From: Akkermansia muciniphila
GTDB lineage: Bacteria; Verrucomicrobiota; Verrucomicrobiia; Verrucomicrobiales; Akkermansiaceae
Assembly: GCA_945860285.1 (NCBI GenBank)
Contig: CAMAQB010000022.1
Span: forward strand, 1-41,113
Length of the DNA: 41,113 nucleotides
Reading direction: 5' to 3'
This document shows positions 1 to 41,113 of the stretch, piece after piece. Each line of letters starts with the position of its first letter. Positions within the stretch are counted from its first letter, which is position 1. Both the position numbers and the translations under genes were made by a program. The notes beneath the pieces are model-generated. The model saw only the letters and a list, made by a program, of their open reading frames with translations. It made no database searches and was not told where the DNA came from.

Positions 1-188
1 TCGTGCCAAAAAAAGGCAAATAAACGCAAAATCCCAGCCCCAAAATGGCACCAAAGAACAATCGCACCAGATAAAATAAGCCGAAACAAAAAGAGTATTC
101 ATGTGAACACATTTACATAATGCTGTAAAAACATTTTGCAATTGGCTCATTAGTTTGTAATTTCATACTGTTTCTTTTTTCTATCATT

Positions 189-1127
189 TTAGGTTTGTGT
201 TTTCTTGGTAAGCTCCCTTTCGGGGAGATTCGTTTGCGTATAACGCGAAAGCTGGGTGGCGGCACTGCGGGGGAGGCTCTCGGGAAGCGCGGCGAGGGCT
301 GAGGATTCATCGCTCGCATCGAGGTAGTAGCTGAGGGTGGTGGGTTCTGGCAGGAGATCGTGAGCTTGCAGTGCGTGGTGGAGTAGAGCATGGCAAGCAG
401 CAGGTGAGCCGTGGAGGGCGGCAATTGTCAGGTGGCCATGCGCGTGCTGGGCAAGGCAGACGGCAGTGGGTTGGCCATTTTCTACGACCACGCCGGAGCA
501 ACGGGGATCAAAGAGGCTGGGCTGGTGGGTGGCGGCGGTTTGAAAGCCGTGGGCTAGCTCGGTGGGGCGGAGGGAACTACCGCAGAGGAGTGGGCGCAGG
601 GCGGGAAAGTGCTCGCCGTGGGGTGGGTGGATGGCGGGTGTTTCCTCTATGCTATGGGAAAGGGCGGTGCGCCAAGTGGCGGCATCTGCTTGGTAATGGG
701 TGCGGGTGGCGGTGGCGGTGAAGCCGAGGTCTGCGAGCAAGGCAGAGGGCTGCTCGGCGGGTAGCCAATCTGCGATGGCGATGGTGCTGATGCTGGGTTC
801 GGCGGTTGGGATGTGGGCGATGAGGGCGCGGAGGAAGGCGGGAAGTTCTGCACCTAGCGCGGGCAATGCGGTCCACTGGAGTTCGGCGGTGAGGGTGCCA
901 TCGGTCTCTGGGATGCTCTTCCAAAAAGCGACGCCGAGGATGCGCTCTACGGGCTGAGAACGCACGGCGACGAAGCAATGCTGCCGCCCCTCCCCAGGGC
1001 GAGCAGGCGCGGGCGTACATAAAGAAGCCGCGCGACCGAGTTCATCTGACTCGGCAGCGCGGAAGGCGTAGGGACTGGTGGCTGGCGATTCTCCGGGGAA
1101 AACGCTTCTAGAGTCATCAACCTGCAT
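189..1127 (-). CDS. hypothetical protein, possibly tandem GNAT-like
   Basis: A 312-residue protein read leftward from the ATG at 1127. The same frame stays open upstream to 1679, but that stretch is antisense-like, proline/serine-rich and lies over the better-supported gene at 1117-1809, so I start at 1127, which overlaps the upstream stop by 11 bp and suggests translational coupling. The protein has two similar halves with GNAT-like strand patterns: residues near 50-70 (FVAVRSQPVERILGVAFWK) and near 230-255 (VVVENGQPTAVCLAQHA). No clear acetyl-CoA P-loop (Q/RxxGxG/A) is visible, so the acyltransferase assignment is only a fold-level guess. It is alanine/histidine-rich and has no signal peptide or membrane segment. 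It forms a two-gene unit with the neighbour at 1117-1809. Confidence 0.5.
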   Translation of the reverse strand: MQVDDSRSVFPGESPATSPYAFRAAESDELGRAASLCTPAPARPGEGRQHCFVAVRSQPVERILGVAFWKSIPETDGTLTAELQWTALPALGAELPAFLRALIAHIPTAEPSISTIAIADWLPAEQPSALLADLGFTATATRTHYQADAATWRTALSHSIEETPAIHPPHGEHFPALRPLLCGSSLRPTELAHGFQTAATHQPSLFDPRCSGVVVENGQPTAVCLAQHAHGHLTIAALHGSPAACHALLHHALQAHDLLPEPTTLSYYLDASDESSALAALPESLPRSAATQLSRYTQTNLPERELTKKTQT

Positions 1128-1809
1128 CGGGAGTCGGGGGGGCTTCGGACTTCGACTTCGGTTTGCGGCGTGGGCGCTCGACTCGTGCGGCGGTTTCCCA
1201 CTGGGCGAGGATGGCGGGGTCGCGAGAGAATTTGTTGCGGACGATGGGGAGGAGCTGGGTGCGGGCCTTGATGCCGCGCTTGAGGGCATCTTGCAGCGCA
1301 GCGGTGCCGCCGACTTGTCCAGAGAGGCCGGAGTTTTGGCCGTTGACGGCTTTTTCCAGATCCCCGATGTCATCTTCCAGATCATCCAGGAAGTCCTCGT
1401 CCATCTCGAATTGGAGGAAAAGGGCCTTGTGCTTGGTGGCCTCGGCCAGGAACTCGCGGGCGGTGGTGAGCAGCGTGCCGTAGGCGCGTGAGCGGGACAT
1501 GCGGAACTGGTCATCGAAGTCCGGCAAGTCCTCGGCCTCAGAAATGCCATCTGCGGTTTCGCGGATTTTGGCCAGCAGGGTGCGGAGGTTTTTTGCATAG
1601 ACCTCCTTGGACGAGGTGCCGCCGTGGAACTCGCCAGAGCCGGAGAGTTGGGCGACGCCCTCTTTTTCCATCTCGGCAACTACCGCCGTAATGATGGCGA
1701 ACTGCGAGATAGCGCGGGAGTTGGCCGCGAAGGCGCTCCCTTTCTGGGTGCTAAAGCCTGCCATGCGCTGGAAGGCATCAAAGTGGTTGCGGGTTATTTC
1801 GTTGTTCAT
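1117..1809 (-). CDS. conserved-looking hypothetical protein, 230 aa
   Basis: A 230-residue acidic, mostly helical protein starting MNNEITRNHFDAF. It has no signal peptide, no membrane segments and no motif I recognise. Composition is normal for a real protein, with an acidic stretch near residue 138 (DEDFLDDLEDDIGDLEK) and a basic C-terminal tail (residues 210-225, RPRRKPKSKSE) ending in proline. I have an impression that similar ~200-aa helical proteins starting MNNE/MNRE recur in Verrucomicrobia and Planctomycetes genomes, but cannot confirm it. It is the first gene of a pair with the ORF ending at 189; their reading frames overlap by 11 bp. A 21-bp tandem repeat array begins about 90 bp upstream of its start codon. 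Function unknown. Confidence 0.75.
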   Translation of the reverse strand: MNNEITRNHFDAFQRMAGFSTQKGSAFAANSRAISQFAIITAVVAEMEKEGVAQLSGSGEFHGGTSSKEVYAKNLRTLLAKIRETADGISEAEDLPDFDDQFRMSRSRAYGTLLTTAREFLAEATKHKALFLQFEMDEDFLDDLEDDIGDLEKAVNGQNSGLSGQVGGTAALQDALKRGIKARTQLLPIVRNKFSRDPAILAQWETAARVERPRRKPKSKSEAPPTPDAG

Positions 1810-1897
1810 CGTTTTTGTGGGAAATACATGGGTAACGTAGATACAGTCAGTTGCTTTACAGATTCATAGCAGCTTGACCACCCTGCGCAATCATAAA

Positions 1898-2170
1898 ATG
1901 CATGTGCGCTACGATACAATGCATGTGCGCTACGATACAATGCATGTGCGCTACGATACAATGCATGTGCGCTACGATAAAATGCGCGTGCGCTACGATA
2001 AAATGCACGTGCGCTACGATAAAATGCGCGTGCGCTACGATAAAATGCACGTGCGCTACGATAAAATGCACGTGCGCTACGATAAAATGCATGTGCGCTG
2101 CCATAAAATGCATGTGCGCTACGATAAAATGCACGTGCGCTGCCATAAAATGCACGTGCGCTGGAGGAAA
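1898..2170. repeat. 13-copy 21-bp tandem repeat array
   Basis: Thirteen head-to-tail units of exactly 21 bp start at 1898, 1919, 1940 and so on to 2150. The core is ATGCAYGTGCGCTACGAT followed by three bases, usually AAA (ACA in the first three units). Units differ only at a few sites: CAT/CAC/CGC after the ATG and TACGAT/TGCCAT near the end. Many units contain the palindrome GCACGTGC or ATGCAT. Because 21 is a multiple of three and no unit has a stop in several frames, long low-complexity reading frames run through both strands (MHVRYDK repeats on plus, HFIVAHV or FYRSARA repeats on minus); I regard these as by-products. The last unit decays at 2163. Confidence 0.95.
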
Positions 2171-2286
2171 CGTGGCGGCACTTTCCAAGTGCCATGCCCA
2201 AGAAAGACATCGATGCAGCCCTCGCGAATAAAATCCGCGTGATATTCTGCGTGATATTCTGCGGGAATTTGCGTGGGAATTTGCAT
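2119..2286 (-). CDS. possible small ORF, 55 aa, with strong Shine-Dalgarno
   Basis: A 55-residue frame starting at the ATG at 2286, preceded by AAAGGAGGACC (2287-2297), the best ribosome binding site in this region although the 3-nt spacing is tight. It begins MQIPTQIPAEYHAEYHADF, encoded by two 12-bp doublets, and runs into the 21-bp array where it stops in the penultimate units. The protein has no recognisable domain. It may be a remnant 5' end of a gene whose body was replaced by repeats, or a chance frame. Coding status is doubtful. Confidence 0.25.
   Translation of the reverse strand: MQIPTQIPAEYHAEYHADFIREGCIDVFLGHGTWKVPPRFLQRTCILWQRTCILS
2239..2286. repeat. two adjacent 12-bp tandem doublets
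   Basis: GTGATATTCTGC occurs twice in tandem (2239-2250, 2251-2262), directly followed by GGGAATTTGCRT twice in tandem (2263-2274, 2275-2286). Both doublets keep a multiple-of-three length, as the neighbouring 21-bp array does. Confidence 0.9.
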
Positions 2287-2397
2287 GGTCCTCCTTTCCC
2301 AAAACTTGCTGCGCTCCAGTATCAATAAAAAATACTTCGCTAAAAAGCTAACACCTAACCACCGCTGACACACTTTTGCTTTGGCGATTCAAAAAAT

Positions 2398-2425
2398 TTG
2401 ACATAGCGTTAGAGATACATAGACT
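2398..2425 (+). promoter_or_regulatory. candidate promoter of the RND efflux operon
   Basis: A consensus -35 hexamer TTGACA (2398-2403) is followed after 16 bp by TAGACT (2420-2425), four of six matches to a -10 box. It lies about 205 bp upstream of the adaptor gene start and points toward it. The leader 2426-2630 contains no convincing gene; short open frames there have no ribosome site and unlikely composition. Sigma-70-type boxes are only weakly predictive in this phylum. Confidence 0.35.
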
Positions 2426-2630
2426 CGTGGCGAATGATTGTGACCGTCAACACCAGAAACATACGACGCGGCACTGCTGTTGCGTCGGTTTTTTCTGCGC
2501 TGGGCACTGCTAAGACGGCGTTTTTCACTTCTTGCACTCTCCTTTTTCCCGCAACCCGTTTTTCTCCCTCCTCCGGTCTGGCCACCGGCAATTGCAACGG
2601 CCTTCACTCCAAAAGCAAATGTCTAGCAAC

Positions 2631-3806
2631 ATGAAGTCACGTCTCGCCATCCTACTCGCGCCCGCTGTTCTGGCAGTTACAGCCTGCAAGAAGGAGGTGC
2701 AGGCTCCACAACTGCCACCTCCTCTGGTAACCGTGGCCAATCCGCTGGTGCGCGACATTCCTTTTGTGGCGGAGATCATCGCGCAGACCGAGGCAAAGGC
2801 CAACGTCGAGATCAGAGCCAGGGTGGAAGGAACCGTGGAGCAGATCGCTTTCAGCGAGGGTTCCGAGGTCAAGGAGGGCGATCTTCTGTTCGTGCTCGAC
2901 CGCAAGCTGGTCGAGGAACGACTTGCCGCAGCCAAAGGAAATCTCGGTCAGGTCACGGCGGCCTTGGGTCGTGCGAAGCTAGATGTCGAGAGACTGGAAC
3001 CCTTGGTGGAAAAGCGGGCCGTGCCACGCAAGGATCTGGACAATGCGAAGTCGGCGGTCGAAGCTTCCGAGTCTGCCATGGAAACCGCGAGAGCCCAAGT
3101 GAGGTCCGCTGAATTGGACCTGACCTACACCGAAATCAAGGCACCAGTGAGCGGCCTGATCGGGTCCAAAGAAGTCGATGTGGGAACGCTCGTTGGGAAA
3201 GGTCAGCCCACCCTGATGGCCACCATTTCCCCGCTCGATCCGATCTGGGCGAACGCGGATGTCAGCGAAGTGGCCTATCTGAACGCGGCGGATAAATTCT
3301 CGGACCCCCAGAACTCGAAGGCCGTGTTTTCACTTGTTCAAGCCAATGGTCAGGTGAATGGCCACACGGGAAAGCTGGCGTTCGTCGATCGGTCGGTCAA
3401 CTCCTCTACTGGCACGCTCAAGGTGCGGGTCGAGTTTCCGAATCCGGAAAAGATTCTTCGCCCAGGCCAGTTCTGCCGCCTACGAGTGGTCGGTCGAACC
3501 GATGCCGGCGCCATTTTAGTCCCGCAGCGTGCGGTGCAGGAGCTTCAAGGACTGCACAATGTTTTTGTCGTGGATGGTAGCGGCAAGGTCAGCTTCAAGC
3601 GCGTCAAGATGGGTCGGAGGATTGGTTCGCTGTGGATCGTCGAATCTGGCCTAACCGGAACGGACACGGTGATCATCGAAGGGCTGCAGAAGGCACGTGA
3701 CGGGTTACCCGTCACACAGCAACCAACGAAAATCGACGACGCACCGGTTCTCGAACTGCTGGCCTCGGTTCCCGGAGCCAAGGCCGAAACTCCCACCAAC
3801 AAGTGA
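2631..3806 (+). CDS. RND efflux periplasmic adaptor (membrane fusion) lipoprotein
   Basis: Membrane fusion subunit of an RND tripartite efflux pump, linking the inner-membrane pump to the outer-membrane channel. I start at the ATG at 2631, giving a lipoprotein signal MKSRLAILLAPAVLAVTAC with the lipobox cysteine near residue 19; the ATG at 2619 is a close alternative, and the frame is open back to a TTG at 2532. After the signal come the barrel-sandwich/lipoyl half (residues near 60-85, EIRARVEGTVEQIAFSEGSEVKEG), an alpha-hairpin (LGRAKLDVERLEPLVEKRAV), the second lipoyl half (TYTEIKAPVSGLIGSKEVDVGTLVGKG) and the beta-barrel/membrane-proximal domain (LRPGQFCRLRVVGRT). About 391 residues, normal for the AcrA/MexA family. 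First gene of the operon; the pump gene begins 12 bp after its stop. Substrate cannot be deduced. Confidence 0.95.
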   Translation: MKSRLAILLAPAVLAVTACKKEVQAPQLPPPLVTVANPLVRDIPFVAEIIAQTEAKANVEIRARVEGTVEQIAFSEGSEVKEGDLLFVLDRKLVEERLAAAKGNLGQVTAALGRAKLDVERLEPLVEKRAVPRKDLDNAKSAVEASESAMETARAQVRSAELDLTYTEIKAPVSGLIGSKEVDVGTLVGKGQPTLMATISPLDPIWANADVSEVAYLNAADKFSDPQNSKAVFSLVQANGQVNGHTGKLAFVDRSVNSSTGTLKVRVEFPNPEKILRPGQFCRLRVVGRTDAGAILVPQRAVQELQGLHNVFVVDGSGKVSFKRVKMGRRIGSLWIVESGLTGTDTVIIEGLQKARDGLPVTQQPTKIDDAPVLELLASVPGAKAETPTNK

Positions 3807-3818
3807 CATACCGAGTTT

Positions 3819-6800
3819 ATGGCTGATTTTTTTATCCGTCGTCCTATCGTTGCGATGGTGATCTCCATCCTGATGGTGATCATCGGAGGCTTCGTCTTGA
3901 CCCGTCTGCCGGTGTCCGAGTATCCCGAGGTAAGTCCTCCGGTGATCAACGTAACCGGCAATTTCCGTGGAGCGGACTCCGAGGCGGTCGAGGCGTCGGT
4001 GGCGACTCCGATTGAGGCGCAGATCAATGGTGTGGAAGACATGCTTTACATGAAGTCGGTCAATGCCGCCGACGGGTCGATGACGCTCACAGCGACCTTT
4101 GATCTCGGCACCAGCCCGAACCTCAACCAGGTCAACGTCCAGAACCGGGCGTCGCTGGCCTTTCCTCGCCTTCCTGAAGCGGTGACGCGGGACGGGGTGA
4201 GTGTGAAGCGGTCCAGCCCCGACATCCTGATGATGATAGGCCTCGTGTCGCCGAAGGGAACCTACGATGCGGTCTTTCTCTCTAACTACGCCACGATCAA
4301 TCTGATCGATGCAATCGCACGCGTGAAGGGAGTGGGCGATGTCAAGAATTTCACCGCTCAGGACTATGCGATGCGCCTCTGGATTGACCCAGATCGTCTG
4401 GCTTCCCGAGGGCTGACACCCGCCGACATCATCGCGGCTGTGAGAGAGCAAAACGTCCAAGCGGCGGCTGGTTTGGTGGGAGCGGAGCCCGCGAAAAAGG
4501 GACAGGAGTTTCAATACAACGTGGTCGCCAGTGGGCTGTTGAAGGATCCGAAGGAATTCGAGGAGATCATCGTCCGCTCGAATCCCGACGGCTCGCAGGT
4601 CAAGGTGAAGGACGTGGCGCGGATCGAAATGGGTGCTCAGGTTTACAAAAGCACTGCCCGTGTAGGTGGTGCCCCCGCCGCAGCACTCGGCATCTATCTG
4701 GCACCGGGGGCTAATGCCCTTTCCACGGCGGACGCGATCAAGAAGGAAATCGCCATGGTGGAGCAGCGTTTCCCGCCTGACATGGAGGCCCAGGTCACGC
4801 TCGATTCCACCTTGCCGATCAAGGCCTCGATGGAGTCGATCGTTCATACGTTGTTTGAAGCGGTGATTTTGGTCATCATCGTGGTGTTCATTTTCCTTCA
4901 GAATTTCCGCGCCACGCTCATTCCGATGCTGACCGTCCCAGTGGCATTGCTTGGCACCTTCATGGTGTTCCCGTTGCTCGGGTTTTCAGTGAACACGCTG
5001 ACCCTCTTCGGCCTCGTGCTGGCGATCGGTATCGTGGTCGATGATGCCATCGTGGTGGTCGAAGCCGTGATGCACCATTTGGAGCATGGCGCGACGCCAG
5101 TTGAGGCGACGCGAAAGGCGATGAAGGAAGTTTCAGGGCCGGTCGTCGCAATCGCCCTGATCCTTTGCGCGGTCTTCGTGCCTGTAGCTTTCATGCCCGG
5201 ACTGACCGGCACGCTCTATCAGCAGTTCGCCATCACCATCGCGGCCTCGGTCATTTTCTCTGCGATCAATGCCCTCACGCTGAGTCCCGCCCTTGCCGCG
5301 CTGCTGCTCCGTCCGCCTAAGCCTCAAAAGGGACCTCTCGGAATGTTATTCCGCGGTTTCAACAAGGGCTTCGATGCCATTACCTCGGGATACACCGGCG
5401 TGGTCGGCTATCTGGTGCGGCGTTCCGCGCGGACGATGTTGCTGCTGGTCGTGGCCGTGGTAGGGATCGTGTTTCTCGGCAAGGCGGTTCCTGGTGGCTT
5501 TGTGCCTGACGAGGACAAGGGCTATTTCTTCATTGCCGCGGAGCTTCCGAATGCCGCCTCGATGCAGCGTTCCGAGGCCGTCGGGGCGAAAATCGAACAG
5601 ATTTTGGCAAAGACCGAGGGCATTGATGCCTTCGTGAACATCTCCGGCTTCAGCATCATGAGCGGGGTCGCCTCACCCAACTCGCTGACTTTCTTCGTCA
5701 GCCTGAAAGACTGGAAAGAGCGCACCACTCCGCAAACGCACGTCAAGGGTATCATCCGCAAGTTGACAGGTCAGTTCATGGGGATCCCCGAGGCGCGGGC
5801 AATGGCCTTCGGTCCCCCATCCCTGCCCGGCTACGGAAGCGCATCTGGCTTCACCTTCGAACTCCAAGATCGCGCCGGTGGATCGGTGGAGGAGCTCGCC
5901 AAAATGTCGGAAAAGTTCCTGATGGAGGCCGCGAAACGCCCTGAGCTGACTCGCCTCTACACCGGCTTCCGGCCATCGGTGCCGCAGGTCAAGGTCGATC
6001 TTGATCGCGAGAAATGCCGCAAGCTCGGCGTCAATGTCAGCGATGTCTTTAACACCCTCCAGGCCTACCTTGGTGGAGCCTATGTGAACGACTTCAATCG
6101 CTTCGGCCGTGTTTACCGCGTCTTTCTGCAGGCCGAACCCCAGTTCACCAGCAAGCCCGAGGACATCCGGAAATTCAACGTCCGCAACAAGGATGGTCTG
6201 ATGGTGCCGCTGGATACCTTGGTGAATGTCTCCGCCACGAGTGGTCCGGCTTTCACCACCCGCTACAACCTTTTCCGCACAACGGAGATCACTGGTGCGT
6301 CGGCTCCGGGATACAGTTCTTCGCAGGCGGTGGCCGCCATGGAAGAGGTGGCGAAGCAGGTGCTGCCGTCGAACTTCGGATATGAGTGGACTGGGCTGAC
6401 CTATCAGGAAAAGAAGGCCGAGGGCCAGTCGGTGTTTATTTTTGGACTCGCCATCGTGTTCGTGTTCCTCCTTCTCGCGGCCCAGTATGAAAGCTGGTCA
6501 CTGCCGTTCAGCGTACTGCTGGCGACTCCGCTCGTGGTGCTGGGCACCTACCTAGGACTGCTGATGCGCGGCTTTGAAAACAATGTCTATGCCCAGATCG
6601 GGATCATCATGTTGATCGGACTGGCCGCAAAGAACGCGATTCTGATCGTAGAGTTCGCGAAGATGGAGTTCGATAACGGCAGGCCCTTCATCGAGGCCGC
6701 CATCCTTGCTGCCAAGCTCCGCCTCCGCCCCATCTTGATGACGTCCTTCGCCTTTATTCTCGGCGCGGTTCCCTTGGCAATTGCGGCTGGATCGGGTGCC

Positions 6801-6992
6801 GAATCGCGAAAGGTCATGGGTACTGCCGTGGTCTTCGGGATGGGCATCGCCACCCTCATCGGTGTCTTCATCATCCCGGCCTGCTACGTGTTTGTGATGA
6901 GGTTGAACGGATCGGGAAAAAAGAAACCGCCCGAAAATGAACCACCCGGGCCGTCCGATCCCCCGCAGGATGAGGCCCCGGCTCACGGATGA
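3819..6992 (+). CDS. RND efflux pump, HAE1/AcrB family
   Basis: Proton-driven inner-membrane transporter that exports hydrophobic or amphiphilic compounds. At 1057 residues it has the standard AcrB/MexB length. It starts MADFFIRRPIVAMVISILMV, the usual FFI(R/D)RP N-terminus followed by TM1. Proton-relay residues are present: the aspartate pair D408-D409 in GIVVDDAIVVVEAV (TM4) and K938 in LIGLAAKNAILIVEFAK (TM10). The two porter/docking repeats are intact, including GYGSASGFTFELQDRAGG in the second half. The C-terminal tail after TM12 is proline-rich (KKKPPENEPPGPSDPPQDE). Lies 12 bp after the adaptor gene and 19 bp before the outer-membrane factor start chosen here, so the three are one transcription unit. 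No regulator gene is adjacent, so control is probably from elsewhere. Confidence 0.97.
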   Translation: MADFFIRRPIVAMVISILMVIIGGFVLTRLPVSEYPEVSPPVINVTGNFRGADSEAVEASVATPIEAQINGVEDMLYMKSVNAADGSMTLTATFDLGTSPNLNQVNVQNRASLAFPRLPEAVTRDGVSVKRSSPDILMMIGLVSPKGTYDAVFLSNYATINLIDAIARVKGVGDVKNFTAQDYAMRLWIDPDRLASRGLTPADIIAAVREQNVQAAAGLVGAEPAKKGQEFQYNVVASGLLKDPKEFEEIIVRSNPDGSQVKVKDVARIEMGAQVYKSTARVGGAPAAALGIYLAPGANALSTADAIKKEIAMVEQRFPPDMEAQVTLDSTLPIKASMESIVHTLFEAVILVIIVVFIFLQNFRATLIPMLTVPVALLGTFMVFPLLGFSVNTLTLFGLVLAIGIVVDDAIVVVEAVMHHLEHGATPVEATRKAMKEVSGPVVAIALILCAVFVPVAFMPGLTGTLYQQFAITIAASVIFSAINALTLSPALAALLLRPPKPQKGPLGMLFRGFNKGFDAITSGYTGVVGYLVRRSARTMLLLVVAVVGIVFLGKAVPGGFVPDEDKGYFFIAAELPNAASMQRSEAVGAKIEQILAKTEGIDAFVNISGFSIMSGVASPNSLTFFVSLKDWKERTTPQTHVKGIIRKLTGQFMGIPEARAMAFGPPSLPGYGSASGFTFELQDRAGGSVEELAKMSEKFLMEAAKRPELTRLYTGFRPSVPQVKVDLDREKCRKLGVNVSDVFNTLQAYLGGAYVNDFNRFGRVYRVFLQAEPQFTSKPEDIRKFNVRNKDGLMVPLDTLVNVSATSGPAFTTRYNLFRTTEITGASAPGYSSSQAVAAMEEVAKQVLPSNFGYEWTGLTYQEKKAEGQSVFIFGLAIVFVFLLLAAQYESWSLPFSVLLATPLVVLGTYLGLLMRGFENNVYAQIGIIMLIGLAAKNAILIVEFAKMEFDNGRPFIEAAILAAKLRLRPILMTSFAFILGAVPLAIAAGSGAESRKVMGTAVVFGMGIATLIGVFIIPACYVFVMRLNGSGKKKPPENEPPGPSDPPQDEAPAHG

Positions 6993-7011
6993 CCACTCAC
7001 AACTACCATTC

Positions 7012-8442
7012 ATGAACTCCCATCTTCTCAAAGCCAGCCTTTCTTCCGTGCTTCTGCTTTCCAGCTGCATGTCAGGGCCCAACTACTCACGCCCAGACAC
7101 TGCGGCAAATTCATTTTTCCGCTTCGGAAATTCGTCCGGCTCTAGCGATAAGACTTTCGGCGATCTCGATTGGCGCTCGGTTTACCGCGATTCTGCCCTG
7201 CGTGACCTGATTGAAGAAGGCCTCGCCAACAACCAAGACCGTAAGGCCGCCGCCGCGCGGGTGATTCAGGCTCAGGCGAACCTAACAGCGGTCCGCTCAA
7301 GGTTGGTTCCAACTGTCGGCGTAGGCTACGGCGGAGAAGTGGGTGACATCACCAACAAAGTCAATCCGGCTCTTTCCGGCGATTACGAGTCCCACGGTGC
7401 CGCGCTCACGATGTTCGAGTATGAGGTCGATTTCTGGGGAAAGATCCGTCGTTCAAATGAAGCGGCCAAGGCACAGCTCCTCGCTTCAGAGGAAGGCGAA
7501 CGCTTGGTTCAACAGGGGCTCATCGCGGGCATTGCCACCGCCTATTTGACACTCCGCGAGCAGGATGAGGAGCTGGCGATTTCCCAACGCACGCTGAAAG
7601 CACGCCAGGAATCGCTCTCACTCATCAGTGCACGCGAAAAGGGCGGCCAGAGCGCCCTCCCCGATGTGAAGCAGGCGGATGTGCTTGTCGCCGAGGCAGA
7701 TGCCGCCATCCAACAAATCGAAAAGCAGATCGCCCAGTTGGAGAACTTGCTCAGCGCGCTCTGTGGTCGAGCTCCGAGCGCGATTCGCCGGGGCCGCGCC
7801 ATCATGGATCAAGGCATCGTCGTCAGCGCTCCGGCCGGACTTCAGGCCGGATTGCTTGCCCGACGTCCCGACGTCCGACTTGCTGAGCAGCAACTTGTTG
7901 CCGCCAACGCCCGCATCGGGGTGGCTCAGGCCGAGCTATTGCCACGGATTTCGCTAACAGCTTCCGCTGGAATCAGCAGCAATGACTTCGCCGATCTGGT
8001 GAAGAACCCGAACCGCTACTGGAAGCTCGGTCCGACCGTGAGCTTGCCCTTGTTCACCGGCGGCCGTCTGCGGGCAGGTATCGTCGGTAGTCAGGCTGCG
8101 AGGGATGAAGCCGAGGCCAACTACCGGAGTTCCGTGCTCTCGGCCATGCGTGAGGTTTCCGATTCGCTGATCGCCTGTAGTAAAAATGTCGGAGTCCGTG
8201 ATGCCACTGGTCGGGTGGTGGATGCCCGCAAGATCGCCCTCGACCTCATCGAGGAAACGTTTGTGAACGGGGCCGCTAGCTACCTCGAAGTGCTCTACAA
8301 CGATCAGCAGCTCTTCGGAGCTGAGTTGAAAAACTCACGAGCTAGGCTCGACGTGCTACTCGCGGTGGTGGACCTCTACCGTGCACTTGGCGGTGGATGG
8401 GACAAGTCCAGCGTCCCAGCTCCCATCGATCCGATGAAGTGA
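7012..8442 (+). CDS. outer-membrane efflux factor (TolC/OprM, NodT family lipoprotein)
   Basis: Outer-membrane channel of the RND pump. I start at the ATG at 7012, which gives a lipoprotein signal MNSHLLKASLSSVLLLSSC (lipobox LSSC, cysteine 19); the frame is open to 6937, inside the pump gene, but that extension would bury the signal. Mature sequence begins MSGPNYSRPD, typical of the OprM/NodT class (xGPxYxxP). Both outer membrane efflux repeats are present, with the hallmark GLLARRPDVRLAEQQLVAANARIGVAQAE split over residues near 280-310 and PLFTGGRLRAG near 345-355. About 476 residues, normal. Last gene of the operon; a MITE-like element begins 3 bp after its stop codon and may contribute a transcription terminator. 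Confidence 0.95.
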   Translation: MNSHLLKASLSSVLLLSSCMSGPNYSRPDTAANSFFRFGNSSGSSDKTFGDLDWRSVYRDSALRDLIEEGLANNQDRKAAAARVIQAQANLTAVRSRLVPTVGVGYGGEVGDITNKVNPALSGDYESHGAALTMFEYEVDFWGKIRRSNEAAKAQLLASEEGERLVQQGLIAGIATAYLTLREQDEELAISQRTLKARQESLSLISAREKGGQSALPDVKQADVLVAEADAAIQQIEKQIAQLENLLSALCGRAPSAIRRGRAIMDQGIVVSAPAGLQAGLLARRPDVRLAEQQLVAANARIGVAQAELLPRISLTASAGISSNDFADLVKNPNRYWKLGPTVSLPLFTGGRLRAGIVGSQAARDEAEANYRSSVLSAMREVSDSLIACSKNVGVRDATGRVVDARKIALDLIEETFVNGAASYLEVLYNDQQLFGAELKNSRARLDVLLAVVDLYRALGGGWDKSSVPAPIDPMK

Positions 8443-8445
8443 GGT

Positions 8446-8665
8446 TCTAGCAGCCTGTCGGACTTAGAAAGCACAAGATAAAGCCTGTCTGAGCGCCTTC
8501 GATACAGCATGTTGTGGCGGCAAGGCCCCATACTAACCGTTAGATTTCCTGATATACATTAACTTCAGAAATTAGTGAAAATCAACTACCAAATCAAGTG
8601 TTAGCTCGACCTGAAAGTCCACATATTGATTTTGAGCGGAATTTTAAGTCAGACAGACTGCTAGA
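8446..8665. mobile_element. MITE-like element with 21-bp imperfect terminal inverted repeats
   Basis: A 220-bp AT-rich noncoding segment bounded by inverted repeats: left TCTAGCAGCCTGTCGGACTT (from 8446, next base A) and right, read on the minus strand from 8665, TCTAGCAGTCTGTCTGACTT (next base A). They match at 19 of 21 positions. No transposase frame lies inside. The CAG-CTGTC-GACTTA ends resemble ends of DDE insertion sequences. No clear target duplication is visible. It starts three bases after the efflux operon stop codon. Confidence 0.7.
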
Positions 8666-8723
8666 GGATAAGGGTATACTGCAGCGCATCAAGTTATGTG
8701 AATTGGTTTGTCTTGTTATTCTG

Positions 8724-8768
8724 CATCCCGACGGGATGATCCTTGCATAGCCGTAGGTGAAACCTACG
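8724..8768. repeat. REP-like double hairpin
   Basis: Two perfect hairpins in close succession: CATCCCG-A-CGGGATG (8724-8738) and CGTAGGT-GAA-ACCTACG (8752-8768), separated by 13 bp. This paired arrangement resembles dispersed intergenic REP-type repeats known in many bacteria. It sits between a MITE-like element and a transposase remnant. Confidence 0.6.
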
Positions 8769-9030
8769 ATTGCTAGGAATTTGCTTTTAGGGTTGATGTG
8801 CAGGGAAGAGAAAATGAGAGGGGGCGAAGAGCGGGGAAAAGGGGTAATTTTGTGAAGTTGAAACGCTGCAATCTGAAATTATCGAGTGAGGAGAGTGCTC
8901 CAGAGGCCGGTTTGGCGGAATTCACGGTAATTTTCAACCTCCGCGCGCGTAGCTCTCCCGCCCGCTTTTGCAAAATTTTTTGCAGCAGATTTTTTTGCAG
9001 CGATTTTTCGGCGGTTGGGCTTTTTGCCTT

Positions 9031-9546
9031 TCAGCTGGATTCGAGAACCAAGGTGCGTCCGTCGTCCAGTTGGATTTCTGGTGCCCGCCACGTATGGCGC
9101 TGGTCCAAGCCGTCAGGATCGGGATTTGATGGATTCCGGAGACGGTTGAACCAGTCGAGGTTCGGTTCGTCGTCGGGGATCCACTCCTTGATCGCCTGCC
9201 AGGTCGGCTCGATGGGTTCCATGGTTTGATTCACCCGTCCCGCCGGCGGCTTCACCCTTCGGGCTTCGGCTACGCCTGCGTCCAAAACGCCTACAAGCCT
9301 TCGGTGTTTTTCAATTTGCTCGGGGCGTTTTACAGCACCTACGAGTTTCATGGGAGCTTTGCAGCACGGGCATTGGAGCGGGTCGGCTCCCCCTACTTTG
9401 AGGATGAGGTCACGCCAGAGGGGGCGCATGGAGCGGGCGGATTGTTTTGGTGGGGCGGGGACGAGGAGGATTTCCGATTGGGGATTCTGGATTTCCGTTT
9501 GACGATTGTTGATTTTGAATTGTTGATTTGAAGGGGTTCCGTTGCT
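9031..9546 (-). pseudogene. IS91-type transposase, C-terminal remnant
   Basis: The minus frame from 9546 (after an in-frame TAA at 9547-9549) to the stop at 9031 encodes the C-terminal end of an IS91-like (Y2, HUH superfamily) transposase. The first ATG is at 9429. The recognisable part runs APPKQSARSMRPLWRDLILK, then ADPLQCPCCKAPMKLVGAV, the zinc-ribbon-like Cys motif and following strand typical of the IS91 C-terminus, and a tail ETMEPIEPTWQAIKEWIPDD-like region. The catalytic HUH and tyrosine region is missing, so it cannot be active. At the upstream end the frame passes through an AT-rich repeat (9466-9531) of a family that also occurs inside the methylase gene at 21925-25413. Confidence 0.7.
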
Positions 9547-9604
9547 TTACCCAAACGCCCGCCACCTTCGATGGCGCAACGACTTAACCCCTCGGTGTCA
9601 TTTT

Positions 9605-9940
9605 TCATTGGCTCAACACGTCCGCCACAGGCCGTGCCGTTTCGCAATTCCAGCAAACATCAAAACCCGCGGGCACTCCTTCGTGGCAATTCGGACAAGT
9701 CCATTCCTTCTGCTCGGGATTGTTGGCCGCGCTCTCCCGCATCGGCCCCAACAATGCCATGGCGGCATCGTAGTCCTCGTCGCTATCGACGCAAAGCACG
9801 GGGTAGAAGGCCGGACCCTGCAATTCACTGAGCCCCGCGGCATACTCATTGCGAATGTAGGAGGGAATGCCCTCGGCATCGAGGATCGACTTGTAATATC
9901 CGACCATGGCGATATCGTTGCTGCCGAAGATTTCACGCAT
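9605..9940 (-). CDS. DUF2007 domain protein with C-terminal zinc ribbon
   Basis: A 111-residue soluble protein. Residues 1-65 match the DUF2007 pattern (putative signal-transducing fold related to PII-like ferredoxin folds): FGSNDIAMVGYYKSILDAEG, then a strand PVLCVDSDEDYDAAMALL. Residues 82-99 form a zinc ribbon with C82, C85, C96 and C99 (CPNC...CWNC). The family is widespread and its biochemical role unknown. It lies 48 bp downstream of mutL on the same strand and may be cotranscribed with it. The end of the gene abuts the transposase remnant region. Confidence 0.85.
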   Translation of the reverse strand: MREIFGSNDIAMVGYYKSILDAEGIPSYIRNEYAAGLSELQGPAFYPVLCVDSDEDYDAAMALLGPMRESAANNPEQKEWTCPNCHEGVPAGFDVCWNCETARPVADVLSQ

Positions 9941-9988
9941 GGTGGGAGACTAGCATTGTCGCCGGACAAGGCAAGACATTGTCCCGCA

Positions 9989-11785
9989 TCATCGATTGCC
10001 AAATCGTCGCTCCAGTTCGCGAAGGGAAAATTCCGTGAGTGTGGGACGACCATCGGCCGCGCAGTAAGGCAGATCGCAGCGGAACAATTCGTCCAGCAGA
10101 ACCATCGCACCATCGACGCGAGCCAGCTCATTCATGCCTGCTCGTTTTGCCAGAGCGCGGGCCATGCGGTCATAAGCAAGCCGGGCACCGCCTCCGCCTG
10201 CGGAACAATCATCGATGACCTCATTGACAAAGCTCCGCGGATCGGCGACTTGCAGGAAAGCAGGGAAACTGCGGAGTTGCAGCGTGCCGCCACCAAAGTC
10301 GCCGAGTTCCAGGCCGGCTGCGGCAAAGCGGTCATGATTGCGCATCACCAGTTCGTGCTCGCGGGGACCGAGCTCGATCAGGATTGGCACCAACAAGCCC
10401 TGCGTTTCCACCCCTTTCTGCTCGCCCTGAAGAAATCGTTCATAAACAATGCGCTCGCGGGCTGCTCGTGGATCGAACAGCACCAGTCCGTCGGAGCTTT
10501 CCAGAACCACAAAACGGGAGGAAAGAACGCCGAGCAGTCGAAACGACGCCGCTCCGCTGGGGCTGACAGAATGTGGCGGTCGTGTTCCGTCCGCTGCGGG
10601 GAAGGAAAGGTCGGTCTGGGTGGCCGACGGCAGCCAGGAGCGCAGCGAAGGATCGGGGAGCGGAGAATTTTGCTGCGGCAACGCGTTGCGCGGGAACAGA
10701 CTTTTGATCTGCCCAGCGGCGGCGGGAAGATCCTGATTGGTCTGCTGAACTCGCAAGCCGGCCTCCTCCGCGGGCGGAGTAAGATGCCTGCGACGCTCTT
10801 TCAACAATCCCTGCGCGACAGCGAGCGCAACGGCATCGCGCACCTCATGGGGCCGATGAAAGCGCACTTCGCGCTTGGCCGGGTGAACATTGACATCCAC
10901 AAGTTGAGGCTCCATTTCCATCCACAACCAAGCGGCGGGATGCATGCCATCGACAATCCCGCCTTTGAACCCCTCCGCCAGCCCACGGGAGATCGCGGCA
11001 TCTTCAATCGGCCGACCATTGAGAAACACGCACTGGTGACGACGCCCTTTGCGCGCGTGCGCCGCTGGCAGGAGAAATCCTTCCACGGAAAATCCATTGC
11101 CCGCATGAAGGGGAACCGCGATCAGTTCCGCCGATGTTTCCACACCCAGCAAATGCCTCAACCTGTCTCCCCTGCCCGACACCGCAGGCAGGTCGAACAG
11201 TTCATTGCCGTCGCGGCGCAAACGAAATCGCACCTGACAGGCAGCCAGGGCATGGATCCGCACTTCATGCTCGACGTGTGCGGCTTCGGTGCTTTCGGCT
11301 TTCAAAAACTTCCTGCGCGCCGGCACATTGAAGAACAGTTGCTTGACCTCGATCATGGTCCCCGGCGCGGCACCGGCATCCTTGACCTCCTTGAGTTTCC
11401 CGCCATCGACGATCAGTTCCGTCCCGGCGACCGCTCCCTTTTCACAAGTGACCATGCGGAATCGCGAGACACTGGCGATGCTGGGAATCGCCTCACCGCG
11501 AAACCCCAGCGTGCGAATGGAATGCAGATCCCCAGCCTGGCGCATCTTGCTGGTGGCGTGTCGCTCCAGTGACATCATCGCGTCCTCTTTTTCCATGCCG
11601 CAGCCGTCATCGGTGACGCGAATCAGCAGCGATCCACCGCGCTCGACCTCGACGAGAACCTCGCGGGCACCGGCGTCGACCGCATTCTCAAGCAACTCCT
11701 TTACAACGCTCGCCGGCCTTTCCACAACCTCCCCCGCCGCCACCTGGCTGGCGAGAATGTCGGGAAGTATGCGGATTTTGCTCAT
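9989..11785 (-). CDS. mutL: DNA mismatch repair protein MutL
   Basis: MutL couples mismatch recognition by MutS to strand incision and excision. The 598-residue product has a complete GHKL ATPase: E30 and N34 in VKELLENAVDAGA, DDGCGM at 59-64 and GFRGEAIPSIASVSR from 94. The transducer domain includes FLNGRPI (254-260) and VDVNVHPAKREVRFH (297-310). After a proline-rich linker (335-410) comes the dimerisation domain. In place of the endonuclease motif DQHA(X)2E(X)4E it has DPRAARERIVYE (438-449), keeping D, A and both glutamates but changing Q-H to P-R; the C-terminal CPHGRP motif appears as CAADGRP (575-581). It may therefore be a nicking-deficient MutL. Divergent from the sigma factor gene, 92 bp apart. 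Confidence 0.97.
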   Translation of the reverse strand: MSKIRILPDILASQVAAGEVVERPASVVKELLENAVDAGAREVLVEVERGGSLLIRVTDDGCGMEKEDAMMSLERHATSKMRQAGDLHSIRTLGFRGEAIPSIASVSRFRMVTCEKGAVAGTELIVDGGKLKEVKDAGAAPGTMIEVKQLFFNVPARRKFLKAESTEAAHVEHEVRIHALAACQVRFRLRRDGNELFDLPAVSGRGDRLRHLLGVETSAELIAVPLHAGNGFSVEGFLLPAAHARKGRRHQCVFLNGRPIEDAAISRGLAEGFKGGIVDGMHPAAWLWMEMEPQLVDVNVHPAKREVRFHRPHEVRDAVALAVAQGLLKERRRHLTPPAEEAGLRVQQTNQDLPAAAGQIKSLFPRNALPQQNSPLPDPSLRSWLPSATQTDLSFPAADGTRPPHSVSPSGAASFRLLGVLSSRFVVLESSDGLVLFDPRAARERIVYERFLQGEQKGVETQGLLVPILIELGPREHELVMRNHDRFAAAGLELGDFGGGTLQLRSFPAFLQVADPRSFVNEVIDDCSAGGGGARLAYDRMARALAKRAGMNELARVDGAMVLLDELFRCDLPYCAADGRPTLTEFSLRELERRFGNR

Positions 11786-11877
11786 CGGGAACCGCAGTCA
11801 AAGTATGGATCTTTCACCCACCCACCAAGCCATTTTTTGCAACTTATCGCTTTTCAGTGTGTTTGATTTGATGAAGC

Positions 11878-12519
11878 ATGAGGGCAGCAATATCCATGCC
11901 TGGATCCATACCCGAGCAACCATCAGGCCAAGCCAGCAGAATCGAAGCCGACGACTCTGTGGATGTGGCGTTGATGGAGAAAGTCGCCCGGGGCGATGAA
12001 AAGGCGTTTCGTCAATTGATCGAAAGGCATCAACACGCCGTGATCGGCACCGTGGCGCGGATGTTGAGCGACCCGCATGAGGCCGAGGACATCGCCCAGC
12101 AGGTGTTCGTCAGGGTCTGGAACGCAGCGGCAAAGTGGAAACCCGAGGCGAAATTCACAACCTATCTGTTCACCATCGCCCGCAATCTGGTGTTCAATGA
12201 AAGCCGTCGCCGCAGCCGCAAAAAAGAGATTTCCCTCAATCAGCAGGAAGAAAACAATCCTGCGCTGACCCACGCCGATGGCGGCATGCAGCCGGATCAG
12301 CGCATTGAGAAACGGGAATTGCATCAGAGCATCGACCGCGCGATCGCCGCATTGCCCGAACAACAGCGCATGGCGGTGGTCCTGCGCACCTTCGAGGGCC
12401 TGGACTACGAGGACATCGCGCGCGCGCTAGACACCAGCGTTTCCTCGGTTAAAAGCCTGCTGTTTCGCGCCCGAGCCTCCTTGCGGGAGTCACTCAGTGA
12501 CCACTTGGAAAGGGACTGA
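11878..12519 (+). CDS. ECF-type RNA polymerase sigma factor
   Basis: A 213-residue sigma-70 family factor of the extracytoplasmic function class with regions 2 and 4 only. Region 2 is at about residues 38-105, with DPHEAEDIAQQVFVRVWNAA (2.1-2.2) and TTYLFTIARNLVFNESRRRSR (2.3-2.4). Region 4 is at about 150-205: AALPEQQRMAVVLRTFEG, then LDYEDIARALDTSVSSVKSL helix-turn-helix. The N-terminal ~30 residues before DSVDVALMEKVARG are unstructured; the second ATG at 11896 is an equally possible start. No anti-sigma factor is encoded next to it: the 3' end overlaps the convergent dehydroquinate synthase-like gene by 26 bp. Its regulon cannot be deduced. Confidence 0.93.
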   Translation: MRAAISMPGSIPEQPSGQASRIEADDSVDVALMEKVARGDEKAFRQLIERHQHAVIGTVARMLSDPHEAEDIAQQVFVRVWNAAAKWKPEAKFTTYLFTIARNLVFNESRRRSRKKEISLNQQEENNPALTHADGGMQPDQRIEKRELHQSIDRAIAALPEQQRMAVVLRTFEGLDYEDIARALDTSVSSVKSLLFRARASLRESLSDHLERD

Positions 12520-13657
12520 TTGCGGTGTTGTGCATTTCATCGATGCATTGACTGATCCACTCCGCATTCATTTCATTCACATCCACGCCCTTGCCAGGTT
12601 CCTCTAACAACAACACTGTGAGTCGGCCACCGAGGTGTTCGCGAAATTCCTCCAAGCCGGCGAGAATTTCCAGCACGCCATGGGAATTGCGGTGAAGCAG
12701 GGCTTCGTGAAACATCGGCAGTTCCATCGTCTCGAGAACATTGCGGACCCGAACCGCCTCAGCCTCGCCCAGCAAGCCGGCTTTGACCGAGTATTTCACA
12801 TCCAACCACAGTCCGGTCGAAACGGCTGCGGCGTGGGAAAGCTGAAAACCGCTCAGTTGTTCGAGTTTGTGCGCCGCCCAGTGGCCGAAATCCAGGGGTC
12901 GGCTGCTGCCCATTTCAAAAGGATCGCCGCCCGACGCGATATGGCGCGCATGCAGCAACGCCGAGCGCTTCACACACTCCTCGAGCACCGGCTCCTGCAA
13001 CATCGCCAGTTTCACAGCATTGACTTCGATCCATTGGAAAAAATCGGCATCCTTCACCAGAGCCACCTTGATCGCCTCGATCAGACCGTGCCGGGCAACC
13101 TCGGGGTCCTGGCTGCGCAGAAAAAGGAAGTCATTGACCACGGCGTAAGGCACGGAAAAGGAACCGACCCAGTTTTTTTTGCCGAACGCGTTGATGCCGT
13201 TTTTCACACCGACACCGCTGTCATCCTGGGAAAGGGTGGTGGTGGGAAAGCGCAGCAATCGAACTCCACGATGGGCCGTGGCAGCTCCAAACCCCACACA
13301 ATCGAGGAAAGCGCCGCCACCGATGCACAACACGTAAGAGTGCCGGTCGATTTTTTCCTGTTCGATTTTATCCCAAACCGCACGCACCAGCCGGTCATCG
13401 GCTTTCATGGGTTCACCCCCGGCAAGAACCTCCACACCGCAGAGCATCACATTGCCATGGGAAAAATAGCCGAGGATTTTCGATGCCAGGTCGGGCCAGG
13501 CGATGTCCACGGCTTCCTCGATAAATACCAGAACCCGTCGTCCACCGCCTTCCGCCAGCAGATCGTGCAGCAATGAATTGCCCGCGTCAAAAACATCGCG
13601 GGTGAAACACACGCGATGGATGAATGGAACAGCAATGGGTAAATCGTATCTTTCCAT
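12494..13657 (-). CDS. 3-dehydroquinate synthase-like protein, EboD type
   Basis: A 387-residue protein of the dehydroquinate synthase / sugar-phosphate cyclase superfamily (NAD- and metal-dependent). Visible signatures are IGGGAFLDCVGFGAATAHRG (nucleotide-binding region near 110-130), FPTTTLSQDDSGVGVKNGIN (near 137-157), GLIEAIKVALVKD (near 191) and the metal-ligand region DPFEMGSSRPLDFGHWAAHK (near 245-265). The long insert-free SGVGVKNGINAFGKKNWVGSF and EFREHLGGRLTVLLLE blocks fit the EboD branch rather than canonical AroB, from my memory of that family. Ebo clusters take part in export or biosynthesis of metabolites, but no other ebo gene is here. It follows ribF by 88 bp and overlaps the convergent sigma gene by 26 bp. 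The substrate is unknown. Confidence 0.85.
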   Translation of the reverse strand: MERYDLPIAVPFIHRVCFTRDVFDAGNSLLHDLLAEGGGRRVLVFIEEAVDIAWPDLASKILGYFSHGNVMLCGVEVLAGGEPMKADDRLVRAVWDKIEQEKIDRHSYVLCIGGGAFLDCVGFGAATAHRGVRLLRFPTTTLSQDDSGVGVKNGINAFGKKNWVGSFSVPYAVVNDFLFLRSQDPEVARHGLIEAIKVALVKDADFFQWIEVNAVKLAMLQEPVLEECVKRSALLHARHIASGGDPFEMGSSRPLDFGHWAAHKLEQLSGFQLSHAAAVSTGLWLDVKYSVKAGLLGEAEAVRVRNVLETMELPMFHEALLHRNSHGVLEILAGLEEFREHLGGRLTVLLLEEPGKGVDVNEMNAEWISQCIDEMHNTAISPFPSGH

Positions 13658-13745
13658 GAATCAGCGACGCGGTGACTAACCATGATACGTGGGAATTGCC
13701 ACCGTTTCTTCCAAGAAAATACAAATCATCCCGGCTGCGGATTGG

Positions 13746-14666
13746 TTATGAAAAAAACCTGCGCGCCATTTCGGAATCAACGGTGATCTGCGCACGGAGT
13801 TCATCGAGTGAGGCGAATTTCCTTTCATCGCGCAAATGATTCACAAACTCCACTTCGAGCAGAGTGCCATACAAGTCCCCCGAGTAGTCGAACAAATGCA
13901 CTTCCAGCGTATGATTGGCTCCATCCACTGTAGGACGATTTCCCAAATTCGCGACGCCATTCCAGGATTGCTCTTCCAGAAACCCGCGCACCGCCCAAAC
14001 TCCGTCGGGCGGCAGCTGCTCCTCACCGAGAACGACATTGGCCGTGGGAAATCCCAGCGTTCGACCGAGTTGCCGGCCTTCGGCGACGACTCCTTCGACT
14101 CTATACGAGCGACCCAGCATCTCCGCGGCGCGGTTCAACGCACCATCGCGGATGGTCTGCCTGATCCTCGTGCTGCTGATGCGCTCGCCATCGTGCATCA
14201 CCGGGGCGACAGACACGACTTCAAATCCTCGCGCCGCACCCGCCTGCCGCAGCAATGCGACGTCACCCTGGCGGGCCTTGCCGAAACGCCAGTCCTCGCC
14301 CACGGCCAGCGTGGCGATGTTTCTTTCGTCGACCAGCCATTGCAAAAAATCCTCCGCGCTCATATCCGCCAGAGCATGGTTGAATTCAAGCGCGAGCAGG
14401 AAGGCCATGTCCAACCTTCCTAACAAACGGGTTTTGTGTTCGAGCGATGCCAGCAATTGTCGGGGCGCCCGCTCCGGAGCCAGCACGCGGATCGGATGGG
14501 GATCGAAGGTCACCACCCCACAAGAGCCCCCGAGAGCACCCGCCCGCTGCCGGGCCGCGGCGATGACTGCCTGATGGCCGAGATGCACGCCATCAAACAC
14601 ACCCAGTGCCAGGTGCAGCGGCATTGCCATCCGGTTCAAATCTTCCCTGTTTCGCAATAACAACAT
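13746..14666 (-). CDS. ribF: bifunctional riboflavin kinase / FAD synthetase
   Basis: Converts riboflavin to FMN (kinase) and FMN to FAD (adenylyltransferase). At 306 residues it has the usual length. The N-terminal nucleotidyltransferase shows LALGVFDGVHLGHQAVI (residues about 19-35, the HxGH nucleotide-binding motif), VTFDPHPIRVLAP (near 53-65) and ISSTRIRQTIRDG (near 167-179). The C-terminal riboflavin kinase domain shows YRVEGVVAEGRQLGRTLGFP with the GxTxGFPTAN motif (near 200-213) and LEVHLFDYSGDLYG. In a leftward cluster 40 bp after the squalene/phytoene synthase-like gene. An internal ATG at residue 13 or 15 could also be used. Confidence 0.95.
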   Translation of the reverse strand: MLLLRNREDLNRMAMPLHLALGVFDGVHLGHQAVIAAARQRAGALGGSCGVVTFDPHPIRVLAPERAPRQLLASLEHKTRLLGRLDMAFLLALEFNHALADMSAEDFLQWLVDERNIATLAVGEDWRFGKARQGDVALLRQAGAARGFEVVSVAPVMHDGERISSTRIRQTIRDGALNRAAEMLGRSYRVEGVVAEGRQLGRTLGFPTANVVLGEEQLPPDGVWAVRGFLEEQSWNGVANLGNRPTVDGANHTLEVHLFDYSGDLYGTLLEVEFVNHLRDERKFASLDELRAQITVDSEMARRFFS

Positions 14667-14706
14667 CGGTCCGCACTATGGTATGTCATCGGGCTTTCGT
14701 AAACCA

Positions 14707-15630
14707 TCAAAACAACAACGCCTCGGCAAAACAACGGAACACCGTCAGGCGGCTGATTTTGACCCGACCACTCAAATCGGCCCAACTGGCGGAACCCAGT
14801 TTTTCCATGGTCTCCTCGGCGAGCAACGCCGGCAGAACCGATGCCACGCGCAGACGCCTCCCGCGCAATGACGAAGCATAGCGAAAGCCGTCGGCCAGCA
14901 ATTCCCTGGCAATCCCCAGCCACTTGCGATGGGAGATCAACAATTGCTCCTTCTGATCATGCACCGTGGTGCCCGGCAGATAACATCGCCCCGCACCGAC
15001 ATCCTCGGGCAGGTCGCGGAGTATGTTCACCAGTTGCAGAGCGCGACCATAATTTCTCCCCCATATGAGCATTTGTTCCCTGCTTGCATCGCAGAATTTT
15101 TTCCCTTCACTGCAATAGCCAAGTCGGGTCCAGAACACACCGACGCTGCCCGCCACGCGGTCACAGTAGTCCAGCAATTCCCGGTCATCGTGAATTGCCC
15201 CCTCATTGTCGGCATTGGCATTGCCAAAGCGCAGCAAGTCCAGACGCTGGCCGGAGACGATCTCCTGGAAAACGTCCAGGACCAATTCCTGTCTCTCTCC
15301 CGACAAGGCACGATGGCATTCGATCACTTCACCGCAGCGTTCGAGCAGTCGTTTCTCCCCATCACTGCACGATTGCAGCAAAGCCTGGGGTGCCGCAAAT
15401 GATGTGCCGGATTCCACCGCTGCAGAAAATTCATCCAGCGCGCGGATACGCTCCGCAACAGCAATCGCAGACGTATCAGCGATCGTATCACTGGCCCGTG
15501 CGAGCAAATATCCAATGCCCGCCGCATCGCGCATCCCCTCGGGCAACTGACGCAAGCTCAGGTAAAACGAGCGGGAAACCTCCTTCAAAACCGTGGTGCT
15601 CAACGGCGACTGTGAAAAATCCCGATCCAT
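14707..15630 (-). CDS. squalene/phytoene synthase family protein
   Basis: Condenses two prenyl diphosphates head-to-head, giving squalene or phytoene. 307 residues. The first aspartate-rich motif is at residues 45-53 (RASDTIADT, D48 and D52), and the second is ALQLVNILRDLPEDVGAGRC (197-216) with N202, R205, D206, E209 and D210, followed by YLPG. The N-terminus has the substrate-binding SRSFYLSLRQLP. No signal peptide. Product (hopanoid/squalene versus carotenoid) cannot be told from sequence alone, and no desaturase or cyclase is nearby. It starts 6 bp after the stop of the MYG1-like gene, so the two are cotranscribed, and is followed by ribF. Confidence 0.9.
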   Translation of the reverse strand: MDRDFSQSPLSTTVLKEVSRSFYLSLRQLPEGMRDAAGIGYLLARASDTIADTSAIAVAERIRALDEFSAAVESGTSFAAPQALLQSCSDGEKRLLERCGEVIECHRALSGERQELVLDVFQEIVSGQRLDLLRFGNANADNEGAIHDDRELLDYCDRVAGSVGVFWTRLGYCSEGKKFCDASREQMLIWGRNYGRALQLVNILRDLPEDVGAGRCYLPGTTVHDQKEQLLISHRKWLGIARELLADGFRYASSLRGRRLRVASVLPALLAEETMEKLGSASWADLSGRVKISRLTVFRCFAEALLF

Positions 15631-15636
15631 GACTTG

Positions 15637-16506
15637 TCACACCCATGCTGCGGCCAGCAGTTCGCGTAGGCGTTCGACATCGGACGCCGAAGTTTTCGCC
15701 ACAAAACCGCGCGGATGCGCAAAGTGCACATCGTGATGATGCTCGATCATCGTGAAATCGAGCCGCGGGTGATCATTGTTGCGGCTCAATCCGTAGCCCA
15801 TACCACGACGATCCGGATAGATCATCGCCGCGACCTCGGCATCGCGGCCAATGCTGCGCAGATAATGTGACAGCGCGCTGGATGGATCGTCGACAGGCGA
15901 CTCCGTGCGCGGCAAAAACACCGCACAGAATCGTTCCCCGCCTTTTTCCATATCCCAGAAATGCAAATTCCCTTCCAGTTGCTTCAACCTTCCGCGCATG
16001 GCTCCGAGGTAGTGGATCAGGTCGCTACCGATCATATGCATGAGTTCCCAAATGATGTCGCCGGGCTCCAGTCGGGTGGAAACAGCGAAACGACGGAGGA
16101 CGGTGGAATCGATGGAGGATTGCAATTTGCTCAGAATCTCGCGCGGCATGCCGAGCCACTCAGCGGTTTTGACCGGGCCCTTGGTGTCGAACCACTCGGC
16201 TGGCTCCAACCAGTCGCAGAACATCCGGGCATCGTCATAGATCCCGAGATGCATCATCACCAGACTGAGCGCGCAAATCGGCGGAGCATCCGCAGGAAAC
16301 TGATGGTGGTCGAAATTCATCTTTTCGGGCTCGTGGCGGCCACCCACATCAACCACGACCACCGAGAGGTCGTCGAGGTCCTCTTCTCTTGGCTCGCGCC
16401 GGATGACCGGCACCCCGTGAACGGCCACCAGCAGGCAACAGGCGAGAAATTCATCCCTGTGGGCGCTTCCGGGGTGGGTGAGAATCGTGGCAATCATCGC
16501 CGTCAC
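15637..16506 (-). CDS. MYG1/UPF0160 family protein
   Basis: A 289-residue protein of the MYG1 family (DHH-like phosphoesterase relatives; eukaryotic MYG1 is described as a 3'-5' RNA exonuclease). The metal-binding pattern is visible: THPGSAHRDEFLACCLL (near 11-27, HxDE), VVVVDVGGRHEPEKMNFDHHQF (near 48-70, DVGG and DHH). The C-terminal half carries the family's second domain with RRGMGYGLSRNN and a histidine-rich EHHHDVHFAHPRGFVAK, which differs from the usual ending and may be lineage-specific. The ATG at 16494 is an alternative start. First gene of the leftward cluster with squalene/phytoene synthase, ribF and the EboD-like gene; a 215-bp gap separates it from divergent hpf. Confidence 0.85.
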   Translation of the reverse strand: MTAMIATILTHPGSAHRDEFLACCLLVAVHGVPVIRREPREEDLDDLSVVVVDVGGRHEPEKMNFDHHQFPADAPPICALSLVMMHLGIYDDARMFCDWLEPAEWFDTKGPVKTAEWLGMPREILSKLQSSIDSTVLRRFAVSTRLEPGDIIWELMHMIGSDLIHYLGAMRGRLKQLEGNLHFWDMEKGGERFCAVFLPRTESPVDDPSSALSHYLRSIGRDAEVAAMIYPDRRGMGYGLSRNNDHPRLDFTMIEHHHDVHFAHPRGFVAKTSASDVERLRELLAAAWV

Positions 16507-16721
16507 GGTGAAAGGAATTCACCTGTCCGTCAACCAAGGAACCGGAATGCTTGCGAATTTTCATCGATCCACCTGTCGATCCTGGGGCGGAATCCGCGCG
16601 ATTCGTTTTCAGTTCATGGAAAAAATTCCTATTTTTATCATGGCCTTTCGTCTTCTTTCATGCATAGTACCAAGTGGAAAAGGAATGGGTCCGTTTCCGC
16701 AAAACTACAAATACAAAAACA

Positions 16722-17312
16722 ATGCAAACCGCAAATGTGAATCCACCGATCACCATCACCGTACGCCATGAAGATCTGACCCCGTCAATCAAGGAATACG
16801 CTGAAAAGAAAATTGAAAGCCTCCATCTCGATTACCCGAAAATCATTGAGGCCAAGATCGTGCTCGATGTTCAGAAGAACCGCCACGTGGCGGAGATCGT
16901 TCTGTTTTGCGCCAATCACATCACCATCGATGCCCATAGCGAGGACCGCAGCATGTATGCGGCACTGGATGCCACGATCGACAAAATCGCCCGACGCATG
17001 CGCAAGCAGAAGACCCGCTTGATGAAAAAGAGCCGCCCCCACCGCAACGAGTCGATTCGTTATCTGGAGGAAAGGTTTTACAACGAGGAGGCGATGGATC
17101 ACCCCGAGGATTCCGAGCACGATCCCGAACCGTTCATCATCCATCCCGACAACTACAAGTTGCGGACGATGTACAAAGAGGATGCGATCATGGAACTCGA
17201 ACTGGGCGACCGGCCGTTCGTGCTCTACAAATCGGCCCGCCGCGGCTGCCTGAGCATCATTTACCGCCGCAAGGATGGTGAATACGCCTCACTGGACGTG
17301 GGCAAGGAATGA
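16722..17312 (+). CDS. hpf: long-form ribosome hibernation promoting factor
   Basis: Binds the 30S decoding region and drives formation of inactive 100S ribosomes in stationary phase. I start at the ATG at 16722 (MQTANVNPPITITVRHEDL); the frame is open to 16674 but that part is not family-like. Residues 8-105 are the S30AE fold (PITITVRHEDLTPSIKEYAE, IVLDVQKNRHVAEIVLFC, DRSMYAALDATIDKIARRMR). After an acidic linker near 120-145, the C-terminal dimerisation domain follows (residues ~145-196: KLRTMYKEDAIMELELGDRP, VLYKSARRGCLSIIYRRKDG), so this is the long form. 196 residues. A strong hairpin terminator begins 18 bp downstream. Confidence 0.93.
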   Translation: MQTANVNPPITITVRHEDLTPSIKEYAEKKIESLHLDYPKIIEAKIVLDVQKNRHVAEIVLFCANHITIDAHSEDRSMYAALDATIDKIARRMRKQKTRLMKKSRPHRNESIRYLEERFYNEEAMDHPEDSEHDPEPFIIHPDNYKLRTMYKEDAIMELELGDRPFVLYKSARRGCLSIIYRRKDGEYASLDVGKE

Positions 17313-17329
17313 TCTCACAAGCGCCCTTT

Positions 17330-17373
17330 TCTAACAAAACAAGCTCCCCGACCGGGGAGCTTGTTTTGTTAGA
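17330..17373. terminator. bidirectional hairpin terminator between hpf and the ThuA-like gene
   Basis: A perfect 20-bp inverted repeat with a four-base GACC loop: left arm 17330-17349, right arm 17354-17373. The GC core is GCTCCCC/GGGGAGC; the outer arms are A-rich on the left and T-rich on the right, so it gives a U-tract in either direction. It separates two convergent genes (hpf ends 17312, ThuA-like ends 17396). Confidence 0.9.
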
Positions 17374-17395
17374 ATGCGACGGATGAACAGTATGA

Positions 17396-18247
17396 TTACT
17401 TCACTTTCTTGGCCTCGTAGCCCGGCAGCGCTTTGCCATCCTTGTCAAGTTTTCCGCAGGTCCACAACAATCCACGACTCACCATATCGAGAAAACGGGC
17501 ATCGGCGACCGTATCGTTGTTATGCCCGAGGGTCGTGCTGAAAATCTTGGTTTTTTTCGCGCCAAACTCATTCGTCCAGGCAACCACCGCATGGTTGTCG
17601 CCCGGCTTGTCACCCGCATCCTGCTTGCCTTCCGCCAGAGGATGGGCAGTTGGCCAGGTCTTGAAATTCCCCTCGATGCCGTGAACATTGTTGTAAAGCT
17701 CTTCATTGACCGTCGTCCAGTCGGCCATGCCCTTGACAATCGGATGCTCCTTGTCGGTAAAAGCGACGGCAATCGGCTTCTGAGCGCCGTGACGACTGGA
17801 TTGCAGTCCCAGCAGGTTGAACCATGCCGCCTCGGGTGCATCGGGTTGCATGGGGGCCCTGAAATTGCCCTTGCGGTAGGAATGCATCGCGCAATGAAGA
17901 TTCACCGCAGGCACACCGTCCTTGTGGGCGTTAATGATGTTATCGATCACTTTCTGATCCGTCACATCGGCCGCGCACTCGTCATGGATCACCACGTCGT
18001 ATGCTTTCGCCCAACCTGCATCCTGATAGATTGCGAACTGTGGCTTGGTCGAGCCATCGGCCGAATATTCGATCTTGACCTCGCAATTGACCCGAGCCTG
18101 CATTCCCTCCGCGATAATGAACTGCTGCTTGGAGTAATCATGGCAGCAGCCACCGATCACCAGCAGGACTTTCAAGGGTTTGACCTCCGCGTGGGCAAAC
18201 ACGCCACTTGCCAGTGCACAACATGTATAAAGCAATTTTTTCATCAT
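17396..18247 (-). CDS. secreted ThuA-like domain protein
   Basis: A 283-residue exported protein with a ThuA-like (class I glutamine-amidotransferase-like fold) domain. The start at 18247 gives a clean Sec signal MMKKLLYTCCALASGVFAHA with cleavage after AHA; the frame is open upstream to 18496 but that part is not signal-like. Family features are VLLVIGGCCHDYSKQQ (near 29-44), YDVVIHDECAAD, GVPAVNLHCAMHSYR (near 125-139, the nucleophile-elbow position) and DKEHPIVKGMADW with a later VAWTNEFGAKKTKIFSTTLGH. Such proteins are numerous in Verrucomicrobia and Planctomycetes and are linked to sugar utilisation; no substrate is proven. Single gene, convergent with hpf. Confidence 0.88.
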   Translation of the reverse strand: MMKKLLYTCCALASGVFAHAEVKPLKVLLVIGGCCHDYSKQQFIIAEGMQARVNCEVKIEYSADGSTKPQFAIYQDAGWAKAYDVVIHDECAADVTDQKVIDNIINAHKDGVPAVNLHCAMHSYRKGNFRAPMQPDAPEAAWFNLLGLQSSRHGAQKPIAVAFTDKEHPIVKGMADWTTVNEELYNNVHGIEGNFKTWPTAHPLAEGKQDAGDKPGDNHAVVAWTNEFGAKKTKIFSTTLGHNNDTVADARFLDMVSRGLLWTCGKLDKDGKALPGYEAKKVK

Positions 18248-18576
18248 ATGGTTTTTTTCCCTACTGCGGCAATGAATGAAATTTATCAATAAATTGCCTG
18301 CTGCGCGGATGCGGTGCCAATTGGCGCAAAAAAACCGCCAGGCAAAAGCAGGCGGACTTCCGGGAAATGGGAATTCGATCAAGATTGGCGGCGGCGGCGC
18401 GAAAAAAAAGTTAGCGCGGCATGACCAGCCATGTTCACTCATCTGGGTTCCGGAACGCGGTCGCGACCGGTGATTTTCAGGTTGTTGAGATCCCAACCGG
18501 CCGTTCTGGTTTCGACCCGTGTCTGACGGACCAATTGGAGATTGCCGCGCGCCCGCAACCGTAGTATGATGGAGCG
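18248..18576. other. divergent intergenic region, no gene seen
   Basis: About 330 bp between the divergent ThuA-like gene and the ABC exporter. Apart from the dyad at 18280-18295 and a short GGCGGCGGCGGCGC run near 18385, I see no gene, RNA or repeat. Just before the exporter a four-codon frame ATG-ATG-GAG-CGG-TGA (18566-18580) overlaps the exporter's GTG start. Confidence 0.6.
18280..18295. promoter_or_regulatory. perfect AT-rich dyad upstream of the ThuA-like gene
   Basis: AATTTAT-CA-ATAAATT, a perfect 7+7 inverted repeat 33 bp upstream of the ThuA-like start codon. It could be an operator or part of the promoter. No cognate regulator is encoded nearby. Confidence 0.3.
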
Positions 18577-20382
18577 GTGAAGCAAACTGCCTTGCGAAGA
18601 TACTACCCGTTGCTGTGGGACATTCGTGCGACGTTCGGTGCAGGCATTCTGGCAGGAATTGTTTATGGTGTTGCCAGTGGACTGGGGCTACCGACGATGG
18701 TCAAATACGTTTTTCCCCTGCTTTTTCGAGACAGCAAGGGCATTAAGGAAGTTCCCGGCTGGTTGCTGAACATCCAGAGGGACTGGCTTCACGACTCGAC
18801 AACGGCACTGACCATGCTGGTTTGCCTTTTCATCCCGCTGGTTTTCCTGGTGCGCGGTGTGTCCGCTTATTTAAACACCTACCTGATCAACAAATCAGGT
18901 TATCTTGTCCTCGAAAAGGTTCGCGCTCAGGCTTTTGAAAAACTCCAGCGCCTGCCGATGAGCTACTATCACGGCAACAAATCAGGCGACCTGTTGTCGC
19001 GCCTGACCAACGATGCCGACGTCATCCGCAATGCCATCGCCCAGGGCAGCAATGACCTGATCAAACAACCCGCCACCCTGGTTGCGGCGATCTCGTATCT
19101 GATCATGCAATCTCTCAAAAACGACAGCATGAACATCGCATTGATCGGTTTGGTTTCGATCCCCATCTGCGTGATCCCCATTTCCAGGGCCGGCAAGCGC
19201 ATTTCGCAGCGCAGCCGCGCGGTGCAAAAGGAAATGGGCGAAACGTCATCGACGATCAACGAGACCTTGCAATCGCCGCTGGAAATCCGCGTGTATCAGC
19301 TCGAAAAACGGCAGCAGCAAACCTACGCGAACCAGGTCAGGGAGATCCTGCGACTGATGCTCAAGGTGGTCAAATACAAGGCGATGATCTCCCCGGCCAT
19401 TGAAGTGGTTGCTTCGGTGGGCTTCGCGCTGGCCTTGTATCTCGGCGTGCAGCGCGGCATGTCGCTGGAACAATTCATGTCGGTGGGAATGGCGTTGTTC
19501 ATGGCCTACGAACCGGTGAAAAAACTCGGCGGTGTCAATGCCCTGCTGAAACAAGGCGGCGCCGCGGCCGAACGATTGGAAATGATCATGCAGGCCGAGG
19601 AGACTGTCTCGGAACCCGAGCCCGCCAAGATTCGTGCGCACGGCAAAATCTCCGGCAACGTCTCGTGGAAAAACGTCAGCTTTTCCTACGACGACGAACC
19701 AGTGCTGCGCAATGTCTCGCTCGAAATCAAACAAGGCGAAATGGTGGCGCTCGCCGGGCCCAGCGGATCAGGCAAAACTACCCTGGTCAATTTGCTGCCG
19801 CGGCTGTTCGACCCGCTCGAAGGCCAGGTGTCCATCGATGGAATCGATCTCCGCGAGTGGTCGCTGCACGACTTGCGCAGCCAGATCGCCGTCGTGCCGC
19901 AGATGCCGGTCTTGTTTCAGGCGAGCGTGATGGAAAACATCCGCTGCGGTCGACAGGATGCCAGCGATGAAGATGTCGTAGTGGCCGCACAAAAAGCCCA
20001 CGCCCATGAATTCATCAGCCGCCTGCCCAAGGGCTACGGAACGGTGGTCGGCGAACGCGGTTCGACCCTCTCCGGCGGGCAGCGCCAGCGCATCGCCATG
20101 GCCCGGGCATTTCTGAAGGACGCGCCGATCCTGATCATGGACGAAGCCACCAGCGCGCTCGATGCCGAAATTGAAGCAGCCGTCGCCGAAAACCTGCGCG
20201 AACTATGCGCCGGAAGGACTACATTTTTGATCGCGCACCGCTTTTCGACCATCCGCATGGCACAAAGGGTGGTGGTTCTTGAAAAAGGCCGGATCGTCGC
20301 CAACGGCACTTTCGAAGAATTGGAAAAGCAACCGGGCACCTTCCGCAACCTGCTCGATGCCGCCGGCGGATCAGCGCAATAA
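18577..20382 (+). CDS. ABC exporter, fused permease/ATPase (MsbA-like)
   Basis: Half-size ABC transporter exporting lipids or hydrophobic compounds; acts as a homodimer in the inner membrane. 601 residues from a GTG start at 18577. The six-helix type 1 exporter domain spans about residues 15-330, with the cytoplasmic-loop signature LQRLPMSYYHGNKSGDLLSR (near 125-145). The nucleotide-binding domain follows: Walker A GPSGSGKTT near 394-402, Q-loop in VVPQMPVLFQ, ABC signature LSGGQRQRIAMARA near 498, Walker B ILIMDEATSALD near 518 and H-loop IAHRFSTI near 552. The short frame MMER stops on the GTG (GTGA overlap), suggesting translational coupling. Convergent with heme o synthase 12 bp away. Lipid A-core flipping is possible but unproven. 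Confidence 0.93.
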   Translation: MKQTALRRYYPLLWDIRATFGAGILAGIVYGVASGLGLPTMVKYVFPLLFRDSKGIKEVPGWLLNIQRDWLHDSTTALTMLVCLFIPLVFLVRGVSAYLNTYLINKSGYLVLEKVRAQAFEKLQRLPMSYYHGNKSGDLLSRLTNDADVIRNAIAQGSNDLIKQPATLVAAISYLIMQSLKNDSMNIALIGLVSIPICVIPISRAGKRISQRSRAVQKEMGETSSTINETLQSPLEIRVYQLEKRQQQTYANQVREILRLMLKVVKYKAMISPAIEVVASVGFALALYLGVQRGMSLEQFMSVGMALFMAYEPVKKLGGVNALLKQGGAAAERLEMIMQAEETVSEPEPAKIRAHGKISGNVSWKNVSFSYDDEPVLRNVSLEIKQGEMVALAGPSGSGKTTLVNLLPRLFDPLEGQVSIDGIDLREWSLHDLRSQIAVVPQMPVLFQASVMENIRCGRQDASDEDVVVAAQKAHAHEFISRLPKGYGTVVGERGSTLSGGQRQRIAMARAFLKDAPILIMDEATSALDAEIEAAVAENLRELCAGRTTFLIAHRFSTIRMAQRVVVLEKGRIVANGTFEELEKQPGTFRNLLDAAGGSAQ

Positions 20383-20394
20383 AAACCCACCCGC

Positions 20395-21285
20395 TCAGCC
20401 CTTTTTCCAAAACACCGCAAGCATTGTCAAAGCCAGTGGCAGATACAACAAGGTGAACAGGAAAAGTTTCCGCGCATGCTCCCTGTCGCCGCGTTTCATG
20501 AATCGATAGGCCAACAAACCCATCCATGAACCCAGCAACAATCCGACCACGCCCCATGCATACGAAGCTCGACCCAGCAAACAGGGCCAGAAGGCCAGCA
20601 AGGCCAGCGACAATGAAAAAATCAGCGCCAGCCGCCCGCTCTTGATCCCGCTGACATCTCCGTTCGACCACATTTGATAGCCCGCATCCTCGTATTCCTC
20701 GCGGCACATCCAGTTGATCGCGATGAAATGGGGCAACTGCCACAAAAACAGCAGCGCGAACAAAAACCACGCCACGGCATCGATCCCCCCACCCGCCGCC
20801 GTCCAGCCGATCACCGGCGGAATCGCCCCGGGGATGGCGCCCAGCAGGGTGTTGACCGAATGTTTGCATTTCATCGGCGTATAAATGAACACATAGGCCA
20901 CCACCGTGATCAGCGCCAGCACGGCGGGAAGATTCCCGACCGTGACCGACAAATGCGTTAGCCCGAAAGTGCACAGCACGGCGCCCGTGAGAAATGCGAA
21001 GACGACACCCATGCGCTTTGAGGGCAGCGGTCGATCCGCCGTGCGCTTCATGCGGGCGTCCTCGTCGATTTCCATCAACTGGTTGAATGCCGCCGAACCA
21101 AAAGCCGCCGCCGCCGTGCCGACGAGGGTGTTCAGCAAGGTCATGCCATTCCAACCAAATGTGCGGGACCCCAGATAGTAACCGAAAAAAGTGGTGACCA
21201 GAACGAAGGTATTCAGGCGCACCTTGGTCAAAACCGCCAAATCCCTGCGAAACACCCCCCGCTGCTGCTGATCCCCCTCGTTCAT
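20395..21285 (-). CDS. ctaB: heme o synthase (protoheme IX farnesyltransferase)
   Basis: UbiA-superfamily membrane enzyme that adds farnesyl to heme b to make heme o for cytochrome oxidase. I start at the ATG at 21285 (MNEGDQQQRGVFRRDLAVLT), 296 residues; the open frame to 21531 runs into a tandem repeat array and is discarded. The first aspartate-rich motif is GSAAFNQLMEIDEDARMKRT followed by ADRPLPS (near 62-90), and the second loop contains the IYTPMKCKHSVNTLLGAIPG stretch and ALLFLWQLPHFIAINWMCRE (near 180-200), both characteristic of CyoE/CtaB. About nine hydrophobic segments. No ctaA, ctaC or ctaD is nearby. Convergent with the ABC exporter. Confidence 0.93.
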   Translation of the reverse strand: MNEGDQQQRGVFRRDLAVLTKVRLNTFVLVTTFFGYYLGSRTFGWNGMTLLNTLVGTAAAAFGSAAFNQLMEIDEDARMKRTADRPLPSKRMGVVFAFLTGAVLCTFGLTHLSVTVGNLPAVLALITVVAYVFIYTPMKCKHSVNTLLGAIPGAIPPVIGWTAAGGGIDAVAWFLFALLFLWQLPHFIAINWMCREEYEDAGYQMWSNGDVSGIKSGRLALIFSLSLALLAFWPCLLGRASYAWGVVGLLLGSWMGLLAYRFMKRGDREHARKLFLFTLLYLPLALTMLAVFWKKG

Positions 21286-21374
21286 CGTCCGAGCCACTGT
21301 GCACGGAAAATCGGAAATCTCAAATGCGAAATGAGGGCGAAGGAAAGTCGCCACCCGCTGGCATCCAGCTTGCC

Positions 21375-21432
21375 GCTGCGCAAAGACATTGCGAGGCTCA
21401 AACGAATCGCCCTGTTGGCGGCATGGAAAATT
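21375..21432. repeat. direct repeat copy A flanking the second tandem array
   Basis: Imperfect direct repeat with 21719-21770. Both read GCTGCGnAAAGACnTTGCGA, then G-CTCAAA-AATCGCCCTG, then CATGGAAAATT. Copy A has a 5-6 base insertion (TTGGCGG) relative to copy B. It brackets the 21-bp array at 21436-21602. Confidence 0.8.
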
Positions 21433-21435
21433 GCG

Positions 21436-21602
21436 GTTGTCGAGCCTGTCAGCCTGGTTGTCGAGCCTGTTAGCCCGGTTGTCGAGCCTGTCAACCCGGT
21501 TGTGGAGCATTTCAGCCCGGTTGTCGAGCATTCCAGCCCGGTTGTGAGCGTTCCAGCCCGGTTGCGGACCATTCCGGCACGGTTGTGGAGCATGTCAATC
21601 GC
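21436..21602. repeat. 8-copy 21-bp tandem repeat array (second array)
   Basis: Units start at 21436, 21457, 21478, 21499, 21520, 21541, 21561 and 21582. Consensus begins GTTGTCGAGCATGTCAGCCC followed by one base. The unit at 21541 is 20 bp, having lost one base. Period is identical to the array at 1898-2170, but the unit sequence is unrelated. Several frames on both strands stay open through it (for example LDNRANR-type and TTGLTGS-type repeats); I do not believe they are genes. It lies about 150 bp upstream of the ctaB start. Confidence 0.93.
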
Positions 21603-21718
21603 CCCGTAGCCGATGGGAAACTCCTGAACCTACGCTGTCCCCGCTTCCTCCTGTTCCTACTCATTCCGGTTTTTAGCACCAGAATCCCCGCTGCAGAGGA
21701 GTTGCTATTTTCATCAAT

Positions 21719-21770
21719 GCTGCGAAAAGACTTTGCGAGTCTCAAAACAATCGCCCTGCCATGGAAAATT
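21719..21770. repeat. direct repeat copy B flanking the second tandem array
   Basis: Partner of 21375-21432; see that entry. The two copies lie on either side of the 21-bp array in the same orientation, about 345 bp apart. Confidence 0.8.
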
Positions 21771-21847
21771 TGGAACTGAAATTTCTTCTTTACATCAAGG
21801 GCTACATCGGTGACTTTATCTGCGCTGCACGCGAAATTCGGCCCCGC

Positions 21848-21890
21848 GCCGTGAGAGTCCAAAAGACTCCTATACGTGCGGCTTTTTTTT
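21848..21890 (+). terminator. hairpin followed by T8
   Basis: An inner stem GAGTC-CAAAA-GACTC (21855-21869) and an outer stem GCCGTG/TGCGGC (21848-21853 with 21877-21882, two wobble pairs) are followed at once by eight T (21883-21890). This looks like a plus-strand intrinsic terminator, but no plus-strand gene lies upstream, and the methylase gene runs in the other direction. The asymmetric bulge also recalls a decayed group II intron domain V. Confidence 0.4.
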
Positions 21891-21924
21891 CTGGAGGGCG
21901 TGGTCCGCAGCGGGGCTTAGAGGT

Positions 21925-24900
21925 TCATGACTGCGCGCTTTGGAAGGCTCCCGGCCAGCCACCGTGCTGGGAGATCACTTCGTCAATTTCCGCCATGAGG
22001 CGGATGGTTTCGGTGAGGGCGATGACGATTTTGTGGTAGTGGGCGATATCTTCGTCGGTCAGGGTGCGGCCTTTGCGGTCTTTGAGCCATTTCTCGCAGA
22101 CCTGATAGCCGCCGATATGGAAATTCCAGACGGCCTCGGGCACGCCCTTGAAACCGCTGCTGCCGGGGGCTTGGGCCATGTCTTTTTTCTTGGCCGGGGC
22201 ATCGATCCAGACGGTGTTGTCAGACCAGCCAATGCGGGTGACTTCCTTGGACCCGCCGATAAACTGGGTGATGGGCTTGTCGAGCTTGGGCGATTCCAGC
22301 AGGTGCAGGGCGGTGAGTTCGCCGCCGAGCCGGGCCAACGCGCGGAACAACTCCAGGTTCCCGGTCAACGGCAGGCGCGGGAAGTCGATCTTGAGAAACT
22401 CGGCGTAGCGCGAGCGGTAGCCGGGACTGTGGAAGACGGCGTAGATATAGTGGAAGATGTCTTCGGGGGTGAGGGATTTCGAAGCGTCGGAGTGAGAATC
22501 TTTGAAATCGTTAGCAAGCTGGAGAGCAAAATTTGGACTGAAATTCGTCTCCGTCTTTTCCATGTTCAGGAAAGTTCCCTGAGCTGCTTTTTTGGGATTC
22601 CCAGCATAAAGCGGAAAAATTCTGTTCTGCTCCTTGGTCCTGTTCGAGACAAAGCACATTTCTGTTGGATGGCGCGTCACTAACACGTGGCAATACGGTA
22701 ACTTGGAAAGTTGACGAGGCAGGCAAAGAGCTAGATTGTTCTTGATGTCTATAAGAGGCTGATTTACTTGAAACTGGGGACGCGCCAATGTCAGCTTACT
22801 GAAATAGGTATATCTGATATCGAATGGGCGGTAAGACACTTTAGTAATTAACTCCTTATCCATCTTCACCCTCTTTGCATCAGCAAGCTTCCAATTAGTG
22901 TTATCAGTAAGATCATACTTCTCACGGATTTCCGCGTCAGATAGACTTGAGGTCATATCAACAATTCGTTGATTCGCCTCTTCATAGGTTTCACTTATTG
23001 AAATCTCGTCATTCCCGGTCATCATTCCCAGCGTCCCAATTTTGAAAACATTTTCCAAAGGCAGAAAATGCGACCAGTCCTTATCAGAATCTTCTGATAT
23101 TTGGGGTGTGAAGTAGAAAGCGTCAGAGGCCGGTGAAATCTGCTGAAAATTTATACTTGAAATGGTGCTCTTCGAAAGAAACGAGTACTTTGATTCTCTA
23201 TCACCACGAAGATCCGCGTGACTCAGAAAGTTTGATCTGGCTTGTGATCGAGATGAATCGGCAACTGAAATGCAAATCGCTGTACCTACCCTGATATCGA
23301 AAACATTTTCGTCACACTCACCCGAGTCATTTCGGATCGAGTTACCGTGAAGATCTAGTATAGTAGAATAAAAGTTATCGAGAAATGATTTTCTCATTCC
23401 TCGAAAAACAATTCCTGTCAGCCAGTTGTGATTAGCGATTATTCCTACGACTCCAAATCCACTTTGGGATACCAAGTGTTGTGAGAGGCGGAAGAATTTA
23501 CAGTAGTCGTCCATCAATGGGGCAATCCTCTTTTCTTGGATTCGAACCCCGTCAATCTGCTTATATCCATCCATCAGCTGTTGGATCCACTCGCTCTGAT
23601 TGGAAGAATAGACACTATATGGCGGATTCCCAATGACCACCGTAAACCGCTTATGCCGTTTGATTTCGTTCACGGCGGCGGCTTCGTGGGCGAGGGCGTC
23701 GAAGCCGATAAGCGGGAGTTGTTTCTGCCACGGTTCGAGGGCGTTGGTGAGGTAGATGCGGGCGCGTTCCTCGGTGGCGAACTTGTAGCCGGTTTCGGCG
23801 AGCTTGAGGCCGATTTTCATGTGGGCGATGGCGTAGGGGGCCATCATCAGCTCGAAGGCGTGGAGGCGGGGGAGGAGGCATTTTGGGACGTAGGCGTTCC
23901 AGTAGCTGGTGAAATCGGATTGATGATTGCCGATTGATGATTGTTGATTTTTGATCTTTGGCATGGCGGCTGCGCCGCGTTTTTTCCAGAGGTCCTTGAG
24001 GTAGTTGAAGATGACGTCGATGACTTCGACGGGGAAGGTGGCGGTACCGGTGGCCGGGTCGAGGATCTGGACGAAGAATTCGTCGGGGGAGATGGTTTCG
24101 GTGCAGCCGGGTTCGTCGGTGAGGGGAGGAAGTTTGATTTCCGATTGAGGATTGTTGATTTTGGATTTTTGAATGAATTCGCCCCAGGTGATGGTGTCGG
24201 CGAGGCCGTGTTCGAGGCCGAACTCGGTTTTGAGGAGTTCGTCCACGGAGCGGACGATGTAGGAGACGACGGGCTGCGGGGTGTAGAAGACGCCGCGCTG
24301 GATTCTCAGGGCTTTGTTGTAGGCGTTGAGGAAGTGCTCGTAGAAGTGGATGACGGGATCGTCGCCACGGGTCTTGTTGCCGAAGTCGCGCAGGATGGCG
24401 GGGAGGTCAGTTTCCTCGCCGCGCAGGAGTTCCACCACGTCTTGGACGCCGAGTTCGTCGAAGTCGATGCCGCCCTTGCGCCCGCCCGCATGGAGGAAGG
24501 TCTGGAGCATCTCCTTGAGGAAGGGATTGGTGACGGGCACCATGTCGGAGATGTTGCTGGCGACGAGGGCAGTGCCTTTGCGGCCCTCTGACATTTCTGT
24601 GCGGGAAATGGCCGCGGTGAGCAGGCCGTAGGTGATGGTCTGGGCGTAGGTGTCGGCAAATCCTTCCGGGGTGAGGTCGTGGATGAGATTGGTCTGGAAG
24701 GCGCGGTGGAGTTTCGTGAGCGGGCCGCGCTCCGTCTCATGCTGCATGATGGTGGTGGCGGCATCGCGGATGCGCTTGGCGAGGGCGGCCATGGCCTCGG
24801 CCAGCATGTCGGAGGTGCGGATGATGTGGCCGATGCGGTGCTTGAACGCTCCGGCCCAGCGCTGCTGCCAGACGTCGAGCTTCTCACCTTTCTCGGGCCA

Positions 24901-25413
24901 ACTGAGTCGCTCGCGCAGGGTGGCGGCGACGGTGTTGAGCTTCATGGTTGTGTCTGCGCCATCCCAACCGAGCACGCGGAGGCTGGGGAGGTCACCGGAC
25001 TCCTGATGGAAGTGGGCGAAGCCGATTTCACGCCCGTCCTCATCCTCGGGGCCGAAGGCGGAGACAAAGAGGAGGTCCTCTGCATTCCAGACCGCGCGGT
25101 CGGCCTTGTTGGCAGAGGCGCGTTTCTTCACCACGAGGTGAGAAAGGATGCGGCGGAGGACGACGACCGGGAGTTTTTTCTTATCGAACTCGATGAAGAA
25201 GATGCCCCAAGGCTGGCTGGATGTTAGTGGGCGGAGCTGGCGGATGGATTTCACCTTTGCCGCCTCTTCTTCCTTAAGACCAAGATCGGCGGGCTCGTAG
25301 TCGAAGGTGAGGTCTTCCATTTCATAGCCATCGAGAGGCCAGCCGAGTTCGTCCTCCAGATAGCGGATGAGGGCGGTGAAGTTGCGAACGTTGCGGAGAT
25401 CGGGCGCGGGCAT
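21925..25413 (-). CDS. N6-adenine DNA methylase with specificity region (type ISP-like, methylase half)
   Basis: A 1162-residue DNA methyltransferase. Residues 1-370 are a helical/mixed N-terminal region (NFTALIRYLEDELGWPLDGY). The methylase core follows: motif X-like region RGVFYTPQPVVSYIVRSVDE (373-392), motif I ILDPATGTATF (450-460) and catalytic motif IV VVIGNPPYS (592-600). About 550 residues after NPPY are expected to carry target recognition. It resembles the methylase half of single-chain type ISP enzymes, but lacks nuclease and helicase parts; those are in the gene at 26989-30150. Two loops (residues 416-431 and 486-501) are encoded by copies of an AT-rich repeat. The segment 22490-23640 is clearly more AT-rich than the rest. 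Start is 33 bp after the SecB-like stop. Last gene of the operon. Confidence 0.9.
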   Translation of the reverse strand: MPAPDLRNVRNFTALIRYLEDELGWPLDGYEMEDLTFDYEPADLGLKEEEAAKVKSIRQLRPLTSSQPWGIFFIEFDKKKLPVVVLRRILSHLVVKKRASANKADRAVWNAEDLLFVSAFGPEDEDGREIGFAHFHQESGDLPSLRVLGWDGADTTMKLNTVAATLRERLSWPEKGEKLDVWQQRWAGAFKHRIGHIIRTSDMLAEAMAALAKRIRDAATTIMQHETERGPLTKLHRAFQTNLIHDLTPEGFADTYAQTITYGLLTAAISRTEMSEGRKGTALVASNISDMVPVTNPFLKEMLQTFLHAGGRKGGIDFDELGVQDVVELLRGEETDLPAILRDFGNKTRGDDPVIHFYEHFLNAYNKALRIQRGVFYTPQPVVSYIVRSVDELLKTEFGLEHGLADTITWGEFIQKSKINNPQSEIKLPPLTDEPGCTETISPDEFFVQILDPATGTATFPVEVIDVIFNYLKDLWKKRGAAAMPKIKNQQSSIGNHQSDFTSYWNAYVPKCLLPRLHAFELMMAPYAIAHMKIGLKLAETGYKFATEERARIYLTNALEPWQKQLPLIGFDALAHEAAAVNEIKRHKRFTVVIGNPPYSVYSSNQSEWIQQLMDGYKQIDGVRIQEKRIAPLMDDYCKFFRLSQHLVSQSGFGVVGIIANHNWLTGIVFRGMRKSFLDNFYSTILDLHGNSIRNDSGECDENVFDIRVGTAICISVADSSRSQARSNFLSHADLRGDRESKYSFLSKSTISSINFQQISPASDAFYFTPQISEDSDKDWSHFLPLENVFKIGTLGMMTGNDEISISETYEEANQRIVDMTSSLSDAEIREKYDLTDNTNWKLADAKRVKMDKELITKVSYRPFDIRYTYFSKLTLARPQFQVNQPLIDIKNNLALCLPRQLSKLPYCHVLVTRHPTEMCFVSNRTKEQNRIFPLYAGNPKKAAQGTFLNMEKTETNFSPNFALQLANDFKDSHSDASKSLTPEDIFHYIYAVFHSPGYRSRYAEFLKIDFPRLPLTGNLELFRALARLGGELTALHLLESPKLDKPITQFIGGSKEVTRIGWSDNTVWIDAPAKKKDMAQAPGSSGFKGVPEAVWNFHIGGYQVCEKWLKDRKGRTLTDEDIAHYHKIVIALTETIRLMAEIDEVISQHGGWPGAFQSAQS
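23917..23959 (-). repeat. dispersed AT-rich repeat, copy inside methylase gene (1)
   Basis: On the minus strand this copy contains AAAATCAACAATCATCAATC followed by GGCAATC, 25 of 27 positions shared with the copy at 24131-24178. It encodes the low-complexity loop KIKNQQSSIGNHQSD between methylase motifs I and IV. Confidence 0.8.
24131..24178 (-). repeat. dispersed AT-rich repeat, copy inside methylase gene (2)
   Basis: On the minus strand this copy contains AAAATCAACAATCCTCAATC followed by GGAAATC. It encodes QKSKINNPQSEIK just before methylase motif I. A third copy, AAAATCAACAATCGTCAAAC followed by GGAAATC, lies at 9466-9531 upstream of the IS91-type remnant. Confidence 0.8.
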
Positions 25414-25446
25414 GAGAGAAGGGCGGAGGGCGGATGGCGGAGACGA

Positions 25447-25986
25447 TTAGGGTTTTTTACTTTTGGCTTGGTTGGCTACCTTAGCTGCTGGCTTTGTGGC
25501 AGCGGCGTTGGACTTCCTCACCGCAGTGCTCTGAGCCTCTGGAGCTTGGGCAGCAGGTAAGGGAGGAAGGTCTGTGAGAAAATTCGTGGAAGGAATGATC
25601 ACGGCAGCCCATGGGCCGCGCCCCGTGGCAGCGCGTATGATTTCGCGAGCGGCGCCGAAGAGCATGGCGGGGCCGTTGGCATGGATGAATCGCTGGAGCT
25701 TGGGACCCTCCAGATGTGGTGCCGCAATGACGATGCCCTGGATTTCCAGATGGAAAGAATAGGGAAGGTTTGCGCCCTCGGGAATGTTTTGCACGATATC
25801 CAGAGAGACAATCCACTCCGTAGCGCCCTGCTGGGATGGGTCTTTGGGGTTTTCGTGATATTTTGCTGTGACTTGTAGCGAATCCTCGGGAGCGGGGCAC
25901 GATTGATCATTGAGGAAACGAGGGTTCGCTTGCAGTGTCAGGTGCGTGATGTAGTAATCGACGAGTTGTAATGGTGCTAGTTTCAT
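25447..25986 (-). CDS. SecB-like chaperone of a toxin-antitoxin-chaperone module
   Basis: A 179-residue SecB-fold protein. I start at the ATG at 25986, which overlaps the antitoxin stop (ATGA); the frame is open to 26025 but would extend further into the antitoxin gene. SecB-like features are a first strand MKLAPLQLVDYYITHLTLQA, a central YSFHLEIQGIV, and the family's most conserved segment ANGPAMLFGAAREIIRAATG followed by RGPW and IIPSTNF (near 109-142). The C-terminal tail (about 145-179) is alanine/lysine-rich and not SecB-like. In TAC systems such SecB-like proteins fold and protect the antitoxin. Downstream of antitoxin and toxin in the classic T-A-C order, and 33 bp upstream of the methylase. 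Confidence 0.85.
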   Translation of the reverse strand: MKLAPLQLVDYYITHLTLQANPRFLNDQSCPAPEDSLQVTAKYHENPKDPSQQGATEWIVSLDIVQNIPEGANLPYSFHLEIQGIVIAAPHLEGPKLQRFIHANGPAMLFGAAREIIRAATGRGPWAAVIIPSTNFLTDLPPLPAAQAPEAQSTAVRKSNAAATKPAAKVANQAKSKKP

Positions 25987-26507
25987 TCTCCTACTGCTTG
26001 TTCCCTGGTGTTTTGATCGAGCCATTTTTCCGATTCCCGTGCCGTTGGCCAGCGTTGAGAGAAATCGAAGGGGATGACGTTTGCCGAGCGCTGCGTGAAG
26101 GCATGTGCGGTGGTGGCAGATGAGACAGGATCCGAGGTGGCCATCAGATCTTGCGGGGTGATGATTTGGTCATGCAACAAGCGCATGAGCTTGTTGACGA
26201 TGCCGGATGGCAGTCCGCGTCCGCTTTCCCAGCGTGGGATGGATTTTTCTCCGCAGTCGAGTAGCTTTGCGAAGGAATACTGAGTGAGATTCAGGCGTTT
26301 GCGCAGATCGCGGATGTCCTTTCCATGAAGAAAACCCATGTGGTGAGCGCGCGTGCGTTCGATGAGTTCGGAGGACTCTGCGGTGAGGAACTCCTCGCCG
26401 AAGTTTTCATAGACCTCAACTTCGATGGTTTCTACGAGTTTGGCAGGTGTAGCTGCCGTGGCAGGCAAGTAGATGTCGAAGGGGACTTTCTTGGTGCTGT
26501 GGTTCAT
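25983..26507 (-). CDS. XRE-family antitoxin (MqsA/HigA-like)
   Basis: A 174-residue DNA-binding protein predicted to neutralise the toxin encoded just upstream and to autoregulate. The helix-turn-helix lies at residues 62-112: GKDIRDLRKRLNLTQYSFAK, then LLDCGEKSIPRWESGRGLPS, the MqsA/HigA-like XRE pattern with recognition helix KSIPRWESG. The N-terminal ~55 residues (EVEVYENFGEEFLTAESSEL) lack the cysteine pairs of the zinc domain in Escherichia coli MqsA. The C-terminal ~50 residues (after 125) are hydrophilic and could be the chaperone-addiction segment that makes TAC antitoxins depend on SecB. Start and stop both overlap neighbours by 4 bp (ATGA). Confidence 0.85.
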   Translation of the reverse strand: MNHSTKKVPFDIYLPATAATPAKLVETIEVEVYENFGEEFLTAESSELIERTRAHHMGFLHGKDIRDLRKRLNLTQYSFAKLLDCGEKSIPRWESGRGLPSGIVNKLMRLLHDQIITPQDLMATSDPVSSATTAHAFTQRSANVIPFDFSQRWPTARESEKWLDQNTREQAVGE

Positions 26508-26929
26508 TTTTTCCGTTTTTTGCTTTTGTTTGCTAGGTAGTCGTGGATCGCAGTGCGGAGGTCGCCTTTGCGGTCGATGTGGAGAGAAAACAAGTTGAGG
26601 ATGACTTTGTTTTGGTGAAGGCCGATTTTAACATAGACATCGGTGGGGGATCCGAGTGGGTGTGCGCCGAGCATGGCCCAGGTTTCGCAGTGGGTTTGAT
26701 CGTGTTGATCATACATTCCTGTGATCATCTCACCGCAGATGCCGGGAGTGTTGAGTAGATCAATGCAGTAATCATATGCTTGTTCCTTAGATTTGAATCC
26801 GAAGTGGTGAAATTCCTGCTCTGCGGTGTACGTCCATCGGATATTGCGAATGTCGCCATCTCGCAAAATTTCCACCACGATTTTGAACCAGCGTTGTGGA
26901 ACGGGAGCGATGCGTTTTTTGGCAGACAT
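26504..26929 (-). CDS. MqsR-like toxin of a toxin-antitoxin-chaperone module
   Basis: A 141-residue basic protein. The central part (residues 14-117) fits the MqsR/RelE-type fold: KIVVEILRDGDIRNIRWTYT, then FHHFGFKSKEQAYDYCIDLL, and a last strand pair DVYVKIGLHQNKVILNLFS that parallels the VYLKI...LIVSF ending of MqsR. MqsR is an mRNA-cleaving toxin; whether this one cleaves RNA is not shown, and catalytic residues cannot be assigned by eye. It is longer than MqsR (98 aa), with a basic tail KSKKRKK. The stop codon overlaps the antitoxin start by 4 bp. A 59-bp AT-rich gap separates it from the helicase gene, room for a TAC promoter. Confidence 0.65.
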   Translation of the reverse strand: MSAKKRIAPVPQRWFKIVVEILRDGDIRNIRWTYTAEQEFHHFGFKSKEQAYDYCIDLLNTPGICGEMITGMYDQHDQTHCETWAMLGAHPLGSPTDVYVKIGLHQNKVILNLFSLHIDRKGDLRTAIHDYLANKSKKRKK

Positions 26930-26949
26930 GTTTTTTCACGAGCAGAAGT

Positions 26950-26961
26950 TACCAATTGATA
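26950..26961. promoter_or_regulatory. candidate operator upstream of the toxin gene
   Basis: TACCAATTGATA is an imperfect palindrome (10 of 12 positions symmetric, centre CAATTG) 20 bp upstream of the toxin start in an AT-rich gap. XRE antitoxins normally bind such dyads to autoregulate; assignment is inference. Confidence 0.3.
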
Positions 26962-26988
26962 CTTTTTTGGCAAATGTTTTTTTAAGAA

Positions 26989-29900
26989 TTAGGAAATTTC
27001 CATCCAGCACTTCAAAACAGGCGAGATGCCGACGGGGGCTTGGAGAGAGCGGAGGTGAGTTTTGATGAGTTCCTTTTCGATCTTCTCCCGCAGCTTGGAA
27101 AGGCCGGCACGATCCAAGGAATGGTGAATGCCCGTATCTGGCAGCGAGCGAATGAGGGCGGCAATGGTGCGTGGGGTATCGGCGATAGCTTTGGCTTCGG
27201 GATCGGTGCAGAGCCAGACGGTTTCCCCGGCGGACTCGGACCAGCGGGCTGCTCCGTCGGCTGCTTCCATCAGATCGGGATCAGGATGCGGGATGCGGAA
27301 GCAGAAAAAGACAGCACGGATACCGGACTGCGGGGTCTTCCGACCCGAGAACATTTTGAGTGGCAGTCCCGGAAGTTGTGCGGCCAGAGCGGGGTGAAGG
27401 CGGACGAGTTCCTCATACTCGAGGCGCAGAGCCTCGCTTTCGCTTTCCTGTCCTTCGTATTGCTCATTGATCTCCTTGATGGGATCGAACTCATCATCAG
27501 GTGTGAGGAGCTTGCGGCCCTCGATGCCGAAGGTGCGGGAGATGACGAGAGTCTTGCGGTTCACGCGATTGTAGAGGCGGAGGAGGCTGTCGAGCTCGTC
27601 GGGCGGGAGGAAGTTCCAATAAATGATCTTGCCGCGTGAGTCGGCGAGGTGGGGATGAGCGGCGAGCAGAGCCTTTTCCGTCTCGGGGTTCACGCGGCGA
27701 TCCACACGACCGATGCGCTGCATGAGGCGTACTGGATTCCAATGAAGGTCGAAGTTGATGAGGCGGTCGGCATCTTGAAGGTTCAGGCCTTCTGCAAGCA
27801 CATCAGTAGCAATGAGCACCAGGATTTCGTTTTGCCCATTCTCAGTCAACTCGGAGGAGGAAAGGCCATTGTAGAATGGTGAGAAGCGGTGAATGACGCT
27901 GCTGCGCACTCGCTGACTGCAACTGCCGTCGATGCGCTCGACGCCAAAAATGCCTGCCTTCTTGAGTTGCTGGTCGAGATACCAAGCGGTGTCGGCGAAC
28001 TCGGTAAAGATGATGACCTTGCGGTTTTTCAATTCTTTGTCGGACTTGAGCATCTTCACTAGAGCTTTGAGCTTGTCATCCTTTGCAGGATCGACCTTGG
28101 CACCGAGGTTGAGGAAATCGACGATCTGGTCGAGATCCATGAATGTTTCATCGAGAATCTCATCCACCTTATAAAGTTCTGGGTCGAGGCGCTCGACGGC
28201 ATCAAGATCATCTTGGGTGATGAAGTCTTCATCTTCGTCATGGCTTCCGCTTTCGTCGGACGGCCAGAGTTCGGGTTGGTGCTGGGTGGCATAGCCGATG
28301 AGCTTGTCATTCTTTGATTTCCATCGCTCCAAGCGGCGCTTGTCGTGCTCGCTGCTGGTGTGGACTTCCACCCAAGACAGTAGCTTCTTCAGCAAACGCC
28401 AACACGACTGCTCGAAGGCATGGGCGGAGCTTTCGAAGCGCTTCAAGAACTGAGTGCGAACGAGAGAGACAACTTGGGCCTGGCGACCCGTATTGAAGGA
28501 TTCCAGCTCTGGCGCATCCGTCGGGCCTTTCCAGTAGGCAAGCGGATAATAGATGCTCAGCGCGAACAATGGCTTAGTACGGCTGAATGCCTGCTCCACG
28601 GATTCCAGCAAGCGTCCATAGGTAATTTTGAGCTTGTAGGGTGCCACGCGCGGGGCTTCGCGCGTGGGGAAAACGACGAGACCTCCCGCACAAGCACTCT
28701 CGCTTTTCTTCACATAGACGCGGGAACGCTGAACGACGAGTTTTTCGAAGATAAGGTCTTTTTGAAGCGCGTCTTCCGCGCGGAAAAGTTCGCTGGCCTC
28801 GTTCTCTATTGAGGCCTCGGGTGATTGGAGCAGAGACTTTTCCAATTGTACAAAATGGGCGCGGAGATTATGGATACCGAGATTCCGCGTGCCGGTGGCG
28901 AAGTAGGCATCATCACCATTGGTGCGCAGTTCCAGAATGTGGCGGAAGTCGTGGACTCCGTTGTTGATCGGTGTGGCGGTGAGAAGGAATATCTGTTTTT
29001 CGCGTCCTCCCGGCTGATTGAGATATTGCTGTAGCTTCCGGTAGCGGGATTCCTCTTTTTCGCCCTCTCCGGCACCGCCGGGATTGCGGAAGTGGTGAGC
29101 CTCGTCAATGAGTATGACATCAGCATCACGAAGCGTGCGTTCCAAATCACGCGGGAAAGTGCCTTTACGCTGGAGGTCCGTGTGGTTGTAGGGAATGAAA
29201 GTGACGAAGCCGCTGTTCAGGTCAGGAAGCAGGCGCTCAATGACAGGAGCCCAAACATCTTCGCGGGCCGCTTTGGGAGCGAACAGCACGACACGTTTCC
29301 CTTCATGCATGACCATGCGTTCCAAGATCATGAGGCCTACATATGTCTTGCCAAGACCGACGCCGTCGCAAAGGAATGCGGCACCATACAAACGGGCGAT
29401 TTCGACCAAGTTTTTGTAGGCATCCTGCTGGTAGCGGGCGAGAATAGGGAAGATGATGGAGTGCTCGCGATCCCATTCATCGGGCGTGAGTTCGTGACCA
29501 CGGAGCAACTCATGGAGTGCCTTGAACCAGACCTCGAAAGGGGTGCGTGGATTCGTATGGCGCTCGAAAGTGCGGAGAACCTCGGCTGTGATGTCTTCCG
29601 ACTCGGTCCAATGCCGCTCATACCATTCCTGGAGAATCTTCACGTCATTGCCGCGAATCTGGACATTGAGTTCGACGTTATCCTCAAGGCCCGGCTTAGT
29701 GAAGTTCGACGAGCCCACTAGACCGAACGAACCGATGACAGCCTGCCGCGCATGAGTGAGGTAACACTTCGCGTGGAACTTATCTTTTCGATAGACGCGG
29801 CATTGGATTTTGCCTGAGCGCAGCGCTTCAACCACGGCAGGCACGCCAGACAAGAAGTCATTGGCTTTCTTCTCGCTCTCCAAGCTGGCATCCAGCGTGG

Positions 29901-30150
29901 TGGCGATCTTTTTCAGACCTTCCTCGAACGCACGCTTGGTGCGCTTGGAGACTTCATCACCCATGAGGAGGCGGATCGAATCGACCTGCTGCCATTTGTC
30001 TTTGAGTGCAAGCAAGGCACCAATTTCGAAGTATCCCGTGGCGATGTCGATGGTCTTCGAAAGCTCGCACCAATCCGTCAGGTAGTTGCGGACCTTCCAT
30101 TCGCTGTCGCTGTTATCAACGATGAAGAGTTCTGAGGCGGAAGCTGGCAT
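26989..30150 (-). CDS. PLD nuclease-SNF2 helicase fusion (restriction/defence)
   Basis: A 1053-residue fusion. Residues 1-200 form a phospholipase D-like nuclease domain with one HKD-type motif: FHAKCYL (H126, K128) and VGSSNFT (146-151). Residues ~235-870 are an SNF2-type superfamily 2 helicase/translocase: Walker A CDGVGLGKTYVGL (261-273), DEAH box LIDEAHHF (347-354), motif III LLTATPINN (389-397) and motif VI MQRIGRVDRRV (near 811-820). The C-terminal ~180 residues are of unknown fold. With one HKD motif, dimerisation would be expected. It probably supplies DNA translocation and cleavage for the methylase encoded downstream in the same operon. First gene of the operon; the toxin starts 59 bp after its stop. 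Confidence 0.92.
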   Translation of the reverse strand: MPASASELFIVDNSDSEWKVRNYLTDWCELSKTIDIATGYFEIGALLALKDKWQQVDSIRLLMGDEVSKRTKRAFEEGLKKIATTLDASLESEKKANDFLSGVPAVVEALRSGKIQCRVYRKDKFHAKCYLTHARQAVIGSFGLVGSSNFTKPGLEDNVELNVQIRGNDVKILQEWYERHWTESEDITAEVLRTFERHTNPRTPFEVWFKALHELLRGHELTPDEWDREHSIIFPILARYQQDAYKNLVEIARLYGAAFLCDGVGLGKTYVGLMILERMVMHEGKRVVLFAPKAAREDVWAPVIERLLPDLNSGFVTFIPYNHTDLQRKGTFPRDLERTLRDADVILIDEAHHFRNPGGAGEGEKEESRYRKLQQYLNQPGGREKQIFLLTATPINNGVHDFRHILELRTNGDDAYFATGTRNLGIHNLRAHFVQLEKSLLQSPEASIENEASELFRAEDALQKDLIFEKLVVQRSRVYVKKSESACAGGLVVFPTREAPRVAPYKLKITYGRLLESVEQAFSRTKPLFALSIYYPLAYWKGPTDAPELESFNTGRQAQVVSLVRTQFLKRFESSAHAFEQSCWRLLKKLLSWVEVHTSSEHDKRRLERWKSKNDKLIGYATQHQPELWPSDESGSHDEDEDFITQDDLDAVERLDPELYKVDEILDETFMDLDQIVDFLNLGAKVDPAKDDKLKALVKMLKSDKELKNRKVIIFTEFADTAWYLDQQLKKAGIFGVERIDGSCSQRVRSSVIHRFSPFYNGLSSSELTENGQNEILVLIATDVLAEGLNLQDADRLINFDLHWNPVRLMQRIGRVDRRVNPETEKALLAAHPHLADSRGKIIYWNFLPPDELDSLLRLYNRVNRKTLVISRTFGIEGRKLLTPDDEFDPIKEINEQYEGQESESEALRLEYEELVRLHPALAAQLPGLPLKMFSGRKTPQSGIRAVFFCFRIPHPDPDLMEAADGAARWSESAGETVWLCTDPEAKAIADTPRTIAALIRSLPDTGIHHSLDRAGLSKLREKIEKELIKTHLRSLQAPVGISPVLKCWMEIS

Positions 30151-30165
30151 GAGTTACGGATAATG

Positions 30166-30486
30166 TTAGGAGCGGGATGAATAGAATAGACGAATGTTTC
30201 CTGAGCCGTGCCGATGGTAATTGTCACGCAGTCGTTCACAGCTTGCGGCGATGTGGGTGTTTTCCTCGACGCAGCCAACCTGGAAGCGGTTGAACTCCTT
30301 GTGCGTCTGGCGGTTGAGATCCCTGCGCTCCACGACGAAAAGGCATTTCATGATGTCAGCGTTGTCCTTCAGCAGGGTGGAAGCCTTGAAAGAATTGAGG
30401 CGCATGCCGCTTACAATAGTGTCCTCCCGAAGGGCCGGACTCGAGTTAGCGGGTGGAATGTTGTAATTCAACTTGGCAGGAGGCAT
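30166..30486 (-). pseudogene. hsdR: type I restriction HsdR fragment, decayed
   Basis: A 106-codon frame carries a short, clear piece of the HsdR motor domain: LNSFKASTLLKDNADIMKCL, FVVERRDLNRQTHKEFNRFQ, then GCVEENTHIAA. In intact HsdR this block follows Walker A (TGSGKTLTSFKA); here the corresponding residues read SGMRLNSFKA, so the catalytic Lys and Thr are lost, and similarity breaks down after EENT. Nothing of the nuclease or the rest of the helicase remains. It ends 15 bp upstream of the PLD-helicase start. It is a scar of an earlier type I restriction locus at this position. Confidence 0.75.
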
Positions 30487-30706
30487 TGTTTTCTATGGCT
30501 CAAAGTGAGAATGCTTGGACGCAACGCCCTTCATGACATCAGCATCCTTAGCAGCAGCATTAGGTATTCTTCAGGCATGCATGGGCAGGCAAGACGGAGG
30601 CTAATCCCCCACCGTAGAGAGTCAAGAAAATTGACAGGCCATGCCGGATGCGCCCGCCGCTATTTCAAGAAATATTCTTTTGTCAATCATAGCCAGCCGT
30701 GCCATA

Positions 30707-32002
30707 ATGCCGACCATGCGTCCTGTCCTTTCAACCCTGCTGATTTTGCTGTTTGCAGCAAATTCCGGTCGGGCGCAGTTGTTTGCCGACTTCTCCACCA
30801 CCGCTGGCGATTTCACCTGCGAACTCAATTACGCGGATACGCCAAGGACAGTGGGCAATTTCGTATCGCTGGCCGAGGGCACGCGCAACTGGGTGGACGA
30901 AAGCACCGGGATCATGTCGACAGTTTCTCCGCCGCAGCCGTTTTACACCGGTGTCAGCTTTCATCGCGTGGTCAATACCGAGGGATTCAAAATCATTCAG
31001 GCCGGTTCGAAAACGGGCAATGGCACCGATGGTCCGGGCTACGAGATTCCCGATGAGATGAATTCACAGCTACCTGCAACGTTCCGATTCAATCAGCCCT
31101 ACAGTCTGGCGATGGCCAACGTGGGCCCCAATACCAACGGCAGCCAGTTTTTCATCACCGGCGGCGCCATTCCGGGACTCGAAGGCAAACACACCGTGTT
31201 CGGCAAAGTCACATCGGGTCAGGCGGTCATTGATGCGATTCTCCATGCATCCGTGGATGACGACGACCAGCCGCTGGAAGACATCACCATCAACAGCGTG
31301 TTCATCCGCCGCGTCGGCGAAAGCGCGGGCAAGTTCAAGGCCGGCACGCAGCGCCTGCCGACAATGAGCATTCCTGATTACGATGTCGAACCCGCCCCCG
31401 CACCCGCCACGGACACCAACCGCTATTTTTTCAGTCAGGGGCAGCGCAGCGAGTTCCTGCCGTATGCCGCGCTGGAGTCCGATCTGCATAACTGGCAGAA
31501 ACTCCCGCCGCGCTGGCATGCGCCGTCGCCGGTCAGCGTGCGTTACTACGATGTCACCTATCCGGCCGGCAATCCGGTTTCCGGTTTGCGTCCCGTTCTC
31601 GTCAAGTACGATGTCGATGCCATAACACCCGTGTCCCCGGCCGGTTGGTCATTGAGCATGGAGAATGCCGATGGATCCTATCTGTTTTCCTTCCCCGTGC
31701 AGGGTGTGCCGGGATACATGTTCACTCCGCACAAATCCAACACTTCGCAAACCGGCTTCATCAACAACATCGACTATGCGATGTCGCCCTACCACGCGTT
31801 GATCCGCCTGGAACTGGACAAGCAGAAGATTCTCGATCTGCACCTTGGGTTCGACAAAAAAATCCAAAACAACCTGCTGGGCCGCTGTGTCAGCAAAACG
31901 GCCGAATTCATTTTTGAAAATGCGGAGACCGGTCCCGGACACTACTCCGATCTCGTCGAAACGGGCGGCGACAAGGGGTTCACGATGGTTCCCATCAATT
32001 GA
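30707..32002 (+). CDS. secreted cyclophilin-type peptidyl-prolyl isomerase with C-terminal extension
   Basis: A 431-residue exported protein. The start at 30707 (MPTMRPVLSTLLILLFAANS) or the ATG at 30716 gives a Sec signal ending ...SGRA-QLF. Residues about 25-215 are a cyclophilin: DFSTTAGDFTCELNYADTPR, GVSFHRVVN (catalytic His-Arg region), GPNTNGSQFFITGG and LEGKHTVFGKV. A loop is enlarged in the first half (WVDESTGIMSTVSPPQPF). The last ~200 residues (from DYDVEPAPAPATDTNRYFFS) are an extra domain of unknown function with beta-rich, cyclophilin-unrelated sequence. Likely periplasmic folding role; followed by rlmN 28 bp downstream. Confidence 0.9.
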   Translation: MPTMRPVLSTLLILLFAANSGRAQLFADFSTTAGDFTCELNYADTPRTVGNFVSLAEGTRNWVDESTGIMSTVSPPQPFYTGVSFHRVVNTEGFKIIQAGSKTGNGTDGPGYEIPDEMNSQLPATFRFNQPYSLAMANVGPNTNGSQFFITGGAIPGLEGKHTVFGKVTSGQAVIDAILHASVDDDDQPLEDITINSVFIRRVGESAGKFKAGTQRLPTMSIPDYDVEPAPAPATDTNRYFFSQGQRSEFLPYAALESDLHNWQKLPPRWHAPSPVSVRYYDVTYPAGNPVSGLRPVLVKYDVDAITPVSPAGWSLSMENADGSYLFSFPVQGVPGYMFTPHKSNTSQTGFINNIDYAMSPYHALIRLELDKQKILDLHLGFDKKIQNNLLGRCVSKTAEFIFENAETGPGHYSDLVETGGDKGFTMVPIN

Positions 32003-32029
32003 TGTCAGGTCGGCTCCCTTCCGCAGCGC

Positions 32030-33100
32030 ATGAGCACGGCACGATCACTGCATGACCTGAGTTTTCCTGAGCTAGAAGAGGAACTCGCGCAATCCGGAGT
32101 CAAAAAAGTCCATGCCCGATTGCTCTGGCGCGCCCTGCATTACGAAGCCTCCCGGTTCCGAGAAAACCTGGATGGTTTTCCGCCTCCGCTCGCGCGATGG
32201 CTGAACCAGTATCTTGGCGATGGTCGGGCGTTTTTTCTCGACCAGCCCGAACAGGTTGCCGAGAGCCGCAGCAGCGACGGTTTAACCCGCAAATATTTGC
32301 TTCGGCTGCGCGACGGCCGGACCATCGAAACCGTATTGATGGGATACGACCGGCGTTTCACCGCCTGCGTCAGCACCCAGGTCGGCTGCGCGATGGGCTG
32401 CGTTTTCTGCGCAACCGGCCAAATGGGTTTCACCAGGCACCTTCGTCCGGGGGAAATCATCGCCCAGGTCCTGCATGTGCAGAGGATTCTCCGCGCGGAA
32501 TACGGAAAAAACCTGCGCAATCTCGTGTTGATGGGCATGGGGGAACCGCTGCACAATTACGATGCCGTGATGAAGGCCCTTTCCACAATCGCCGATGTCC
32601 GCGGACCGAGCCTGGCGCAGGACCGCATCACTATCAGCACGGTCGGCCTGGTGCCCGCCATCCTCCGGCTGGCAGAAGAAAAATCGCCCTACAACCTCGC
32701 CATCAGTCTCCACGGGGCAACGGAAGAACAACGTCGATCCTTGATCCCGATCAGCAAGAAATGGCCGATCGAATCATTGATCGACGCCTGCAGAACGTAT
32801 GAGCAAGCGCTCGGCAAACGCATTTTCATCGAATGGACCTTGATCGCGGGGAAAAATGACAGCCCCGAGGTTGCCGGACAGCTCGCATCATTGCTTCAGG
32901 GCATCAATGTCCACATCAACCTGATTCCGCTGAATCCCACCGATGCCTATGAGGGAACCGCAAGCGCCCATCAAGCGGGACTGGTGTTTCAGCGAATTCT
33001 GCGGGGCGCGGGTTACCCCGTCACATTTCGCCAGCGTCGCGGTATCGATGTCGCAGCCGGATGCGGGCAGCTGCGGTCGACAAAGACCACTGTGCCCTGA
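32030..33100 (+). CDS. rlmN: 23S rRNA/tRNA adenine-C2 methyltransferase RlmN
   Basis: Radical-SAM enzyme that methylates C2 of A2503 in 23S rRNA (and A37 in some tRNAs). 356 residues, normal. The radical SAM cluster motif is CAMGCVFC (C120, C124, C127) in QVGCAMGCVFCATGQMGF. The two mechanistic cysteines are C113 (TACVSTQ) and C345 (DVAAGCGQL). Other conserved blocks are NLVLMGMGEPLHNYD and ISTVGLVPAI, LAISLHGATEEQRRSLIPI and EWTLIAGKNDS. The Cfr resistance enzyme is related, but this sequence shows the general RlmN pattern. It starts 27 bp after the cyclophilin stop, possibly cotranscribed. Confidence 0.96.
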   Translation: MSTARSLHDLSFPELEEELAQSGVKKVHARLLWRALHYEASRFRENLDGFPPPLARWLNQYLGDGRAFFLDQPEQVAESRSSDGLTRKYLLRLRDGRTIETVLMGYDRRFTACVSTQVGCAMGCVFCATGQMGFTRHLRPGEIIAQVLHVQRILRAEYGKNLRNLVLMGMGEPLHNYDAVMKALSTIADVRGPSLAQDRITISTVGLVPAILRLAEEKSPYNLAISLHGATEEQRRSLIPISKKWPIESLIDACRTYEQALGKRIFIEWTLIAGKNDSPEVAGQLASLLQGINVHINLIPLNPTDAYEGTASAHQAGLVFQRILRGAGYPVTFRQRRGIDVAAGCGQLRSTKTTVP

Positions 33101-33220
33101 AGTCAGGCTGTTGCAAAGACATGCGCGGAGTTTGGCGATTTCGACACAGAAATTCGCATGATTTGACTTGATTGGGTCGTGAAAACTGTTACTGTCTCTC
33201 CCCCCGTCCTTTCATTTGCC

Positions 33221-33643
33221 ATGAAAATCATCGTCAAATCCCTTGCTCTCATCACCGTGGTTGGACTCAGTTCCTGCGGCATGAGCAACCCGATTTCCGC
33301 CTTCACTAAAAGCCGCTCCAAAAAGGGCGAAGTGGCGAAAAAACAGGAAAAGGAAAACGTGCGGGGAAAGGCAGAGGAAAAAGAACCGGAAAAAAAAGGA
33401 GGAGGGCTGGCTCATTGGTCATTTTCCGACCTCATGCCGTCCCGCGTGCCGATTGTCAAAGTTCGCCCCGACCAGTTGAAGGAAATCAAGTCCGGCAAGG
33501 AAAAAGCACTGGCCTATCAAAGTTCGCGCCGGGGATTCTTCGGCTCGTTTTTTGGCAAACCTGTTGACTTCAAAGAGCCGGAACTTCCGCAAGGAGCCAT
33601 CGACAATCCGGAGTTCGGTTTGCTGCCGCCGAAACCCGATTAA
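33221..33643 (+). CDS. small lipoprotein of unknown function
   Basis: A 140-residue protein with signal MKIIVKSLALITVVGLSSC (lipobox LSSC, cysteine 19). The frame is open from a GTG at 33179, but the ATG at 33221 gives a normal signal peptide. The mature part has a lysine/glutamate-rich low-complexity stretch (residues ~30-65), then WSFSDLMPSRVPIVKVRPDQ, RGFFGSFFGKPVDFKEPELP and a proline-rich end. No known domain. The last codons and stop lie inside a 17-bp tandem duplication (33631-33664). Confidence 0.8.
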   Translation: MKIIVKSLALITVVGLSSCGMSNPISAFTKSRSKKGEVAKKQEKENVRGKAEEKEPEKKGGGLAHWSFSDLMPSRVPIVKVRPDQLKEIKSGKEKALAYQSSRRGFFGSFFGKPVDFKEPELPQGAIDNPEFGLLPPKPD

Positions 33644-33664
33644 GCACGAAACCCGATTAAGCAC
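33631..33664. repeat. 17-bp tandem duplication across a stop codon
   Basis: GAAACCCGATTAAGCAC occurs twice head to tail (33631-33647, 33648-33664). The first copy holds the stop TAA of the lipoprotein gene. Confidence 0.9.
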
Positions 33665-33713
33665 ACTTGCAATCGGGTCACGAAATGGGTCGCGAAGTTT
33701 TTCGCCCGCGATT

Positions 33714-34880
33714 TCAGAGATCGAGTTTGGTCCAAGCCGAGTTGTTTTTCGATGACTTGACGGCGGCCTCGATGAACGCCATGCCGGTAATGCCGTCATC
33801 GATGTTCGGGAAATCGTAGCCTTCCGCAGGTGCCGGATTGCCCTGAACGGCATCGCTGATGGCTTCCGCCGCCGATCGATACACGTTGGCGAACGCCTCG
33901 ATGAATGCCTCGGGGTGACCGAAGGGCGTGCGGGTGTATTTCGCCGCCTCCGGACCGTTGTAGGCATTGCCACGCCGCCAGATCTGCCGTGGCTGCTCGG
34001 CGAATTTCACAATCAATTCGTTGGGATGCTCCTGATGCCACTCCAGCGAAGCCTCGGTGCCATAGATCCGGATGTTGAGATTGTTTTCGTCGCCCGTCGA
34101 TATCTGTGAAGCATACAAAACCCCGCGCGCACCGCCTTTGTAGCGGACCAGCATGTTACCGTCGTCGTCGAGAGGCCGGCCGGGAATGAATGTGGAAAGC
34201 TCCGCGGCGATTTCATCGATTTCCAGACCACTGATGTAGTGCGCCAGATTTTCGGCGTGCGTGCCGATGTCGCCAATGCAATTGGAAACGCCCGACACAC
34301 CGGGGTCCATGCGCCAGTTGGAGATCGCTCCGTCCGCCTGATCCTTCAATGCGGTGATCGCATAGCCCTGCGGATACTCGGCGACAATTTTCAAGATCCT
34401 CCCCAGCTTTCCGGCCTTCACCATCGCGCGAGCCTCCTTGACCATCGGGTAGCCGGTGTAGTTGTGGGTCAGCGCAAACACCAGACCGCTCTTCTTGACC
34501 ACATCGCGCAATTGCTTTCCTTCCGCCAGGGAAAACGCCAACGGCTTTTCGCAGATCACATGGATGCCGGCCTCGAGAAACGCCTTGGCCACTTTGTAGT
34601 GCAGATCGTTGCGGGCGACAATGCTGACAAAATCGATGCGCTCACCCGGCGGCAGCGCCGCTTCCTTTTTCGCCATCTCTTCGTAGCTGCTGTAAACGCG
34701 CGAGGGGTCGAGAAAAAAGTCCTCTCCCGACAGCTTTGACTTTTCGGGATCCGAGGAAAAACATCCGGCGGTCAGTTCGATTTTTCCATCCAAGTTGGCA
34801 GCCATGCGATGAACAGCACCGATGAAGGCACCGCGTCCACCACCGACCATTCCCATGCGAAGTTTGCGATTCAATGACAT
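33714..34880 (-). CDS. Gfo/Idh/MocA family oxidoreductase
   Basis: NAD(P)-dependent dehydrogenase of the Gfo/Idh/MocA type. I start at the ATG at 34880 (MSLNRKLRMGMVGGGRGAFI); the frame is open to 34916. 388 residues. The Rossmann N-terminus is RMGMVGGGRGAFIGAVHRMA (GxGxxG variant GGGRGA). The active-site ICEKPLAFSLAEG gives the conserved EKP lysine. The C-terminal domain contains GDIGTHAENLAHYISG, the conserved catalytic histidine region, and a GTEASLEWHQEHPNEL block. Substrate unknown; the family is heavily expanded in Verrucomicrobia and Planctomycetes with sugar substrates. Single gene followed leftward by no partner. Confidence 0.92.
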   Translation of the reverse strand: MSLNRKLRMGMVGGGRGAFIGAVHRMAANLDGKIELTAGCFSSDPEKSKLSGEDFFLDPSRVYSSYEEMAKKEAALPPGERIDFVSIVARNDLHYKVAKAFLEAGIHVICEKPLAFSLAEGKQLRDVVKKSGLVFALTHNYTGYPMVKEARAMVKAGKLGRILKIVAEYPQGYAITALKDQADGAISNWRMDPGVSGVSNCIGDIGTHAENLAHYISGLEIDEIAAELSTFIPGRPLDDDGNMLVRYKGGARGVLYASQISTGDENNLNIRIYGTEASLEWHQEHPNELIVKFAEQPRQIWRRGNAYNGPEAAKYTRTPFGHPEAFIEAFANVYRSAAEAISDAVQGNPAPAEGYDFPNIDDGITGMAFIEAAVKSSKNNSAWTKLDL

Positions 34881-34961
34881 ATTAGGTTGTTTGATGCGTT
34901 GAGTTGCCGTCAGCATCCAAGGAACCGCGCGATTGTCCAGAAAATTTCAGGGCATGAGTAT

Positions 34962-35357
34962 CTAACGGATCGTCTCCAGATATTCGCGCAAAACCGGCAC
35001 ATCGGCCTCGGCCCAATCGAGCGCCGCAAGTTCGGCCTCATCGCACCAGCGGATCTGCTCGTGCTCCAGCGCCCGGGGCGTGCCATCCCGAATCCCGCAA
35101 ACAAAAGGCAATAACAGCATGTCGCCCCTGCCGTAATTCCATCGAACTTCCGATAGGTTCTTGAAAACCAGCACCGAGATCGCCAATTCCTCGTGCAACT
35201 CGCGGTGCAATGCCTCTTCCGCGCTCTCCTGCGGTTCGACCTTGCCGCCGGGAAACTCCCACTTGCCGCCAAGATAACGCCCGCTGCCGCGCTTGCAGGC
35301 AAGCACCAGGCCCGCTTCATTCACGATCACCGCACAGACCACCTTCACCGCAGACAT
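34962..35357 (-). CDS. Nudix hydrolase, MutT-like
   Basis: A 131-residue pyrophosphohydrolase, likely sanitising oxidised nucleotides such as 8-oxo-dGTP. The Nudix box runs from G38 to I60: GGKVEPQESAEEALHRELHE then ELAI, with E44, R52, E53, E56 and E57 in place; the penultimate conserved Gly is Ala here. N-terminal strand VKVVCAVIVNEAGLVLACKR and the W-E-FPGG segment are MutT-like. Start (MSAVKVV) overlaps nothing on its own strand and is divergent from the DUF1287 gene, with a gap of about 85 bp. Confidence 0.9.
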   Translation of the reverse strand: MSAVKVVCAVIVNEAGLVLACKRGSGRYLGGKWEFPGGKVEPQESAEEALHRELHEELAISVLVFKNLSEVRWNYGRGDMLLLPFVCGIRDGTPRALEHEQIRWCDEAELAALDWAEADVPVLREYLETIR

Positions 35358-35442
35358 GTCCGAAAATGAAATGCCCGCGACCCCAGGTCAACAACTCCGG
35401 AAAATATTGCAAAAAATACCGGTCTGCCCCGTATCGTGTCGC

Positions 35443-36036
35443 ATGTCCTTTCCCCTCTCGTTTTTGTTGATGTCGCTCTGCTGCCTGTACGTCAGCGGTC
35501 AACCCGCGGATGGGAAAAAATCCGGTCCCGCCGACCTTGTCGCCGCCGCACGAAAACAAATCGGTGTCACCACATCCTACGACCCGGCCTATGTCGCCCT
35601 GGCCTATCCCAACGGCGACGTGCCCGCCGATCGCGGTGTTTGCACGGACGTCTTGATTCGCGCCCTGCGCACTTGTGGCACCGATCTGCAGAAAGCCGTG
35701 CATGAAGACATGAATCAAAACTTCGCCGCCTATCCGAAAATCTGGGATTTGAAATCCACCGACAAAAACATCGACCACCGCCGCGTGCCGAATCTGATGA
35801 CCTATTTCAAACGCAAGGGAATGAAGCTGACAATGAGCAAAAACAATGCCGACTTCCTGCCGGGCGATCTGGTCGCCTGCATGGTCGCGGGAAAACTAGC
35901 GCACATCATGATCGTCAGCGACAGCAAAGGAGCATCCGGCAACCGCATGATCCTTCACAACATCGGCGATGGCACAAAAGAAGAAGACCGCCTGTTCGAA
36001 TTCCACCACACCGGTCACTACCGCTGGGCGTGGTGA
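35443..36036 (+). CDS. exported DUF1287 domain protein
   Basis: A 197-residue exported protein with DUF1287 (YiiX/NlpC-like papain-fold relatives). The start at 35443 gives a signal MSFPLSFLLMSLCCLYVSGQ; upstream in-frame starts overlap the Nudix gene. Family hallmarks are DPAYVALAYPNGDVPADRGV and CTDVLIRALRTCG (nucleophile cysteine region), MNQNFAAYPKIW, PNLMTYFKRKG, then DFLPGDLVACM and AHIMIVSD (histidine). A role in cell-wall or amide hydrolysis is plausible but not proven. Confidence 0.9.
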   Translation: MSFPLSFLLMSLCCLYVSGQPADGKKSGPADLVAAARKQIGVTTSYDPAYVALAYPNGDVPADRGVCTDVLIRALRTCGTDLQKAVHEDMNQNFAAYPKIWDLKSTDKNIDHRRVPNLMTYFKRKGMKLTMSKNNADFLPGDLVACMVAGKLAHIMIVSDSKGASGNRMILHNIGDGTKEEDRLFEFHHTGHYRWAW

Positions 36037-36155
36037 TCAGCAGGAATTGACTTTTTGCCAATAAGGTAGATGTTAACTCGAAAATTGCAGCAGCACACAA
36101 TGCCACATCTGAAACTTTTCCGCCACGAATTGAGTATAGATTTCTACATTTTCCC

Positions 36156-39100
36156 ATGATGCGATTGTGCCACCTCTTTTCTTGCGTTGCTCTTCTTTTG
36201 CCTTCCTGGGCGGCAGAGAAGGTCGTCTTCAACCGCGACATCAGGCCGATCCTCAGCGACAAGTGTTTCGCCTGCCACGGACCCGATGCCAAACACCGCG
36301 AGGCGGGTCTGCGGCTCGATCTGGCCGAAAGCGCGCTCGCCAAGCTCACCGAAAGCCAGGGTTTTGCAATCGTCCCGGGCAAACCGGAACAAAGCCTGCT
36401 GATCAAACACATCAACTCCGACGACCCCGAAGAGGTGATGCCGCCTCCCAAGACGCACAAAACATTGAAACCAGCGGAACGCGATTTGTTGGAGCAATGG
36501 ATCCGCGAGGGCGCTGTTTATCAGCTCCACTGGTCCTACACCCCGATCCTGCGCCCGGAAGTTCCGAAAGTGAAAGCAACAGCGGACAATCCGATCGACG
36601 CCTTCGTTCTTGACCCTCTGGAAAAAAAGGGAATCGAGCCGACACCACCTGCGGCACCGAACGACCTGTTGCGACGCCTGTGTCTCGACCTCACCGGTCT
36701 GCCGCCCTCACCGCAGGATCTGGATGAATTTTCCAAGAACCCGGCGTCCTACAAAGACAAAGTGGAGAAATTGTTAGCCTCGCCGCGCTATGGCGAACGC
36801 ATGGCCGTGCCCTGGCTCGATGCGGTGCGCTACGCCGACACCGTGGGATTTCACGGCGATCAAAACATGCGCGTGTTCGCCTATCGCGACTATGTGATCA
36901 ACAGCTTCAACTCGAACAAAGCCTTCGATCAATTCACCCGCGAACAAATCGCCGGCGACCTGCTGCCCAATCCAACTGACGAACAGCGCATCGCCAGCGC
37001 CTTCAACCGACTGAACCTGATGACCCGCGAAGGCGGCGCGCAACCCAAGGAGTATATCGCGAAATCGGCCGCCGACCGCGTTCGTGCGATCGGGACGGCC
37101 TTTCTCGGCCAAACCACCGGTTGCGCGCAGTGCCACGATCACAAGTACGATCCGATCAAAACGAAAGACTTCTATTCGCTCGCCGCATTTTTCGATGACC
37201 TGCAACAATGGGGCGTTTATGCCGACTATCCCTACACGCCCAATCCCGACCTGCGCGGTGTCAACAACGACTCGCCCTTTCCTCCGGAATTTGTCAGCGC
37301 ATCCCCCGCCCTGCTGGCGCGGATCGACAAACTGGAGGCGGATGTTTATCAGTTGCTGGACAAACATCCCGCTCCAGCGGACGCCCTGCAGGCATGGCGG
37401 AACCAAATCAAACCATACCTTGCGGCCCATCCCGACGGCTGGCAGGTGCTGACGGTTTCCTCGGTCAAAAGCAGCAAAAACACCCACGCGGCAACCAATC
37501 CCGACAACTCGGTCAGTTTCGAAGGTGCTGCGGCGAAAGATGATGAAATCATTTTCGAACTCGGCAACAGTGCGATCCCTTTTTCGAGCATTCGCATCGA
37601 GGCAATGCCCGACGACGCCAATCAGGGATTTGTCGGACGCTCGCCAGGCGGAACTTTTTCCATGAACGTCGCGTTTGAAGTCGTCGATGCCACCGGGAAA
37701 GCAACGGCGCTGAAACCCGTTTATACTCAGGCGGACTTGAGTCGGCCGCCGGGCTACAGCAACGGACAGGAGAAAAACATCAGCTTTGGCGACACCTGGA
37801 TGAGCGCACCCGCCTTGTTTGAAGTGCCCGCAACTCTGGCGAAAGGCACGCAAACTGCCGTGTTCTGTCTGGGCAATCCCCTGACCATTACGGAGGGGAA
37901 CAAACTCACAGCACGCATCAAATCGGCGGACATCGGGCGACTGCGGTTTTCGACCTCGCCGGTGCTCAATCCGATTCCCGGCCAGGCGGCGTTTTCGCCA
38001 CGTTTCATTCAAGCGCTGGAAAATTCGCCCGCACCGTTTCACCTCTGCAACACAGCGGAAGCGCAGATGCCGGCTAACTACAAAAACCTTCTCGCAGAAA
38101 TCCGCAGCTCGCGGGGTGGTTGGACCCGCACTGTTACTGCCGCCGCCGTGCCCGAGGACAAACGTCCGGTAACGCGCATTTTGAAACGGGGCAACTGGCA
38201 GGATGAAAGCGGTGAAATTGTCAAACCCGCCGTGCTGTCGTTTCTGCCGTCGGACAGCCTGCCCAAGGACCGCACGCTTTCCCGCCTGGATCTCGCGAAC
38301 TGGATTGTCGCCAAGGAAAATCCCCTCACCTCCCGACACTATGTCAACCGGCTGTGGAAACAATTTTTCGGCAAGGGAATTTCCAACGTGCTCGACGACC
38401 TCGGCGGCCAAGGTGAAGCTCCCAGTCATCCGGAATTGTTAGACTGGCTCGCGGCGGAATTCCGCGACTCGGGGTGGGACACCAAACACATGGTCCGCCT
38501 GATCGTCAACAGCCGCACCTATCAACAAGCCGCAGCGGTGCGCAAGGATCTGGAGCAGATCGATCCGCAAAACCGCCTTCTTGCCGAACAATCGGCCCGA
38601 CGTCTCGATGCCGAATTCGTCAGGGACAACGCGCTCACCATCGCAGGCCTGCTGGATACATCCTATGTCGGCGGACCACCGGCCAAACCCTACCAGCCTC
38701 CTGGTTACTACACTGCCATCCAGTTTCCCGACCGCGACTACGTGATGGACATGGGTCACGGACGATTGCGCCGGGGACTCTACACCCACTGGCAGCGGAC
38801 TTTCATGCATCCTATGCTGGCGAACTTCGATGCCCCCTCACGGGAGGAATGCAGTGCCGACCGCATGCAGGCGAACACCCCGCAACAAGCGCTGACCCTG
38901 CTCAACGACCCGGTCTTCGTGGAAGCAGCCCAGGCACTGGCCGCGCGTATCAAACACGAGTCCTCCATCGAGGCTTCCCTGCAAAAAGCGTTTCTCCTGG
39001 CGCTGGCGCGTCAACCCAAACCCGATGAGTTGTCGGGCCTGACAAGTTTTTACAACAAACAGATCGCCCTGTTCCAGTCAGGAGAAAACAAGGCACCCGG

Positions 39101-39179
39101 TCTCTCCGCCGAGCAGGCCGCACTGGGTCAGACCTGCCGCATCATTCTCAATCTGCACGAATGCATCACCCGATACTGA
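36156..39179 (+). CDS. DUF1549/DUF1553 protein with cytochrome c (PSCyt1) domain
   Basis: A 1007-residue exported protein of the class typical for Planctomycetes and Verrucomicrobia. A Sec signal MMRLCHLFSCVALLLPSWAA precedes a PSCyt1 haem-binding domain with CFACH (C37, C40, H41). DUF1549 follows (WLDAVRYADTVGFHGDQNMR and a second CAQCH at 323-327 in GQTTGCAQCHDHKYDP). A central carbohydrate-binding-like insert spans roughly residues 430-650. The C-terminal DUF1553 includes LANWIVAKENPLTSRHYVNR and NTPQQALTLLNDPVFVEAAQ. Such proteins are found with DUF1501 partners and are thought to take part in polysaccharide breakdown or redox processes; role unproven. The DUF1501 gene starts 9 bp downstream. 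Confidence 0.93.
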   Translation: MMRLCHLFSCVALLLPSWAAEKVVFNRDIRPILSDKCFACHGPDAKHREAGLRLDLAESALAKLTESQGFAIVPGKPEQSLLIKHINSDDPEEVMPPPKTHKTLKPAERDLLEQWIREGAVYQLHWSYTPILRPEVPKVKATADNPIDAFVLDPLEKKGIEPTPPAAPNDLLRRLCLDLTGLPPSPQDLDEFSKNPASYKDKVEKLLASPRYGERMAVPWLDAVRYADTVGFHGDQNMRVFAYRDYVINSFNSNKAFDQFTREQIAGDLLPNPTDEQRIASAFNRLNLMTREGGAQPKEYIAKSAADRVRAIGTAFLGQTTGCAQCHDHKYDPIKTKDFYSLAAFFDDLQQWGVYADYPYTPNPDLRGVNNDSPFPPEFVSASPALLARIDKLEADVYQLLDKHPAPADALQAWRNQIKPYLAAHPDGWQVLTVSSVKSSKNTHAATNPDNSVSFEGAAAKDDEIIFELGNSAIPFSSIRIEAMPDDANQGFVGRSPGGTFSMNVAFEVVDATGKATALKPVYTQADLSRPPGYSNGQEKNISFGDTWMSAPALFEVPATLAKGTQTAVFCLGNPLTITEGNKLTARIKSADIGRLRFSTSPVLNPIPGQAAFSPRFIQALENSPAPFHLCNTAEAQMPANYKNLLAEIRSSRGGWTRTVTAAAVPEDKRPVTRILKRGNWQDESGEIVKPAVLSFLPSDSLPKDRTLSRLDLANWIVAKENPLTSRHYVNRLWKQFFGKGISNVLDDLGGQGEAPSHPELLDWLAAEFRDSGWDTKHMVRLIVNSRTYQQAAAVRKDLEQIDPQNRLLAEQSARRLDAEFVRDNALTIAGLLDTSYVGGPPAKPYQPPGYYTAIQFPDRDYVMDMGHGRLRRGLYTHWQRTFMHPMLANFDAPSREECSADRMQANTPQQALTLLNDPVFVEAAQALAARIKHESSIEASLQKAFLLALARQPKPDELSGLTSFYNKQIALFQSGENKAPGLSAEQAALGQTCRIILNLHECITRY

Positions 39180-39187
39180 CAGTTGCC

Positions 39188-40597
39188 ATGAACGACCCGC
39201 TCTCCATCAACCGCCGTTCCTTTCTCGACAACTCCTTCGCCGGACTGGGCGGGATTGCCTTTGCCTCATTGATGCAGAAATCGATGGGCGACGAAGCTCC
39301 CTGGCCGGGAGTGTTCGACAACGCGCTGCATTTCGCACCCAAGGCAAAACGCGTGATCCATCTCTGCATGGCGGGCGGGCCTTCGCAGTTTGAATCGTTC
39401 GACTACAAACCGGAACTGCAGAAAATCCACGGCCAGCCCTTTCCCGCGTCGTTCACCAAGGGACAACAACTCGCCCAGTTGCAAGGCAGCAAGCTGATCG
39501 CACGGGGACCGAGCACCAAATTCGCGCAATACGGCCAGTCGGGCATTTACGTTTCCGAAATTTTCCCCCACATGGCGAAGCAGATCGATCATTTTGCGGT
39601 GATCAATTCGATGACCACCGAGCAGATCAATCACGATCCCGCCCACGCATTTTTCAACAGCGGTTCGATCGTCAAAGGCCGTCCTTCGATGGGCTCATGG
39701 GTGCTTTACGGACTCGGCGCGGAAACCTCTAACCTGCCGGGCTACATCGTCCTGATGTCGGTCGGCGGAGGCGCGCAACCGGTGAGCGCGCGGCAATGGT
39801 CATCGGGATTTCTCCCCGGAAAATTCCAGGGTGTGCAATTCCAGTCCAACGGTGCCGCCGTTCACTATCTCGGCAACCCGGAAGGCATCTGCCAATCCAC
39901 CCAGCGCCAGGTGGTCGATGAAGTGAAACGGATGAACGGCCTGCTGGCCGAGAGCCGCCGCGACCCCGAGATCACCGCGCGGATTTCACAATATGAAATG
40001 GCATTCCGGATGCAAAGCTCGGTTCCCGGTCTAACGGAACTCGCGGACGAGTCAAAAAACGTGCTCGACCTTTACGGCATCACCGAACCGAACAAACCGG
40101 GTTATGCGCGGAACTGCCTGCTGGCGCGCCGCATGGTCGAGCGCGGAGTTCGTTTCGTGCAACTCTACCACCGGGCCTGGGATCATCACGACAACATCGA
40201 GAAAAGCATGCCCAATGCGGCGCGCGAAACCGACCAGGCAACGGCCGGTCTGTTGCTCGACCTGCAACAGCGTGGTTTGCTGGATGAAACCCTGATCATC
40301 TGGGGCGGCGAATTCGGACGGACGCCGATGGGACAGGGTTCGGGCCGCGACCACCACATCAATGCCTTCACCCTGCTCATGGCCGGTGGCGGCATCAAGG
40401 GCGGTGTCGTGCACGGAAAGTCCGACGAGCTGGGCTACGGTGTGGCGGAAAACAAAGTGAGCGTCCACGACATTCACGCGACCATGCTGCGGCTTCTAGG
40501 CATCAACGACTCCGCATTCACCTACAAATACCAAGGCCTCGATTTCAAACTCAGCGGCGTGGAACCCGCACGGGTCCTGAAGGAGATTCTCGCGTAG
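39188..40597 (+). CDS. Tat-exported DUF1501 protein
   Basis: A 469-residue DUF1501 protein, alkaline-phosphatase/sulfatase-like fold. The start at 39188 gives MNDPLSINRRSFLDNSFAGL, a twin-arginine signal with R9-R10 (NRRSFL); the ATG at 39161 would overlap the previous gene. Characteristic blocks are VIHLCMAGGPSQFESFDYKP (near 55-75), the DPAHAFFNSGSIVKGRPSMG segment and IWGGEFGRTPMGQGSGRDHH (near 370-390). It lies directly downstream of the cytochrome c/DUF1549/DUF1553 gene, the standard two-gene pair of this group, and ends one base from the convergent sdhB. Confidence 0.93.
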   Translation: MNDPLSINRRSFLDNSFAGLGGIAFASLMQKSMGDEAPWPGVFDNALHFAPKAKRVIHLCMAGGPSQFESFDYKPELQKIHGQPFPASFTKGQQLAQLQGSKLIARGPSTKFAQYGQSGIYVSEIFPHMAKQIDHFAVINSMTTEQINHDPAHAFFNSGSIVKGRPSMGSWVLYGLGAETSNLPGYIVLMSVGGGAQPVSARQWSSGFLPGKFQGVQFQSNGAAVHYLGNPEGICQSTQRQVVDEVKRMNGLLAESRRDPEITARISQYEMAFRMQSSVPGLTELADESKNVLDLYGITEPNKPGYARNCLLARRMVERGVRFVQLYHRAWDHHDNIEKSMPNAARETDQATAGLLLDLQQRGLLDETLIIWGGEFGRTPMGQGSGRDHHINAFTLLMAGGGIKGGVVHGKSDELGYGVAENKVSVHDIHATMLRLLGINDSAFTYKYQGLDFKLSGVEPARVLKEILA

Positions 40598-40598
40598 T

Positions 40599-41113
40599 TC
40601 AGGAAAGCAATTGCTCTTTCACCAGTGCGGCGACAAAATCGCGGTTCATGCGGGCGATGTGATCGACGCTGATTTCCTTTGGACAGGCTGCCTCGCACTC
40701 ATACTGATTGGTGCAATTTCCAAATCCCTCGGTATCCATCTGGCGGACCATCGCCAGCACGCGTTTGTCGCGCTCGGGCTGCCCCTGGGGCAGATGACCG
40801 AGGTGCGAGACTTTGGCTGCGGTGAAAAGCATGGCGGAGGAATTCTTGCACGCGGCCACACAGGCACCACAACCGATGCAGGCGGCGGCATCAAAGGCAC
40901 TGTCGGCATCGCTCTTGGGAACCGGCAGCGAGTTGGCATCAACCGCCGACCCGGTGCGCACGTCGATATAACCACCCGCCGCGATGATCCGGTCGAATGC
41001 CTGACGATCGACAATCAAATCGCGGATTACCGGAAAGGACTTCGCACGAAATGGCTCGATCCAGATCGTGTCGCCATCGCGGAATTTTCTCATGTGCACC
41101 TGGCAGGTGGTGA
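40599..41113 (-). CDS. sdhB: succinate dehydrogenase/fumarate reductase iron-sulfur subunit (partial, C-terminal part)
   Basis: The gene continues beyond the window's right edge; 171 residues are seen. The frame is open to the edge, with [10 protein letters not shown] at the start of the visible part, the last cysteine of the [2Fe-2S] domain. The [4Fe-4S]/[3Fe-4S] domain shows [20 protein letters not shown] and [20 protein letters not shown]. The [20 protein letters not shown] insertion fits the SdhB branch of diheme type B enzymes (Bacteroidetes, Verrucomicrobia). Electrons pass from succinate via FAD in SdhA to the quinone site. sdhA and sdhC should lie outside the window. Convergent with the DUF1501 gene, one base apart. 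Confidence 0.93.

What the first reader, a model, noticed from the sequence alone, without database searches (positions are those of the whole stretch)
25447..26929. Compact toxin-antitoxin-SecB module with two ATGA junctions
Toxin-antitoxin and antitoxin-chaperone junctions are both 4-bp ATGA overlaps (26504-26507, 25983-25986), which enforces coupled translation in T-A-C order. The chaperone has the conserved SecB-like core but a lysine/alanine-rich C-tail instead of the usual acidic one. The toxin resembles MqsR yet is longer, and the antitoxin lacks the MqsA zinc-domain cysteines. It could be a separate subfamily of MqsR-type TAC.
Basis: partly seen in the sequence, partly recalled or inferred. 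Interest (0 to 1): 0.7.

Follow-up and report, generated by a model that had tools for sequence, protein, structure and literature searches.

The report
Toxin-antitoxin-chaperone module in restriction locus
A three-gene self-poisoning switch (toxin, antitoxin and a chaperone) of a new, distantly MqsR-like kind sits under its own control site between the two genes of a DNA-restriction system, and probably shuts the cell down when a phage attacks while the restriction enzymes deal with the phage DNA.

Summary
Observation confirmed: genes of 141, 174 and 179 aa overlap by ATGA at 26504-26507 and 25983-25986. Interpretation supported: a distinct MqsR-fold toxin-antitoxin-chaperone (TAC) subfamily. 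The toxin matches no relevant profile and sequence comparison with MqsR fails, but AlphaFold models of two toxins 29% identical both match E. coli MqsR best (Z 9.4 and 9.8; next 5.7 and 6.3). The antitoxin is a cysteine-poor MqsA relative; the chaperone is SecB-like.

New here: (1) a palindromic operator, TAYCAATTGRTA, lies before the toxin gene: exact in 11 of 15 modules gathered first, 7 of 7 fresh ones, and once in the 3.7-Mb genome. (2) The TAC sits between a PLD-SNF2 helicase and an ISP-like methyltransferase; a Prosthecobacter MAG has the same order. In 15 other such cassettes the gap is empty (3) or holds other genes, toxin- or nuclease-like in 8; none holds the TAC. (3) Relatives without chaperone have antitoxins with aromatic-poor tails.

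Likely an anti-phage dormancy switch in an exchangeable slot of a restriction system. RNase activity, phage trigger and coupling to restriction are inferred. New variant of a known kind.

The parts
26504..26929 (-). toxin (T), 141 aa, predicted MqsR/BECR fold with an extra C-terminal helix
   Evidence: no Pfam or NCBIfam match
25983..26507 (-). antitoxin (A), 174 aa, cysteine-less N-terminal domain plus MqsA-type HTH
   Evidence: TIGR03830 7.8e-14 (under its cut-off); hhalign to an MqsA profile prob 98.9, E 2.7e-17
25986..26144 (-). 53-aa C-terminal extension of the antitoxin, candidate chaperone-addiction (ChAD) region
   Evidence: tail comparison over 15 modules and 7 fresh ones
25447..25986 (-). 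SecB-like chaperone (C), 179 aa, basic Lys/Ala-rich tail
   Evidence: PF02556 1e-4, just under its cut-off; 11 of 12 family members match SecB
26504..26507 (-). ATGA overlap toxin stop / antitoxin start
25983..25986 (-). ATGA overlap antitoxin stop / chaperone start
26950..26961 (.). candidate operator TATCAATTGGTA (near-palindrome), 20 bases before the toxin ATG
   Evidence: only copy found in the 3.7-Mb assembly
26968..26973 (-). TTGCCA, possible -35 element just upstream of the operator
   Evidence: read; several relatives have TTGAC-like boxes at this place; no consensus promoter was scored
26989..30150 (-). PLD-like domain plus SNF2/DEAD helicase, 1053 aa, upstream partner of the cassette
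21925..25413 (-). N6-adenine methyltransferase with type ISP specificity domain, 1162 aa, downstream partner
   Evidence: PF18135 3.8e-74, Eco57I 4.4e-9; PADLOC type IIG model 2.5e-179

Best explanation
The three genes form an autonomous toxin-antitoxin-chaperone module. The MqsA-like antitoxin binds the toxin and, through its HTH, the operator at 26950-26961, repressing the module. Its C-terminal tail makes its folding or stability depend on the SecB-like chaperone made from the same message. When a phage product ties up the chaperone, the antitoxin fails to fold or is degraded, the MqsR-fold toxin is freed, cuts RNA and stops translation. The module rides in an exchangeable slot of a PLD-helicase/methyltransferase restriction cassette; the stall gives restriction time to destroy phage DNA, or aborts infection if restriction fails. 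Shown here: anatomy, fold prediction, operator conservation, cassette context, slot variability. Inferred: that the cassette restricts DNA, RNase activity, operator binding, chaperone dependence, phage trigger, cooperation with restriction.
For: T-A-C modules recur in Verrucomicrobiota and on one viral contig. Two toxin models match MqsR best. The antitoxin is an MqsA relative. The operator is exact in 11 of 15 modules gathered first (variant palindromes in 3 more, one with a mismatch) and in 7 of 7 fresh ones; all 24 exact hits in 119 held sequences (744,265 bases, many overlapping) lie at such sites, and the genome has one copy. Antitoxin tails have >=3 aromatics in 15 of 17 chaperone-bearing modules and <=2 in 5 of 5 without. 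Purifying selection. Same helicase-T-A-C-methyltransferase order in L006; in one same-genus genome the flanking genes are direct neighbours. From papers, passages only: chaperone-addiction tails (PMC5105189), MqsRAC blocks phage T2 (PMC9519451) and works with restriction systems (PMC10783111), HigBAC is triggered by lambda major tail protein (PMC11980606).
Against: No sequence-level match of the toxin to MqsR; a single RelE sequence scored higher in hhalign (22.4, E 0.0027, probability 11%, not calibrated) than the MqsR profile (12.0); Foldseek found nothing at E <= 0.001 and ranked HigB2 or RelE first. MqsR's catalytic Lys56 has no conserved counterpart. Two chaperone-bearing antitoxins break the aromatic-tail rule (L127 with 2, L129 with 0). 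TAC fills the slot only in the window and L006, and L006 was found through the toxin; 0 of 15 cassettes found through the helicase have it. The empty site rests on 1 of 9 other genus genomes; in the other 8 the best matches of the two flanking genes lie on different contigs. No consensus promoter was scored. No activity is shown.
Confidence: 0.72

Rival explanations
1. The TAC is a selfish addiction element that has landed in, and stabilises, the restriction cassette; it has no functional link with restriction and no phage role.
For: The TAC moves independently of the cassette: L005 (toxin 74% identical) has no helicase or methyltransferase in its 10.4 kb, nor did I see them beside the other stand-alone modules listed; the TAC carries its own operator.
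Against: Other toxins and nucleases occupy the same gap in other cassettes, which suggests, without a background test, selection for such genes there; characterised TACs act on phages (from papers).
Confidence: 0.3
2. The TAC is a PrrC-like guard: the helicase/methyltransferase complex helps keep antitoxin or toxin in check, and phage anti-restriction proteins release the toxin.
For: Same location between the two restriction genes in two lineages; the PrrC-PrrI precedent and the coupling hypothesis (PMC3506569, passages).
Against: Full antitoxin and chaperone are present, so no restriction-dependent inhibitor is needed; near relatives of the TAC live without restriction genes beside them.
Confidence: 0.12
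3. The toxin is a CmdT-like ADP-ribosyltransferase rather than an RNase (a CmdTAC relative).
For: CmdTAC is a three-gene TAC with a SecB-like chaperone (PMC9519451, passages).
Against: Both models match MqsR first and then mostly RelE/ParE/HigB-type toxins; the antitoxin is MqsA-like.
Confidence: 0.02
4. The 179-aa protein is the cell's export SecB that happens to lie next to a TA pair.
For: It is the best SecB match in the 98%-complete genome; the only other match is weak (E 0.6), so no other export SecB was found.
Against: Its gene overlaps the antitoxin gene, it scores under the SecB cut-off, and its relatives travel with the TA pair.
Confidence: 0.03

Closest known systems
MqsRAC of E. coli C496_10 (PMC9519451, PMC10783111) and the MqsRA-type TAC described in PMC5105189
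   Same: Gene order toxin, MqsA-type antitoxin, SecB-like chaperone; PMC5105189 describes C-terminal extensions of TAC antitoxins; MqsR fold predicted here for the toxin
   Different: Toxin not recognised by the MqsR profile, N-terminal cysteines absent, candidate operator TAYCAATTGRTA, set inside a restriction cassette. The sequences of those TACs were not compared here, so they may share some of these traits
E. coli K-12 MqsRA
   Same: Toxin fold (3hi2, Z 9.4 and 9.8); antitoxin homologous to MqsA-family profile (hhalign 98.9%)
   Different: 98-aa toxin with catalytic Lys56/Tyr81, antitoxin with N-terminal cysteines, no chaperone gene in the K-12 record
CmdTAC (PD-T4-9)
   Same: Three-gene TAC with SecB-like chaperone
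   Different: ADP-ribosyltransferase-like toxin according to PMC9519451; no such fold listed here
PrrC/PrrI and the immunity-dormancy coupling idea (PMC3506569)
   Same: RNA-targeting toxin gene set inside a restriction locus
   Different: Here a full antitoxin and chaperone come with the toxin; [quoted passage not shown]

Membership tests
TAC (toxin-antitoxin-SecB-like chaperone) | Three adjacent co-directional genes T, A, C | tested here: met
   relatives
TAC (toxin-antitoxin-SecB-like chaperone) | Third gene encodes a SecB homologue | tested here: met
   11 of 12 members match PF02556 at E <= 0.01; the window's own score, 22.7-22.8 bits, is under the 26-bit cut-off
TAC (toxin-antitoxin-SecB-like chaperone) | Antitoxin carries a C-terminal extension missing from chaperone-less relatives | tested here: met
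   first set: tails 44-90 aa (12 with C; window 53) vs 18-37 aa (3 without); fresh set: 42, 44, 52, 107 and 23 aa (5 with C) vs 30 and 14 aa (2 without), L129 (23 aa) being an exception and L128 (107 aa) having an overlong antitoxin frame
TAC (toxin-antitoxin-SecB-like chaperone) | Antitoxin needs the chaperone to neutralise the toxin | not testable with these tools
   needs expression assays
MqsR toxin family (PF15723) | Profile match | tested here: not met
   no hit at E <= 10 for the window toxin nor at E <= 1 for any of 14 members; hhalign to a 14-row MqsR profile not above column shuffles
MqsR toxin family (PF15723) | MqsR three-dimensional fold | tested here: met
   predicted models: Z 9.4, 91 of 91 residues, 2.4 A; Z 9.8, 90 of 91 residues, 2.3 A; a prediction, not a solved structure
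MqsR toxin family (PF15723) | Catalytic Lys56 and Tyr81 (PMC9636575) | tested here: inconclusive
   14-row alignment: no conserved Lys in strand 65-74; Tyr99 present in the window but Leu in L009 and L010; invariant Lys101, Ser115, His117. Residue pairing with MqsR is inferred and uncertain by one position
MqsA antitoxin family (TIGR03830 / PF15731) | Profile match | tested here: met
   15 of 15 members match TIGR03830 at E <= 0.001, best 1.5e-17; the window protein is under the curated cut-offs (51.6 of 61.8 bits; 28.2 of 30 bits)
MqsA antitoxin family (TIGR03830 / PF15731) | Zinc-binding N-terminal cysteines | tested here: not met
   none in the N-terminal domain; also absent from 4 of 13 annotated MqsA rows, so it does not define the family as annotated
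CmdTAC | ADP-ribosyltransferase-like toxin | tested here: inconclusive
   no such fold among the listed matches; a BECR toxin fold matches best
Restriction-coupled toxin (PrrC-like) | Gene lies inside a restriction locus | tested here: met
   window and L006; L075 behind HsdR-, DUF1016- and HsdS-like genes. That these loci restrict DNA is inferred from domains
Restriction-coupled toxin (PrrC-like) | Toxin held inactive by the restriction complex | not testable with these tools
   needs deletion or interaction experiments

The most novel reading that the evidence does not exclude
A two-gene restriction system (PLD-SNF2 helicase plus ISP-like methyltransferase) has a dedicated, exchangeable toxin slot between its genes. 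Complete modules (MqsR-fold TAC, zeta-kinase TA, ParE-like TA, Fic, NYN, DUF1016) plug in as second-line effectors whose release is wired to the fate of the restriction system, so that restriction and dormancy are one evolved machine; the TAC adds a chaperone that senses phage structural protein.
Probability: 0.28. Interest if true: 0.82.

Novelty: new variant of a known kind. Interest (0 to 1): 0.6.

Why it matters
It adds a toxin subfamily that the profile libraries searched here miss, with a specific testable operator, to the TAC phage-defence class, and gives a natural series of relatives with and without chaperone. It also puts full toxin-antitoxin modules inside an immunity locus, where the 2012 coupling hypothesis (PMC3506569) said that typical antitoxins did not appear; cooperation of MqsRAC with restriction systems of the E. 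coli host was later reported with the TAC on a plasmid (PMC10783111). The linked, variable slot makes that cooperation directly testable.

Tried and rejected
MqsR by sequence: Pfam, NCBIfam, PADLOC and PDB sequence searches of the toxin gave nothing credible. Weak hits set aside: PADLOC CARF6 (0.013, partial), SpiD (0.32), STAM1 (0.61), and single-member Pfam hits to Anth_synt_I_N (0.0094) and Orthopox_A36R (0.13). hhalign to MqsR failed.

Rows dropped: L004, a weak toxin hit (E 9.8e-4, one internal stop), lies on a membrane-transporter-like gene and was taken as chance. L021 has a short toxin frame (89 aa); it was left out of the toxin alignment but counted in the junction, operator and tail tallies. 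Four helicase hits of about 30% identity (L028-L031, seen as L063-L066) were left out of the slot tally; none has a convincing relative of the window methyltransferase beside it (one weak partial hit).

No relatives of the toxin on plasmids or phages: window toxin on plasmids, L011 toxin on plasmids and phages, L017 toxin on plasmids. Helicase on plasmids: none at E <= 1e-100. One chaperone-led hit on a viral contig, L011; other viral scans empty. E. coli MqsR has no phage-record match. The MqsR family search in 19 related genomes was uninformative because no control rang. Whole-genome searches stayed inside the window's phylum, so distribution outside it is known only from the pattern scan of genome contigs and the collections just named.

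Promoter/terminator scan gave nothing above shuffles. Paper searches for TAC with SecB-like and MqsR, MqsRAC, TAC with restriction or defence islands, toxins or accessory genes in restriction/BREX loci (with 10 of 26 listed, and 123) and TAC in Verrucomicrobiota (one paper, on RSH enzymes by its title) showed no title or abstract start on this arrangement. Only those listings and passages of six papers were seen; the review PMC12707154 on restriction-modification was listed but not opened; the library lacks most subscription journals.

Chaperone-tail rule: without exception in the first 15 modules, but 2 of 5 chaperone-bearing fresh modules break it, so it is a trend. The empty site is seen in 1 of 9 other genus genomes.

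Full report
OBSERVATION. Three minus-strand frames overlap: toxin T 26504-26929, antitoxin A 25983-26507, chaperone C 25447-25986. Both junctions read ATGA. C could start at 26025 (192 aa), but close relatives start at the MKL motif, giving 179 aa. In 15 modules (the window's included) T and A overlap by 4 bases in 10, and A and C by 4 in 7 of 12, so the compact layout is a family habit rather than a unique feature.

RELATIVES. The toxin alone found, besides itself, one good relative (L002, 40%) and one weaker one (L003) in 387 genomes of the phylum; a third hit, L004, was taken as chance. A three-row alignment found six loci in genome contigs, among them an Akkermansiaceae MAG (L005, toxin 74%) and a Prosthecobacter debontii MAG (L006, 73%); two of the six (L007, L008) appear to be the L002 and L003 modules again. 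The chaperone found a TAC on a viral contig (L011). Profile searches found the family in 11 of 367 phylum genomes and later in 12 of 384 class genomes, 7 of them with fresh modules. The five relatives with a named taxon (L005-L009) are Verrucomicrobiota; the toxins tried found nothing in plasmid or phage records.

TOXIN. Of 14 toxins none matches a relevant Pfam family; two single-member hits are weak. AlphaFold2 models of the window toxin (pLDDT 86.5) and of L010's (pLDDT 91.4; the two are 29% identical) were aligned to the 1000 PDB chains that Foldseek ranked highest. MqsR (3hi2_D) came first both times: Z 9.4, rmsd 2.4, 91 residues; Z 9.8, rmsd 2.3, 90 residues. The next rows were 5.7 and 6.3; by their titles, and partly by recall, most of the following rows are RelE, ParE, HigB, YoeB or YafQ toxins. 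Foldseek's own ranking was less clear: no E at or below 0.001, HigB2 first for the window, RelE first and MqsR second for L010. Sequence comparison did not reach MqsR: hhalign score 12.0 against a median of 11.1 and a maximum of 17.3 for 60 column shuffles; single E. coli RelE scored 22.4, single MqsR 9.7. So the toxin is MqsR-like in predicted fold, not a member of the MqsR profile family. The invariant residues P11, W14, V18, L22, F43, G66, K101, S115, H117 include no counterpart of MqsR's Lys56; Tyr81's likely counterpart Y99 is not invariant. MqsR's catalytic pair is from PMC9636575 (passages). I infer an active site around K101, S115 and H117.

ANTITOXIN AND CHAPERONE. The antitoxin alignment matches an MqsA profile by hhalign (98.9%, E 2.7e-17) and 15 of 15 members match TIGR03830. 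The window protein has no N-terminal cysteines; nor do 4 of 13 annotated MqsA proteins used as yardstick. C is SecB-like; 11 of 12 members match. The window genome (98% complete) has no other clear SecB, only a weak match at E 0.6. PMC5105189 (passages) describes C-terminal chaperone-addiction tails in TAC antitoxins. Here 12 chaperone-bearing antitoxins have tails of 44-90 aa with 3-9 aromatics, and 3 without a chaperone have 18-37 aa with 1-2; tblastn with the 12 chaperones found nothing better than E 0.088 at those three. In the 7 fresh modules the 2 without chaperone have 0 aromatics, and the 5 with it have 6, 2, 8, 0 and 3 (the 8 comes from an overlong frame). The trend holds in 15 of 17 against 5 of 5. 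In the toxin tree L008 and L009 group with chaperone-bearing L010 and L015 (support 93/96, an unresolved fork), which suggests gain or loss of the chaperone inside the family.

OPERATOR. Aligned upstream DNA of the window, L005 and L006 shares GTATCAATTGGTAA, although the gene upstream differs in L005. Widened to TAYCAATTGRTA after looking at the other members, the motif is exact upstream of, or at the annotated start of, T in 11 of 15 modules (window, L005-L011, L017, L018, L020); L015, L016 and L019 have variant palindromes, the first with one mismatch; L021 has no exact copy. All 24 exact hits in 119 held sequences (744,265 bases, many overlapping) are these sites. In the 7 fresh modules, fetched afterwards, it is present 7 times of 7. 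The whole assembly has one copy, at 26950-26961. A TTGAC-like box stands just upstream in several relatives. The simplest reading is autorepression by the HTH antitoxin. It also bears on true starts: in L007 and L008 the longest frame begins before the operator, in L020 inside it.

SETTING. Upstream of T (59-base gap) is a PLD-SNF2 helicase, downstream of C (33-base gap) a methyltransferase with a type ISP specificity domain. Beyond them are UbiA, ABC-transporter, cyclophilin and radical-SAM genes. In same-genus genome G313 the UbiA and cyclophilin genes are direct neighbours (L067), which points to an insertion; in the other 8 genus genomes the best matches lie on different contigs and do not decide it. 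L006 has the same five-gene order. Searching with the helicase gave 15 more cassettes of about 50% identity or more (4 in 288 phylum genomes; 11 further in 384 class genomes): each has a methyltransferase match downstream, in some only to its N-terminal part. Between the two genes lie: nothing (3: L108, L112, L115), DUF1016 nuclease (2: L059, L113), Fic (2: L107, L114), NYN (2: L106, L111), zeta toxin with a 68-aa gene (L062), an 83-aa gene with a ParE-like toxin (L110, which also has a stretch matching the methyltransferase start), Schlafen/AlbA_2 (L061), DUF3800 (L060), DUF6998 (L109), AAA_21 with DUF4276 (L116). TAC is in 0 of these 15. Four further helicase hits of about 30% identity were not counted. 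Enrichment of toxins was not tested against a background.

MECHANISM. By analogy with studied TACs, a phage protein captures C, A loses its protection, T acts. MqsRAC of E. coli stops T2 (PMC9519451, passages) and is helped by restriction systems, mainly McrBC (PMC10783111, passages). A linked restriction cassette fits that cooperation. PMC3506569 (passages) proposed such coupling and noted the absence of typical antitoxins in immunity loci; this locus, and perhaps L062 and L110, would be exceptions. No step of this mechanism has been tested for these proteins.

Noticed in passing
window 21925-25413: The methyltransferase is mosaic against L006: DNA identity 0.88-0.98 at 24650-23651, 0.52-0.55 at 23650-22401, 0.83-0.84 at the end, and 0.51-0.68 over the helicase; this suggests exchange of the catalytic core with different specificity regions.
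   Followed up: partly
L059-L062, L106-L116, between helicase and methyltransferase genes: The gap is a variable slot with Fic, zeta, ParE-like, NYN, DUF1016 and other genes, or nothing.
   Followed up: partly
L075 2873-8840 (same module as L010): Another TAC of this family stands directly behind HsdR-, DUF1016- and HsdS-like genes.
   Followed up: partly
antitoxin C termini: 9 of 17 chaperone-bearing antitoxins end in Ala-Ala, reminiscent of a protease tag, and 1 of 5 chaperone-less ones does, although the tails are otherwise dissimilar.
   Followed up: no
L071 5651-5848: A second, partial chaperone copy (78% identical over 69 aa) lies behind the L020/L071 TAC module.
   Followed up: no
L060 3952-7491: The methyltransferase of this cassette is split into two frames of 542 and 632 aa.
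   Followed up: no
L069 9214-9885, L070 5942-6880: DUF3800 and Abi_2 genes stand beside two other TAC modules of the family.
   Followed up: no
L110 and L130 (both genome G650): One genome has a helicase cassette with a ParE-like TA in the slot and a stand-alone TAC of this family on another contig.
   Followed up: no
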